A DNA stretch of 64,000 nt, taken from NCBI GenBank assembly GCA_005884115.1, contig VAXW01000007.1, forward strand, positions 1-64,000, given 5' to 3'. This DNA comes from Actinomycetota bacterium (GTDB taxonomy: Bacteria > Actinomycetota > Thermoleophilia > Solirubrobacterales > Solirubrobacteraceae). Positions 1 through 64,000 of the stretch are shown in pieces. A program made the translations under genes and the position numbers. The notes under the pieces are model-generated. The model had not been told where the DNA came from, searched no databases, and worked only from the letters and a program-made list of their open reading frames with translations. How positions within the stretch are numbered: the first letter of the stretch is position 1; each line of letters opens with the position of its first letter.

Positions 1-171
1 TGAGCCCCCGCGCACCGCACGACACTCTGGTCCGCCTACCGCGACCGGATGGATGACTGGAGCGCTTCCGCCCCCGGCTGGCTTGCCGTCAACGAGCCGG
101 CAGACGACCGCCCGAGCACCGTGACCCGAACCTTGACAGGGCCCGCTCCTTCATGGATGACACATCACAAA

Positions 172-216
172 GGGTGAGCGAGGGGATTCGAACCCCCGAC
201 CGCCTGGACCACAACC
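172..216 (-). tRNA. Truncated tRNA-His (GTG) 3' half, from anticodon loop to acceptor end; 5' half missing (att-like scar)
   Basis: Minus strand reads GGTTGTGGTCCAGGCGGTCGGGGGTTCGAATCCCCTCGCTCACCC: anticodon loop TTGTGGT, T-arm GGTTCGAATCC, acceptor 3' strand; no matching 5' acceptor, D-arm or 5' anticodon stem upstream. Confidence 0.75.
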
Positions 217-240
217 GCGCGGTCGCAGACTGGTCTGCAC

Positions 241-262
241 GCTCGCCTGGGCCCAGGCGAGC
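241..262. repeat. Perfect 22-bp palindrome GCTCGCCTGGGCCCAGGCGAGC
   Basis: Sequence equals its own reverse complement; lies between the tRNA-His scar and the 3' end of the 291-2146 gene. Confidence 0.9.
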
Positions 263-290
263 CGCAGCGCGTGCTCGCCGACGAGTAGGG

Positions 291-2146
291 CTATTCCGGC
301 TCGGGGTCGACGCCCAACTGCTGCTTCATCTCGTCCGCCGCCGCCTTGTAGCACCCCTGAACCCACTGCGGCCGCATCGGACCCTCGCGCGGGTGTGCCA
401 CGCGCACCCAGTTCCTCGGGGGGAGCTCGCGGAACCGGCTCGCGTGATAGTCAGCAAGCAGACCCGATAGCGGCGAGCGGCGCTCCTCGGCGATAGCGAC
501 GAGCGGCTCATAGTCATCGAGCGTCACGATCGTCCTAGCGGCGATGCGCTCGTCGACGAACGCGCGATCGCCGAGGTGGCGCTCGACGTAACGCCACAGC
601 ACGGGGAGCTGCACGATGCCGCCGCCCGCGAGCACAAGCACCGGCCACACTCGCCGGACCGGGCCCAGATCGAGGTTCGGGTACGGCACGTGTCCGGCGA
701 GGACATCCGCGGTCGCCCTAGAGAGTTGGACGAGCTTGTCTATGATCGCCTTCCCCAAGGCATCTGAGATCCGCCGCTCGTCGGCAAGGACGCGTGCGAG
801 GCGAGGCAGCCGACCGGAGAAGACCTCGACCAAAACCAGATCCTCTCCCTCGTCGATCGCGATGTCGGGGCTGCGCTTGGCGTCTCCATCGACAACGTAT
901 TCGACATCGCCATGCACGTTCGCACGACCATCTGGCTCGTTGCCTGACAGCGCCTCGCGCGTGACACGCACCACGTACGCCTCGCTGAGGGCTCCAACGA
1001 ACCCGGTGAACGTCGTGAGCAGCGTCTTGTTGTCCACCCTGTCCGGACACGCGGGCGGGCGTTGCCTGCGTCGAGCAGTCGGTAGTACACACCCGCCGTG
1101 AACCAGCTGAAGATCATCCTGGGCGAGATCAGGAACAGGCGCCCGTCCTCAAGGCGCAAAAACGGCCGCTGTTCGAAGGGCGCCCGGTCCCAGGACACGT
1201 GCTCAGAACTCGTGCCGGCCAGCGCAAACGCGCTTCGGAGCTCATCTCGCGTCGCCGAGAATCCCGCCGTCAGCCGCTGCTCATGCGCGCCCAACGGGCC
1301 GCTCCCCAACCATCCCGGCTGAAGACCAAGCTTGCGTCCCGGCAGGCCGACGTCTGGCTCTACCGCTTTCGAGACGATCGCAGCGGCGAAGCCGGCGGCA
1401 AGCTGCTCCGACAGCCCGACGCCGTAGTCGGAGCGGATCCAGTCCTCGAGCGGGCAAGCGTCCGGATGCCCGGCGAGCTGCGAGTCGTGCGCAAGACCTC
1501 GATATAGCGCGTACGCCCGTGCGATCGCGTCCCCTAAGTCCGGCTTCTCGTAGTAGGCGCCGCCTTGCACCGCGAACGCTGTCCAATCATCGAGCTGTTC
1601 TTCCTCGGCACCCGCCGGCGGAGGTGCGTCCGGCGCCCTGCTCGTGACAATGCCCGGGATCGCGAGCAGGGCGGTGAGCAGCGTGGATGTCTGCTGGCCA
1701 GTGAGGCCATCCTCGCCACGAGTGGGCGCGGCATGCTCCACCAACAGCCGTTGCAGCACCGTCAGGTAGCGCTCGTCGAAGACCAGCATCCCCGCTTCGC
1801 TTTCGACGAACCAGCGCAATCGCGTCAAGAGCTGGGAGTCCTCGTAAAGCTCGTGCGCCAGCGCCAGTTGAAACTCGGCGTCGTCGCTGTGGTGGAACAC
1901 CTCCGCGGCAAGCGCCGAGATGTGGACCATCGCAGGCTCAAAGGGGACGGTACTCAGGTTTCGCAGCACCTGCTCATAGGTCAACGGCACGAGCCCAAGA
2001 TCGCCCGGGTCGGGCGAGGCTCGCAGAGGGTTGATCTCGATCACCACCGCGTCGCGTGTTCTCCGGCGCAGGCGCGCCGTCGCCTGCCGCGGAATCCAAA
2101 GACCTCGGCACCGCGCGCGAGCCACGTATAGGCCGGGGAAATCCAT
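291..2146 (-). pseudogene. Frameshifted hypothetical protein with nuclease-like C-terminal domain (two ORFs, 740..2326 and 291..1037, in different frames)
   Basis: ORF ending ...FTAGVYYRLLDAGNARPRV continues in another frame as DRVDNKTLLTTFTGFVGALSEAYVVRV...SPDIAIDEGEDLVLVEVFSGR; lower GC than neighbours. Confidence 0.5.
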
Positions 2147-2339
2147 ACCGATCGAGTCTCGCAGGCGGGCAGCGCCATCCCGCGGCGCGGAACCCGCACG
2201 ACCGGAGAGGGCGCCTGCGTACCCTGCTGGCGCTCCAACCTCCGGCGATCGGCGGTCCGAGCGCCGCAGGTTCGAGAATAAATTGGAACGACATTGGAAC
2301 AATGGACGCCGCGAGGGCACCAGCATGCCCCAAAGAAAA

Positions 2340-2360
2340 CCCCGCTTGAGCGGGGCTTTT
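2340..2360 (-). terminator. Hairpin AAAACCCCGC-TTGA-GCGGGGCTTTT downstream of tRNA-fMet
   Basis: 6-bp GC stem, 4-nt loop, flanking A and T tracts. Confidence 0.75.
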
Positions 2361-2365
2361 CGCTA

Positions 2366-2439
<74 letters not shown>

Positions 2440-2600
2440 TCGCTCTACATGTTCTAGCAAAAAACCCCGCCACGATCGAGGTTGGAACGCGATTGGTTTC
2501 GGTCGCAAAAGAACCCGCCGGGCGGGCGCTCGCCGGGCAGCGTGGCCAGCCAGAGGATGCCCACGCAGCTCCAGTCGCTCACAGCTCTAGCATCTCGCGC

Positions 2601-3539
2601 GTGCGCGTCGCGGTGATCGATATCGGGACCAACTCGACGCGCCTCTTGATCGCCGAGATCGATCGCGCGCGTGCGAGCGTTTCCGAGCTGCTTCGCCGCT
2701 CGCGCGTGACGCGCCTCGGCGATGGACTCGAGTCCAGCGGCGCGCTCGCCGATGCCGCCGTCGGGCGCGTGCTCGAGACGCTGCGCGAATACCGGCTCGC
2801 GATGGACGAGCACGACGTCCGCTCAAATCTCGCCGTGCTGACCTCAGCGGTCCGCGACGCAGCCAACGGCGAGCAGTTCGCAGCGCGCGTGCGCAGCCAG
2901 TTCGAGCTCGACGCGCACGTCCTCACCGGCGAGGAGGAGGCGCAGCTCACCTTCCTCGGGGCGATGTCCGATCAGGCGAACAGCGGCGCGGCGCGGACCG
3001 TCGAGACCGTCGTGGTCGACGTCGGCGGGGGCTCGACCGAGTTCATCGTCGGATCCTCGCGCACCGCCACCTATCACGCCTCGCTTCCGCTCGGCGTCGT
3101 GCGCATCAGCGAGCGCCACATCCACTCCGATCCTCCGGCACGCACCGAGCTCGACGCCCTAGCCGCAGATGCGCGCGCGATTCTCGCGCAGGGCCTCTCG
3201 CCCGAGGCCAAGACGGGCGTCAGCCGCGGGATCGCCGTCGCCGGCACCGCGACCTCGGCCGCGTCCATCGACCAGGAGCTCGACGCCTATGACCCCGAGC
3301 GAGTGCACGGTTACGAGCTCGCGCTCGCGACCGTCGACGCTCTGCTCGCGCGCTTGGCCGACATGACCGAATCCGAGCGCCGCGCCGTCGCCGGCCTCAA
3401 CCCCGACCGCGCTCCGACGATCGTCGCCGGGATGGTGCTGCTGGGCGAATCGCTGCGGGCATTCGGCCTGGACCGCGTAAGAGTCTCAGAGCACGACATC
3501 CTGCACGGAGGCGCCCTGCGGCTCGCCGGCCTCGGCTGA
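2601..3539 (+). CDS. Ppx/GppA phosphatase family protein
   Basis: VRVAVIDIGTNSTRLLIAE..., VVVDVGGGSTEF motif; GTG start. Confidence 0.88.
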   Translation: MRVAVIDIGTNSTRLLIAEIDRARASVSELLRRSRVTRLGDGLESSGALADAAVGRVLETLREYRLAMDEHDVRSNLAVLTSAVRDAANGEQFAARVRSQFELDAHVLTGEEEAQLTFLGAMSDQANSGAARTVETVVVDVGGGSTEFIVGSSRTATYHASLPLGVVRISERHIHSDPPARTELDALAADARAILAQGLSPEAKTGVSRGIAVAGTATSAASIDQELDAYDPERVHGYELALATVDALLARLADMTESERRAVAGLNPDRAPTIVAGMVLLGESLRAFGLDRVRVSEHDILHGGALRLAGLG

Positions 3540-3552
3540 GGCAGTCGCGGCG

Positions 3553-5217
3553 CTACGCGAGGTTGGCCTTGCGGGGATAGGCGACGCTCGGGTCGGTGAG
3601 CACGTTCACGAGCGCCGGCCGACCCGCCGCGAGCGCGCGTTCGAGCGCCGGGCGCAACTCATCGGGGCGGCGCACCAGCTCGCCGTGGCCGCCCAGCGCC
3701 TCGACCACCTTCTCATACCGCGTCTCCGCCCGCAGCTCTGCCGCCACCGAGTAGCCGTAGAGGAACTCCATCGGGTGCTTCTCGAGCCCCCAGATGCCGT
3801 TGTTCCCCATCACGCCCACCACGTCGACGCCGTGACGCGCGAGCGTGTCGAACTCCATGCCCGCGAAGCCGAACGCGCCGTCGCCCAGCAGCAGGACCAC
3901 CTGGCGCTGAGGATGCGCGAGCTTCGCCGCCAGCGCATATCCCGGCCCCGTCCCCAAGCAGCCGAACGGCCCCGGGTCAAGCCAGCAACCCGGCTGGTGG
4001 CTGTCGATCACCCGGCCCGCGTAGGAGACGAAGTCGCCGCCGTCGCCGATCACGATCGCGTCGCGGTCGAGAACCGCCCCGAGCTCCGCGTAGATCCGCA
4101 TCGGGTGAAGCGGCGCGCGCTCGTCCTCGCGCTCCGCGCGCTCGTCCTCGCGACGCTCGGCCTCGATGCCGCGGAGCTCCGAGATCCAGTCCGCGCTCTC
4201 GAGCGCTCCGTCGCCGGTCGCGGCCAGCAGTCCAGAGAGCGTCTCCTGCAGGCTTCCGTAGCACTCCGCCGCCACTGAGCGCGGGTGCGCGCGCTCGGTT
4301 TCGGCGCTGTCGACGACGACGATCTCCGTCTCATCGCCAAACGCGCCCCCGAAGCCGAGGCGGAAGTCCATCGGCACCCCGATCACCAGCGCCACGTCCG
4401 CGCCCTTCAACGCGTGCCCGCGCGCGCGAGAGAAGAACAACTCGTGATCAGCCGCCACGCAACCGCGCGCCAGGCCATTCAGGAACGCAGGGATCCGCAG
4501 CGCCCCTATCAGCCCCAGCAGCGCGGACTCGCCGCGACCCCAGTAGAGATCAGAGCCGGCCATCACAACCGGGCGTTCAGCGCCGCCGAGCAGCTCCGCC
4601 GCTCGCTCGATCGCTTTCTCATCCGCACGCGGCGCCTCGTGGCGCACTGCTTCGTACTCCTCAGAAGGCTCCGACTCGGCCGCCTCCATGAACACGTAGT
4701 CCAGCGGGAAGTCGACAAATGTCGGCCCTCCGTGCGACTCGAGCGCCACCGCGAAGGCCATGTCCACCAGCGGCGAGATCTCCTCGGTCGCCCCCGCCGT
4801 CGCCGCGAACTTCGTCAGGGGCCGCACAAACGGCACGTGGTCGATCTCCTGCAACGACCCCTGCCCCCAGCGAAGCGCGGGCGCGCGGCCGCCGAGCACC
4901 ACCATCGGCGAATGGTTCGCCTGCGCGGAGGCGAGGGCGCTCATCCCGTTGGTCACGCCCGGTCCAGCCGTCAGCGCACACACGCCCGCCTCGCGCGTGA
5001 CCTTCGCCCAGCCCTCAGCCGCGAAAGCCGCCGTCGACTCGTGGCGCACGTCCACGATCTCGATCCCCTCCGCGCGGCAGCCGTCATAGATGGAGAACAG
5101 ATGTCCACCCGAGAGCGTGAACAGCTTGCTCACGCCGTGCGCCTTCAAGCGCCTGGCGACGAGCCGCCCCCCGTGGAAGGTCTGCGTGTCCTGCTCGGCG
5201 TCCCGCGTGGTCGACAT
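3553..5217 (-). CDS. Thiamine pyrophosphate-dependent enzyme, acetolactate synthase large subunit-like
   Basis: N-terminal [38 protein letters not shown] and C-terminal [17 protein letters not shown]; start at MSTTRDAEQ. Confidence 0.85.
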
Positions 5218-5358
5218 CGACGGCGACTCTACCTGCTCCGCGCCCGCGCGTGCCTCGAATCGCGCGCCCACCGCCCGTGCGGGCGTGCAGCCATGCCGCA
5301 TGGGCGCGACTTGAGCGCACACGGCGACGTCTCTGGACACGCCCGGCACAGCAGGCGA

Positions 5359-5442
5359 TGCCCGGGGCGAGATTCGAACTCGCATGGCCTCTCGGCCCGC
5401 GGATTTTAAGTCCGCTGCGTATGCCCATTCCGCCACCCGGGC
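5359..5442 (-). tRNA. tRNA-Leu (TAA)
   Basis: GCCCGGGTGGCGGAATGGGCATACGC..GACTTAAAATC..long variable arm..GAGTTCGAATCTC..GCCCCGGGCA. Confidence 0.93.
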
Positions 5443-5571
5443 CTGCGCCGGCCAGTCTACGCCGCCGCCGAGCGAGCCAATGCGCACATGTCCGCCCCCG
5501 GCGCGAGCGAAACTAGCCGGTTGCTACGGTGTCAAGGAGGGTACGGCTCCGGTACGAGGATTGGACGGCTT

Positions 5572-7227
5572 GTGGAGGCCTCCGCATTTACACACGCAAG
5601 CGCGCTGCCCGGTCTGCGGGGCCCCTCGGCTCTGCTGCGCCTGCAGTCAGACGAACGCCTGATCGCGCTCACGCGGGGCGGCAATCACGCCGCCTTCGAG
5701 ATCCTCTGCTCGCGCTACCACTCGCGGCTTCTGTCCTTCTGCCGCCACATGCTCGCCTCGCGCGAGGACGCCGAGGATGTTCTGCAGGAGGTCTTCGCCG
5801 CCGCCTTCAACGCCGTGCTCGCCGACGAGCGCGAGATCAACGTGCGGCCGTGGCTGTACCGCATCGCGCGCAACCGCTCGCTGAACCACCTGCGCCGCGC
5901 CACGGCGGTCGGCGTCGACTCGATGGACGTGCACTTCGCCGATCACGGCCTCTCCACAAGTGACCGCGCGATCCGCCGCGAGAGCTTCCGTGAGCTGCTC
6001 TCCGACGTCCACAAGCTGCCTGAGACGCAGCGCACCGCGCTGCTGCTGCGCGAGATCGACGCACTCTCCTACGAGCAGATCGCGCACGCCATGGAGACCA
6101 CCGTCCCGTCGGTCAAGTCGCTGCTCGTACGGGCCCGCATCTCGCTCGCCGAGGCCGCCGAGGCGCGCAGGCTCAGCTGCGAGGAAGTGCGCCACGAGCT
6201 GGGCGAAGCGGCCGAGGGGCTGATCAAGCTCAGCCCGCCCGCGCGCCGCCACGTGCGCGGCTGCGACCGTTGCCGCTTCTTCAAGAAGCATCTGCGCCAG
6301 AACAACCACGCGCTCGCCGCCATGCTGCCGGTTGGGCCGCTCGTGCTCGCCAAGAAACTTATCTTCGCCAAGCTCACGGCCTCGGCCAGCAGCGCGCACG
6401 TAGCCGGCGGCGCCGGCGCAAGCGTTGGAGCCGGCGCCGTGGCGAGCGCTGGGGCCGCGGGCGCGGGCAGCACCGCGGGCAGCATCTTCACGCTCGGAGC
6501 CGGAGCGCTCACGTCCAAGGCCGTAGCCGGCCTGGCAGCAGCCGCGATCGTCAGCGCGGGCGCGGTCGCCGCCGACAAGGTCGTCGTCGTCCACAATCCC
6601 CACCACGCGCGCCTCGCATCGAGCTCGGCGAGCGCAGCGGCTGAGGCGACGCGGCCGATCGTTGTCAGCCAGCGCTCGCAGCCCGTGAGCGTCGCGCGAC
6701 GCAGCGCTGCGGGCGCTCACACACAGGCCCACCGCAAGACCGAGGCCACGAGCGCCGCCGCCGTCAAGACAGAGGCCACCACTCCTGCCGCCGCGCCGGC
6801 CGCGCCGGCGCAGGCGGCTCCTCCCCCCACATCCACAGCGCCGCAACCTGCACCCACCCAGGTCACCGAGGTGACCAGTGAAACCACGCAGCTGCCAACC
6901 GCCGCGACTGCGCCAGCGCCGCCACCCGCCGAAGGCAGCGCAGCCCTGCCCGAAACGGCGCCTCCACCCGAACCGCCGTCGACGAGGCCGACCGCACCCG
7001 CGCCCGCTCCCGCCCCTAGCGGCGAAGCTGCATCGGCGCCGCCCGCCGCCCCGGCGCTCCCGCAGGAGGTGGCCAGCGCCCCCCAGCAGCAGACCAGCAC
7101 GCCGACCGCAGCGCCCGCTCACCCGCGCCACCAGCGCACTTCCGCGCGGGTGCTCAGCCGCCGGGACTCTCGCGCCGGCCTAGTGCAGGGTAAACGTCTT
7201 CAGCGGCCTCAAGAGCACACCCGCTGA
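5572..7227 (+). CDS. ECF-type RNA polymerase sigma factor with fused ZAS anti-sigma-like motif, TM segment and Pro/Ala-rich C-terminal tail
   Basis: Sigma r2/r4 (EDAEDVLQEVFAAAF, LPETQRTALLLREIDALSYEQIA), then HVRGCDRC (HxxxCxxC), hydrophobic ALTSKAVAGLAAAAIVSAGAVAA, then P/A/T-rich tail; start codon uncertain (GTG 5572 proposed). Confidence 0.85.
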   Translation: MEASAFTHASALPGLRGPSALLRLQSDERLIALTRGGNHAAFEILCSRYHSRLLSFCRHMLASREDAEDVLQEVFAAAFNAVLADEREINVRPWLYRIARNRSLNHLRRATAVGVDSMDVHFADHGLSTSDRAIRRESFRELLSDVHKLPETQRTALLLREIDALSYEQIAHAMETTVPSVKSLLVRARISLAEAAEARRLSCEEVRHELGEAAEGLIKLSPPARRHVRGCDRCRFFKKHLRQNNHALAAMLPVGPLVLAKKLIFAKLTASASSAHVAGGAGASVGAGAVASAGAAGAGSTAGSIFTLGAGALTSKAVAGLAAAAIVSAGAVAADKVVVVHNPHHARLASSSASAAAEATRPIVVSQRSQPVSVARRSAAGAHTQAHRKTEATSAAAVKTEATTPAAAPAAPAQAAPPPTSTAPQPAPTQVTEVTSETTQLPTAATAPAPPPAEGSAALPETAPPPEPPSTRPTAPAPAPAPSGEAASAPPAAPALPQEVASAPQQQTSTPTAAPAHPRHQRTSARVLSRRDSRAGLVQGKRLQRPQEHTR

Positions 7228-7848
7228 GGCCACTTCCAACGGTGAGCTGACCTGCCGGCTGGCGGTCGGTGTCGTGAGCATCGTGATCTCCACGCCCTTG
7301 CGAACATGCGGGCGCTGGGCAAGCAGGAACACGTCGCGGCCGAACATCGTCTGGCCGTCCACCGTGGCCGTGAACATCACGTTGTAGGCGGGAACCTTGT
7401 TGACGCGCGTCTTGCCCTCCGCCCGCAACACGAAGTCGCGGTAGCGTGCCGCCAGCGCGCTGATCCGGCGCGAGGCGAACACCGGTAGCTCTCCCGAGAG
7501 CCATCCTGCATAGGGCGGCAGCTGCAGCGGGGCGACGGCAAAGGAGTCCTCGAGCCTCCCGTCGCGGCCCAAGCGCTCGACCTTGACGTAACCCCCCGCG
7601 TCGGGCTGAGCCCTGAACAGGCCGCGGTAGCTGAAGCTGAACGGCGCCGCTCCACCGCGCGAGTAGTGGGCGTTCTCGAGCGTCAGCGCCAACGCCACCG
7701 CGAGCACCACGAGCCCCGCGGCCGTCGCCCTCGCGAGAACACGCCCCGTCCGCGAGGCGGCTCGCCAGCGCGATGAGAGCAGCTGACCGAGCGTCGGCCC
7801 GTACTCCCGCTTGATCGGAAGCGCCCGAATCAACGCCGGCCGAGTCAC
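7180..7848 (-). CDS. Hypothetical single-pass membrane protein
   Basis: GTG start overlapping the upstream stop (GTGA); TM segment AGLVVLAVALALTL; soluble C-terminal domain. Confidence 0.7.
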   Translation of the reverse strand: MTRPALIRALPIKREYGPTLGQLLSSRWRAASRTGRVLARATAAGLVVLAVALALTLENAHYSRGGAAPFSFSYRGLFRAQPDAGGYVKVERLGRDGRLEDSFAVAPLQLPPYAGWLSGELPVFASRRISALAARYRDFVLRAEGKTRVNKVPAYNVMFTATVDGQTMFGRDVFLLAQRPHVRKGVEITMLTTPTASRQVSSPLEVASAGVLLRPLKTFTLH

Positions 7849-8126
7849 TCGCCGATTGAGAACAGCGCTTCCAGGTCGTGGCGCGAGTACGCCTCGAATG
7901 CAACCAGCGTCTGAGTCCGTGCGACGCCCGGCAACACGACGATCGCGCCCGTCACCACATCCGCCAGCTGCTCGTGATGGGGGACGCGCACGATCGCTAC
8001 AAAGTCCCACTCGCCCGTGACCGAATATGCCTCAGCTACGCCCTCGATGCCCGCCAGCTCCCCGCCGAGCGTCGAGAGCGCGTCGCGGTCGGCCTCGATC
8101 AGCACCACTGCGTTGGTCATCGTCAT
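7845..8126 (-). CDS. Lrp/AsnC ligand-binding (RAM) domain-only protein
   Basis: MTMTNAVVLIEADRDALSTLGGELAGIEGVAEAYSVTGEWDFVAIVRV.. stand-alone RAM domain, no HTH. Confidence 0.85.
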   Translation of the reverse strand: MTMTNAVVLIEADRDALSTLGGELAGIEGVAEAYSVTGEWDFVAIVRVPHHEQLADVVTGAIVVLPGVARTQTLVAFEAYSRHDLEALFSIGE

Positions 8127-8245
8127 CTCACTCGCCTTACCAGTAGCCCATTCTCACAGGTGGCTGCGCAGCCGCACGCCCGCTCGATCGACGTGCTCCT
8201 CAGAAGCAACGGGTGCAGGCGCAGATCTCTTGGATGCAGCTGCCC

Positions 8246-9049
8246 TCAGGCCAGGCGCGCGGAGGCGCGGTGCAGGCCGATTCCGAACAGGGCCCCCAGC
8301 GCCCCGCCTGTGAGCCCCGCCAGCCAGCTCACCTCCGGACGTGCGAACGGCACCGCCAGAAGCACCGCGGCCAGCGCGCCCGTGCCCAGCAGGTCGCCCT
8401 CGTAGTACTCGCCCGCTCGCGCCGCCGCCAGGTCCGGGATCGACCACGCGGCCAGCAGCGCAAGCGCCCCCGCGTTGGCTCCGCTCACGAGCGCGAACGG
8501 ATACGCCGCGAGCGCCACCAGAGCACCCGTCGCGCCGGCGCCCAGGAACAGCGCCAGCAGCACCGCCGGGCCGTGGCGCCGCTCCACCAGCCACCCGAAC
8601 AGCGCCACTACCACGAGCGCCGCAAACTCATACCAGCCGTTTTCATACGTGAACTGGCTGCTCAGAAGCTTCCACCAATCCCCGTGCAGGGGACCTTCGA
8701 TCATCATCTGATCGAGGCGCACGAATCCGCCCCGCCACGCAATCCACGCTCCGCAGCTGAGCGCGACCACGGTGATGGTCGCGAAGGGCCGCGATTCCGC
8801 ACCCAGGCGCGCCCAGGCCGGCGGCCGGCGGGGCTCTAGCAGCGTCGCTTCGCGCCGGCGCGCGGGGCGTGCCCGCAGGCGCGCGATCAGCCCCGCAGAG
8901 CCCCTCCTACCCCTGCGCGCAGTCTCGCGCGGGATCTTCGGCGCGCGCTGGCGCAGACGGTGCCCGCAGTACGGACACTCCGTTATGTAGGGGCTTACCT
9001 CTGACCCGCAGTGCTTGCAGACGACGAACAGATCCGCACCAGAGGACAT
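8246..9049 (-). CDS. Rhomboid-fold membrane protein with N-terminal zinc ribbon; likely catalytically inactive
   Basis: CKHCGSEVSPYITECPYCGHR N-term; rhomboid-like TM order (WWKLLSSQFTYENGW..ALFGWLVERRHG..SGANAGALALLAAW..WLAGLTGGALGALFG). Confidence 0.75.
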   Translation of the reverse strand: MSSGADLFVVCKHCGSEVSPYITECPYCGHRLRQRAPKIPRETARRGRRGSAGLIARLRARPARRREATLLEPRRPPAWARLGAESRPFATITVVALSCGAWIAWRGGFVRLDQMMIEGPLHGDWWKLLSSQFTYENGWYEFAALVVVALFGWLVERRHGPAVLLALFLGAGATGALVALAAYPFALVSGANAGALALLAAWSIPDLAAARAGEYYEGDLLGTGALAAVLLAVPFARPEVSWLAGLTGGALGALFGIGLHRASARLA

Positions 9050-9110
9050 CGCTGATCCATTCTAAGGACCTCTGAACCCCGGCCGGTGCGCCTCTGGAAT
9101 ACTGGGGGCC

Positions 9111-10040
9111 ATGCGACCAGGCTACGACCAGAAGCTGTACGTCCTCGCCTTCGACCACCGCGGCTCCTTCCAGAAGAAGTTCTTCGGCATCGACGGCGAG
9201 CCCGACCCCGAGCAGACGGCGATCATCGCCGACGCCAAGCACCTCATCTTCGAGGGGCTCTTACAGGCGGTCGCAGCGGGCGCAGATCCAGCCGTGACAG
9301 GCGTGCTCGTCGATGAGCAGTTCGGCTCCAACGTGCCCCAGCAGGCCGCCGAGCGGGGCCTCAAGCTCGCGATGCCGGCCGAGCGCTCGGGCCAGAGCAT
9401 GTTCGACTTCCAGTACGGCGAGGACTTCGCCGCCCATATCGAAGCGCTCAATCCCGACTTCGCGAAGGTCCTCGTCCGCTACAACCCCGACAGCGACGCC
9501 GCCGGCAACCGCGAGCAGCTGGCCAAGCTGCTTCGCCTGAGCGATTGGCTCAAGCAGCACGATCCCAAGTTCCTCTTCGAGCTGCTCGTGCCAGCTGAGC
9601 AGGCGCAACTCGATAGCGTGGGGGGCGACTCCGAGCGCTACGACACTGAGCTTCGCCCCGAGCTCATGCGCCGCGCGATCGCCGAGATCCAGGACGCAGG
9701 CATCGAGGTCGATGTGTGGAAGATCGAGGGCGTCGATGCGCGTTCGGACTGCGAGATGCTCGTCTCGCAGGTCCGTTCCGGCGGGCGCGACGGGGTCGTG
9801 TGCGTCGTGCTCGGGCGCGGCGCCGATGACGCCAAGGTCGACCACTGGCTCACGCAAGCGGCCCCCGTCGAGGGCTTCGTCGGGTTCGCGATCGGGCGCT
9901 CCATCTGGTGGGACCCGTTGAAGGCCTACGTCGACGGCAAGATCGAGCGCGCGGCGGGCGCGCGCAAGATCGCCGAGAACTACCTGCGATTCGTCAACGT
10001 CTACGAGCGCGCCGAGGGCAGGGCCCGCGTGACCAGCTAG
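9111..10040 (+). CDS. DUF2090 domain protein (IolC C-terminal / deoxyketogluconate-phosphate aldolase-like)
   Basis: YVLAFDHRGSFQKKFFG..KVLVRYNPDSD..FELLVPAE..DVWKIEGVD..VVLGRG..VGFAIGRSIWW. Confidence 0.8.
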   Translation: MRPGYDQKLYVLAFDHRGSFQKKFFGIDGEPDPEQTAIIADAKHLIFEGLLQAVAAGADPAVTGVLVDEQFGSNVPQQAAERGLKLAMPAERSGQSMFDFQYGEDFAAHIEALNPDFAKVLVRYNPDSDAAGNREQLAKLLRLSDWLKQHDPKFLFELLVPAEQAQLDSVGGDSERYDTELRPELMRRAIAEIQDAGIEVDVWKIEGVDARSDCEMLVSQVRSGGRDGVVCVVLGRGADDAKVDHWLTQAAPVEGFVGFAIGRSIWWDPLKAYVDGKIERAAGARKIAENYLRFVNVYERAEGRARVTS

Positions 10041-10055
10041 CGGCGAGCTGACGTC

Positions 10056-10295
10056 GTGAAGATGCGGCAGAGCCTCGCTGATTGGGAGCGGGCGTTCACC
10101 AGGGAGATATCGCTCGACCGCCTGCGTCGCGACCGCCTGCGCCAGACCGTCGAGCAGCGAACGCTCAAGCGCCGGCTCCAGCGCCGCCAGAAGCGCGGCT
10201 CGATGCGTTTCGTGGCGCTCGTGCTCACGCTCGTGATGACGGCCGTCATCGTCACCGTCGTCATGTTTCGGACGCTGTATCTGCTGCTCGGCTAG
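10056..10295 (+). CDS. Small basic membrane protein, hypothetical
   Basis: 79 aa, Arg/Lys-rich N-term and one C-terminal TM helix. Confidence 0.55.
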   Translation: MKMRQSLADWERAFTREISLDRLRRDRLRQTVEQRTLKRRLQRRQKRGSMRFVALVLTLVMTAVIVTVVMFRTLYLLLG

Positions 10296-10374
10296 GGGCG
10301 TGGAGAGCCGGCCTTGCTCACGCTAGGGAGCGGGGCGCTCCGCGCACCCGGTCGCAGGCGGCGCGTAGCGACCG

Positions 10375-10611
10375 CTAGTCCTCGCCGATCTCGCCCAATG
10401 CGTCGTTGACCTCGGCACGCTTGGCCTCGTCGAGCGCGCCATCGGCGTCTTCGCGGTGGATCTCCACGTAGATCTCCTTGCGAAACACCGGGATCTCCTG
10501 GGGAGCTTGTATGCCGATGCGGACCTTCTCCCCCATGACCGACAGCACCGACACCTCGACGTCGTCGCCGATCATGATGCTCTGGTTGGACTTGCGCGTC
10601 AGGACCAGCAT
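10375..10611 (-). CDS. csrA: Carbon storage regulator CsrA
   Basis: MLVLTRKSNQSIMIGDDVEVSVLSVMGEKVRIGIQAPQEIPVFRKEIY. Confidence 0.95.
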   Translation of the reverse strand: MLVLTRKSNQSIMIGDDVEVSVLSVMGEKVRIGIQAPQEIPVFRKEIYVEIHREDADGALDEAKRAEVNDALGEIGED

Positions 10612-10827
10612 GCGGTGCACCTTTTCGTTGGCAACAGTCCGGCGCCAATCCCCGACCACCGGTGCGCCAAGCATAACCCCGGCACCGGGGGAAAGCGAAC
10701 CCCTGGGCGAGAACCCGCAACGTCCACCCATGCGATGCCGCAAACAGCGCAGAATTGTGCCGTTCTGGTGGCGCCCTCAGCCCGAGCCGCGCGCAAAGCT
10801 CAATGCGCTAGTCTCCCCGCACCCTAG

Positions 10828-11430
10828 ATGCCCCGGAAATCCCTGCGCCCGAACCTCAACCAGATCCGCGCCTGGGTACGACAAGGCCGCACCGACGCCT
10901 GGGTCGCGCATCAGCTTGAGGTCAGCGTGCGCGACATCGAGCAGTTCAAGCGCCAGAACGACCTCATGAGCGAGGAGGAGCTCGCCGAGGGGTCCTCGTC
11001 CGCCGACTACGAGGAGGAGGTCGACCTGCGGGCGGAGGACGACGCACTGATCGCCGCAGAGCTCGAGGCCGCCGAACTGGAGGCCGAGCGCGCGCGAGAG
11101 GAGGCCGAGCGCGCGCGAGAGGAGGCCGAGCGGCGCGAGGCCGATGAGCGCGCGGAGGCCGAGGGCGAGGATGTCGAGGACGCCGGCACGCGCGCGCCCC
11201 CCAGGCGCCGCCGCGGCGGGCGCGCGCGCCGGGCACTCGGCGGGCGCGCGCGCAAAGTCGGCCCGCTCGAGGGGACCTTCGACCACGGTGAGGAGGGCTA
11301 TGGCCTGTGGCTCGACCCCGCTGTGCAAGACAACCCCATCTATGCCGAGCACTGGGCTGGCCACCGGCCGATCGAGGTGACGATCGAGGAGGACCAGATC
11401 GTCATCCGCCGCGCCGGCGATGAGGACTGA
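10828..11430 (+). CDS. Hypothetical protein: HTH-like N-term, acidic coiled-coil repeat, basic segment, conserved C-term
   Basis: IRAWVRQGRTDAWVAHQLEVSVRDIEQFKRQN; ERAREEAERAREEAERR; GTFDHGEEGYGLWLDPAV. Confidence 0.75.
   Translation: MPRKSLRPNLNQIRAWVRQGRTDAWVAHQLEVSVRDIEQFKRQNDLMSEEELAEGSSSADYEEEVDLRAEDDALIAAELEAAELEAERAREEAERAREEAERREADERAEAEGEDVEDAGTRAPPRRRRGGRARRALGGRARKVGPLEGTFDHGEEGYGLWLDPAVQDNPIYAEHWAGHRPIEVTIEEDQIVIRRAGDED
11080..11142 (+). repeat. ~21-bp tandem repeat encoding (E/A)ERAREEA heptads
   Basis: GAGGCCGAGCGCGCGCGAGAG repeated twice plus a partial copy. Confidence 0.8.
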
Positions 11431-11437
11431 GGCCGCG

Positions 11438-11761
11438 CTAGCCTCCCGGGCCGCGGCGCCCGCCAGCGTAATCTGAGGCCTCGCGCAGGTACCTCGCGAA
11501 GGCTGCGTCGACCACCACGCCGGCGTCCCACGCCCAAGGATCCTGGGGCGCCTCGCGCATGGCCACGGCCAGGCACCAGCCTGTGCCCGCGCCGTAGAGC
11601 TCGACGAGCTCGTCTATCGAGAAGCGCCCACCGAGCCGCCTGCGCAGCTCAGCTACGAGCGCCTCGATCACTCGCTCCAGGCGCGCCGCCCGGTCCGGCG
11701 GCCCCGAGCGCAGCCGCCGCTCGCCCTGCTGCCACTGGTAGATCGCGTTGTCGAACGACAC
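11438..11761 (-). CDS. Conserved hypothetical protein
   Basis: MSFDNAIYQWQQGERRLRSGPPDRAARLERVIEALVAELRRRLGG; single intact ORF in intergenic space. Confidence 0.65.
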   Translation of the reverse strand: MSFDNAIYQWQQGERRLRSGPPDRAARLERVIEALVAELRRRLGGRFSIDELVELYGAGTGWCLAVAMREAPQDPWAWDAGVVVDAAFARYLREASDYAGGRRGPGG

Positions 11762-11868
11762 CGGCCGAAGTTAGCAGCGGTCTGGGGCCCCGCTACACGC
11801 ACGCTACGCTGCTTGGGGCGCGCGAGCCAGGGCGCGTCGGGCTCGCAAGCGGCGCTCGCGCCGGCTGC

Positions 11869-12279
11869 TCAGTTGGGCGGCAGACCGTTCACGACGTACT
11901 GCAGCTCGCTGCCATGCGCCATGCCCAGGCGCCTTGCCTGTCCTTCAACGGTTCCTTGGCGGCCAAGAACTTCGCGCTGGCGCTCGAGCGTCGCGTGTTC
12001 GCGCTGCATCGCAGCCACGCGCGCGTTGTCTGCGCGCGCCTGCCTCCAAGTCGAGAACGTGCGAAGCCCCGCGCTCAGATACAGGTACAGGAGCGCCACC
12101 AGCACGAACAGCATCGCCAGACGCCCGACCCGGTCCCAGCGCACGCGCGGCGCCGTGCGCTTTCCCGCCCGCGCCGGCGCAGCGCTTGAAGCGCGCACCG
12201 GCGCGACAGCACCTCCCCGCGAGGGCGGGCGCCGCTGCGAGCGCTGCCGTGGGTCGGCATAAACGGGGGCTTGCGGCAC
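11869..12279 (-). CDS. ftsB: Septum formation initiator family protein (FtsB/DivIC-like)
   Basis: TM LAMLFVLVALLYLYLSAG followed by coiled coil; adjacent to enolase as in other actinobacteria. Confidence 0.8.
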   Translation of the reverse strand: MPQAPVYADPRQRSQRRPPSRGGAVAPVRASSAAPARAGKRTAPRVRWDRVGRLAMLFVLVALLYLYLSAGLRTFSTWRQARADNARVAAMQREHATLERQREVLGRQGTVEGQARRLGMAHGSELQYVVNGLPPN

Positions 12280-12320
12280 TGTGGGAGCGCATTCGCCGCG
12301 CGGCGCCCCGCTCCTGCCCC

Positions 12321-13655
<1,335 letters not shown>

Positions 13656-14840
13656 CTATTTTTTGCTCGTGGTCGCCGGCGCGGTCGTGGTCGGGGCCGT
13701 CGTGGGCGGCGTGATCGGCGCTTTGGTGGGCGTCGTTTTGGGCGCTTTGTACTGCTTGCAATCCATCACCACGAACCCCGCCCTGCAGTCCGTTTTCGCT
13801 ATCCACTTGGTTTTGAAGCGTTTCACGAAGTTCGTCAGCGCCGACTGCTGCTGCGTGGCCGTGAGCTGCGCTTTGATCGTCGCACGCGCCTGCTGAAGCG
13901 TCTGCTGGCTGCCCGCGGTGGTGTTCTTGACACGGAAAATGTAATAGCCAAAGGCGGTCTTGACCGGACCGGAGAGCACGTTCTTCTTCGCCGAGAAGAC
14001 CGCCTGGTCGAGCGATTTCTCCTCCTGGCCTTTGACCACGCCCGGGAGCAGTCCGCCGTTGGACTTGCTCGTGGGGTCGATCGAGGAGCTCTTGGCGACG
14101 CTCGCAAAGCTCTTCCCGGATTCGACTTCTCCCTTCGCCTTCTTGGCTGCAGCTTCAGTCTTCGTGAGGATCAGTTCAAGATCGCGTTTTTCGGGAACGC
14201 TGAAGCGCTGTGGATTTTCGTGGTAGTACTTTTCGATCTGGGCCGGTGTTACTTTCGCTTTCTGTTTCGCGATCTTCTGCTGGATTTTCGATGACAGCAA
14301 GTTCAGCTTCACGCGCAGCAAAAGGTCGGAGATCGACTGACCCGAGTTGGCAAGGAATTTTTCGAATTCTGAGGCTTTCGGGAACTGCTGGTTGCGAATC
14401 TGTTCAAAGCGCTTCTTGACTTCCTTGTCAGAGACCTTCACTCCCAAAGAGCCCGCTTCACCGAGCACCCAGCTCGAGGAGATCAAAAAGCCGAGCACCT
14501 CCTGCTGAAGCGATTTGTACTGCTGTTCACACTGCGTCTTGAACTGCGCCACAGTCGGCGCCGGCTGGCCTTTGGCGGGCTTCGGGGCGGTCGCCTGAAG
14601 GTGTGCGATGCACGCCGTGTAACGCGGCGGTTCTGGGATCGCGGGCTTGCTCGCGGCCTGAGTGGTGGCGCCGCTGGCCAGTGCGGCGATACCCATCCAG
14701 TGCGTGAACGTCGTTTTCGTGATCGGCTTGCCGTCGACCGTCACGACCGCGTTCCCGGGAATGCCGCCGCATCCTGAGATCACGGCGAGCGCAAACAAAA
14801 CGGCGCCAAGCGCCGGTATGAAGCGAGAAGCTCGGGGCAC
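13656..14840 (-). CDS. Peptidylprolyl isomerase, PrsA/SurA-like lipoprotein (parvulin)
   Basis: Lipobox VISGC, SurA_N-like and rotamase region (KSFASVAKSSSIDPTSKSNGGLLPGV). Confidence 0.88.
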   Translation of the reverse strand: MPRASRFIPALGAVLFALAVISGCGGIPGNAVVTVDGKPITKTTFTHWMGIAALASGATTQAASKPAIPEPPRYTACIAHLQATAPKPAKGQPAPTVAQFKTQCEQQYKSLQQEVLGFLISSSWVLGEAGSLGVKVSDKEVKKRFEQIRNQQFPKASEFEKFLANSGQSISDLLLRVKLNLLSSKIQQKIAKQKAKVTPAQIEKYYHENPQRFSVPEKRDLELILTKTEAAAKKAKGEVESGKSFASVAKSSSIDPTSKSNGGLLPGVVKGQEEKSLDQAVFSAKKNVLSGPVKTAFGYYIFRVKNTTAGSQQTLQQARATIKAQLTATQQQSALTNFVKRFKTKWIAKTDCRAGFVVMDCKQYKAPKTTPTKAPITPPTTAPTTTAPATTSKK

Positions 14841-14888
14841 GACGCGGGCACTCTAGCGGAAAGCACCCAGGGGCGCGCAGGCCGCGTC

Positions 14889-17800
14889 TCAGGCGGCCTC
14901 GCGCATCACCGCGAGCAGAACGTCGGCCGCCGCGACGACGCTCGGGAAGCGCTCGTGTCCCTCCTCGGGGACGCGCACCAATACCTGTGAGCGGCCCGAT
15001 TCATAGGAGGCGCCTGGGAGGCGCTCGCGCAGGCGCCGCGCACGAACCGAGTCCAGCTCGATCGGTACCACGGCCAGGCGATCGCCGCGGAAGCTCACCG
15101 TCTGCGCGCCCGCCTGGCCGAACTTGATGCGCGCGCGCTGCAGCGCGAGCAGGTTCGCAAGCGGTTCGGGGACAGGCCCGAAGCGGTCCTCGAGCTCCTC
15201 GTGCAGTTCCTCGACCTCGGCCACCTCGATTGCGCCCGCGACGCGCCTGTGCACGTCGATCTTGGCGCGCTCATAGGGGATGTAGTCGGCGGGGACATAT
15301 GCGTCGACGTTCACATCCAGGCGCACCGGCTCCGGCTCCTGCAGCTGCGGACCTCCGCCGTCGCGGGCCGCGCGCGCCCCGCTGCCCCGCTCCGCGGCCG
15401 CCACGGCCTCATCGAGCATCTGCATGTAGAGCTCGAACCCCAAGGCGGCCACGTGACCCGACTGCTCGTCGCCGAGCAGGTTCCCGGCTCCACGTATCTC
15501 CAGGTCGCGCATCGCGATCTGAAAGCCCGCGCCCAGCTCGGTGTGGTCGGAGAGGGCCGACAAGCGCTGCGCGGCCTCCTGGGTGAGCGCCCGTGCGGAG
15601 TCGTACAGCAGATAGGCATAGGCGCGCTCGCGGCTGCGCCCGACGCGCCCGCGTATCTGGTAGAGCTGGGCAAGCCCGAAGGAGTCGGCGTGCTCGACGA
15701 TCAGGGTATTCGCCTGCGGGATGTCGATGCCCGACTCGATGATCGACGTGCACACGAGCACCTCCGTGCCCCCGCGCAGGTAATCGATCATCACGGCCTC
15801 GAGCTCCCCCTCCGGCATCTGGCCGTGGGCCACGGCGAAGCGCACGCCGGGGCACAGCGCGCGCAGCCGTTCGGCCTGCTCGGCGATCGACTCGACCCGG
15901 TTGTGCAGGAAGAACGCCTGCCCGCCACGCTCGTGCTCGCGCATGATCGCGCGCTTGACGAGCTCCTCCTCGTACTCGCCCACATACGTCCGCACCGGCC
16001 GGCGGCCCTCGGGCGGCGTCTCGATGACGGAGATGTCGCGCAGCCCCGCCAGCGACATCTGCAGGGTTCGGGGGATCGGGGTGGCCGACATCGAGATCAC
16101 GTCGACGCGAAGCTTCAGCGCGCGCAACAGCTCCTTCTGCTTGACGCCGAAACGCTGCTCCTCATCGACGATCAACAGCCCGAGGTCCTTCGCGCGCACG
16201 TCTCTGGAGAGCAGCCTGTGCGTCCCGATGAGGATGTCGACCCGCCCCTCGCGGAAGCCGGTCACGGCCGCGTTCTGCTCGGCTGTGCTGCGAAAGCGCG
16301 AGACGTGCTCGACGTTGATCGGGTAGTCGGCCAAGCGCTCGCTGAACGTGCCGTAATGCTGCAGTGCGAGGATCGTCGTCGGCACGAGCATCATCACCTG
16401 CTTGCCGTCGGCGGCGGCCTTGAAGGCTCCGCGCAACGCCACCTCGGTCTTGCCGTAGCCGACATCCCCGCACACGAGCCGGTCCATGGGCAGCGGCGCC
16501 TCCATGTCGCCCTTCACGAACTCGATCGCCTCTCGCTGATCGGGCGTCTCGCTGAAGGGGAACAGCGCCTCGAACTCCCGCTGCCAGTCCGAGTCCGCGG
16601 CAAACGCGTGCCCGCTGCGCCGCCGGCGCTCTGCGTACAGCGTGAGCAGCTCGCCCGAGAGCTCCTGGGCCGCACGGCGGGCGCGCGCCTTCATCGCCTC
16701 CCAGCGCGTGCCCCCGAGCTTGCTGAGCGGCGGGTGCTCGGCGCCGGCGCCCACGTAGCGCGAGATCTTCGCCAGCTGGTCGGTGGGAGCGAACACGCGA
16801 TCGTCGCCCTGGTATTCCAGGTACAGGTAGTCGCGAGTCACCCCGGCGACGGTTCGCGTCTGAAAGCCCGCGAAGCGCGCGATCCCGTGGTCCTCGTGCA
16901 CGACGATGTCGCCGCTGCGAAGCTCGCTGAAGGAGCGCAGCGCGCCCCTGCGTGCCCCGGCGCGCCTCCCGGCCGCGCCTTCGCGCTCGCGACGCGCCGC
17001 CGCGTGGCGCAGCAGGCGGTGCTCGGGAAAGACCGCGAGCTTCAACGACGGCGCGATGAAGCCCTCGCGCAGCGAGGCGGCAGCGAGCCGCAGGCCGGGT
17101 CCGGCCACCGGACTGGCAGCGCGCTTTCCCTCGCCCCCGTCCTCGGCCTCGTCCAGCCAGCGCGCGCTGAGGCTTCCCAGGTTGTATGCCGCACGTTCGC
17201 CTTCGCCGCGGCGCGGGAACGCGATCACCGTCTCGTAGCCCGAGCGCACCAGCTTTTCGAGCTGCGGCTCGGCTTCGGCGAGCGAGCGCGCCGTGCTGTC
17301 CGCAGCCTGTGCGCGCAGCTCGTGCGGCTGGCCGCTCGAGATCGCCGACAGCCACACGTTCGCGCGGGCGCGCAGCGCAGCTTCGACGACATCCGGGCGC
17401 ACGTACAGGTGGTGGGCATCTTCATCGGCGAACGCCGCGCACACGTCGCTCCAGTGGTCGCTCAGCACCGGCGCGAGTTCCTCCTCCGCGGCCACGAGCA
17501 GGCAGGTTCGCTCGGCTACAAGCTCCAGCAGCGCCTGGAAGCGGTCGACGGGAAGCAGCTCGGCGATATCCGGTCGCGAGGCGCCGCGCTCGCCGCTGCC
17601 AGACACCCCCGAGACCCCGGCGACGCGTGCACCGTCGTCGCGCGGGCCGCCGGCAACTCCTCCCGCGAGCTCCGCCGCCGCGCGGTGCTCGCTCGCCAGC
17701 TCCGACGCGGGCGCGATCTCGACTTCATCGACCTCCCCCAGCGAGCGCTGCGTGAAGGTCGAGAACCAGCGCAGCGACTCGATCTCGATGTCGAACATAT

Positions 17801-18398
17801 CGACGCGTACAGCGCGCTCCTCGGTTGCGCCGAAGATGTCGAGCAGGCCCCCGCGCAGCGCGAACTGCCCGCGCTCCTGGACCTGGTCGGCGCGTTCGTA
17901 GCCGGCGTCCACGAGCTCGGCCGCGCACTCCTCCAGATCGAGCAGGTCGCCGACGCGCAGGCTGAACGAGCGCGGCCGCAGCGCAGGGTCTGGGACCTTC
18001 TCGGACAACGCGACCGCGCTGACGACGACGACAGCGCTGTCGTCCTTGCCCAGCAGCGCATCGAGCGCGGCCATGCGCAGTCCGACCAGGTGCGCGGGCG
18101 GAAGCAGGTGCGACTCATACGTCACTCCCCGCGACGGGTAGTAGCGCACGCGGCGGGGATACAGCCACGCGCGCAGGTCGGCGGCGAGATCGCGTGCCGC
18201 GCGATCGTCGCCCACAACCACGAGATGCGTGCTGCCGCGTGCGTCCGCGTCGTGCTCGGCGATCGCGGCGATCAGGTAGGGCTGCAGCGAGGCCGAGGCA
18301 AAGGCGCGCCCGCCGTCCCGCGCGAGCGCAGTCGCGGCCGTGTCATTTTCGATGCGGGCGAGGAGTGATCGGAGCGCCATTGACGAAGCCGTCAACAC
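14889..18398 (-). CDS. mfd: Transcription-repair coupling factor Mfd
   Basis: 1169 aa; CarD-like RID region, helicase motifs (DRLVCGDVGYGKTEVALRGAFKAA, LIVDEEQRFGVKQKE, MSATPIPRTLQMSL). Confidence 0.97.
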   Translation of the reverse strand: MLTASSMALRSLLARIENDTAATALARDGGRAFASASLQPYLIAAIAEHDADARGSTHLVVVGDDRAARDLAADLRAWLYPRRVRYYPSRGVTYESHLLPPAHLVGLRMAALDALLGKDDSAVVVVSAVALSEKVPDPALRPRSFSLRVGDLLDLEECAAELVDAGYERADQVQERGQFALRGGLLDIFGATEERAVRVDMFDIEIESLRWFSTFTQRSLGEVDEVEIAPASELASEHRAAAELAGGVAGGPRDDGARVAGVSGVSGSGERGASRPDIAELLPVDRFQALLELVAERTCLLVAAEEELAPVLSDHWSDVCAAFADEDAHHLYVRPDVVEAALRARANVWLSAISSGQPHELRAQAADSTARSLAEAEPQLEKLVRSGYETVIAFPRRGEGERAAYNLGSLSARWLDEAEDGGEGKRAASPVAGPGLRLAAASLREGFIAPSLKLAVFPEHRLLRHAAARREREGAAGRRAGARRGALRSFSELRSGDIVVHEDHGIARFAGFQTRTVAGVTRDYLYLEYQGDDRVFAPTDQLAKISRYVGAGAEHPPLSKLGGTRWEAMKARARRAAQELSGELLTLYAERRRRSGHAFAADSDWQREFEALFPFSETPDQREAIEFVKGDMEAPLPMDRLVCGDVGYGKTEVALRGAFKAAADGKQVMMLVPTTILALQHYGTFSERLADYPINVEHVSRFRSTAEQNAAVTGFREGRVDILIGTHRLLSRDVRAKDLGLLIVDEEQRFGVKQKELLRALKLRVDVISMSATPIPRTLQMSLAGLRDISVIETPPEGRRPVRTYVGEYEEELVKRAIMREHERGGQAFFLHNRVESIAEQAERLRALCPGVRFAVAHGQMPEGELEAVMIDYLRGGTEVLVCTSIIESGIDIPQANTLIVEHADSFGLAQLYQIRGRVGRSRERAYAYLLYDSARALTQEAAQRLSALSDHTELGAGFQIAMRDLEIRGAGNLLGDEQSGHVAALGFELYMQMLDEAVAAAERGSGARAARDGGGPQLQEPEPVRLDVNVDAYVPADYIPYERAKIDVHRRVAGAIEVAEVEELHEELEDRFGPVPEPLANLLALQRARIKFGQAGAQTVSFRGDRLAVVPIELDSVRARRLRERLPGASYESGRSQVLVRVPEEGHERFPSVVAAADVLLAVMREAA

Positions 18399-18435
18399 AA
18401 TAGGTCGCTCCGGCGCCCTGTCTGGCGGCAGCTGC

Positions 18436-19023
18436 TCAGTTCGCCAGCGCGGCTTCGCGCACCAGCCGCTCGACCTCGTCGCAGGAGCGCGCGATCAGCG
18501 CCTGCACCTGCTCGGGCGGCTCGCGAAAGCGACCCAGAACGTATGCGGAGACGATCTCGGGGTCGCTCGAGTCGGGGCGTCCTACTCCGACCCGCACGCG
18601 CGCGAAGTCCGCGCTGCCGAGCTCGCGCTTGACGGAGCGCAGCCCGTTGTGGCCGGCGAGGCCTCCCCCTGTCCTCGAGCGCACCTCCCCGAACGGGAGG
18701 TCGATCTCGTCGTGAACGACGAGCACGCGCCCGAGCTCCACCCTCAGTGCTCCGCGTGCCGGCCCGACCGAGCGGCCGGCCTCGTTCATGAACGTCTGCG
18801 GGCACAGGATCGCGGCGCGCGCGCGCGCCGGCACGCGAGCGCCGCCGCCCCCTAGCTCGCCGCCGACCTCAAGATCCACTTGCCCTTCGGCGATGCGGCC
18901 GCGGAAGCGCTCCTTCCAGGCGTCCAGCCTCCAGCGCTCGGCAAGCGCGAGCGCCACCCTGAAGCCGACGTTGTGGCGCGTGCTGTCGTGCTCTGGTCCT
19001 GGATTGCCGAGCCCGACGATCAG
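18436..19023 (-). CDS. pth: Peptidyl-tRNA hydrolase; start must be non-canonical (CTG at 19023 proposed)
   Basis: In-frame IVGLGNPGPEHDSTRHNVGF..QTFMNEAGRSV..VHDEIDLPFG; first canonical start (GTG 18957) lies after the catalytic N/H motifs. Confidence 0.85.
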   Translation of the reverse strand: MIVGLGNPGPEHDSTRHNVGFRVALALAERWRLDAWKERFRGRIAEGQVDLEVGGELGGGGARVPARARAAILCPQTFMNEAGRSVGPARGALRVELGRVLVVHDEIDLPFGEVRSRTGGGLAGHNGLRSVKRELGSADFARVRVGVGRPDSSDPEIVSAYVLGRFREPPEQVQALIARSCDEVERLVREAALAN

Positions 19024-19071
19024 CCAGTCGACCGCTCCCCCACGCGCGCGAAACGGGTTGCGCAGGAGCGG

Positions 19072-19752
19072 CTACTCCTCCTCGCTCGCCGCCGCCTCGC
19101 CCTCGGGGGCGCCCTCGGCCGCGGCCTCGCCCTCCTCCTCGCCGACCAGCTCGGTCTCCTCCTCGACCTCCGGCTCCTCCTCGACCTGCAGGCGCGGCGG
19201 CGAGAGGGTCGCGAGCACCGTCTCCTCGGCGTCGTCAAGCAATGTGACGCCCTCGGGCATGACCACGACCGACAGCGAAATCGTTTCCCCGATCTGCATC
19301 TCGCCGATGTCGTGAACGATCGACTCGGGGATCGCCGTGGGCAGCGCTTCGACGTTGAGCTCGCGCGCTATCTGCTCGAGCACGCCGCCTTCCTTGACGC
19401 CGGGCGCGTCCTCGACGCCCGTCAGCTCCAGGGGCACGACGGCGTGAATCGCCTGATCGAGGCGAACGCGCAGCAGATCGACGTGTATCGTCGCGCCGCG
19501 CAGCGGGTCGCGCTGGGCTTCCTTGAGCACGACCGGTGTGGGCTTGCCACCGTCGATGCTCAGGTCGAGCACCGCGCCCGAAGAGGCCAGCGCGAGGCGC
19601 AGCTCGCGGGCGTCGGCGTCGAAACACAGCGCCTCGCCCTGGCCGCCGTAGACAACGCCTGGGACCCGGTTCGTGCGACGCAGGCGCCGGGCCGCGCGCG
19701 AGCCCTGGGCGCTGCGGCTTGAGACATCCAGCTTGGCGGTCGTGCTGGCCAT
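19072..19752 (-). CDS. rplY: 50S ribosomal protein L25/general stress protein Ctc
   Basis: L25 domain N-term, TL5/CTC C-term, acidic tail; adjacent to pth. Confidence 0.92.
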   Translation of the reverse strand: MASTTAKLDVSSRSAQGSRAARRLRRTNRVPGVVYGGQGEALCFDADARELRLALASSGAVLDLSIDGGKPTPVVLKEAQRDPLRGATIHVDLLRVRLDQAIHAVVPLELTGVEDAPGVKEGGVLEQIARELNVEALPTAIPESIVHDIGEMQIGETISLSVVVMPEGVTLLDDAEETVLATLSPPRLQVEEEPEVEEETELVGEEEGEAAAEGAPEGEAAASEEE

Positions 19753-19765
19753 CGGGTTTCAGAGC

Positions 19766-20455
19766 CTAGCAATCGGCTTCGTTGGCGATCGGTGCGCTGA
19801 TCGCCAGCAGCTTCACGTCGATCCCCGAGATGACGTTGCCGCTGCGGCGAACCTGCACGCACTGAACTACGGGCAGCCGGCCGAGCACGATCCACGCGAT
19901 GCGCGTCTTTCCGCTGGCACCGCCCAGCGAGTAGGAGGTGCGCGATTTCACGGACAGAATCTTGACGTCGCCGCGCCTGCGCAGCGATACCGCGTTGGCG
20001 CGCACCGTCGCCACGCACGCGGGAGAGAGATGGCAGCCGCTCAGACGCGCGAGCATGGCGTTGACTTCGCCCCGCGCCTGCGCCTGTAGCAGCGCCGCCA
20101 GCTCGCTGCGTTCGGCGTTCTCGACCGACAGGAAGCGCGCCAGCAGGATGCTGATGGCGACGAACACCAGCACGCATAGAGAGATGATGGCGAAGCGTTT
20201 CAGAGAGCGGCTCGCGTCCGGGAAATACCCCTGCGGTCGAACCGTCAGGCCATCGCCGCTGTGGGTCGCGCTGGTGTCTAGAGCATCGCCAACTGCAGTT
20301 GCGAGCTCGCCGAAGAGCTTATTCTCAAGCGATGCGGACGAGGACGCTCTCCGCCGTGACGGCTGCAGCTTCGATCGCCCTCGCAGCCTGCGTGTGGGCG
20401 GCGGCAGATGCGGGCCAGCCGCCCGTGTCAACCCACCGGGCCCGGGCGGGCGCAA
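19766..20455 (-). CDS. Hypothetical membrane protein (start uncertain)
   Basis: TM FAIISLCVLVFVAISILLA plus extracytoplasmic domain. Confidence 0.55.
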   Translation of the reverse strand: MRPPGPGGLTRAAGPHLPPPTRRLRGRSKLQPSRRRASSSASLENKLFGELATAVGDALDTSATHSGDGLTVRPQGYFPDASRSLKRFAIISLCVLVFVAISILLARFLSVENAERSELAALLQAQARGEVNAMLARLSGCHLSPACVATVRANAVSLRRRGDVKILSVKSRTSYSLGGASGKTRIAWIVLGRLPVVQCVQVRRSGNVISGIDVKLLAISAPIANEADC

Positions 20456-22215
20456 CGTCCTCGGCCGTCCGAGACCACGCTGCTCTCAAGCGCAGAGCCC
20501 GCTGCCGCCCTGGCCACGTTGAACTTGCGCTCCGCGGCCCTCGCGTGGTCGCGCCGCAGCACTCGACGCTCTACATCGTCTCGGTACGCGCCTGCACGAG
20601 CAGGCCAGGGGCGACCATCAAAAGCATCCGCCTCTCGCTGCGCGGCCCGCAAAGGGTCTCTTGGAGGATCAGGCGCCTGCGAGCGGGCTCCGTGGCGCGG
20701 AAGCGAGCCAAGCTGACGTTCAGGCGCCCGCCCGCCAACCTGGCCTCGAAGCCCGTCGTTTTGATCATCCAGGCACGCTCCCGTCGTGGCAGGCTGCTGG
20801 GCCGCGAGCGCGTGCTGATCCACTTCCGCCCGGAGGTCGGGTCGAGCCGGCCTCTGGAAGGCGACACCACCATCGGGTGGGGCATCAATGCCTCGGGCGA
20901 GGTGGGCGCGGGGTTCAGAAGCCCCCCGCTCCCGAGCCCGGTTCGGGGGCCGCTTCGCGGTGTCCGTCAGGTGGTGGCGGCGTACAAATCCGGCTTCGCG
21001 CTGCTCGACGACGGGACCGTTCGCGCGTGGGGCGGCAACGGCAGCGGACAGCTGGGCGATGGCACCCACTTTGAAAAAATCAACCCGGTCCAGGTCCTGG
21101 GGCTGAGCCATATCGTGCAGATCGCCGCCGCGGGCACGCACGCGGTGGCGCTTCGGGACGACGGGGCCGTCTGGACATGGGGAGAAGACCACTACGGCCA
21201 GTTGGGAAACGGCACGCGCGACGCCACGGAAGGGATGGCCCATCCGGTCCCGGCCCAGGTTCCGGGGCTGGGCGGCGTCGTGGCAATCAACACCGGCGGA
21301 CCAGACGACGTAGCCGTGCTCGCCGACGGAACGGTCCGCGACTGGGGCGAAAACAGGTACGGGCAGCTTGGCGACGGCACCAAAGAAATGAAACTGGCTC
21401 CGACCCCAGTCAAGAACCTCGCCGGCGTACGGATGGTCGCGATGGGAGGAGTGGGTCCGAACAGCGTGCACATGCTCGCGCTGCTAGGCAATGGGACCGT
21501 GATGGTCGCGGGGCACAACGACCACGGCCAGCTGGGGCTCGGCGACACGACGAACCGGCTCGTGCCCGTGCCGCTACCCGGGCTCAGCGGTGTGCGCGCG
21601 ATCTCCGCCAGCGGCAGTCACAGCCTCGCCCTTCTATCGGATGGCAGCGTCTTCTCCTGGGGCACGGGCGCCGAGGGCGAGCTCGGATACCCAGCGCCGG
21701 AAATGTGCGGCACGGTTCCCTGCAGCACGAGGCCGCGACCCGTCAACCTCGCCGGGGTGAGCGCCGTGTCGGCGGGATGGAGGTTCAGCGTCGCCATCAG
21801 CAACGAACAGGTGCTGAGCTGGGGGCGCAACGAAGGCGGTGAGCTGGGCAACGGCACGCTGGCGAACCACACCGCACCACAGCTCGTGCCCGGCATCGCC
21901 GGCATCCACTCGATCTGGGCAAGCGAAAAATTCACCCTGGCCACGACCGAAAATGGTCCCTCGCCGAACTTCTCCGTTCGACCTGTGGCCGGCGGGCTCC
22001 TGGCTCAGTGGGCGCCGGCGCCCGGCACAGAACCGTGGGCACTGAGCTGGCGTCCGTTCAGCAAGCCGCGCGTCGAATGGCCGCGACCGGTCATCCTGCC
22101 AGCGTCAACTCGCAGCTACGCGATCACGGGACTTGCGCCGGTGCTCTATGAAGTTCGCCTCAAAAGACTCAGCAGCACCTTTGGCTTCGAGATCGCCTAC
22201 GGGGTGGCGGGGTAG
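20332..22215 (+). CDS. Secreted RCC1-repeat beta-propeller protein
   Basis: Seven WG-x(5-6)-GQLG-type repeats (GINASGEVG, GGNGSGQLG, GEDHYGQLG, GENRYGQLG, GHNDHGQLG, GTGAEGELG, GRNEGGELG); N-terminal signal. Confidence 0.88.
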   Translation: MRTRTLSAVTAAASIALAACVWAAADAGQPPVSTHRARAGATSSAVRDHAALKRRARCRPGHVELALRGPRVVAPQHSTLYIVSVRACTSRPGATIKSIRLSLRGPQRVSWRIRRLRAGSVARKRAKLTFRRPPANLASKPVVLIIQARSRRGRLLGRERVLIHFRPEVGSSRPLEGDTTIGWGINASGEVGAGFRSPPLPSPVRGPLRGVRQVVAAYKSGFALLDDGTVRAWGGNGSGQLGDGTHFEKINPVQVLGLSHIVQIAAAGTHAVALRDDGAVWTWGEDHYGQLGNGTRDATEGMAHPVPAQVPGLGGVVAINTGGPDDVAVLADGTVRDWGENRYGQLGDGTKEMKLAPTPVKNLAGVRMVAMGGVGPNSVHMLALLGNGTVMVAGHNDHGQLGLGDTTNRLVPVPLPGLSGVRAISASGSHSLALLSDGSVFSWGTGAEGELGYPAPEMCGTVPCSTRPRPVNLAGVSAVSAGWRFSVAISNEQVLSWGRNEGGELGNGTLANHTAPQLVPGIAGIHSIWASEKFTLATTENGPSPNFSVRPVAGGLLAQWAPAPGTEPWALSWRPFSKPRVEWPRPVILPASTRSYAITGLAPVLYEVRLKRLSSTFGFEIAYGVAG

Positions 22216-22260
22216 AGGCAGGCAACCACAGAACATGCGAAGCCCTGGAAAAAGCCTACA

Positions 22261-22891
22261 TTGAGCGGAGGGGCAAAGTGGCTTAACCCGCGCAAGGCCT
22301 ACCGCAAATCCCTCTGGAAGGCCAAGCTCCGGCGGGCGGCGCTGCGACGCCGCAAGCGCCGGCGGGAACTGATTGCGTTGCTGCCCAAGAACGGCGTCGG
22401 CGTCGAGGTTGGCGTCTGGAAAGGCGACTTCAGCGCAAGGCTTCCTGAGGGGAGCCAAGCCCCGCAAGCTGTATCTCATCGATCCGTGGCAGCACTCCTC
22501 GCACAGCGGGGCGTGGTACGCCGAGAAGGATGAAGAGGAGATGGCGGATATCCGAGAAGAAGTCGTCGCGCGGTTCGCGCGGCAGATTCAGCGCGAGCGC
22601 GTCGTGGTCATCGCCAATCAGTCACAGGATGCCGTTAGGCAGCTCACCTCGGCACACCGCTCGGACCTGTTCGACTGGGCGTATCTGGACGGCGACCACA
22701 CCTACGAGGCAGTGCTGGCCTATCTGAGAGCCTTCTGGACCTTGATCCGTGACGGGGGGTGTCTGGCCGGTGACGATTACGGGATCAAGGGCTGGTGGAA
22801 CGACGGTGTGACCCAAGCCGTAGACCAGTTCGTCGCCTCAGTCGATCGAAGCCCCGTGATTCTGGGCTCCCAGTTCTTGATCCGCAAGTAG
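22261..22891 (+). pseudogene. Class I SAM-dependent methyltransferase (Methyltransf_24-like), frameshifted
   Basis: GVGVEVGVWKGDFSARL in frame of ORF 22261..22533 continues as LRGAKPRKLYLIDPWQHSS..DWAYLDGDHTYEAVLAYL in frame of ORF 22373..22891; junction about 22440-22450. Confidence 0.75.
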
Positions 22892-22940
22892 AGGCTGCTT
22901 CCCCTGCTCGCCGGCGCGCTCCCTCGCCCCTCGCGGCCAA

Positions 22941-24230
22941 TCACGGGCCGCTGTTGAGCGTCCACAGCAGGTCGACTCGGTAGACCTCGCTTTCACGCAG
23001 CACGAGCAGCGTGGTGGGCGTGGAGAGCGCCAGGCTGGTCGCGCTGAAGCCGCTCGTTTTCCACGGTCCCCGTCCGGCCCCGCTCGCCGTCGATACGATC
23101 TTCGCCGCGCTGGAGGCGTCGAGCGGGCACGCGGTCGAGTTGCACTGGAACACGGGCGCGCTGCCTGATCCGCCGGTGGTGCTCCACGACGCGCTCGCGG
23201 TGTTGAGCGTGAGAGAGCCGGCGGGAAGCGTCGCGCCCCCGCTGATGTAGCCCGGCCCCGTGTCGCTCCCGCAAGTCGCGTTGGGGCAGTACTGCTTGAA
23301 CACGGCGCTGTTTCCAGCGCTCGCGTTTCCGGCGACGGTGACGTTCCACCCCGACCCCGAAGTCGTGTCATCGACGGCGAAGTTGCTCATCGTCGCATTG
23401 GTGGTCTGGGTCTGCCCGTTGAGCGTGACGTTGGGCAGCGCGGGGGTAGCTGGCGCCGCATCGAAGCTCAGGGCCCCCGTGCCTGGCTTCAGCGCGATCG
23501 TGATCGCCCCCCAGGGAATGCTCGCGGAGGTCGTAAAGGTCTTGGTGCCGGTGGCGCCGGCGGTCGCTTGCGTCAAGTCCTGCGCCTGAGTGCCCAGGAC
23601 GCTCCCGCTGCCCGACGTGAAGACGCTCGCGCGTTTGGTCGTCGATCCCGGCGGGGTGATCGTGAAGGAGCCGAGCGAGTCGTTGGCGGCGAAGTCCAGG
23701 AGCACCTTCGTGTTGTTGACCGTCGTGGTGATGCTGGCAGCGGCGTCGCTGGTGCCGCTGCTCGCTCCCGCGGTGGTTGAGGTGACCTCGATCGGCGCGG
23801 GATCGACGCCCACGTAGGAGAGGATTTTCCCGGTGGCCTTGCGCGTGGTCCCCAGCCCCCAGCTGTAGGACGCCGGCTCGCTGGACCCCGCGACGTGGAA
23901 ATACACGCCGCTGAAGCCGAAGAACGCCGTGCCGGAGAACAGGCCCGTCGAGGACCAGCCACTCGGGACCGTGAAGCTGCCGCTGCCCTCGGCGTCGATC
24001 GACGCGATCATCACGTCGCCGGCGACCACGCCGGCCGGACGGTTGACCGCGATCGACGTTGCGCCGCTACCGGTCTGCGCGGTTTCGGCGCTGCGGAAGT
24101 AGGTCGTCGCCCCGGCCTGTGCGGGTGCGAGCAGGGGCACGAGCAGGGCTGCGATCGCCAGCGCGTACACGCCGCCCTCGCGGAGCATCGCGGCCAGCTC
24201 AACGAGGTTGAGGGCGCGCCCCGCACGCAT
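22941..24230 (-). CDS. Secreted protein with beta-sandwich N-term and C-terminal WxL-like domain
   Basis: Signal peptide; proximal GSGWNVTVAG and terminal YRVDLLWTLNSGP; paralogous to 25721..26395. Confidence 0.75.
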   Translation of the reverse strand: MRAGRALNLVELAAMLREGGVYALAIAALLVPLLAPAQAGATTYFRSAETAQTGSGATSIAVNRPAGVVAGDVMIASIDAEGSGSFTVPSGWSSTGLFSGTAFFGFSGVYFHVAGSSEPASYSWGLGTTRKATGKILSYVGVDPAPIEVTSTTAGASSGTSDAAASITTTVNNTKVLLDFAANDSLGSFTITPPGSTTKRASVFTSGSGSVLGTQAQDLTQATAGATGTKTFTTSASIPWGAITIALKPGTGALSFDAAPATPALPNVTLNGQTQTTNATMSNFAVDDTTSGSGWNVTVAGNASAGNSAVFKQYCPNATCGSDTGPGYISGGATLPAGSLTLNTASASWSTTGGSGSAPVFQCNSTACPLDASSAAKIVSTASGAGRGPWKTSGFSATSLALSTPTTLLVLRESEVYRVDLLWTLNSGP

Positions 24231-24239
24231 GCTGCCCGC

Positions 24240-25676
24240 TCAGCCTGTCGATCTAGGCGCGCGCATCGGATGCGGCGCGGTGCGGATGCGCTGCAGAAGC
24301 TCGGGCCCGGTCGAGTTGGGGTCGGCCTCGTGCACCGCAACCTCCACATCGGCCGTCACGCCCTCGGCGCGCTCGGCATGGCGCCGCAGATCGGAGGCGA
24401 GCGTCTCAGCCGTTTGCAGATCGGTGTCGGGCGCCACCACGAGGAACCGCAGAGCGTCGAGCCGGCACAGGCGATCCGAGTGGCGAATGCGCGAGCGCAG
24501 GACCGGCGCGAGCCTCTGTGGCGAAGCTCCGTTGGCGGTCAGCGACACGCTGATGAGACTTACGGGCGCGCCGCTCCGTTGAGCAGCCTGGAGCGCCGCG
24601 TCGATGGTTCGGGCGGGCGAGCGCCCGCCTGCCCTGCGCCGGCGCACCAGCAGAGCGGCCGCGATTGAGAGTAGGCCTGCACCGAGCACGCTGAGCAGTG
24701 CCACGAGCCAGCCGGGAAGGCCGGAGGAGGCACCGGCCTTGGGTCCGCCGTAGAGCTGCTGGCGCAGCGCAGCGGCTCGCCCGAAGCGCACGAGCGTGTC
24801 AAGCCTCGCGATCCCGCCCACGTAACGCAGGTAGGCGCGCACGCGATACGCGGTGCCCTGCGGCGGCCGCTCGCGGGGCGCGAGGATCGGGTAGGCGATC
24901 GAGGTCCCTGTCACAAACGTGCCCGGCCCGAGCGCGACCCGCGCCACGACTCGGGACCCCCTGGTCACCAGCGCGCGGCCTGCGACGTTCTGCAGGATCA
25001 CGTTGCCCGGGTTGCGTGCCTCCAGCAGGAACGCGAGCCCGGCGGGCTGGCGTTCCAGGCGAGCGCCTGTGAATCGGATCAGCGGGTGGCGCGGGCCGGG
25101 GACCGAGGCCTCGACGCCGATCGCGTAGCGCACGACGCTGGCGACCGAGACGCCCCGTCGCGCGGTGCTTTGCGCTCGCTGGCCGAGCTGTTCGACGGCG
25201 ATGCCGGCGAGGTAATCACCCGGCCGCGCATCGCGCGGCGCGAGGACCGAGACGGGCACGACAGCGGTTGCGCCCGCCGCGAGCGTGATCCTCCGCCGGC
25301 CGAGACGCACCCAGCTCGCGGGCTCGCGAGCGCCCGAGCCTCTGAGTCCATACGTGGATCCGAGCGTGTCGATCGTCCGTCCGGCCACGGGGTCGAGCGC
25401 GACACGCAGCGGCCGGCCAGTTGGGTTGCGCACCCCGATCGTTCCTGCCTGCCCCAGATGCCCGTGTCTGATCGAGAGCTTGAAGTAGCTCAACGATCCC
25501 GACGCCGGATTGGGAATGACGATCAGAGACGGCGCTGCCGCGTAGCTCGCGGGTGCCACCCCGCACAGCCCGGCGGCGAGCGCCGCGGCCGCCAGCGCCC
25601 ACGTTCGACGGCGCTTCCAAGCGCTTCTGCGTAGGCGCGCGCACGGCGGGCCGGAGCGTCTCATGGTCTTGACCAT
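24240..25676 (-). CDS. WxLIP/DUF916-like membrane protein with cytoplasmic degenerate GGDEF-like domain
   Basis: Extracellular ..FKLSIRHGHLGQAGTIGVRNPTGRPLRVAL..ARPGDYLAGIAVEQ; TM GWLVALLSVLGAGLLSIAAALLV; tail RIRHSDRLCRLDALRFLVVAPDTDLQTAETLASDLRRH. Confidence 0.7.
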   Translation of the reverse strand: MVKTMRRSGPPCARLRRSAWKRRRTWALAAAALAAGLCGVAPASYAAAPSLIVIPNPASGSLSYFKLSIRHGHLGQAGTIGVRNPTGRPLRVALDPVAGRTIDTLGSTYGLRGSGAREPASWVRLGRRRITLAAGATAVVPVSVLAPRDARPGDYLAGIAVEQLGQRAQSTARRGVSVASVVRYAIGVEASVPGPRHPLIRFTGARLERQPAGLAFLLEARNPGNVILQNVAGRALVTRGSRVVARVALGPGTFVTGTSIAYPILAPRERPPQGTAYRVRAYLRYVGGIARLDTLVRFGRAAALRQQLYGGPKAGASSGLPGWLVALLSVLGAGLLSIAAALLVRRRRAGGRSPARTIDAALQAAQRSGAPVSLISVSLTANGASPQRLAPVLRSRIRHSDRLCRLDALRFLVVAPDTDLQTAETLASDLRRHAERAEGVTADVEVAVHEADPNSTGPELLQRIRTAPHPMRAPRSTG

Positions 25677-25720
25677 TCGGCGATCCTGCCTCGCTTTCCT
25701 GCTGTCTTAGCTGCGAGCGG

Positions 25721-26395
25721 CTAGGGCCCCGTGCTGAGGGTCCACAGGAGGTTCACGCGATAGACCTCGCCGTTGGAGAGCACCTTCAGCGTCGATGGCG
25801 TGGCGAGCGCGAGGCTCGTCGCGGAGAAGCCGGTCGTGAGCCAGGTGCCCATGCCCGCTTTTTCGGCGGCCGAAGCGATCTTCACAGCGGTGGCGCTGTC
25901 AACGTTGCAGGAGGCCGAGCACTGAAGCGTGGGCGCCGTTCCTGTCGAGCCGCTCTGTGCCGAGAAGCTCGCGCCGGTGCTGTTCAGGGTGAGCGAGTTG
26001 GCGGGAAGCGTGGCGCCGCCGGCGACATAGCCTTTGGTGTCGGTCCCGCACGTCGTGGTTGGGCAGTATTGGGCAAACACCGCGCTTTTTTCGGTGCCCG
26101 ACTGCCCAGCGACGGTCGTGTTCCAGCCCGAGCCGCTGCCGGTGGCGTCCTGGACACCGAAGTTCGTCATGGTCGTGTTCGTCGTCTGCGACCCGCCGCT
26201 CAGCGTGACTTCTTTCAACGTCGGCATCGCCGGGGCAGTCGAAAACGTCAGCGCTCCGGCTTTCACCGAGAATTCGGCTTTGTCTTCCTGAGTGGCGCCG
26301 AGCGCGGCCGTCGACACGAGCGCTGCAGCGACGCAGCCAAGCACTACCGATGAGAACGCTTGCTTGGTGAACGCTGCAGGTGGACGTTGGCCCAT
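25721..26395 (-). CDS. Secreted WxL-like domain protein
   Basis: Signal peptide; GSGWNTTVAGQ and terminal YRVNLLWTLSTGP. Confidence 0.75.
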   Translation of the reverse strand: MGQRPPAAFTKQAFSSVVLGCVAAALVSTAALGATQEDKAEFSVKAGALTFSTAPAMPTLKEVTLSGGSQTTNTTMTNFGVQDATGSGSGWNTTVAGQSGTEKSAVFAQYCPTTTCGTDTKGYVAGGATLPANSLTLNSTGASFSAQSGSTGTAPTLQCSASCNVDSATAVKIASAAEKAGMGTWLTTGFSATSLALATPSTLKVLSNGEVYRVNLLWTLSTGP

Positions 26396-26677
26396 TTCGA
26401 GCTCCTTCGCGGTGGAGCGCCGCGGCGGCGGCGCGAAGTTGACGGGGTCCTATCGGCACCCGGCCACCACCCCTTGAGCGCGCCATCGAGCAGCCAGGTC
26501 GACCAATGGGGTGAGCTAGGAGTTTCGCCTCTCAAGCCCGCCGCGCCGAGGCGGCTAGACGGATGTAGCACTCGCCCAGGCGACCGACGATGGGGCTACG
26601 TTCTTCCGCCGTGCGACGATCCGGCGAGATGCCCACTCGACCGCACCGATAACAGCTCGAAGACCCGCCCCTGGCGG

Positions 26678-27708
<1,031 letters not shown>

Positions 27709-27712
<4 letters not shown>

Positions 27713-29097
27713 TTCTCCTCGGAGTGTAAAGGCCGCTGCCGGCGCTCCGCGAACCCCTCGATGTTCTGCTGCTTGGCGCGCGCTATGGCGAGCGCGCCCG
27801 GCGGGACGTCCTCGGTTACCACCGACCCGGCGGCGGTGTAGGCCTTGTCACCGACCGTGACTGGCGCAACGAAGGCGGTGTCGACGCCGCCGCGCACGTG
27901 CTTGCCGATCGTAGTGCGGTGCTTTTCGCGCCCGTCGTAGTTGGCGGTGATCGTCCCCGCGCCAAGATTCGTCTGCTCGCCGACGTCAGCGTCGCCTATG
28001 TAGGAGAGGTGTGGGATTTTGGCGGCCGGCCCAACATCGGAGTTCTTGACCTCCACGAACGTGCCCACCTTGGCGCCCGCGCGCAGCACGCTTCCCGGCC
28101 GCAGGTAGGCGAACGGTCCCACGCTCGCGCCGTCCTCGAGCACGCAGTCGAGCAGGTAGGAGTGCCGTACCAAGCAACCTGCGCCGATCTTCGTGCGTCC
28201 CTTGATCGTGCTGAAGGGCTCGATCACGGTGTCGGGACCGATCTCGACGTCGACGTCGATGACGGTCGCGTCGGGATCGACGATCTCGACGCCCGCACGC
28301 ATATGGCGGCGGTGAATCTGCTGCTGGGCGAGCTTGCGCACACGAGCGAGTTGCTCGCGGTCGTTGACGCCGCAGCTGATCGCGGGGTCATCGAGGCGCT
28401 GCGCGCGCACCATGGCCCCCTCTTCGCGCAGGACGCCGAGCGCGTCGGGTAGGTAGAGCTCTCCCTGCTCGTTCTCGGGCCGAAGGCGCGGGAGCACGTC
28501 CTCGAGCGCGTCGGCGTCGAAGATGTAGAGGCCGGCGTTGACCTCCTTGATGTTGCGCTCCTCGGGGGAGGAGTCGCCGTCAAGCTTGGTCTCGACGACG
28601 CGCTCGAAGTCGCCGCTGGCGCCGCGCACGATCCGCCCGTACCCGCGAGGATCCTCCAGCAGGCTCGTCACCAGGGTCGCGGCCGCGCCGCCGTTCCCGT
28701 GCACGTCGATGAGGGCCGCGATCGTCTCTGGCCCGACGAGGGGAACGTCGCCGCTGAGCACGACGACCGCCTGCCTCCTCGCGCCGGCCTTCGCGTCGGC
28801 CCCCCGCCCGTTTGCTGCGGGCGTGGCGCGCAGATGCGAGATCGCCGCCAGGACAGCGCCCGCGGTGCCGCTGGGCTCGGTTTGCACTGCGAGCTCGACG
28901 CCCTCGGGGAGCACCTCGCGCAGCGCCTCCGCCGGCGAGTCGACGACCACGATCCGTCCGGCTCCGGCCTCCAGCGCCGCGCGAACCGGCCACAGCACCA
29001 TCGGCAATCCGCACACGCCGTGCAGCATCTTCGGCGTGCTCGATCGCATGCGCGTGCCCTGCCCGGCGGCAAGGATCACAATGGTCGGTGCGGCCAT
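27709..29097 (-). CDS. glmU: Bifunctional UDP-GlcNAc pyrophosphorylase/GlcN-1-P acetyltransferase
   Basis: ILAAGQGTRMRSSTPKMLH N-term and left-handed beta-helix C-term. Confidence 0.96.
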
Positions 29098-29149
29098 GCC
29101 AGAGATGCTATTCCCTCCCCGGGCAGGTGGTCTCGGCGCACGCGCTCAG

Positions 29150-29220
29150 CTGGGGGGCAGGGATTCGAACCCCGATTCTCAGGACCAAAACCTGATGTCC
29201 TGCCATTGGACGACCCCCCA
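29150..29220 (-). tRNA. tRNA-Gln (TTG)
   Basis: TGGGGGGTCGTCCAATGGCAGGAC..CAGGTTTTGGTCCTG..GGGGTTCGAATCCCTGCCCCCCAG. Confidence 0.93.
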
Positions 29221-29317
29221 CAGTCCTCGCCCGTAGCATAGGTCCAAGGAGCCCAGAAATCCTCCCGTCGTGGGCTCGGCTTGCGGGCGAGGCGAGCCCG
29301 TGCTCGGCGCTTATGCA

Positions 29318-30130
29318 ATGATCCGCCGCCTGCTTTGGGGAGTCCCAAGAGCAAGGAAGCACCTCAGCGGGCTCTGGGCGCTGCTGCTCGCCACATGCGC
29401 GAGTGCAGGCCTAACGTCGGCTGCGGTGGCCAGCTCGACCGCGACGTCGGGGTCCGATGCGAGCGCCACCTCAGGCTCGGGGGCCAGCGCCTCTTCGGGA
29501 TCGAGCGCGAGCGCCACCTCGGGGTCCGGAGCGAGCGCGTCGGCGGGTTCGGGCGCGAGCGCGACAGCCGGCTCCGGGGCGACGTCCAGCGCCACCTCGA
29601 CGGCGACCTCGACCGCGAGATCGAAATCGAGGTCGAGGAGGAAGCACGCGAGAAGGCACTGCGGGCACACGCACATGACGCCCGCCAGGGGCAGGGCCGC
29701 GGTCATCGACCGGGCGACGCTGTGCCTGATCAACCACATCCGCATCCGTCACGGGCTGCGCCGGGTGCACCACAGCCGCGCGCTCGGCGGCGTTGCCATC
29801 GGCCAGGCCCACGACATGGTGCGAGGCGACTACTTCGCCGACCACAGCCTGCTCGGCCAGCCGCCCTCGGCACGCATCATGGTGGCGCTGCACCGGGCCG
29901 GCCCGGCCGGCTTCAGCGTCTCGACGGCCCAGAACATCGGCTGGGGCGCTGGCCGCGCCGCAACTCCGGCGGGGATTGTCAGAGCCTGGATGCACTCGCC
30001 GCCACACCGGCGCATCATGCTCTCACCCGCCTTCCGCAAGGCAGGTGTGGGCGTCGCGCCGGCGCTTCCCCGCGCGCTGGGGCGCGGCTCCGCCGGCGCG
30101 ACCTACGCCGTCGAGTTCGCGGCTGGCTAG
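29318..30130 (+). CDS. CAP (SCP/PR1) domain secreted protein with Ser/Gly/Ala low-complexity linker
   Basis: CLINHIRIRHGLRRVHHSRAL..QAHDMVRGDYFADHS..QNIGWG..W.HSPPHRRIMLSPAFRKAGVGV. Confidence 0.88.
   Translation: MIRRLLWGVPRARKHLSGLWALLLATCASAGLTSAAVASSTATSGSDASATSGSGASASSGSSASATSGSGASASAGSGASATAGSGATSSATSTATSTARSKSRSRRKHARRHCGHTHMTPARGRAAVIDRATLCLINHIRIRHGLRRVHHSRALGGVAIGQAHDMVRGDYFADHSLLGQPPSARIMVALHRAGPAGFSVSTAQNIGWGAGRAATPAGIVRAWMHSPPHRRIMLSPAFRKAGVGVAPALPRALGRGSAGATYAVEFAAG
29440..29600 (+). repeat. Degenerate (A/T)SGSGASA-coding repeat
   Basis: Repeated TCxGGxTCxGGxGCGAGCGC units in the coding sequence. Confidence 0.75.
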
Positions 30131-30136
30131 GCCGGG

Positions 30137-31351
30137 CTAGGCTCCGCGCCCGGATCGACGCGGGACGCGCCCGCCCTCTGCGCCCACCTCCGAGGCGGGG
30201 CCGCCGGCGAACGGGATGCCCAGCACGCGCATGGCCTTCAGGCCGAGGCTCAGCTTCTCGCGCCCGTCGCTGGAGCCGACGTCGTGCCCCGAGAGCTCGC
30301 GTATGCGCTCGAGACGGTAGTAGATCGTGTGCCGGTGCGTGAACAGGCGCTGGGCTGTGCCGGCGACGTTGCCGTCGGCCTCCAGGAATGCGTCGAGCGT
30401 GCGCACGAGCTCGGTCTCGTACTGTTCGTCATACGCGACTAGGGGCTCGACGGTCTCGGCGTAGAAGCGCTGCAGCTCCGCTGGGTTCTCGCTCATCGCG
30501 GACAGCAGCAGGCGGTAGGCGCCGGTCTGCTCGAAGGCGAGCGCCACGCCGTCGCCTCCCCCCTGCGCGACGTTGGCGGCGAGCAGCGCCTCGCTGGCCG
30601 CGCGCGGGAGGTGCGCGGGGTCCTCGGCGATGCGGCTGCGGCCGAGCGCGAACGTGTACCCCGGCAAGCTCGCCTGCATCTCGCGCAGAACGCCGTCGGC
30701 TGCTTTAGCTGCCACCGCCTCGTCGCCGCCGGGCACGAGCACCAGCACCTCGGCGGCGAGAACGCCCTCGCGTTCTGAGAGAGCGGCGATCGAGCGGTTC
30801 ATCGATGCGCGAGCGCCGCGCTCGGCGACGGCGCGCACCCGTCCGCGCCAGCCGTCGTCTGTGAGTGCCTGCGGATGGGCGCGCGCGACGATCATGCTCG
30901 CGCCACCTTCGACCTCGAGCGAAAGCTCCTTGGCCCGCGCGAGCAGCGCTTCGCGGTCTGAGAGCTCGCGGCCGAGCACCGCCCGCAGGAAGTCGGCAGC
31001 GGCGGATTCGGAGACCCGCTCGGGCGCCCTGATCCGCTCGACCTCGGAGGCGATCATCGTCGCCAGGAGCCTGCGCATCGAGGCTCCGGGTTGGCGCCTC
31101 GATCTGATGTGAAGCGCCCCGACGACCGTATCGGCGACGCGCAGCGGCACGCTCGAGACGCCTTCGCCGCCGGAGAGCAGCGTGCGCTCCTCGGCTGGCG
31201 AGCGGGCTGCGACTGCCAGCGTCGCCCCCCAGGCATCGCTGACAGCGAGGCTGGCCTCGAGCGTCTTGGCGGCAGCCCGCACGACCTCGGGGAGCCCGGC
31301 TCCCGACTCGATCGCGGCCGTCACCGCATCGAGGTCCGAAAAGTCGGACAC
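30137..31351 (-). CDS. PucR/CdaR-type transcriptional regulator with C-terminal HTH
   Basis: C-terminal LVRTLDAFLEADGNVAGTAQRLFTHRHTIYYRLERIRELSG. Confidence 0.87.
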   Translation of the reverse strand: MSDFSDLDAVTAAIESGAGLPEVVRAAAKTLEASLAVSDAWGATLAVAARSPAEERTLLSGGEGVSSVPLRVADTVVGALHIRSRRQPGASMRRLLATMIASEVERIRAPERVSESAAADFLRAVLGRELSDREALLARAKELSLEVEGGASMIVARAHPQALTDDGWRGRVRAVAERGARASMNRSIAALSEREGVLAAEVLVLVPGGDEAVAAKAADGVLREMQASLPGYTFALGRSRIAEDPAHLPRAASEALLAANVAQGGGDGVALAFEQTGAYRLLLSAMSENPAELQRFYAETVEPLVAYDEQYETELVRTLDAFLEADGNVAGTAQRLFTHRHTIYYRLERIRELSGHDVGSSDGREKLSLGLKAMRVLGIPFAGGPASEVGAEGGRVPRRSGRGA

Positions 31352-31358
31352 GGGCGCC

Positions 31359-31583
31359 TCAGCCCCAGAAGTAGACGGCTGCCAGCGCTCCAGCGACTCC
31401 GACGCCGACGAGCACGGCCAGCACGTAGAGCGTCAGGACCGCGGCCGCAAGCCGCTCCCACAGGCGCGCGTAGGAGGCCCACGCCGGCGCGAGGATCAGA
31501 CCGGCGTATAGCGCGAGCGTGAACACGGCGGCACACACCCCCACCAGCACGTTCGTCGGGCTCCAGATCGCGCTCCAGATCAT
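31359..31583 (-). CDS. Small membrane protein, hypothetical
   Basis: 74 aa with two predicted TM helices; ATG start in frame of ORF 31359..32162. Confidence 0.55.
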   Translation of the reverse strand: MIWSAIWSPTNVLVGVCAAVFTLALYAGLILAPAWASYARLWERLAAAVLTLYVLAVLVGVGVAGALAAVYFWG

Positions 31584-31662
31584 CGGGCGTCCTTCGAGGA
31601 GATTGCAGGATTGTTGCGCACGTCGATGTCGGCCGCGCGCGGGCGCGCTCTCGCAGGACGCC

Positions 31663-32535
31663 TCAGAGCGCGCGCGGGCGCGCGAAGGAGGAGTCGACGC
31701 TCGTGCATGCGATTGCGCCCTCGAAGGAGGCGCCGCCGGGCGCCATGACGGTCGGCCCCGAGCCTGAGACGACCGCCCGCTCGGCCCCGCGCCGCTCGAG
31801 CTGCGAGAGGGCATCGGCGATGGGCGGGCACAGCGAGATGGCGGCGGGCTGCAGGTCGTTGGCGAGCAGCTCGTCGCGCGCGGGCAGCGGCTCGCCGTGA
31901 GCAAGGGCATCGCGCAGCGCGCAGCGCAGGGACTCCAGCTCGCCAGGCGTGCGCAGCGGACCGAGCGCGTCCGCGCGCTCGTACACCTCGGCGGTCGACA
32001 GCGCTGCTCCGACGCCGAGCAGCAGGAGCGCGAGCGGGGGTTCGGGGTCCGGGAGGCGCTCGAGGCGCTCGCCGGCGCCGGTGGCGAGCCAGCGCCCGGG
32101 CGATACCTGGGCGGGAACGTCGGCGCCGAGCCGGGCAGCGAGCTCGAGCAGGAGCGCCTCATCGCCGCGCCCCGAGGCGAGCCTTGCCAGGCGCAGAGCT
32201 GCGGCCGCGTCGGCTGAGCCGCCGCCGAGCCCGGCCGCTACGGGTATTCGCTTGCGGATGATCAGGCGAAGCGGGGGTCCCCGCCATCCGGTGGCCGCGC
32301 GGAAGGCGCGGAGCGCGCGCAGGGCGAGGTTCTCCTGCGGCGCAGCGCCGACGCCCGGGCAGACGATCTCATCCTGATCGGCGCCCGCGTGCGCCGGTGC
32401 CAGCGTGAGCTCGTCGGCGAGCGAGATCGACTGCATCACGCTCACCAGCTCGTGGCGGCCGTCGCCATCTCGCCGCGCGCCCACGAACAGTCCCAGGTTG
32501 ACCTTGGCGGGCGCCAGCGCGCGATAGGCGCTCAT
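31663..32535 (-). CDS. ispE: 4-diphosphocytidyl-2-C-methyl-D-erythritol kinase
   Basis: APAKVNLGLFVGARRDGDGRHELVSVMQSI, IPVAAGLGGGSADAAAAL, VSGSGPTV. Confidence 0.95.
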   Translation of the reverse strand: MSAYRALAPAKVNLGLFVGARRDGDGRHELVSVMQSISLADELTLAPAHAGADQDEIVCPGVGAAPQENLALRALRAFRAATGWRGPPLRLIIRKRIPVAAGLGGGSADAAAALRLARLASGRGDEALLLELAARLGADVPAQVSPGRWLATGAGERLERLPDPEPPLALLLLGVGAALSTAEVYERADALGPLRTPGELESLRCALRDALAHGEPLPARDELLANDLQPAAISLCPPIADALSQLERRGAERAVVSGSGPTVMAPGGASFEGAIACTSVDSSFARPRAL

Positions 32536-33383
32536 CGCGCGAGGGCGCGCTCGAGCGCGGCGAAGTCGAGCGGCGAGAGGCGCTCGGCGCGGACGTCTGC
32601 GGGCTTGCCGATGCGCTCGAGCGCATCCTGCAGCTGCTCGCGCGAGTACGCGGGCGGGCTCGCCGACAGCGCGAGCGAGCGCACAAGCGTCTTTCGCCTG
32701 TGCGCGAAGCCAGCGGCGACCAGCGCGCGCAGCTCGGGCGAGAAGTGCGCTGTCGCACCCTCGCGGCGGCGGCGCATGTGTAGGAGCACCGAGTCGACGT
32801 TGGGCACGGGATGGAAGACCGAGCGCGGGATCGCCCGTGCGACGCGCACCTCGCATGCCAGCTGGGCGATGACGGAAGGCGCACCGTACTCGCGGCTGCC
32901 AGGCGCGGCGGCGAGACGCTCGCCGACCTCGCGCTGCACCATCGCCACCCAGCAGTGCACGGCGGCGAGGTCTTCGATCGTGCGCAGCAACACTGAGGCG
33001 GCGATCCCGTAGGGCAGGTTTGCGACCACCTTGGTGGGCGCCGGGCGCAGGCGCTGGAGATCGGCGCGCATGGCGTCCTCCCAGTGCAGCGTCACGTTGG
33101 CGAAGCGCTCGGTGGCGTCGCGCAGCGCTTCGGCGAGGCGCGTGTCGACCTCGATCACGTGCAGGTGTGCGCAGCGCTCGGCGAGGTGCTCGGAGAGCAC
33201 GCCGAGGCCGCCGCCGATCTCGAGCACGACGTCCTCTGCGCTGAGCTCGGCGGTGTGCTCGATCACACCGAGGATGTTGGAATCGATGAGGAAGTTCTGA
33301 CCGAGGTCGCGGTCTGGGCGCACATCGAAGCGCCGCATGCGGCGCAGGGAGGGCTGGTGCGGGATGCGCGCCACGCGCATCAC
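32532..33383 (-). CDS. rsmA: 16S rRNA dimethyladenosine transferase RsmA/KsgA
   Basis: LGQNFLIDSNIL, VLEIGGGLGVLSEHL, VVANLPYGIA. Confidence 0.96.
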   Translation of the reverse strand: MMRVARIPHQPSLRRMRRFDVRPDRDLGQNFLIDSNILGVIEHTAELSAEDVVLEIGGGLGVLSEHLAERCAHLHVIEVDTRLAEALRDATERFANVTLHWEDAMRADLQRLRPAPTKVVANLPYGIAASVLLRTIEDLAAVHCWVAMVQREVGERLAAAPGSREYGAPSVIAQLACEVRVARAIPRSVFHPVPNVDSVLLHMRRRREGATAHFSPELRALVAAGFAHRRKTLVRSLALSASPPAYSREQLQDALERIGKPADVRAERLSPLDFAALERALAR

Positions 33384-34129
33384 CAGCCGAAGACGCGCGC
33401 CGCGTTCGCCTCCACCGCGGCGGCGAGCTCGCCCGGCGAGACGCCGCGCAGCTCGGCCAGGTAGCTGAGCGTGTGGCTGACGAACGCGGGCTGGTTTTCA
33501 TGCTTGCGGACGGGCTGCGGGCTCAGGTACGGGGCGTCGGTCTCCACGAGCAGATGATCCTCGGGCACGTGCGCGGCGGCGCTGCGCAGTGCGGCGGCGC
33601 TCGGGTAGGTGACATTGCCGGCGAAGGAGATCTCGTATCCGCGCTCCAGGCACGCGGCCAGCTGGTCGGGCATCGAGAAGCAGTGCAGCACCACGCGCAC
33701 GCCCGAGGCCTCGGAGGCCAGCTGGGCGAGCGTCTCATCCTCGGCTGCGCGCGAGTGGATCACGAGCGGCTTGCTGGTCTCGCGCGCGAGCTCGATCTGG
33801 GCGGCGAAGGCCCGCTGCTGGTCTGCTCGCGGCGCGCGGTCGCGATAGAAGTCGAGCCCCGTCTCGCCGATCGCCACGCAGCGCTCGTGCGCGGCGAGCG
33901 CGCGCAGCTCGGCGAGGTCGGCATCATCGAAGCCGCGTGCGGCGTTGGGGTGGCGCCCGACGGCGGCGTAGACCTGCGGAAACGCCTCAGCGGCGGCGAG
34001 CGCCGCGCGGCAGGAGGCGCCGTCGATGCCGACCGTGAGCATGCGCGTGACCCCCGCTGCCTCGGCAGCGGAGACGAGCTCGGAGTCGGGCGGCTCGCAG
34101 AGGTCGAGATGCGTGTGAGAGTCAATCAC
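33380..34129 (-). CDS. TatD family hydrolase
   Basis: [44 protein letters not shown] overlap with metG. Confidence 0.94.
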
Positions 34130-35658
34130 CCGCGCCCGTCCGCGGGCTCCTTGGGGAACAGCGGCTCGAGCGGGGACACGTGCGTGATCCCGCCCGCTCC
34201 GGGCTGAGCACCGGCGATCGAGATGTCGGAGACTCCGAGCGCGGCGAGCAGGCGCTCGCAGCTGGCGGGCATGTATGGCCACAAGAGGACGGCCACGCTG
34301 CGCAGGCCCTCGGCGAGCGTCCGCAGCACCCGGTCGAGCTCCTCGGCGCGAGCCTCGTCCTTGGCCAGCTGCCAGGGCGAGCGCTCCTCGACGTAGCGGT
34401 TCAGCCGCCGCACGCGCTGCCAGATCTCATCGAGGGCGAGCGTCAGCTCCGCCCGGTCGACGTGCTCGCAGACTCGCTCGCCCAGCGCATCGAAATCTGC
34501 GACGAGCTCCGCGTCGAGCTCGCCCGCGCTCAAGGCTCCGTTGCGGTAGCGGCCGATCATCGAGGTGGTGCGGCTGGCGAGGTTGCCGAGCTCGTTGGCG
34601 AGCTCGCTCTCGTAGCGCTGCTCGAAGGAGGCGCTGGAGACGGAGCCGTCCTGGCCGAAGGGCACCTCGCGCAGGACGTAGAAGCGCAGCGCGTCGGCAC
34701 CGTAGCGATCGATTGCGGCAAACGGGTCGAGCACGTTGCCGAGCGACTTGCTCATCTTCTCGCCTTCCATGAGCAGGTAGCCGTGCACGAACAGGTGCTG
34801 GGGAAGCTCGAGCGCGGCAGCCATCAGCAGCGCGGGCCAGTAGACAGCGTGGAAGCGCAGGATGTCCTTGGCGATCACGTGGTAACTCGCGGGCCAGAAC
34901 GTCGCAACGAGATCGTTTTCCGGCGCGGCGCCGTCGGGCGCGGGCGCGTATGAGAGTGCCGTGTAGTAGTTGAGCAGCGCGTCGAACCACACGTAGAAGA
35001 CGTGCTCGGAGTCCCACGGCACGGGCACGCCCCAGGTGAGCTTGTGACGGGTGAGGGGTACGTCGTGCAGGCCGGAGCGCACGAACGACAGCGCCTCGTT
35101 GTAGCGCGTGCGCGGCGTGACGAAGTCGGGACGCTGCTCATACAGCTCTTGCAGGCGCTCCTGGAACGCGGACAGCGCGAAGAAGTAAGAGTCCTCCTGC
35201 TCACGCGTGAGCTCTATGTGGTGAATCGGGCAGCGATTCCCGGGGTCGATGTCGCTCTCTGACTTGAAGTCGGCGCAGCGCGGGCAGTACCAGCCCTCGT
35301 ACGTTCCTTCGTAGACATAGCCGTTGTCGCGCACGCGCGAGAGCACCTCTTGCACCTTTGCCATGTGCTTCGGGTCGGTGGTGCGGATGAAGAAATCGTT
35401 GCTCGCGCCGATCAGCGGAGCGAGCGCCTTGAAGCGCGCGGCGTTTTCGTCGGCGAGCTGCTGTGGTGTGACTCCTTTTGCGTGCGCGGCGTCGGCGACG
35501 GGCTCGCCATGCTCGTCGGTGCCCGTTAGGAAGAACACGCTCTCGCCGCGCTGGCGGTGATGGCGGGCCATGACATCGGCGGCGATGGTCGTGTACGCGT
35601 GCCCGAGGTGCGGGGCGGCGTTGACGTAGTAAATGGGGGTCGTGACGTAGAAGGACAT
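34126..35658 (-). CDS. metG: Methionine-tRNA ligase
   Basis: [34 protein letters not shown]. Confidence 0.97.
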
Positions 35659-35671
35659 GCCTGCCTGCAGG

Positions 35672-36520
35672 CTACTGTCCCTCGTTCGTCAGCCCTCGAT
35701 AGAGATCGTTTGCGTTCACGCCGGCGAGCTTCGCGAGCGCTGCCGCGGCGGGACGCGCGCGTGCCCCCGCCTGCACGAGCGCACGCAGCGCCGCAAGCGC
35801 CTCCTCCCGCTTGACGCCGGCTGCGGCGCCGGCGCTTGCCGCGGGCGGGCCCACGACCAGCACGATCTCTCCGCGTGCGGGCTGATCGCGGTAGTGCTCG
35901 GCGAGCTCGGCGGCGCTTCCGCGACGCACCTCCTCGTGCAGCTTGCTCAGCTCGCGGCACACGGCAACCGCACGGGCGGGGTCGCGCTTGGCGAGCACGG
36001 CCAGCGACTGCGCGAGCCGGCGTGGGGACTCGAACGCGACGAGCGTGTCGGCGGCGCCGTCGAACAGCCTCTCGAGCTCGGCGCGCCGACGGGGCAGGAA
36101 GCCGGCGAAGGACCAGCGCCTGAGCGGCAACCCAGAGGCGACAAGCCCGGTGATGACGGCGCTCGGCCCGGGCAGAACCTCGACGGCGAGCCCCTGTTCG
36201 AGACACTGCCGCATCAGCGAAAAGCCGGGGTCGGAGACGAGCGGCGTTCCCGAGTCGCTGACGAGCGCGACGCGCTCGCCGGCGTGCAGGCGCGCGACGA
36301 GCGCGCGCGCTCGCTCGCGTTCGTTGTGCTCGTGCAGGCTGAGCAGAGAGGCGCGCAGCCCATGGCGCTCCAGCAGCTTCCTCGTGCGCCGAGTGTCCTC
36401 GCAGGCGACCACGTCGGCCTCGGACAGGGCTTTGAGCACCCGCAGAGTCACGTCTTCGAGGTTGCCGATCGGCGTCGGGCACACCACCAGCCGGCCAACC
36501 CCACCCTGCGCGGGAGTCAT
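35672..36520 (-). CDS. rsmI: 16S rRNA (cytidine1402-2'-O)-methyltransferase
   Basis: [48 protein letters not shown]. Confidence 0.94.
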
Positions 36521-36543
36521 GCGGCAAATATAGGGTCCCGCGG

Positions 36544-37647
36544 ATGGCGCCCGAGCAGGAGGAGCCGCCCCAGTACACGCGCTACCGCGCGCGGCGCCAC
36601 CTGTTGCGCCGAGGCGAGGCTGCGCCGCTCATCCCTGGTCGCCGCCGGGCGGCCGGCGGGATCGCTGGGAGGCGCGCGCTGGAGCTGCACACCTGGGCGG
36701 CGTGGCGGCGGCTGCTCCTCCGCAGGGTGCTCCCCGGCCTTTTGGCGTTCGTGCTGGGATGGCTGCTGCTGTCGCTGGTCCTGTTCCTGATCAGCTCGCA
36801 CTTCGAGCGCACTTCCCCTCCGTCGAACCTCGCGCGCGTGCTCGATCCGGCGGGCTACCCCGTGACCGCGGCGAACAACATCCTCGTGCTGGGCTCGGAT
36901 CGCCGCCAGAAGAACAGCAAGGAACCGCACGCCAACATCAGCGGCCCGAGCCGCTCTGACTCGATCATGCTGATCAGAACGGGTGGCGGCCACGCGGCTC
37001 GCCTGTCGATTCCGCGCGACACCGTGGTCGAAATCCCGGGGCATGGGAGGCGGAAGATCAACGCCGCCTACGCGTTCGGCGGACCGGCGCTGTCGGTGAG
37101 CGTGATCAAGCGCTACCTGGGCATCCCGATCAACCACGTGGTGGAAGTCAACTTCGAAGACTTCCCGCAGCTGGTGGACGCGATGGGCGGCGTCGATTAC
37201 ACCGGTCCTTGCATCGTCTCGCGCATCAGCGGCGGCTTTCGCAATGGCGGGTACACCCTGCGCCTGCGCTCGGGCACGCATCACCTCGACGGCAAGCAGG
37301 CGCTGGCGCTGGCGCGCACGCGCGAGAACCTCTGTCGCCCCTCCGAGACGGACCTTCAGCGCGAGGAACACCAGCAGGCGTTGTTCACGGACATGAAGAG
37401 CCGCCTGCTGTCGTTCTCGAGCTTCGTGCGCCTGCCGCTGATCGCCTGGAACGCGCCGCCCGCGATCATCTCCGACATGAGCGGCCCGGCGCTGCTTGGC
37501 CTGTTCAGCGCCCTCGCGATCGCACCTACGCCGAGGACGAAGATCTTAAAGCCGTCTGGCAGCGTGACGCTGCCTGACGGCGAGGTGGGGCTCCAGGTCT
37601 CCGAAGGCGAGCGCCGTGCGGCGGCGGCGCGCTTCATGAGCGGCTGA
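36544..37647 (+). CDS. LytR-CpsA-Psr (LCP) family protein
   Basis: NNILVLGSDRR..SRSDSIMLIRT..LSIPRDTVVEIPGHG..KINAAYAFGG..ALALARTR. Confidence 0.93.
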   Translation: MAPEQEEPPQYTRYRARRHLLRRGEAAPLIPGRRRAAGGIAGRRALELHTWAAWRRLLLRRVLPGLLAFVLGWLLLSLVLFLISSHFERTSPPSNLARVLDPAGYPVTAANNILVLGSDRRQKNSKEPHANISGPSRSDSIMLIRTGGGHAARLSIPRDTVVEIPGHGRRKINAAYAFGGPALSVSVIKRYLGIPINHVVEVNFEDFPQLVDAMGGVDYTGPCIVSRISGGFRNGGYTLRLRSGTHHLDGKQALALARTRENLCRPSETDLQREEHQQALFTDMKSRLLSFSSFVRLPLIAWNAPPAIISDMSGPALLGLFSALAIAPTPRTKILKPSGSVTLPDGEVGLQVSEGERRAAAARFMSG

Positions 37648-37693
37648 GATGGGCGGACCCCCGGACGGCCGTCCGAGGCCACGCCCTCGCGCG

Positions 37694-38059
37694 CTAGCTG
37701 CCGTCCGCCTTCTTGGCGGGGCGCTTCCCGGCCTCAGAGCCGCCCGAGGACTTGCCGGCAGCCTCGCCGGAGGACGGCTTGCCCGACTCGCGCTCACCTG
37801 AGCGGCCCTCGGCGGAGGCTCCACCGGATGAGTCGGCCGAGGAGGAGCCTTCGGCGGCCGCGGCGGTCTCGCGCTGGCGCTTGCGGGTACCGTAGTCGGT
37901 GCTGTAGAAGCCTTTGCCCTTGAAATGCACGGCGGGCGGATGCAGGACCCGTTCCACGGGCACCCCGGTCTCGGGGTCGACGCGCAGCGGCTCATCGCTG
38001 AAGGACTGCTGGATCTCGAACGTCGTCCCGTCGGGACGTCTGTACTCGTAGATCGGCAT
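37694..38059 (-). CDS. FmdB family protein lacking all zinc-ribbon cysteines
   Basis: MPIYEYRRPDGTTFEIQQSFSDEPLRVDPETGVPVERVLHPPAVHFKGKGFYSTDYG; no Cys in the ORF. Confidence 0.82.
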   Translation of the reverse strand: MPIYEYRRPDGTTFEIQQSFSDEPLRVDPETGVPVERVLHPPAVHFKGKGFYSTDYGTRKRQRETAAAAEGSSSADSSGGASAEGRSGERESGKPSSGEAAGKSSGGSEAGKRPAKKADGS

Positions 38060-38072
38060 TGCGCGGCGGCGG

Positions 38073-38711
38073 CTAGTCGGTGAGAAGAGCCCGCGCGCAG
38101 GCGATGCCGGCGCGGATCGCAGCGGAGAAGTCCCGCTCGGGCTCGGCCAGCATCCGCAGCGCGAGCCCGTCGGCGAGCGAGAAAAGCGTCTCGGCAACGG
38201 CTTCGGGCTCCGCGTGCAGGTGCACGACGCCCTCGCGCTGCGCGGCGTCGAGCATTCCGGCGAGGTGATGACGCGTGCCGCGCAGCAGCGCGGCGAACTC
38301 CGCGGCGATGTCCTCGTTGCGCCGCGAAAGCGTGAACAGCTCGAAGACAAGCGTCACGAAGTCGGGGTCCTTTCGCACCGTCTCGCGCAGGTTCTCGGCC
38401 ATCAGCTCGATGAAGTCGTCGGCCGTTTGGGCGTTCGCGAGCTGGCGCTCGAGCAGCTCGAGTCGCAGCTCGCACTCTCGGCGAACTGCCTGCACGAGCA
38501 GCTGCTCCTTGGTCCCGAAGTAGTAGTGGAGCAGGCCGCGCGAGACGCCGGCCTCGCGCGAGATCTTCTCGAAGGTCGAGCCGGCGGTGCCACGACGCGC
38601 GACGCTCACCCTCATCGCCTCGACGATGCGCTGAGCCTTCTCTGAAGACAGCGAACGCGCCCCCGCCGGAGTCCTGTGTCGAGATCTCGGGCGCCGGCTG
38701 GGGCGCGTCAT
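38073..38711 (-). CDS. TetR family transcriptional regulator
   Basis: TFEKISREAGVSRGLLHYYFGTKEQLLVQAVRRE. Confidence 0.93.
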   Translation of the reverse strand: MTRPSRRPRSRHRTPAGARSLSSEKAQRIVEAMRVSVARRGTAGSTFEKISREAGVSRGLLHYYFGTKEQLLVQAVRRECELRLELLERQLANAQTADDFIELMAENLRETVRKDPDFVTLVFELFTLSRRNEDIAAEFAALLRGTRHHLAGMLDAAQREGVVHLHAEPEAVAETLFSLADGLALRMLAEPERDFSAAIRAGIACARALLTD

Positions 38712-38781
38712 CCTGCCCGTGTCGGTGTCCGCCTGCGCTAAGGCATCGACAACGGCTCGCATGCTCTGGGTCGGGCTGAGG

Positions 38782-39243
38782 CTAAGCCGCTGCGCCTGCC
38801 GGCGAGGGCTCGGAGGAGGCGCTGGTCGAGCTGTTGGCGCTGTAGTCGAACTCCTCCTCGGCGCCGAACAGCAGGTCGAGCACTTTCGAGCGCAGGCTCT
38901 CGCTGAGAGCCATTGCGAGCAAACCCGCGACTGCGATCAGCAGCAGCGAGCGCCCGATCCCACCCCTGCGGCGGCGCCGGGCGGGCTCGCGCAGCGAGCT
39001 CGACGCGTCACGGATCGCGTTGGCGGCTTCTTTCAGCTCGCGCTGCAGCTTGCGATCCTCGAACAGGGCTTGCGTAGCGGGCTTGCCGTTGGACATGCGC
39101 CCGTACGCGCTGCGCGCCGCTCCCCATGCGGTGAGCAGGGTGCCGCGCAGATCCTCGTCCTCGAGCAGGCGCTGGACATAGCGGTTGCGCTGCGCTGCGC
39201 GGGCCGCTTCTGAAGCCTTGGTGAACCTTTCCTTCGCTGCCAT
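38782..39243 (-). CDS. Hypothetical membrane protein
   Basis: Basic/coiled N-term, one TM IGRSLLLIAVAGLLAMALS. Confidence 0.6.
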   Translation of the reverse strand: MAAKERFTKASEAARAAQRNRYVQRLLEDEDLRGTLLTAWGAARSAYGRMSNGKPATQALFEDRKLQRELKEAANAIRDASSSLREPARRRRRGGIGRSLLLIAVAGLLAMALSESLRSKVLDLLFGAEEEFDYSANSSTSASSEPSPAGAAA

Positions 39244-39429
39244 CTCGCAACCTCGTCTCTGGCGGGAGTTTGCAGGTTTCGCAGCCCAATATACCTGCCG
39301 CGCGCCCGCGGGCCGACCGCGAAAGCGGCTGCCAAGTAACAGTTCTGCGCTAGGGCCATCTCGGGACAGCGCTGCGGGCACGGCCGGGTGAGACGGACAA
39401 ACCTCATGCCCCGCGCGGCGGGCAGCAAG

Positions 39430-39705
39430 CTAGACGTGCAGGGCAGCCTGTTCCTCGGCTGAGGGGAACGCCCATGTGGCGCACGAGCGGCGCTCGTCGC
39501 GGAAGATCAGCCGTAGCTGCTGCGGCGGCTTCAGCTGCGCCTCGTTGGGACGGAACGTCGAGCACGGCTCAGCGAGGCTGAGCGCACAGAGCAGGTTACA
39601 GCGAAAGTAGCACTGCTCGCAGCTGACTTTTGGCGTGGATCGTCTGCGCGTCTGTGATGACACCTGTGCCCCCCAACGGCGAAGAACTACTGAAGCTGGA
39701 GGCAT
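39430..39705 (-). CDS. Small cysteine-rich protein, hypothetical
   Basis: CEQCYFRCNLLCALSLAEPCSTFRP; intact ORF, start uncertain. Confidence 0.6.
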   Translation of the reverse strand: MPPASVVLRRWGAQVSSQTRRRSTPKVSCEQCYFRCNLLCALSLAEPCSTFRPNEAQLKPPQQLRLIFRDERRSCATWAFPSAEEQAALHV

Positions 39706-39808
39706 CAAAGCACTGCGCGAGTGCGCGTACAAGAGACAATCGGCACCCACCTCGCAAATCGCAGAGAAAAGCGCGCTCGGCTCGAGTCCTCGTCATCATG
39801 TGGTGCAG

Positions 39809-40738
39809 ATGCGCATCCTCGTGACTGGGGCCAGCGGCTTCGCTGGCGCGCTGATCGTGCCGCGGCTGATGGCCGAAGGGCACACGGTACGGGCGCTGGC
39901 GCGCAATGCCGGCGCGCTGTCCGGCCCGGCGGAGGCGGTTGGCGGTGACGCGCTGACCGGCTCGGGCCTCCAGCGGGCGCTGGATGGAGTCGAGGTCGCC
40001 TACTACCTGATCCACTCGATGGAGCGCGCGCCCCAGCAGGCGCGCTTCGACGAGCGCGAGCGCGTGGCCGCCGAGAACTTCGCGGACGCCGCCTCGCGCG
40101 CGGGCGTCGCGCGCATCGTCTACTTGGGTGGCATGCTGCCGGCGAACAGCACCGCCGCGGCGCAACCGCCTCTCTCGCGCCACCTCGCAAGCCGTGCCCA
40201 GGTAGAGCGCATCTTGCTCGCCGCGGTGCCGGACTCGGTGGCGCTGCGCGCCTCGATCGTGATCGGCGCACGCTCGCGCTCCTTCCGCCTGCTCGTCCAT
40301 CTGGTCGAGCGGCTGCCTGTTCTGCCGCTGCCGGCCTGGCGGCGTTTTCGCACGCAGCCGATCGACGCACGCGACATCGCCGAGATGCTGATCGCCGCCG
40401 CAACCGCGCCGCTGGGCGGGCGCTCGCTGGATGCGCCGGGACCGGACGTGCTGAGCTACGGGGAAATCGTGCGCAGGATCGCGGAGCTGATGCTCGTGGG
40501 CCGCCCCGCGCTCGGGCTGGGCCTCAGCGCCACCCCCCTCACCGCTCGTGTGGCGGCGGCGATCGCGGGTGAGGACCCGGCGCTTGTTATCGGCCTGATG
40601 GCCAGCCTGCAGATGGACCTCCTGGCGCGTGATCACGCCGCCGCGGAGTTGCTGGGGGTAGCACTGCACTCGTTTGACGCCGCCGTCGAGCATGCGCTCG
40701 GCGAGTGGGAGCAAGCCGAGCCGTTGGCAGCGCGATGA
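39809..40738 (+). CDS. NAD(P)H-binding atypical SDR family protein
   Basis: MRILVTGASGFAGALIVPRLMAEGHTVRALAR; YYLIHSM; IVYLGG. Confidence 0.88.
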   Translation: MRILVTGASGFAGALIVPRLMAEGHTVRALARNAGALSGPAEAVGGDALTGSGLQRALDGVEVAYYLIHSMERAPQQARFDERERVAAENFADAASRAGVARIVYLGGMLPANSTAAAQPPLSRHLASRAQVERILLAAVPDSVALRASIVIGARSRSFRLLVHLVERLPVLPLPAWRRFRTQPIDARDIAEMLIAAATAPLGGRSLDAPGPDVLSYGEIVRRIAELMLVGRPALGLGLSATPLTARVAAAIAGEDPALVIGLMASLQMDLLARDHAAAELLGVALHSFDAAVEHALGEWEQAEPLAAR

Positions 40739-40829
40739 GTGAAGCACACCCCCTAGCGGGCCGGCGAAGCCGGCATCGGGTAACGATGGTTTTACCTCTC
40801 TGCCGTTCAGACGAGCCTGGACACGTGAG

Positions 40830-41291
40830 ATGAGCATCGTCACGGCCAGCGCGCTCATATCAGCACCGCCGGAGATGGTGTGGGCGATGGTGATGGACCC
40901 GGAGCAGCTGCACACCTGGGTCACGGTGCATCGCAAGCTGATACGAGCCGATGAGGGACCGCCACGAGTGGGATTCCAGATGGATCAGCGGATTCACCTG
41001 CGCGGCGTCAACCTGGACGTTCACTGGAAGCTGATCGACTGCCGCCGCCCGGCGCTTGCGGTGTGGGAGGGTCGCGGGCCTGCGCGCTCGCGTGCGCGGA
41101 CCGAATACGCGCTTTCCGCCGAGAACGGGGGAACGCGGTTTGATTATCGCAACGAGTTCCGCGCTCCGCTTGGACCGCTTGGCGCAATAGTGAGTCGCGC
41201 GTTGGTAGGGGGAATGCCTGACCGCGAGGCCAAACGCACGCTCGAGCGTCTATGCGCTCGCGCGCAACGAGGGGCTGAACGAGAGAATTAG
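40830..41291 (+). CDS. SRPBCC family protein
   Basis: ASALISAPPEMVWAMVMDPEQLHTWVT. Confidence 0.8.
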   Translation: MSIVTASALISAPPEMVWAMVMDPEQLHTWVTVHRKLIRADEGPPRVGFQMDQRIHLRGVNLDVHWKLIDCRRPALAVWEGRGPARSRARTEYALSAENGGTRFDYRNEFRAPLGPLGAIVSRALVGGMPDREAKRTLERLCARAQRGAEREN

Positions 41292-41344
41292 TGTAAGGTG
41301 ACGAAACCCTCGCATCCCAACCACACTAGTGAAGAGGACAGAAC

Positions 41345-41815
41345 GTGAACGACTTCCTTGACGAGAAGCGCCGCGAGATCAGCGACCGACTTAAAAAACT
41401 TCAGCCCGCCGTGGACGAGTACCGTCGCCTCGAGGCAGCTGCGTCGGCCCTGGCCGGCGTCCGCAGCTCGGCGCGTGCCGGCGTCGCCTCCGCGGTTTCC
41501 GGCCGCCGCGGCCCTGGGCGTCCCCGCGGTTCGGGTAAAAAACGTGCTGCCGCCGCCGCGAGGACGACGACCGCGGCAAAACCCAAACGCAAAGCGACCC
41601 GCACGACAGGACGCCGCCGCGCGGGACGTCGTAAAGGGAGCGGGACGCGGGCAGTCGAAGCGCTCGCCCTCGTGAAGGGGCAGCCGGGCATCACGATCCC
41701 GGAGCTGGCCGCCAAGATGGGGATCAAGCAGAACTACCTCTACCGCGTTCTTCCGGGCCTGGAAGGCGAAGGCAAGGTCAGCAAGCGCGGGCGCGGCTGG
41801 CACCCGAAGTCGTAG
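41345..41815 (+). CDS. AT-hook-like, Lys/Arg/Ala-rich protein with C-terminal winged-helix-like domain
   Basis: GRRGPGRPRGSGKKRAAAAARTTTAAKPKRKATRTTGRRRAGRRKG then VKGQPGITIPELAAKMGIKQNYLYRVLPGLEGEGKVSKRGRGW. Confidence 0.78.
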   Translation: MNDFLDEKRREISDRLKKLQPAVDEYRRLEAAASALAGVRSSARAGVASAVSGRRGPGRPRGSGKKRAAAAARTTTAAKPKRKATRTTGRRRAGRRKGSGTRAVEALALVKGQPGITIPELAAKMGIKQNYLYRVLPGLEGEGKVSKRGRGWHPKS

Positions 41816-41830
41816 CGATTTGCGCTCGAG

Positions 41831-41859
41831 ATGAAGGGCGCGCGGGTCGCGCCCTTCAT
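41831..41859. terminator. Bidirectional hairpin between convergent genes
   Basis: ATGAAGGGCGCG-CGGGT-CGCGCCCTTCAT: perfect 12-bp stem, 5-nt loop. Confidence 0.8.
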
Positions 41860-41869
41860 CCGGCGCCTT

Positions 41870-42853
41870 CTAGATAAGGCCCAACTGCTTGACGGCGTCG
41901 CGCTCGTCGATCAACTCGGCGACCGAGCGCTCGATCATCGTGCGCGAGAACTCGTCGAGCTCTAGCCCCGTCACGATCGACCAGTCACCGCTCGCGCAAG
42001 TGCACGGAAAGCCGCTGATGAGGCCCTCGGGGACCCCATAGGAGCCGTCCGAGGGCACTCCCATTGAGACCCATTCCCCGTCGCTGCCAGCGATCCAGTC
42101 GTGCACGTGATCGACCGCCGCGCTGGCGGCTGATGCGGCGCTGGACGCGCCGCGCGCCTCGATGATGGCTGCGCCGCGCTTGCCCACGTCAGGGAGGAAC
42201 GAGCTCTCGATCCACACCTGGTCGTCGACCCGCACTGATGCCTGTTCGCGGCCGACCTGCGCGTGAAAGAGGTTTGGATACATGGTCGGCGAGTGGTTGC
42301 CCCAGACACCCATCTTTGAGATCTCGCTCACCGGAACAGCCAGCTTGGCTGCGAGCTGAGCGATCGCGCGATTGTGGTCGAGTCGCATCATCGAGGTGAA
42401 GCGCTCGCGAGGGACATCGGGCGCGTTGCTCATCGCGATCAGGCAGTTGGTGTTGGCAGGGTTGCCCACGACGAGCACCTTCACATCGCTGGCGGCGCGC
42501 TCTGAGAGCGTCTTCCCCTGCAGGGTGAAGATCTTTCCGTTCTCGCTCAGCAGCTCGGAGCGCTCCATGCCCTTGGTACGCGGACGCGATCCGACCAGGA
42601 GCGCGAGGTTCGCGCCGTCGAAGGCTTTGTCGGCGTCATCGTAGAGATCGATGCCGGCAAGCAGCGGGAAGGCGCAGTCGACCAGCTCCATCGCCACTCC
42701 CTCGAGCGCTCCCATGGCCTGCGGGATCTCGAGCAGGCGCAGATCGAGCGGTCGATCCTGGCCGAGCATCTGCCCGCTGGCAATGCGGAACACGAGGCTG
42801 TAGCCGATCTGACCGGCGGCTCCGGTGACGGTGACGCGAGTGGGATTGCTCAA
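41870..42853 (-). CDS. mdh: Malate dehydrogenase
   Basis: [46 protein letters not shown]. Confidence 0.97.
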
Positions 42854-42909
42854 GGGTTACTCTCCTGTCGTGCTAGCGGGGGCCTCGATGCGCTGCGCGC
42901 GCCGGCGAC

Positions 42910-44124
42910 TCAGACCATCGCCTCGCCGAGATTCTCGTCGATCGCCGCGAGGAACTCCTGCGTCGTCTGCCACGGCTGCTCGGGACCGACGAGGATTGCG
43001 AGATCTTTTGTCATCTTGCCGCTCTCGACCGTCTGCACGCACACTCGCTCGAGCATCTCGGCAAACTGCGACACCGCCGGCGTGTCGTCCATTCGCCCGC
43101 GCGCGAGCAGCGCGCGCGTCCAGGCGAAGATCGAGGCGATCGGATTTGTTGAAGTGGGCTTGCCCTGCTGGTGAAGGCGGTAGTGGCGCGTGACGGTGCC
43201 GTGCGCAGCCTCGGCCTCGACCGTCTTGCCGTCTGCGGTCATCAGCACGCTGGTCATCAACCCCAGCGAGCCAAAGCCCTGCGCGACGGTATCCGACTGC
43301 ACATCGCCGTCGTAGTTCTTGCAGGCCCACACGTACCCGCCTTCCCACTTCAGCGCGGCGGCGACCATGTCGTCGATCAGGCGGTGTTCATAGGTGAGGC
43401 CGGCCTGCTCGAACTCGGCTTTGAACTCAGCGTCGTACACCTGCTGAAAGATGTCCTTGAAGCGACCGTCATAGCGCTTGAGGATCGTGTTCTTGGTCGA
43501 GAGGTACACGGGCAGCGCGTGCTGCAGGCCGTATCGCAGCGATGCTCGAGCAAAGTCAGCGATCGAAGCGTCGACGTTGTACATCGTCAGCGCCACGCCC
43601 GGCCCGGGGAACTCGTACACATCGAGCTCGATCTGCTCGCCGGCGCCGTTGGGCGTAAAGGTGAGCGTGAGCTTCCCGCTGCCCGGAATGAGAACGTCGG
43701 TCGCGCTGTATTGATCCCCGAAGGCATGACGACCGATCACGATCGGCTTGGTCCATCCGGGCACGACGCGGGGAACGTTGGAGATCACGATCGGCTCGCG
43801 GAAGATGACACCGCCGAGGATGTTGCGGATGGTGCCGTTGGGCGAGCGATACATCTCTTTGAGCCCGAACTCCTTGACGCGCGCGTCGTCGGGCGTGATC
43901 GTGGCGCACTTCACACCCACGCCGTGCTCTTTGATCGCGTGCGCGGCTTCGACGGTCACCGCATCACCGCTGGCGTCGCGGCTCTGGATGGAGAGGTCGT
44001 AGTAGCGCACGTCGATGTCGAGATACGGGAGGATGAGCTGCCGCTTGATGAACGACCAGATGATGCGAGTCATCTCGTCGCCGTCGAGCTCGACGATCGG
44101 ATTCTGGACCTTGATCTTTGCCAT
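42910..44124 (-). CDS. icd: NADP-dependent isocitrate dehydrogenase (eukaryotic-like IDH type)
   Basis: [58 protein letters not shown]. Confidence 0.96.
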
Positions 44125-44331
44125 GGCTCAAGCTAGGTCGGGGTCTCGGCGCGAGCGAGCCCGGACGCGCGTACGGGCAGCGGCGGTCGATGCTATCCAT
44201 CTCCGCCGGCTCCGGTCGGCGCGCAGACGGCGGGCGCCCAGCCTCGCGCAAGCCGGTGACACATCGCGACTTCGGCTCGACGCGGCGCGCGCAGCGGTCC
44301 CGCGCTGGCGCATTCTGCTTCACTTCCACCC

Positions 44332-46029
44332 ATGGCCGTAGCCGATTCCGAGCGCGCAGCGCCATGGCGCACGCACGCGGTCTTCAACCAGCCGCCGCCG
44401 CTCGAGGGAGTGGACGTGTTCTCCAGCAACGTGCCGCTCGTCGAAGGCGTCGAGCGCGAGGGAGCGGGCTGGGTGCGCGAGCGCGCGGCCGAGCTCGGGC
44501 GCTTGATCGGCGGCGAGCCGCAGCAGTCGTGGGGGCGGCTCGCGAACGAGAACAGGCCCGTCCTGCGCACGCACGACCGCTACGGGAACCGCATCGACGA
44601 GGTCGAGTTTCACCCGGCTTGGCACAAGCTGATGAAGATGGGCGTTGAGCACGAGCTGCACTCGCTGCCGTGGACGAGCACGCGGCCGTGCGCGCATGCG
44701 GCGCGCGCCGGCCTTTACATGACGGCGATGCAGGCCGAGGCTGGCTTCTGCTGTCCGATAACGATGACCTTCGCGGTCGTCCCGGCGCTGCACGCGCAGC
44801 CGGAGCTCGCGGCCGAGTGGGAGCCGCTGGTGACGGCCACAAGCTATGACCCGCGGCTGATCCCGGCGAGCGAGAAGGGCTGCGCGATTGCCGGGATGGC
44901 GATGACCGAGAAGCAGGGCGGCTCGGACGTGCGCGCCAACACGACCACCGCGCGGGCCCTGGATGGCGGCGGGCCGGGCGCTGACTACGAGATCACGGGG
45001 CACAAGTGGTTTTGCTCGGCTCCGATGTCTGACTTCTTTCTGGTGCTCGCACAGGCCGATGAGGGTCTGTCGTGCTTCCTTCTGCCGCGCGTGCTTCCCG
45101 ACGGCAGCCGTAACGCGTTTCACATTCAGCGGCTGAAGGACAAGCTCGGCAACCACTCCAACGCCTCGTCGGAGATCGAGCTGCACGGGGCGTGGGCGCG
45201 CATGCTCGGCGAGCCGGGCCGCGGCGTGCCGGCGATCATCGAGATGGTCAGCCACACGCGCCTTGACTGCGTGATCGGGACGGCGGCGGGCATGCGTGTG
45301 GGCGTCGTGAACGCGACCCATCACGCGGCTCACCGCCAGGCGTTTGGGAAGACCTTGATCGACCAGCCGCTGATGCGAAACGTGCTGGCTGACCTGTGCT
45401 TGGAGTCCGAGGCAACGACCGCGCTGGCGATGCGCCTCGCGCGCGCGCACGACGAGGCGCACGCCGACGCTGACGCGGGCGAGGATCAAACCGACGCGCA
45501 GCTGTTCAAGCGCCTGGCCACGGCGGTGGGCAAGTACTGGACCTGCAAGCGCGCCCCGAACCACGCCTTCGAGTCGCTCGAGTGCCTGGGCGGGAACGGC
45601 TACGTCGAGGAGTCGGGGATGCCGCGCCTGTACCGCGAGGCGCCGCTGGCGTCCATCTGGGAGGGGTCGGGCAACGTCATGAGCCTCGACGTCCTGCGCG
45701 CGCTGACGCGCACGCCGCGCTCGCTGGAGGTCTTCTTCGACGAGCTGCACCTCGCCGACGGCGCCGACTCGCGCCTGGATGCGCGCGTGCTCGAGCTGCG
45801 GCGTGAATTCGCCGAGCCGGAGACGCTCGAGACCCGCGCACGTCGGGTCGTCGAAGGCATGGCGCTGTGCCTGCAGGGCTCGCTGCTCGTGCGCTTCGCC
45901 CCCGCGCCGGTCGCCGACGCGTTCTGCGCCTCGCGCCTGCACCGCGACGGCGGCCTCGAGTACGGGACGCTGCCGGCGGGCAGCGACTTCGAGGGCATCA
46001 TCGCGCGCGGTCGGCCGGTCTCCGCCTGA
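44332..46029 (+). CDS. Acyl-CoA dehydrogenase family protein, AidB-like
   Basis: FNQPPPLEGVDVFSSNVPL; MAMTEKQGGSDVRANTT; ECLGGNGYVEE. Confidence 0.92.
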   Translation: MAVADSERAAPWRTHAVFNQPPPLEGVDVFSSNVPLVEGVEREGAGWVRERAAELGRLIGGEPQQSWGRLANENRPVLRTHDRYGNRIDEVEFHPAWHKLMKMGVEHELHSLPWTSTRPCAHAARAGLYMTAMQAEAGFCCPITMTFAVVPALHAQPELAAEWEPLVTATSYDPRLIPASEKGCAIAGMAMTEKQGGSDVRANTTTARALDGGGPGADYEITGHKWFCSAPMSDFFLVLAQADEGLSCFLLPRVLPDGSRNAFHIQRLKDKLGNHSNASSEIELHGAWARMLGEPGRGVPAIIEMVSHTRLDCVIGTAAGMRVGVVNATHHAAHRQAFGKTLIDQPLMRNVLADLCLESEATTALAMRLARAHDEAHADADAGEDQTDAQLFKRLATAVGKYWTCKRAPNHAFESLECLGGNGYVEESGMPRLYREAPLASIWEGSGNVMSLDVLRALTRTPRSLEVFFDELHLADGADSRLDARVLELRREFAEPETLETRARRVVEGMALCLQGSLLVRFAPAPVADAFCASRLHRDGGLEYGTLPAGSDFEGIIARGRPVSA

Positions 46030-46091
46030 CGCAGCCGCAGGCCTCGTCAACGGACGGCGGCGGGGGGCCGGGCGCGCGAGCGCCGCCTACC

Positions 46092-47246
46092 ATGGCAGGT
46101 ATGCCACCGCGCAGGAACTTCCAGCTCGCACGCATCTTCGGGATCAGGATCGGTGTGGGGATCAGCTGGTTCATCGTGCTGTTCTTCTTCATCTTCGCGG
46201 TCACCGAGCCGTTCCACAAAATGCTCGGCGGCTCGCGCACGACGGCGTACCTGGTCGCGGTGGCCTCGGTGCTCTCGTTCTTCATCTCGATCGTCATGCA
46301 CGAGCTCGGTCACGCGCTGGTTGCGCGCAAGAGCGGCCTGAGCGTGGCGGGTATTGACCTGTGGGCGTTCGGAGGCATGACGCGGACGAGCGAGTCCACG
46401 AGCCCGGGCGTCGAGTTTCGCGTCGCGATCGCGGGCCCGCTGGTCACGCTCGGAGTAATCGCCACGTGCATCATCGCCGGCCGTCTGCTGGCCGGCCAGG
46501 GCGACTTCTTCGATGTCGCCGTGGCACGGGGCGGCGTTCGCGCGACACCGGCGCTGGTGTGGCTGAGCTGGGTGGCCACGATCAACACGCTGGTGCTGAT
46601 CTTCAACCTGATTCCCGCCTTCCCGCTCGACGGGGGAAGGATCGCCCACGCGGCGATCTGGAGGGCGACGGGGAACCGCAACCGCGCCACCGTGGCGACA
46701 GGGCGAGCCGGGCAGGTGTTCGCGCTGGGCCTCGGTGCGCTCGGACTGTGGGGGCTGGCCGGCGGCGACTCGTTCGGCCCGCTGACCGTGCTGCTCGCCT
46801 TCTTCCTGTACCAGGCGGCCGGCGCGGCCGTGGTCCAGGGCTCGATCGGCCAGCGCATCAAGAACCTGACGGTGGCCGATGTCATGGACCGCGAGCCGGT
46901 GACGGTGCCGGCCGAGCTGACGTTGCTCGACGCTCATGATCAGTACTTCTCGCGCTACCGCTGGCCCTGGTTCGCGGTCGTGGACCCCTCGCGCCGCTTC
47001 CTGGGTGTCCTGCGCGAGGGGCGTGTGAACGACGAGATCTCGGCTGGGCGTCCGGCGCTTGCGGTCGTGGACGTGCTGGAGGAGAACATGCCCGTGCGCA
47101 TCGACGAGCACGATTCGCTCGAGTCGCTGCTCGGCTCCGAGGGCCTCGGCCGCCTCGGTGCGATGGTGGCGGTCGACGCCGACGGCGTGCTGCAGGGCGT
47201 CGTCACGCTGGCGCGGGTGCGCCGAGCGCTGGGGGCGGCAGCGTGA
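46092..47246 (+). CDS. Site-2 protease family membrane metalloprotease with CBS domains
   Basis: SIVMHELGHALVARKSGL (HExxH), NLIPAFPLDGGRI, tandem CBS. Confidence 0.92.
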   Translation: MAGMPPRRNFQLARIFGIRIGVGISWFIVLFFFIFAVTEPFHKMLGGSRTTAYLVAVASVLSFFISIVMHELGHALVARKSGLSVAGIDLWAFGGMTRTSESTSPGVEFRVAIAGPLVTLGVIATCIIAGRLLAGQGDFFDVAVARGGVRATPALVWLSWVATINTLVLIFNLIPAFPLDGGRIAHAAIWRATGNRNRATVATGRAGQVFALGLGALGLWGLAGGDSFGPLTVLLAFFLYQAAGAAVVQGSIGQRIKNLTVADVMDREPVTVPAELTLLDAHDQYFSRYRWPWFAVVDPSRRFLGVLREGRVNDEISAGRPALAVVDVLEENMPVRIDEHDSLESLLGSEGLGRLGAMVAVDADGVLQGVVTLARVRRALGAAA

Positions 47247-47349
47247 GCGGTGCGGCGGCGCAGCCAAGAGCTCGAGCGCAGGGCCCGCCAGGCGCGTTAT
47301 AGAGTCCTCCGCGCATCGCCCCTCCGAGCAGCTGAGTTCAGAACGACCG

Positions 47350-49044
47350 ATGCCCGCACACGACGTCTTGATCATCGGCGCCGGCCTCGCCGGCCAGCGC
47401 GCCGCCCTCGCTGCGGCCCGCGCGGGCGCGAGCGTCGCGATCATGAGCAAGGTTCATCCGGTGCGCTCGCACTCGGTGGCCGCGGCCGGAGGCATCAACG
47501 CGGCGATCAGCGTCGACGACGACTGGCGCTCGCACGCCTACGACACGGTCAAGGGCTCCGACTACCTGGGTGACCAGGACGCGATCGAAATCATGTGCTC
47601 CGAGGCTCCGGCCGAGGTCATGCACCTCGAGCACATGGGCGTCACCTTCCACCGCAACGACAAGGGCGAACTGGACCTGCGCGCGTTTGGGGGTGCCTCG
47701 ATGAAGCGCACCGCATACGTCGCCGACATCACCGGCCAGGCGCTGCTGCACGTGCTCTACGAGCAGTTGATGAAGCACCACGAGACGGTCGAGCTCCTCG
47801 AGGAGTGGTTCACGCTGTCGCTGTTGACCGACGGCGACGGGCGCTGCTGTGGCGTGGTGGCTCGGGACGTGCGCAGCGGGCGCATCGAGGCGTTCATGGC
47901 CAAGAACGTGATCCTCGCTTGCGGGGGGGCGGGGCAGGTGTACAAGCCCACCACCAACGGACTGATCGTGACTGGCGACGGCATCGCTCTCGCCTACCGT
48001 GCGGGCGCCCCGCTGATGGACATGGAGATGGTCCAGTACCACCCCACCTGCCTGGTGGAGACGGGCATCCTGATCACGGAGGGCGCCCGCGGAGAGGGCG
48101 CCCACCTGCTCAACGCCAAGGGCGAGCGCTTCATGGCCTCCTCCGCTCCGAACAAGATGGAGCTGGCCTCCCGCGACGTGGTCTCGCGCGCGGAGCAGAT
48201 CGAGATCAACGAGGGCCGCGGCGTCGGGCCGGGCGGCCTTGGCATCCACCTCGACGTGACGGTCGTCCCACGCAAGCGCACGCTGGAGGCGCTGCGGGAG
48301 ATCGTGAACCTGGGCAGGGACTTCGCCGGCGTTGACATCACTCGGGAACCGATCACGATCCGCCCCGGCCAGCACTACATCATGGGCGGAGTGAAGACCG
48401 ACGTCGAAGGACGGACCCCGATCGAGGGGCTGTATGCGGCCGGCGAGGTCGCCTGCGTGTCCGTGCACGGTGGCAACCGCCTGGGCGCGAATTCGCTGCT
48501 CGACACGCTGATCTTCGGCCGCCGCGCCGGCGAGCACGCCGCCGCGCGCGCGGCGGCGGTCGCGATGCCGCAGCTCGACGCGCTCCCGCAGCTGCGGCGC
48601 GACGCGGCCGAGATCGAGCAGATCATCGCCCGCCCGCGCGAGGGCAGGCGGGTGTCTGAGATCAAGGACGAGCTGGGCGAGGTGATGAACCGCCACGTGG
48701 CCGTGTTCCGCGACGAACGGGGCCTTCAGACGGCGGCGGAGACGGTCGCGCGTCTGAAAGAGGAGGCGGCGCGAGCGTGGATCGACGACCGCGGAACGGT
48801 CTTCAACCAGGATGTGCTGGGCGCGATCGAGCTCGGCTTCATGCTCGACTGCGCCGAGGCGACCGTGGCCGCGGCGATCGAGCGCAAGGAGTCGCGCGGG
48901 GCTCAGTTCCGCACCGACTTCCCCGAGCGCGACGATCAGGAGTGGCTGAAGCACATCGACATCTCCTTGAACGGAGACGTGCCGCAGGTGGGCTACTCGC
49001 CCGTCACCTTCACCCAGTGGCAACCCGAGGAGCGCCGGTACTGA
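47350..49044 (+). CDS. sdhA: Succinate dehydrogenase/fumarate reductase flavoprotein subunit
   Basis: DVLIIGAGLAGQRAALAAA, HSVAAAGGINAAI, MVQYHPT, GGNRLGANSLLDT. Confidence 0.96.
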   Translation: MPAHDVLIIGAGLAGQRAALAAARAGASVAIMSKVHPVRSHSVAAAGGINAAISVDDDWRSHAYDTVKGSDYLGDQDAIEIMCSEAPAEVMHLEHMGVTFHRNDKGELDLRAFGGASMKRTAYVADITGQALLHVLYEQLMKHHETVELLEEWFTLSLLTDGDGRCCGVVARDVRSGRIEAFMAKNVILACGGAGQVYKPTTNGLIVTGDGIALAYRAGAPLMDMEMVQYHPTCLVETGILITEGARGEGAHLLNAKGERFMASSAPNKMELASRDVVSRAEQIEINEGRGVGPGGLGIHLDVTVVPRKRTLEALREIVNLGRDFAGVDITREPITIRPGQHYIMGGVKTDVEGRTPIEGLYAAGEVACVSVHGGNRLGANSLLDTLIFGRRAGEHAAARAAAVAMPQLDALPQLRRDAAEIEQIIARPREGRRVSEIKDELGEVMNRHVAVFRDERGLQTAAETVARLKEEAARAWIDDRGTVFNQDVLGAIELGFMLDCAEATVAAAIERKESRGAQFRTDFPERDDQEWLKHIDISLNGDVPQVGYSPVTFTQWQPEERRY

Positions 49045-50216
49045 TGAGCGTCGAGCAGTTCAAGCTGAGGATGCGCCGCTACAACCCGGAGTCGGGCGAC
49101 GCTCCCTACTGGGATGAGCACACGGTCGAGCTCGAGCCGCACCGCTCTGTGCTGGAGGGGATCCTGCAGGCGCGCGACCGCTTCGACGGCTCGATCGGGA
49201 TCCGCTGCTCGTGCCGCCAGGCGATCTGCGGCTCCTGCGGCGTGCGCATAAACGGTGAGCCGGCGCTGGCCTGCCACACGCACCTGGAGGCGGCCGTGCG
49301 CGGGGCACGCGAGGGAGCCATAGAGATCGAGCCGATGGGAAACATGCCGGTGATCAAGGATCTGATCGTGGACATGGACGCGGTGCACTGGACGAAGGTG
49401 CGCCGCGTCACGCCATGGCTCATCAACAAGCAGCCTGTACCCGAGCGCGAGTACCTCGTCGATCACGACAGCATGGTGGACGTCACCCAGACGATGGCCT
49501 GCATCCAGTGCGGAGCGTGCGTGTCGGATTGCCTGGCGATGGAGGTGGACCCCGGCTTCATCGGGCCCGCGGCGCTGGCAAAGGCGTACCGCTTCGTGGG
49601 CGACCCTCGCGACGACCGCCAGTTCGAGCGGCTCAACGACCTCGCGCAGGACCCGCAGGGCATCTTCGACTGCACGCACTGTTTCCGCTGCGTGGAGGCC
49701 TGTCCCAAGGACGTCGACCCGATGGGCCAGATCATGCGCCTGCGCAGGATCGCGACATCCGACTACCAGATCGTCGACCGCAACAACGGCAGGCGCCACG
49801 AGGCGGCCTTCACCACGCTGGTGCGCGACTACGGCCTCAACCACGAGGCCGAGTTGCTGCCGCGCTCCTACGGCGGCAACTCCTGGTTTGGCAAGTTCGC
49901 GCCCGCAGCCGGAAAGGAGCTCCTGTCGTCGCTGCCGGTGATCGTCAAGGGCCTGCTTCGCGGCAAGTTCAACCCCAAAACGGCGATCTTCGGGCACAAG
50001 CTGCGCAAGCAGGACCTCGACGCGGTGCGCGCCATCTACGAGAAGGTCGAGGGTCGCGAGCGCCGGTACGAGCTGAACCTGTACGTGACGGGCAGCGACG
50101 AGGACGCCGAAGCGCCGGATGCCAAGAGCGAGACCGGCACGCCGAGCGAGCCGGGCGCGACAAACGAGCAGGTGCCGATCGCCTCGGGCGGCGCCGAGGA
50201 GAGTGCGGGCGCATGA
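49044..50216 (+). CDS. sdhB: Succinate dehydrogenase/fumarate reductase iron-sulfur subunit
   Basis: [53 protein letters not shown] overlap with sdhA. Confidence 0.95.
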
Positions 50217-51115
50217 AGGTCGCCTACTGGCCCGGCTGCGTGAGCCGCGGCTTCACGCCCGAGCTGCACGGCTCGATGGCGAAGGTCGCGCCGCTGCTCG
50301 ACATCGAGCTGGTCGAGCTCGACCGCGCCTGCTGCACGGGCGCGGGCGTGATCGCCGAGCACAACCAGGAGCTCGCCGACACGCTCAACGCGCGCACCTT
50401 CGCCCTCGCGCAACAGGTCGAGGACGCGGAGCTGATGATGAACATCTGCTCGACCTGCCAGGGCGCGCAGAGCGAGTGCCAGGAGCGCCTGGACGCGAGC
50501 GCGTCCTACCGCGAGCACATCAACCAGACGCTGGCCAGCGAGGGGCTCAGCTACGAGCGCGGGCTGACGAACAAGAACTTCTTGTGGCTGTTGGTCGAGG
50601 AGATCGGGCTGGCCGAGCTGCGCTCGCGCGTGGTTCGTCCGCTGAGCGGCCTGCGGGTCGGCCCCTTCTACGGCTGCTACATCGTGCGCCCGCGCAGGCG
50701 CCTGGGGATCGACGAGGCGCACCCCCGTGATGAGTACCTGCACCGGGTGATCGAGGCGCTCGGCGGCACGGTGATCGAGTACGCCGGGATGCGCAAGTGC
50801 TGTGGCTTTCCGATCATCACGATGAACAAGGAGGCCTCACTGCGGCAGGCTGGGCTGCACCTGGGAGACGCGCTCGACGCGCAGGCGGACTGCCTGGTCA
50901 CGCCGTGCCCGCTGTGCCACTTGAACCTCGACCTCCAGCAGCCGCTCGCCGAGCGCGTGGTCGGGCGCGAGCTCCAGATGCCCGTGCTGCACCTGCCTCA
51001 GCTCGTGGGCCTCGCCCTGGGGCTCGAGCCGAAGGAGCTCGGGATGGGCCGCCACATCGTGCGTCCAACCTCGGTGATCGACTGGTCCACCTCGGTGGTT
51101 GGAGCCGCAGCCTGA
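50213..51115 (+). CDS. CCG-domain heterodisulfide reductase B-like subunit (SdhE/HdrB-type anchor)
   Basis: [50 protein letters not shown] overlap with sdhB. Confidence 0.92.
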
Positions 51116-52176
51116 GAATCCTCACTGTCGTTGGCAACCGGCCCCAGTTCATCAAGGCCGCGGCCATATCCGGACTCCTGCGCGAGCAGCACGAGGAGAT
51201 CCTCGTGCATACCGGCCAGCACCACGAGGACCGGCTCTCGGGCGTGTTCTTCGCCGAGCTCGGCCTGCCTCGCCCGGACCGCGAGCTGGGGATCGCCGGC
51301 GGGACCAACACCTCGCAGCTCGCTCGCATGCTGGCAGCGCTCGAGCCGCTGCCGAAAGAGCTCGCGCCCGACGCGGCGCTGGTCTACGGGGACACCAACT
51401 CGACGCTCGCTGGAGCGCTGGCGGCCGCGCAGGCTCACGTCGCGCTGGTGCACGTGGAGGCCGGGATGCGCTCGTTCGACCGCGCGATGCCCGAGGAGCT
51501 CAATCGCGTGCTCACCGACAGGCTCGCGAGCCTGCTGCTGTGCGCGTCGGACACCGCCGCGAGCAACCTGCGCCGTGAGTCGCTCCCTGGAGAGATCGTC
51601 GTCGTCGGCGACGTGATGGTGGACGTGGCCCTGCGCCTGCAGCGTGCAGCGCGCGCGAACGTGCCAGCCGTGCGCGCCCACGGCCTGGAGCCGGGAGCCT
51701 ACCTGCTGCTGACGGCGCACCGGGCGGGGAACGTCGACGATCCCCAGCGCCTGCGTGCGCTCGTCGAGCTGATCGAGTCGCTGCCACGGCCGGTGATGTT
51801 CCCCGTACACCCGCGGACGCGCGCGCGCCTGACCGAGGCGGGGCTCGAGCAGGAGCTCGAGCAGCGCAAGGGCATCACGCTCGCGCGGCCTCTCGGCTAC
51901 GGCGAGTTCGCAGCGCTGTTGTGCAACGCGCGCGCCGTGCTCACCGACTCGGGAGGCGTCCAGAAGGAGGCGTACCTTGCCGGAGTCCCGTGCGTCACCC
52001 TGCGATCGAGCACCGAGTGGGTGGAGACCGTCGCGAGCGGCTGGAACGCGCTCGTCGACCTCGACTCCTCCGCCGCTCTCGAGGCGCTCGAGCGGACGCC
52101 CCCGAGCGAGCGACCCCCGCTGTACGGCGACGGCCGTGCGGCCGAGCGCTGCGTGGAGGCGATCGGCGCGATGTGA
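51112..52176 (+). CDS. wecB: UDP-N-acetylglucosamine 2-epimerase (non-hydrolysing); CTG start overlapping upstream stop (CTGA)
   Basis: (L)[61 protein letters not shown]. Confidence 0.92.
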
Positions 52177-52237
52177 GCGCGACCATGGCTGCGCCCGTGC
52201 GGCTCGGGGTCGTGGGCTCGGCTACCGGAGCCTTGGG

Positions 52238-52438
52238 CTATGCGGCGATGCTCGGGTCGCGCCGGCTCGCGCGGCGGCGGCGCACGGTGCGGCGGTCGAT
52301 GCGCAGGACGGGACCCACCCAGCGCCCGACCACACGCAGTATGTAGGCGTCGCGCAGCCGGCAGAACCTGAACAGCGGCGCTAGGACGATGAGCCAGCGA
52401 TGCGACAGGTAGCGCCGTCTCCGAGGTATGGTGCGCAA
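52238..52438 (-). CDS. Small basic hypothetical protein
   Basis: MRTIPRRRRYLSHRWLIVLAPLFRFCRLRDAYILRVVGRWVGPVLR; intergenic, protein-like composition. Confidence 0.45.
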   Translation of the reverse strand: MRTIPRRRRYLSHRWLIVLAPLFRFCRLRDAYILRVVGRWVGPVLRIDRRTVRRRRASRRDPSIAA

Positions 52439-52558
52439 AGGATCCCTCCCAAATTGCGGCTAAGAATGCGCAGTTTCGCACATTGTGCGCGCCCGGTGCA
52501 GCGCGCGAACCTGGCGCGTCCGGCGAGCGGCGCGCGGTTTTGGGTGCCCCCAAGGGCC

Positions 52559-53818
52559 TCAGGCCGTGAAGGGCTGCTCCTCGCTGATCGAGTCGGGGCC
52601 TGAGAGCTCGAAGGCGCCGTGCAGCGCCTGAACCGCCCGCTCGACGCGATCGCGCGCGATCACGCAGGAGATCTTGATCGGCGAGGTCGCGATCATCTCG
52701 ATGTTGACGCCCTCCTCGGCCAGCACCGTGAAGACCTTCGCGGCCACGCCGGGGTGCGAGCGCATACCCGCGCCGACGATCGAAACCTTGCCCATCTCCT
52801 CGGACCTGGACATCTCGGTGAAAGACTCGCCGGCGAGCGGCTCGAGCGCCGCGCTCGCCGTACGCAGATCCTCGCGCGGAACCGTGAACGAGATCTCAGC
52901 GCGGCCTCCGGCTGAGGCGGGCTCGTTCTGCACGATCATGTCGACGTTCACGTTGACCTGCGCGAGCGCCTGGAAGATCCGCGCGGCGGCGCCCGGTTCG
53001 TCGGGAACTCCCACCAGGGTCAGGCGTGCCTCGGCGACGGAATGCGTTACGGCGGTGATCAGCGGCTGCTCCATGGGGTCTCCTTCTGCGAGCACAACGG
53101 TACCTGCGGTGTCCTCGAAGGAGGAGCGGCAGTGGATCTGCACGCCGTGGTTGCGTGCGTACTCGACCGAGCGCAGCTGCAGCACCCCCGCTCCTGATGC
53201 GGCCATCTCGAGCATCTCCTCGAAGGAGATGCTCGGCAGCTTGCGAGCGTCGGGCACGATGCGGGGGTCGGCGGTGTAGACGCCGCGCACGTCGGTATAG
53301 ATCTCGCACACCTCCGCGCCGAGCGCGGCCGCGACCGCTACCGCGGTCGTGTCAGAGCCACCGCGTCCGAGCGTGGTGACGTTGCGAGCCGTGCTTGAGA
53401 CGCCCTGAAATCCGGCGACGAGCACGATGCGATCCTCGTCGAGCGCGCGCGTGATGCGGTCTGCGCGCACGTCGATGATGCGGGCCTTCGTGTGCGACTC
53501 GTCGGTGACGATGCCGGCCTGGGAGCCGGTGAGCGAGATCGCCCGGTGGCCAAGGTCGTGGATCGCCATCGCGCACAGGGCGCAGGAGATGCGCTCGCCG
53601 GTGGACAGCAGCATGTCCATCTCGCGCGGGTCAGGCACGGCCGAGACCTCCTCGGCCATCGCGATCAGCTCATCGGTGGTCGTGCCGCGAGCGGAGAGCA
53701 CGGCGACGACCCTGTTGCCGCGTTCGCGGGTCTCGACGATGCGCCGTGCCGCGTGCTTTATGCGCTGCGCGTCGGCCACCGACGTGCCGCCGAACTTCAT
53801 GACGATCACGGGCTCCAT
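52559..53818 (-). CDS. lysC: Aspartate kinase
   Basis: [32 protein letters not shown], tandem ACT domains. Confidence 0.97.
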
Positions 53819-53835
53819 CGACAGGGGGTCTCGCC

Positions 53836-54513
53836 TTACACCGAGCGACGGCCGGCGAAGGCCTTGCCAAGCGTGACCTCGTCCGCGTACTCCAGGTCCG
53901 ACCCGACCGGGAGCCCGCTTGCCAGGCGCGTGACGGCTACCTGCGGCGCGCGCTCGCGTAGCTGTTCTGCGATGTACAGCGCCGTCGCCTCTCCGGTGGT
54001 GGTGGGGTTGGTCGCGAGCACGATCTCGCTGACCGCACCCTCGCGCGCCTCGCCACGGGCAGCGCCGCCGCCTGCGTGAGCGGGGTCCGTCAGCTCGCTC
54101 GTCCCGTCGGCGGTCACACGCGCGATCAGCTCGGCTATGCGCAGGTCATCGGGGTCGATGCCCTCGATCGGCGAGAGCGCGCCGCCGAGCACGTGATAGA
54201 CGCCGCGGTACTCGTGCATTCGCTCCATGGGAATCACGTCGCTGGGCTCCTCCACGACGCAGATCACGCCGTGGTCACGCCGCGTGTCGGTGCAGATTCG
54301 GCAGCGTGGCTCGTCTGTGAGGTTGAAGCACACCTCGCACAGGCCGATCTTCTCCTTCACCTCGCGAATGGCCTCCGCGAGCGCCGAGGAATCCTCAGCC
54401 GATGCGCGCAATATGTGGAAAGCCAAGCGCTGGGCCGTGCGGCTGCCCACGCCGGGCAGCTTCGAGAGCTCCGTGATCAGCCGCTGGACCGGCGGCGCGT
54501 AGGACGTGCTCAC
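53836..54513 (-). CDS. recR: Recombination protein RecR
   Basis: [33 protein letters not shown], Toprim [12 protein letters not shown] overlap with ybaB. Confidence 0.95.
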
Positions 54514-54860
54514 AGTCCCGGCAGGCCGAGGCCGCCGAGGTCGCCGAGGTCCATGCCCCCGGTCGCTCCGCCGAGGCTGCTCTCGGCCAGCTCTCGCGCC
54601 TTGCGCATACCCTCGTTGAAAGCCGCCTGCACCATGTCGGCCAGCAGCTGAACATCGTCGGGGTCGACGGCGGCAGGGTCTATGTGAACCGACTTCACCT
54701 CAAAGTCGCCCGTGATCCTGACGGTGACCATGCCCCCGCCGGCTGAGGCCTCCACGACTTCCTCCTTGAGTCGCTCCTGCGCGGCCTGCAGCTCCTTCTG
54801 CATCTTCTGCACCTGCTTGAGCATCTGCTGCATGTCGCCCGCGCGCGGCTGCCGTGACAT
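54510..54860 (-). CDS. YbaB/EbfC family nucleoid-associated protein
   Basis: MLKQVQKMQKELQAAQERLKEEVVEASAGGGMVTVRITGDFEVKSVHIDP. Confidence 0.93.
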   Translation of the reverse strand: MSRQPRAGDMQQMLKQVQKMQKELQAAQERLKEEVVEASAGGGMVTVRITGDFEVKSVHIDPAAVDPDDVQLLADMVQAAFNEGMRKARELAESSLGGATGGMDLGDLGGLGLPGL

Positions 54861-54862
54861 CC

Positions 54863-56704
54863 TCAGCCCTCCTCGACGCTCTCGCCTGAGGTTGCGGGCT
54901 GTCCGGCCGAGAGATGCATGGGAACCTCCTCGGCGTCGAACTCCTCCATGAAGCGCCTGACCCACTCCTGCTCCGTGCGCCGGCCGGGCTGCGAGCGGCG
55001 CGCGTCGAGCTCGGAGCGAAGCTCGTAGTGAAGGCGCCAGCGCCCTCCGGCAAGCTCGCGCAGGGCATCGGCGACGGCGGTGCGGTTGGCGGCGACCTCC
55101 GCCTTCTTCATCAGGAACACGTCGCTTGCGCCAAACGCCACCGTGAGCTGCTCGTCCTGCACCGCGACCGGCTCAGCGTCCTGGATCACCGCTCCGAGCA
55201 TCGCGTTGACGCCGCGTACGGCCTCGACCACGGCGGGCCACACCGCGCGCACCGAGTCGAGGTCCCGGATCCCCGTTCCCTGCGCTGCCTGCGCCGGCGC
55301 ACTCGACGCGCTCGCCCCAACATCGTCCGCCTCCCGCGGCCCCTCACCGGCTGAGGAACGCGGCCGCTCCAGCGCCAACTCCGGCGACCCCTCGTCGGCC
55401 TCCGCGCGCGGCCCCTGATGGGAGGCTTCGCCTCCGCCTCGCGGCTCGGCTGCATCGTCGCGGTCAGGCTCGGCTGCATGGTCGCGGTCAGGCTCGAGCT
55501 GCTCGAGCTGGACCGTGGGGCGCTCTGCGCCTGAGCCGGCCAGCGAGCTCTCCAAGCGCTCGAGGCGTGCGAGCAGCGCACGAGCGGAGGGGTCGACTTC
55601 GGGTGTGGCGGCCTTCACGAGCGCCAGCTCGAGGCGCGTACGTGGATCGGCCCCGGCGCGCACTGCCTCCAGCGCCGCTCCCAGCCCCTCGAGCAGCCGC
55701 ACGATCACCTGCGCAGCTACGCGCTCGGCCTGCGCCTTCAGGCCGGCGTCCGCGTCCGGGGTCAGCGCGAGCTCGGCAGGCACCTCACCGAGCGTCTGGA
55801 CGACGAGCAGCTCGCGGCAGCGCACCTCGAGGTCTCGCGCGAAAGAGCTTGGATCGCGCCCCTGCTCGACGTAGTCTGCGAGCGCCTTCAGCGCTGCGCG
55901 CGCGTCCTCGGCCGCGACGGCGTCGACCGTCTGGCGCAAGAGCTCGGAGTCGGCGACGCCGAGCACGGCGAGCACGTCGGCGAGAGCGATCTCGTTGCCG
56001 CTGTAGGTGAGCAGCTGCTCGAGCGTCCCGAGCGCGTCGCGAAAGCTGCCGGTCGCCGCGCGCGCGAGCGCAGCGACCGCCTCGGGCGGAATCGCGATCC
56101 CCTCTGCCTTCGCTGTGCGGTCGACGACGGCGGCGATCTGCTCGACCGTCGGGCGGTGAAAGTCGAAGCGGTGGCAGCGGTCGATGACCGTAGGGGGAAC
56201 CTTCTGCGCCTCGGTGGTTGCGAGCACGAACACGGTATTCGCGGGCGGCTCCTCGAGGGTCTTTAGGAACGCATTCCAGGCAGCCGTCGAGAGCATGTGC
56301 GCCTCGTCGAGGATGTAGACCTTGCGCCGGCCGCTGACTGGTGCGTACGCCACGCTCTCGCGCAGTTCGCGGATGTCATCGACCGAGTTGTTTGAGGCGG
56401 CGTCCATCTCGATCACGTCGAGCGAGCTCGCGCGGGCGATCGACTGGCACGAGTCGCACTGTCCGCAGGGTTGCGTGGTGGGTCCCTGCTCGCAGTTCAG
56501 GCACGCGGCAAGGATCTTCGCCATCGAGGTCTTGCCCGTGCCTCGCGAGCCGACGAACAGATAGGCGTGGTGGACCTTCTCGCGCTCGACCGCGTTGCGC
56601 AGCGTGCGCACAACCGGCTCCTGGCCGACCACGTCCTCGAAGGTGCGCGGGCGGTGCCTGCGGTACAGCGAGAGCTCCTGCGGCTGTGGCGGCTTCACGG
56701 ACAC
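54863..56704 (-). CDS. dnaX: DNA polymerase III subunit gamma/tau
   Basis: LYRRHRPRTFEDVVGQE, FVGSRGTGKTSMAKILA, ILDEAHMLSTAAWNAFLKTLEEPP. Confidence 0.97.
   Translation of the reverse strand: MSVKPPQPQELSLYRRHRPRTFEDVVGQEPVVRTLRNAVEREKVHHAYLFVGSRGTGKTSMAKILAACLNCEQGPTTQPCGQCDSCQSIARASSLDVIEMDAASNNSVDDIRELRESVAYAPVSGRRKVYILDEAHMLSTAAWNAFLKTLEEPPANTVFVLATTEAQKVPPTVIDRCHRFDFHRPTVEQIAAVVDRTAKAEGIAIPPEAVAALARAATGSFRDALGTLEQLLTYSGNEIALADVLAVLGVADSELLRQTVDAVAAEDARAALKALADYVEQGRDPSSFARDLEVRCRELLVVQTLGEVPAELALTPDADAGLKAQAERVAAQVIVRLLEGLGAALEAVRAGADPRTRLELALVKAATPEVDPSARALLARLERLESSLAGSGAERPTVQLEQLEPDRDHAAEPDRDDAAEPRGGGEASHQGPRAEADEGSPELALERPRSSAGEGPREADDVGASASSAPAQAAQGTGIRDLDSVRAVWPAVVEAVRGVNAMLGAVIQDAEPVAVQDEQLTVAFGASDVFLMKKAEVAANRTAVADALRELAGGRWRLHYELRSELDARRSQPGRRTEQEWVRRFMEEFDAEEVPMHLSAGQPATSGESVEEG
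55447..55495 (-). repeat. Imperfect 24-bp tandem duplication in dnaX (EPDRDHAA/EPDRDDAA)
   Basis: GGCTCGGCTGCATCGTCGCGGTCA / GGCTCGGCTGCATGGTCGCGGTCA. Confidence 0.8.
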
Positions 56705-56783
56705 CTGCGGGTGAGTCTATCCCGGCTCGCGCCGTCCAACGCCGTCCCCCGCAGGGGCGCGTGAGCGGGTAGCGTGCGCGCTC

Positions 56784-58289
56784 GTGGCGGGGCGGATCAA
56801 GCTCCCGACCGGCCGTGCCGGAGCGCTGCTCGCGATCATCGGCGGGGCCGTGCTGCTGCGCCTGATTGGGGGCGTGGGCTTTGCCAACTACGACACCCTG
56901 TACGCGCTCGGCTGGGGTGGGCAGCTCGCGCGGGCCCAGGCGCCGGCCTACGAAATACCGGTCGCCCCTACGCCCCATCCGCTGGTTGAGGCGCTGGGAG
57001 CGCTGCTCGAGCCGCTCGGCCCGCGCGCGGCCGCCGGGGTAACGGTTTGGCTCGGCCTGCTGGCTCTGTCGGCGTGCGCGTGGGTCGTCTACGCGCTCGG
57101 CAGCGAGTGGTTCGGGAGGCCTGCCGGCGCGCTCGCCGGCCTTTTGATCTTGACCCGCGTGCCCGTCCTCTCCTACGGCGTGCGCGCATACGTCGACGTC
57201 CCCTACCTGCTGCTCGTGCTGAGTGCCGTGCTGGTCGAGACGCGAAGGCCGCGGGCGGGGGCGCCGGTGCTGATGCTGCTGGCGCTCGCGGGCCTCCTGC
57301 GGCCCGAGGCATGGGTCTTCTCCGCGCTCTACTGGCTGTACCTCCTGCCCGGCTGGAAAACGACGCCCCGCCCGAGCGCTACCACCGGCGAGGGCGCGCG
57401 TCCGGGCACGCCGCCGGCATCGGCCACAGCAGCCTGGCAGGGCGAGCTACTGAAGCTCGCCCTGCTCGCGCTCTCGGCGCCGCTCGTGTGGCTCCTCAGC
57501 GACCTCGCCGTGACCGGCGATCCGCTGTGGTCGCTCACGAACACCCGCCACACAGCTCAGGCGCTGGGCCGCGTGAGGGGCATCGCCAACGTGCCCGAGT
57601 ACATCCCGCGGCGCATCGGCGAGATCCTGCGGCCTAGCGTGCTCGCTGGAGGCGCGCTGGGGGCAGCACTCTCGCTGCTGTGGCTGCGCCGCGCCGCGCT
57701 CTCCGCGCTCGCCGTCGCCGCTGTGGCGCTGGTCGTGTTCGCCGTGCTGGCCGCCGCGGGACTTCCGATCAACACGCGCTATGCGTTCCTGCTGGCGGCC
57801 ATCGGGTGCATCCTCTGCGGCGCCGGCGCTCTGGGCTGGACGCGCCTGCGAGATGATCCCGCGCGCAAGCGCTGGTGGATGTTGGGCGGAGCGATCGTGG
57901 TTGTGGCGCTGCTCGCCGCCACTCCGGGGCAGTATCGCGCGGCAGATCGCGAGCTCAGCAAACTCGCCCGCCAGCAGCACATCGAAGGCGATCTCGTGGC
58001 GCTGGTCAAAGACGGCGCCATCAGCCTCCGCTGCGGCAAGGTCGGAGTCTCCAATCACGCTCCCATACCGCTGCTCGCCCTCTACCTGAAGACGAGCCCG
58101 CGCAACATCGTCAACGCGCAACTCGGCCGCGTGCAGGGCCGCGGCGTGTACGTCGACCCCGCGAGCAGGGAGGTGGAACGAGACTATGTGCTCGACCCCC
58201 ACGACCCGGTCGTGCCCGTCAGCGTCCCGCCGGGGTTCCGCGAGGCGGGCACAAACCGCTCGTGGCTGATCTTCAGGCGCTGCGCGTGA
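56784..58289 (+). CDS. Polytopic membrane glycosyltransferase-like protein (GT39/ArnT-like)
   Basis: Multiple TM helices; N-terminal acidic loop NYDTLYALGW; GLLRPEAWVFSALYWLYL. Confidence 0.7.
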   Translation: MAGRIKLPTGRAGALLAIIGGAVLLRLIGGVGFANYDTLYALGWGGQLARAQAPAYEIPVAPTPHPLVEALGALLEPLGPRAAAGVTVWLGLLALSACAWVVYALGSEWFGRPAGALAGLLILTRVPVLSYGVRAYVDVPYLLLVLSAVLVETRRPRAGAPVLMLLALAGLLRPEAWVFSALYWLYLLPGWKTTPRPSATTGEGARPGTPPASATAAWQGELLKLALLALSAPLVWLLSDLAVTGDPLWSLTNTRHTAQALGRVRGIANVPEYIPRRIGEILRPSVLAGGALGAALSLLWLRRAALSALAVAAVALVVFAVLAAAGLPINTRYAFLLAAIGCILCGAGALGWTRLRDDPARKRWWMLGGAIVVVALLAATPGQYRAADRELSKLARQQHIEGDLVALVKDGAISLRCGKVGVSNHAPIPLLALYLKTSPRNIVNAQLGRVQGRGVYVDPASREVERDYVLDPHDPVVPVSVPPGFREAGTNRSWLIFRRCA

Positions 58290-58404
58290 GCCAGGGCGCC
58301 GGCATGCGGCGCGGCGGCGGCGTGCCGCGAGAGAGCGGACCGTGCACCCCTCGTCGAGCCTCCCGCCACGGGCGCCTGATCGCCGCTCGCGACTCCGGCC
58401 GGGA

Positions 58405-58498
58405 GCTCCCGCTGCGCCTATCGGGCATCGCTTAAGGCTGCTTCCTTCCGGACCTGACCTGATTCACGAGCCGACACCGCGCGGGACCCGTGCCATCG
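58405..58498 (-). ncRNA. ffs: Bacterial small signal recognition particle RNA (4.5S-type); ends approximate
   Basis: Minus strand carries the SRP core AATCAGGTCAGGTCCGGAAGGAAGCAGCCTTAA; flanks can pair; near dnaX. Confidence 0.9.
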
Positions 58499-58677
58499 AC
58501 GCCGCGAGCGACGAAGCGACCGGAGCGGAGCCCCTCGGAGAGGAGTTCAGCCCCGCTAGAGCGGATTGCGGGTACAGGGCACCGCTACCTCCCCGCCTAG
58601 CACGGTCCGCTTGCGATCCTAGCTCGATCCCACGCGGCTGGTACACGCGTCAGCCAAGTCCGTTAGGCTGCGCGACC

Positions 58678-59265
58678 GTGGCAATCGGCCCTGAGCACTC
58701 ACCGCGCACCACGAGCCTGAGCCGCGGGGCTTCGGCGCTAGCGCTGCTTGCGGGCACCGCGGCCCTGATCGCGGGCTGCGGCTCGAGCGGCTCGAGCAGC
58801 ACGATCACGGTTGGCAACGAGAACAAGGCGGATAACGCCCTTATCAAGTCCGGCAGTCCGAGCTCGACGACGCCCAAGACTCCGACGAGCGGACCGCTCT
58901 CCAAAGCACCGGCGGTCACTCCACCGCCTGGCGCGGCGCCGACCAAGCTGGCGATCAAAGACCTCATCGCCGGGACTGGCCCCGAAGCGAAAGCGGGGCA
59001 GTCGGTGACGGTCAACTACGTGGGCGTGCTGTTCCACGGCGGCAAGGAGTTCGATGCGTCGTGGAAGCGCAACGAACCGTTCACGTTCACGCTCGGACAG
59101 GGCCAGGTCATCAAGGGCTGGGACCAGGGCGTCCCCGGCATGAAGGTCGGCGGGCGGCGAGAGCTCGTGATCCCCGCCGCGCTCGCGTACGGCGCGAAAG
59201 GCTCGCCCCCGGCGATCCCGCCCAACGCGCCGCTCGTGTTCGTGATCGACCTGCTCGGCACCTAG
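58678..59265 (+). CDS. FKBP-type peptidylprolyl isomerase lipoprotein
   Basis: Lipobox LIAGC; VTVNYVGVLFHGGKEFDASWKRNEPFTFTLGQGQVIKGWDQGVPGMKVGGRRELVIP. Confidence 0.92.
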   Translation: MAIGPEHSPRTTSLSRGASALALLAGTAALIAGCGSSGSSSTITVGNENKADNALIKSGSPSSTTPKTPTSGPLSKAPAVTPPPGAAPTKLAIKDLIAGTGPEAKAGQSVTVNYVGVLFHGGKEFDASWKRNEPFTFTLGQGQVIKGWDQGVPGMKVGGRRELVIPAALAYGAKGSPPAIPPNAPLVFVIDLLGT

Positions 59266-59289
59266 TCCACGCGCACCTCGCCCACAGCC

Positions 59290-59952
59290 ATCCGGGGCGC
59301 GGCGCTGCTCCTGCTGTGCGGCGCGGCGGGCCTCGCCGGCTGCGGCGGCGGGCGGGCGGTGAGCGCGGGTGAACTGCGCCTGCAGCGCGAAGATCTGCTC
59401 GCCGCCGGCGGGGCCTTGCGGCAGGCCGAAGCGGGCGTCTCGGCGGAGCTCGCCGCGAGCAAGCGCGCGTGGCGGCTGATCGCCGACGGCCTCCCGCGCG
59501 AGCGGGCCGGGCTCGCAAGTGCCAGGCCTGCGGTCGAAGCGGCGGCGCGCAGCGCCAGCGAGGTCAGGGTGCCCGAGCCCTTCAAGGAAGACCAGCTGCG
59601 CAGCCTTACCGGCCCGGCCTCGGCGCTCGGCGGGCTGTTCCACTCCTACGCGGTGCTGGCGCAGCGCGGCTGGAGCCTGGTCGCCTACTCGATGCGCCAG
59701 ATCCAAAGCGGCCCCCCCGCGGCGGCTCGGTTCGCACGCGAGAACGTCGTCCTGTACATCGAGAGCGTCTACGACGCCCACTTCGCGCTGGCGCAGATCG
59801 GCAAGAAGCTGCACGACGGCTACCGCCACCTCGGAGGGGCGGACGCGTTCGGCACCTCGCTTCCTCCGGGCGAGGTCGAGCGCCTCGCGCACGCCTACTC
59901 CGAAGAGCGCGGTCGCCTGCATCCGCATGTCGGCGTGCGGCTCGGCTCCTGA
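59290..59952 (+). CDS. Putative lipoprotein without canonical start codon; same frame as the upstream FKBP gene
   Basis: In-frame (I)RGAALLLLCGAAGLAGC lipobox then VSAGELRLQREDLLAAGGAL..; first ATG/GTG/TTG (GTG 59359) is after the lipobox. Confidence 0.6.
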   Translation: MRGAALLLLCGAAGLAGCGGGRAVSAGELRLQREDLLAAGGALRQAEAGVSAELAASKRAWRLIADGLPRERAGLASARPAVEAAARSASEVRVPEPFKEDQLRSLTGPASALGGLFHSYAVLAQRGWSLVAYSMRQIQSGPPAAARFARENVVLYIESVYDAHFALAQIGKKLHDGYRHLGGADAFGTSLPPGEVERLAHAYSEERGRLHPHVGVRLGS

Positions 59953-60003
59953 GGTGCAGATACCTCCTCGCTTGCGCGCATTTGGCTATCGTCCGCGGCC
60001 ACC

Positions 60004-60729
60004 ATGACCGCGGCAGAGCGCCTCGAGGTGCCAACAGCCGACGGCTCGTCGCTGCGGGCCGATTTCTTCGCTGCCGAGGGCCCGGGGCCACATCCAGGAG
60101 TTGTCGTCCTGCACGAGTCCTTCGGCCTCAACGACGACATCCGGCGCATTGCCGCGCGCTTCGCCGAGGCGGGTTACTGCGCGCTGGCGCCCGACCTGTA
60201 CTCGCACGGCACGCGTATCGCGTGCCTGAGCCGCGTGCTGCTCGACATGATGAGCGGGCGCATGGCGCGCGAGATCGCCGACATCCACGCCGCGCGCGAG
60301 GCGCTTGCCGCACGCGAGGAGCTCGATTCAGGGCGCATCGCGATCGCCGGCTTCTGCCAGGGCGGCGGCTTCGCCTTGATCGCCGGCGCTCGCCCGGGCT
60401 TCTCGGCGGCGGCGGTCAACTACGGCATGGTCCCTTCGGAGCGCTCGGTGCTCGAGGGGATGTGCCCGGTGGTGGCCAGCTACGGCGGGCGCGACCGCAT
60501 CGTCGGGCGCAAGATGGCCGAGCGGCTCGAGCGCCACCTCAACGAGCTCGGCGTCGCGCACGAGATCAAGACCTATGAGGGCGCCGGGCACTCGTTCTTC
60601 TCCAAGGTCGACGGCTGGCAGGGCTGGCTCGCGCGCGTGCCCACCGGAATGGCCGTCGGCTACGACGAGCAGGCCGCGGAGGACGGGTGGAAGCGGATGC
60701 TCGCGTTCTTCGAGCGGCACGTCCGCTGA
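60004..60729 (+). CDS. Dienelactone hydrolase family protein
   Basis: GVVVLHESFGLNDDIRRIAARFAEAGYCALAPDLYS; GFCQGGGFA nucleophile; GAGHSFF. Confidence 0.92.
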   Translation: MTAAERLEVPTADGSSLRADFFAAEGPGPHPGVVVLHESFGLNDDIRRIAARFAEAGYCALAPDLYSHGTRIACLSRVLLDMMSGRMAREIADIHAAREALAAREELDSGRIAIAGFCQGGGFALIAGARPGFSAAAVNYGMVPSERSVLEGMCPVVASYGGRDRIVGRKMAERLERHLNELGVAHEIKTYEGAGHSFFSKVDGWQGWLARVPTGMAVGYDEQAAEDGWKRMLAFFERHVR

Positions 60730-60826
60730 GCGCCGCAGGCCTAGCTGGCCACGTGAGCGCGTCGAGGGGCACGCCGCCGCGCCCGGCCAAAGCCGCGGCG
60801 ATCATGCCGGCGCCCGTCGCGAGCCC

Positions 60827-61819
60827 TCAGCGAACGAGGACCGGTGCGCTGTAGCCAGACACGTGGCTGGGATCGCTCGTCTTGACGAGTGCGCGGAAGA
60901 GGCCGTGATGGCGGATGTGGATCACGCGGCTGAAGCGGGCGACGGTCGGTGTGCCAGGGACCACGGCCGTGCCACCTTCGTTCACGGAGTGGTGGCCCGG
61001 CTTCAAGCGCTGAAAGCCGACGAGGGAGCCCACCTCCGCTGGAGCGACGGTTCCTGACATGCGCACGTAACCCCGGCGACGGGTGTGGCGTATGTGAAAC
61101 GCGACCCTGACGGCGACCGACTCGACCAGCACTGGACTCGAGATCGCGGGTTTGCCCACCGCGAACACACGCAGTTGCGTGTTCAGCGCAAGGCCCGGCA
61201 CGAAGAACGAGAAGGTGCCGGTCGGGCTCGTGACCTGCCGATTGGCGAGCGGCTTGAACCCCCCGGTGTAGGGGAAGGGATTGGCCTTGAGCACGACCGC
61301 ACGTCCACCCGCGCCGGTGCCTGACAGCGTTCCCTCGAGCAGGAACGCCGCACCGAAAGTCACGGGGTTCGGCACGCCGGCGATTGCGAGCGATAGCGGC
61401 ACCTTCGATGTTTTGAATGTGCGATCCCTACCCGTCGCCGTTGCGATGCCGAACGCCACCAGACGGTAGTGGTACGTCGTGTTAGGCCGAAGCCCCTTGA
61501 CGGCTTCGCTGACCTTCACGCTCGTCGTGCCGCTTCCGGCTGCGGCGAGCGGGGTCTGAAATTCGTAGCGCCGGCTGGTCCCGTACTGGAAGGCGAAGTT
61601 GGTTGCTGCGCCGCCGGGATTGACCGAGCCATGAAGGACGGCCGAGGAGAACGTAACGTTCGAGGCGCCGCCCGTGCTCGCGCTGGGCGCACTCGCGGCG
61701 TTTGCGCCGGCGGGGGACAGCGCACAGCAGACGAGTGCCGTCGCCAGCAGGCCACCGCCCGGCATTCCAACGGGTGTGGGCACCGCAGCGCTAGAAGCTC
61801 GCTCAACCTGCGCGCTCAT
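60827..61819 (-). CDS. Secreted protein with fibronectin type III-like N-term, hypothetical
   Basis: ASNVTFSSAVLHGSVNPGGAATNFAFQYGTSRRYEFQT..VKGLRPNTTYHYRLVA. Confidence 0.7.
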   Translation of the reverse strand: MSAQVERASSAAVPTPVGMPGGGLLATALVCCALSPAGANAASAPSASTGGASNVTFSSAVLHGSVNPGGAATNFAFQYGTSRRYEFQTPLAAAGSGTTSVKVSEAVKGLRPNTTYHYRLVAFGIATATGRDRTFKTSKVPLSLAIAGVPNPVTFGAAFLLEGTLSGTGAGGRAVVLKANPFPYTGGFKPLANRQVTSPTGTFSFFVPGLALNTQLRVFAVGKPAISSPVLVESVAVRVAFHIRHTRRRGYVRMSGTVAPAEVGSLVGFQRLKPGHHSVNEGGTAVVPGTPTVARFSRVIHIRHHGLFRALVKTSDPSHVSGYSAPVLVR

Positions 61820-61935
61820 CTGCAGGTCAGCCTACCCGCAGCGACGCTCGTCACTCCTCGGGAGCGCGCACGGGGCCCGTGGGCGTCGCCGAGAAAGACG
61901 CAACGAGCGGTAACGATTGGCGACCCGCTTGCGGC

Positions 61936-62778
61936 TCAGCGCGAGAGCTCAAGCTCTTCCCAGTCGGCGAAGCGCTGGAAGCCGACGGCGGCGTAGATCT
62001 TGTTCGATGTCGGATTGGCGAGGTCGGTGAAGAGCATGCACTGGTATGCGCCCTCGGCAAGAGCGTGGACGCAAGCAGTCGCGACGGCTGCGCTCGCATA
62101 GCCCCGGCGGCGGTGCTCCGGCGGCGTGTACACGGGGCCGATCCTGACCGTGCCGGCGATCGCTGGCGAGACTGCGAGCGTGCTCACGGGAGCTCCGTCC
62201 TGCCAGATGAACTGCGAGCCCGAGTCGAGCCGGCGCGCGATCGTGCGCTCGGCCTCGTCCGCGGCGTCCGGGGTGATGCCCGAGTCCAGCACGAACGCGC
62301 GCTCCCAACTGGTGAGCAGAGCACGATCCTCCTGCTGCGCCTGGCGCAGCGCGCCCGCGGGCCACGCCGAGGGCTCGATCACCTCCCGCAGCAGGTGCAT
62401 GGCCTCGCGCATGCGCGAGCGCACCTCCCCTTCGGTGCGCTTCTGCCACGCCCGCGCCACCGCGCGCGCGGTGGCGGGCGCGCCGCTCACCCCCGGTACG
62501 TCGGGGTCCTCGGCCAGCCAGCTCTCCACGAGCGCCTCGGCCTGGTCATCCTCGAGCTCGCTCACGAGCAGCGGCCAGGGCGGAATGCGCATGGCGAAGA
62601 ACAGCAGCCCGTCGTGCTCGTCCGTGCTCCATGCAAACAGCGGCTTCTGGCCGGCCATGCGGCCTGCTCGTGCATGCACGAGCAGCGACGCCTGCACGTT
62701 CCGCTCGACCCGCTCCGCGAGGAAGCCATCCACCTTGGGATGAAGCTCGGCAAGGCTGCTGGTGAGCACCACGCGCAC
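61936..62778 (-). CDS. GNAT family N-acetyltransferase
   Basis: C-terminal VRIGPVYTPPEHRRRGYASAAVATACVHALAEG..YAAVGFQ. Confidence 0.85.
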   Translation of the reverse strand: MRVVLTSSLAELHPKVDGFLAERVERNVQASLLVHARAGRMAGQKPLFAWSTDEHDGLLFFAMRIPPWPLLVSELEDDQAEALVESWLAEDPDVPGVSGAPATARAVARAWQKRTEGEVRSRMREAMHLLREVIEPSAWPAGALRQAQQEDRALLTSWERAFVLDSGITPDAADEAERTIARRLDSGSQFIWQDGAPVSTLAVSPAIAGTVRIGPVYTPPEHRRRGYASAAVATACVHALAEGAYQCMLFTDLANPTSNKIYAAVGFQRFADWEELELSR

Positions 62779-62817
62779 CTGTCCATCATGATGGGATTCC
62801 CCGAGCCGGCGCCGCGA

Positions 62818-64000
62818 TCAGACGACCAGGCCGTGGCGCAGCGTGTTCTCGGTCACCACGCGCCCCTCGACGAACTGCAGTAGATAGTCGGGCCCACCCG
62901 CTTTTGCGCCGCTTCCGGAGAGCCGGTTTCCGCCGAACGGCTGGCGGCCGACCATCGCTCCGGTGATGTGGCGGTTGACGTACAGGTTGCCGACCGGCGA
63001 GCGCGCGGCGACGCTCTGCACGGTCTGCGGGTTGCGGCAGAAGAGCCCTCCCGTGAGCGCAAACGGCAGCGCTTCGACGCGATCCAGCGCGTCCTCGACG
63101 TCTCTGACCCGCTCGATGGCCAGCAGCGGCCCGAAGATCTCATCGCGGAGGATCGCCGAGTCCGCGGGCAGGCCCGTCACGACGGAGGCGGGGCAGAACC
63201 AGCCGCGCCCGTCGACCTCCGGCTCGCGCGCGGCGACGATCACCCCCTCGTCGGCCGCGAGTTTCGTGTAGCGCAGCACCCGCCGCTGTGCCTCCTCGTC
63301 GATGAGCGGTCCGACATCGGTGCCGAAGACGTCGGCCTGGCCGATCTGAAGCGTGGCGACGGCACCGGCGACGCGCTCTAGCAGCGCGTCTGCGATCCCC
63401 TCGTGCACGAGCACCCGCGCCGCGGCCGAGCACTTCTGGCCCGCGTAGACGAACGCCGAGCGCACGATCGCCGGTATGGCCTCATCGAGATCTGCATCGG
63501 AGTCGACGATCACGCAGTTCTTCCCGCCCATCTCGGCGATCACTCGCTTGATGTGGCTCTGGTCGCCGCGCACCCGGGCGGCGGCGGCGATGATCTCCGC
63601 TCCGACGCTCGCGCTGCCGGTGAACGCGATCGTGTGCACGCGCGGGTCGCGCACGAGCGCAGCCCCCGCATCGCCCGCGCCGGGCAGCAGCGCGACCGCG
63701 TCGGGCGGCACCCCGCCGGCGCGCAGTGCCTCAACGACCATCGCGCCACACGCCGGCGACTGCTCGGCGGGCTTGAGCACGCCGGCGTTTCCGGTCGCGA
63801 GCGCGGCTGCCAGCATGCCGGTCGGGATCGCCAGCGGGAAGTTCCACGGCGCGATCACCGCACAGACGCCGCGCGCCGCGTAGCGCATGTGATTGCGCTC
63901 TCCCGGCACCTGCAGCACGCTCGCGCCGCGATCGAGGGCGAGTGCGCCCCGCGCGTAGTACTCGAGGAAGTCGATCGCCTCCGCGACATCCGCGTCCGCC
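62818..64000 (-). CDS. 1-pyrroline-5-carboxylate dehydrogenase-like aldehyde dehydrogenase (5' end beyond window)
   Basis: APWNFPLAIPTGM, AFTGSASVGAEI, VIAEMGGKNCVIVD, AGQKCSAAARV; frame remains open to the window edge. Confidence 0.9.
   Translation of the reverse strand, partial: ADADVAEAIDFLEYYARGALALDRGASVLQVPGERNHMRYAARGVCAVIAPWNFPLAIPTGMLAAALATGNAGVLKPAEQSPACGAMVVEALRAGGVPPDAVALLPGAGDAGAALVRDPRVHTIAFTGSASVGAEIIAAAARVRGDQSHIKRVIAEMGGKNCVIVDSDADLDEAIPAIVRSAFVYAGQKCSAAARVLVHEGIADALLERVAGAVATLQIGQADVFGTDVGPLIDEEAQRRVLRYTKLAADEGVIVAAREPEVDGRGWFCPASVVTGLPADSAILRDEIFGPLLAIERVRDVEDALDRVEALPFALTGGLFCRNPQTVQSVAARSPVGNLYVNRHITGAMVGRQPFGGNRLSGSGAKAGGPDYLLQFVEGRVVTENTLRHGLVV

Follow-up and report, generated by a model that had tools for sequence, protein, structure and literature searches.

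WxL clusters have been described as systems of Firmicute gut commensals for attachment to the host (PMC9772566). The known examples, among them csc of Lactiplantibacillus, loci A-C of Enterococcus faecium and elr of E. faecalis (PMC1534035; PMC9772566; PMC10599100), encode proteins with a C-terminal WxL domain together with a WxLIP composed of a PGBD, an HBD and a transmembrane (TM) helix, features that the locus reported here has in common with them. One proposal places the WxLIP helix in host membranes, the bacterial membrane being judged inaccessible (PMC10599100), whilst one solved structure, PDB 9i25, is by its title an E. faecium WxLIP bound to a long WxL protein. The cytoplasmic part of the locus calls for a different set of described proteins. 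PelD of Bacillus cereus is a degenerate GGDEF protein that binds c-di-GMP via its RxxD motif with a KD of 103 nM, binding being lost on mutation of either the R or the D (PMC7112168), PopA is likewise a degenerate GGDEF c-di-GMP receptor with RxxD (PMC5052742), and the membrane c-di-GMP effector LapD governs the retention or release of an adhesin (PMC5052742).

The window, i.e. the whole stretch of DNA that was analysed, comprises 64,000 nucleotides of contig VAXW01000007.1 and belongs to a draft Actinomycetota genome of 3.14 Mb that is 88% complete. Its closest named relatives among the fetched loci are Actinobacteria, Solirubrobacterales and Thermoleophilaceae MAGs, and isolate labels such as '30cm' can be read as pointing to a soil habitat. 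A first-pass annotation, made from the letters of the sequence, had proposed three tightly spaced minus-strand genes forming a WxL/WxLIP cluster, and both the layout and the identification hold. The three ORFs are gene A, a small WxL protein of 224 aa (25721-26395, minus strand) recognized by its Pfam WxL score, gene B, a WxLIP of 478 aa (24240-25676, minus strand) recognized by family profile and by a fold match of its model, and gene C, a large WxL protein of 429 aa (22941-24230, minus strand) whose C-terminal domain shares 62% identity with A. The gap between A and B is 44 bp and that between B and C 9 bp, and a GGAG-type ribosome-binding sequence precedes A upstream. A relation both to WxL and to WxLIP was thus found, and A-B-C is a genuine WxL cluster of small WxL, WxLIP and large WxL.

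Gene A encodes a signal peptide (about residues 1-34) followed only by a WxL domain (residues 43-224, bounds from the profile; minus strand), and its product scores 33.6 bits against PF13731, the Pfam WxL family, for which the cut-off is 25; it is the sole Pfam WxL match in the whole genome. Protein C alone gave zero Pfam matches, N-terminal domain included, and its assignment to WxL comes through A, to which its last 180 aa are 62% identical (E=4e-68), in agreement with the common C-terminal domain claimed at first pass. The WxL domain of C (residues 250-429; 22944-23483, minus strand) was placed by alignment to A and by the profile. Its N-terminal domain (residues 41-248; 23487-24110, minus strand) is beta-rich, belongs to no Pfam family and recurs elsewhere in the class in further long proteins, as judged from long open frames that match profile positions of the N-terminal part alone. 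Of the two motifs originally pointed out, the proximal SGSGWN is present in A and C alike, and YxxxLxWxLxxxP is exact at the extreme C-terminus of both (YRVNLLWTLSTGP in A and YRVDLLWTLNSGP in C); this second motif is exact within the window's clade and looser outside it. The first W-x-L motif is absent, reading WNT in A and WNV in C, so only half of the 'dual WxL' definition applies. Asp at W1-8, which goes with the first WxL motif in Firmicutes (PMC9772566), is kept in A and C and in 50/59 domains with a readable first motif, whilst Arg at W1-6 is found in neither protein and in 21/59 of the same domains. PF13731 was also matched by 16/21 homologues in one alignment. Sequence searches found no PDB relative for A, C or their alignments, and NCBIfam and PHROGs gave nothing further for WxL. 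In the model of C the last domain has a pLDDT of about 88; a whole-model Foldseek search against the PDB returned nothing below E=0.001, an outcome that is neither for nor against a WxL fold because residues 144-251 are poorly modelled. The matches of the same model in a viral structure library were to phage structures, at low TM-scores.

Protein B starts with a hydrophobic signal and continues with an extracytoplasmic region and a single TM helix, which does not end the protein, a tail of about 125 aa lying beyond it. The extracytoplasmic region contains the PGBD (DUF916; residues 50-192, approximate bounds; 25101-25529, minus strand), supported by Pfam, profile and model, and a second Ig-like domain equivalent to the HBD (DUF3324; residues 198-300; 24777-25085, minus strand), identified from the profile match to EfmWxLIP1. 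The helix (residues 322-349; 24630-24713, minus strand) is evident from hydropathy and from the model and is followed by RRRR. Taken singly, B falls below the Pfam cut-offs (17.5 vs 27.3 bits for WxLIP_PGBD and 17.4 vs 23.8 for GGDEF) and has no Pfam HBD match. Within its family WxLIP_PGBD is found in 15/16 members and WxLIP_HBD in 8/16, and the profile of these 16 members matches EfmWxLIP1 with E=8.1e-16 over chain residues 5-273, which covers both PGBD and HBD. The sequence SYFKL in B is a form of the published PGBD motif ending YFDLK, its Y and F being invariant in 16/16. The AlphaFold2 model of B has a mean pLDDT of 80, rising to about 90 in most ectodomain blocks, and its top three fold matches are the solved WxLIP chains (9i1y and 9i25; E 7e-18 to 3e-16, TM-score on target 0.75-0.81), with about 14% identity to EfmWxLIP1 in the structural alignment. 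Weaker fold matches to pilus chaperones and RbmA are expected of paired Ig-like domains. The suggestion of a WxLIP-like secreted region and a TM helix in the middle gene is therefore upheld by both profile and fold.

The tail of B, described at first pass as signalling-like, is a degenerate GGDEF domain (residues 350-470; 24267-24629, minus strand), as indicated by Pfam, by a tail profile and by the secondary structure of the model, in which helices and strands are ordered as in GGDEF domains with a hairpin at 402-416. The match of the single tail to Pfam GGDEF is weak (E=0.0038), whilst a profile built from four tails matches GGDEF structures, 5euh best (E=9.6e-6) and PleD at 1.8e-4. Such tails were found in six species (the window genome, G011, L066, L069, G424 and G234). 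GG(D/E)EF is kept in 0/6, being replaced by DALRF in B (residues 407-411 by alignment; 24444-24458, minus strand) and by DGGRL, NGHEL, PGRSL, PGKSV and DAGRL in the others. The DxDxFKxxND sequence is absent from the tail of B, where the first portion of the GGDEF domain is eroded. Because the catalytic residues are missing, a diguanylate cyclase function for the tail was rejected. By conservation, B has an RxxD motif, RHSD, at the I-site position (residues 398-401; 24474-24485, minus strand). RxxD is present in 6/6 tails (RHSD, RRAD, RRSD, RHSD, RHGD and RDSD), five residues ahead of the lost GG(D/E)EF, and its R and D are among the few positions invariant across these diverged sequences. Retention of the second I-site arginine is less clear, since the invariant tail Arg lies at +33 from the RxxD Arg, compared with +32 in B. 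cereus PelD by PelD residue numbers. RxxD was also found in 5/5 genuine GGDEF proteins inspected in relatives, so that of the tail may have been inherited for structural reasons.

By a simple counting method, which is rough at such divergence, dN/dS between the window genome and G011 was 0.47/1.33 for the tail and 0.26/0.70 for the ectodomain, and between L069 and G424 0.32/0.57 and 0.18/0.72 respectively; the tail is under weaker constraint than the ectodomain, with dN/dS still <1. Five tail carriers group, in a 52-ectodomain tree, within one fully supported clade of nine, in which three further members have tails of ~13 residues and one is cut by the contig end. G234, the most distant of the six carriers, was not part of that tree; it hints at more than one origin of pseudo-GGDEF tails. 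Elsewhere in the class two WxLIPs end in DUF3892, those of L084-L087 have a HRCxNCG metal-ribbon-like end after a Pro-rich linker, as read from their sequences, and further WxLIPs have almost nothing behind the helix. What is novel is the cytoplasmic tail of B, not the cluster as such. A literature search, which lacked most subscription journals and so is weak evidence, found no publication with both GGDEF and WxL.

Across Thermoleophilia, WxL sets are sparse but recurrent. The co-occurrence estimate least exposed to selection rests on 17 loci retrieved for their WxLIP similarity only: 15 have a WxL-like gene adjoining the WxLIP, and the exceptions are a locus from Candidatus Moranbacteria and one whose contig ends inside the gene. 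WxL genes were detected with an iterated profile that had been trained on the same loci, so the weak members lean on that training. A Pfam WxL match was obtained in 26/299 genomes of the class sample and in 15/399 of the phylum sample; the WxLIP profile matched 62/299 genomes of the class sample, many of these matches being weak and partial, and 40/232 genomes of the order. The WxL and WxLIP pair occurs also in three Chloroflexi MAGs. The large partner differs between loci, combining PKD with a beta-propeller in one, carrying a YCF48-like propeller in another and forming a 1664-aa protein in a third. This neighbourhood survey shows that the genes do co-occur in related genomes, and it adjusts the first-pass description of an unusual actinobacterial version: it is the tail that is unusual, whilst the cluster itself is no one-off outside the Firmicutes, given the 26/299 genomes.

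In the window genome the operon breaks a glmU-prs-x229-rplY-pth block that several congeners keep unbroken. The x229-prs interval of about 6.2 kb (20456-26677), missing from several congeners according to their prs loci, contains A-B-C together with two genes named from Pfam, a Methyltransf_24 ORF and one with RCC1 repeats. Amongst 20 relatives examined over 1.5 kb behind prs, x229 lies within about 230 bp of prs in seven, mostly with rplY next, rplY lies within about 100 bp in three, gaps of about 370-1060 bp occur in four, and both x229 and rplY are missing from that 1.5 kb in six. G011 has a full A-B-C on another contig and its own prs-x229-rplY run is unbroken; together with the other unbroken prs runs, this indicates that the cluster is placed differently in close relatives and that the x229-prs site looks variable. 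No integrase and no long flanking repeat were seen around this interval, no sigma-70-type promoter or terminator-like site marks the stretch, and no further gene of the window travels with the cluster from one genome to another. The idea that the cluster works together with glmU-prs was dropped, since these genes are not beside the cluster elsewhere and adjoin one another without it in congeners.

We propose that B, as a membrane-anchored WxLIP, would hold the two secreted WxL proteins A and C at the surface, its ectodomain binding WxL as in Enterococcus, a role suggested by the title of 9i25. A, B and C very probably form a physical complex, which may be a wall-associated adhesin complex; the helix of B would cross the bacterium's own membrane, with the N-terminal domain of C directed outward, and the tail very probably lies in the cytoplasm. 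The genome is equipped for c-di-GMP signalling, with 15 GGDEF and four EAL matches. By analogy with PelD and PopA, the catalytically dead GGDEF tail, a predicted receptor, would most likely bind c-di-GMP via the RxxD I-site, and as far as c-di-GMP binding this is our best explanation, with a probability of about 0.45. Counting against binding are the RxxD of genuine GGDEF proteins, the doubtful second I-site arginine, the ~13-residue tails of three close relatives and the weaker constraint on the tail. Through the membrane, the WxL complex might then receive the c-di-GMP state of the tail, which would put attachment under control from inside. The general form of this idea, in which c-di-GMP on a WxLIP pseudo-GGDEF would switch a wall-bound adhesin set in a Gram-positive parallel to the inside-out control of adhesins, is doubtful, and control of adhesion by the tail is, on balance, unlikely.

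A considerable possibility, though short of an even chance, is that this is an ordinary WxL/WxLIP cluster whose pseudo-GGDEF tail is a ligand-free structural anchor or dimerisation plug. That close relatives (G004, G010 and G012) manage without such a tail, that WxLIPs of the class bear unrelated DUF3892 and metal-ribbon-like ends, that constraint on the tail is the weaker and that RxxD is common in the parent GGDEF family would all agree with a passive role; against a plug, the R and D of RxxD are invariant across six tails that have diverged and no longer carry the catalytic motif, dN/dS of the tail is below 1, and receptors are already known amongst degenerate GGDEFs that keep RxxD (PMC7112168; PMC5052742). 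Alternatively the tail might bind another ligand, such as a partner protein or another nucleotide, with B reporting WxL occupancy outside-in. We consider this improbable: no partner gene, such as one for a kinase or a regulator, tracks the cluster across genomes and the tail is without a catalytic output domain, against which stand the sensor-like layout, in which a single helix joins the ectodomain to a cytoplasmic domain, and the varied cytoplasmic domains of related WxLIPs, typical of modular receptors.

It is scarcely credible that the locus is not WxL at all, with A and C resembling WxL by their last residues only and B being a generic Ig-like surface protein. The WNT/WNV form of the first motif, the lack of a Pfam match for C alone and the return of no WxL structure by Foldseek for the model of C would fit such a view, but A exceeds the curated Pfam cut-off, 16/21 homologues match the same family, the Asp at W1-8 is widely kept and the neighbouring B is a WxLIP by sequence and fold.

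Returning to B as a candidate c-di-GMP receptor anchored in the plasma membrane, the presence of a domain of a cytoplasmic family right after the helix and its arginines, and of other domains in related WxLIPs, argues against host-membrane insertion here and for a helix that, in tail-bearing WxLIPs, spans the bacterium's own membrane; we infer that the same topology may extend to Firmicute WxLIPs. If so, WxLIPs would be plasma-membrane anchored proteins with exchangeable cytoplasmic modules (pseudo-GGDEF, DUF3892 or metal-ribbon-like). The same three-part cluster in Actinobacteria that presumably live in soil also argues that WxL systems are not confined to attachment to a host. The additional domain of B inside the cell resembles an inactive signalling enzyme, and through it the surface proteins may come under internal control.

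Set beside the Firmicute WxL clusters, the locus differs in its host, a high-GC Actinomycetota known as a free-living MAG, in the loss of the first W-x-L, in having no LPxTG protein within A-B-C and in a large partner, C, of no known family. B is also longer than Firmicute WxLIPs (478 vs 337-365 aa) and has an extra cytoplasmic domain. EfmWxLIP1 of E. faecium (PDB 9i1y, 9i25) shares both Ig-like domains with B and is its best match in sequence and fold, but nothing like the GGDEF tail is present in the Enterococcus structure. For the tail, the nearest parallels are PelD (Pseudomonas, B. cereus) and PopA (Caulobacter), in which a GGDEF fold has likewise lost its catalytic motif and kept RxxD, PelD resembling B further as a membrane protein that controls a surface product. 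B, as a candidate receptor, differs from both in having no GAF domain, in its eroded early GGDEF part and in its partner system. LapD of Pseudomonas fluorescens resembles only the logic proposed for B, in that an inactive cytoplasmic c-di-GMP domain controls an adhesin outside the cell, and no homology is claimed; its domain is a degenerate EAL, and it acts by blocking proteolytic release of the adhesin (PMC5052742).

The WxLIPs encoded at four loci fetched from other genomes (L084, L085, L086 and L087, from genomes G320, G262, G318 and G242, respectively) have a cytoplasmic end made up of a Pro-rich linker and a metal-ribbon-like domain in which the motif HRCxNCG is conserved, and these proteins fall in one clade of the tree of 52 WxLIP ectodomains. 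In the WxLIPs of loci L063/L074 and L077 the TM helix is followed by a DUF3892 domain.

Locus L089 (contig C117 of genome G263) carries two strong WxLIP-like genes and a weak third, with no WxL gene found in the 9 kb examined. The WxLIP-like protein of a Candidatus Moranbacteria MAG (L081, 5962–7641), the C-terminal part of which is long, has no adjoining WxL gene at its locus.

Within the window, the x229-prs stretch that holds the WxL operon also includes a gene for a secreted RCC1-repeat β-propeller protein (20299–22215, + strand; Pfam WD40_RLD/RCC1), which was not seen next to the cluster in other genomes, and a short Methyltransf_24 ORF (Pfam; 172 aa, 22373–22891, + strand) convergent to the operon. 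Domain matches further identified a secreted CAP-domain protein (29270–30130, + strand), with a low-complexity Ser/Ala/Gly repeat after its signal, and, a few kilobases from the operon, a PucR-type regulator combining HTH_30 with a GGDEF-like GGDEF_2 domain (30137–31351, − strand).
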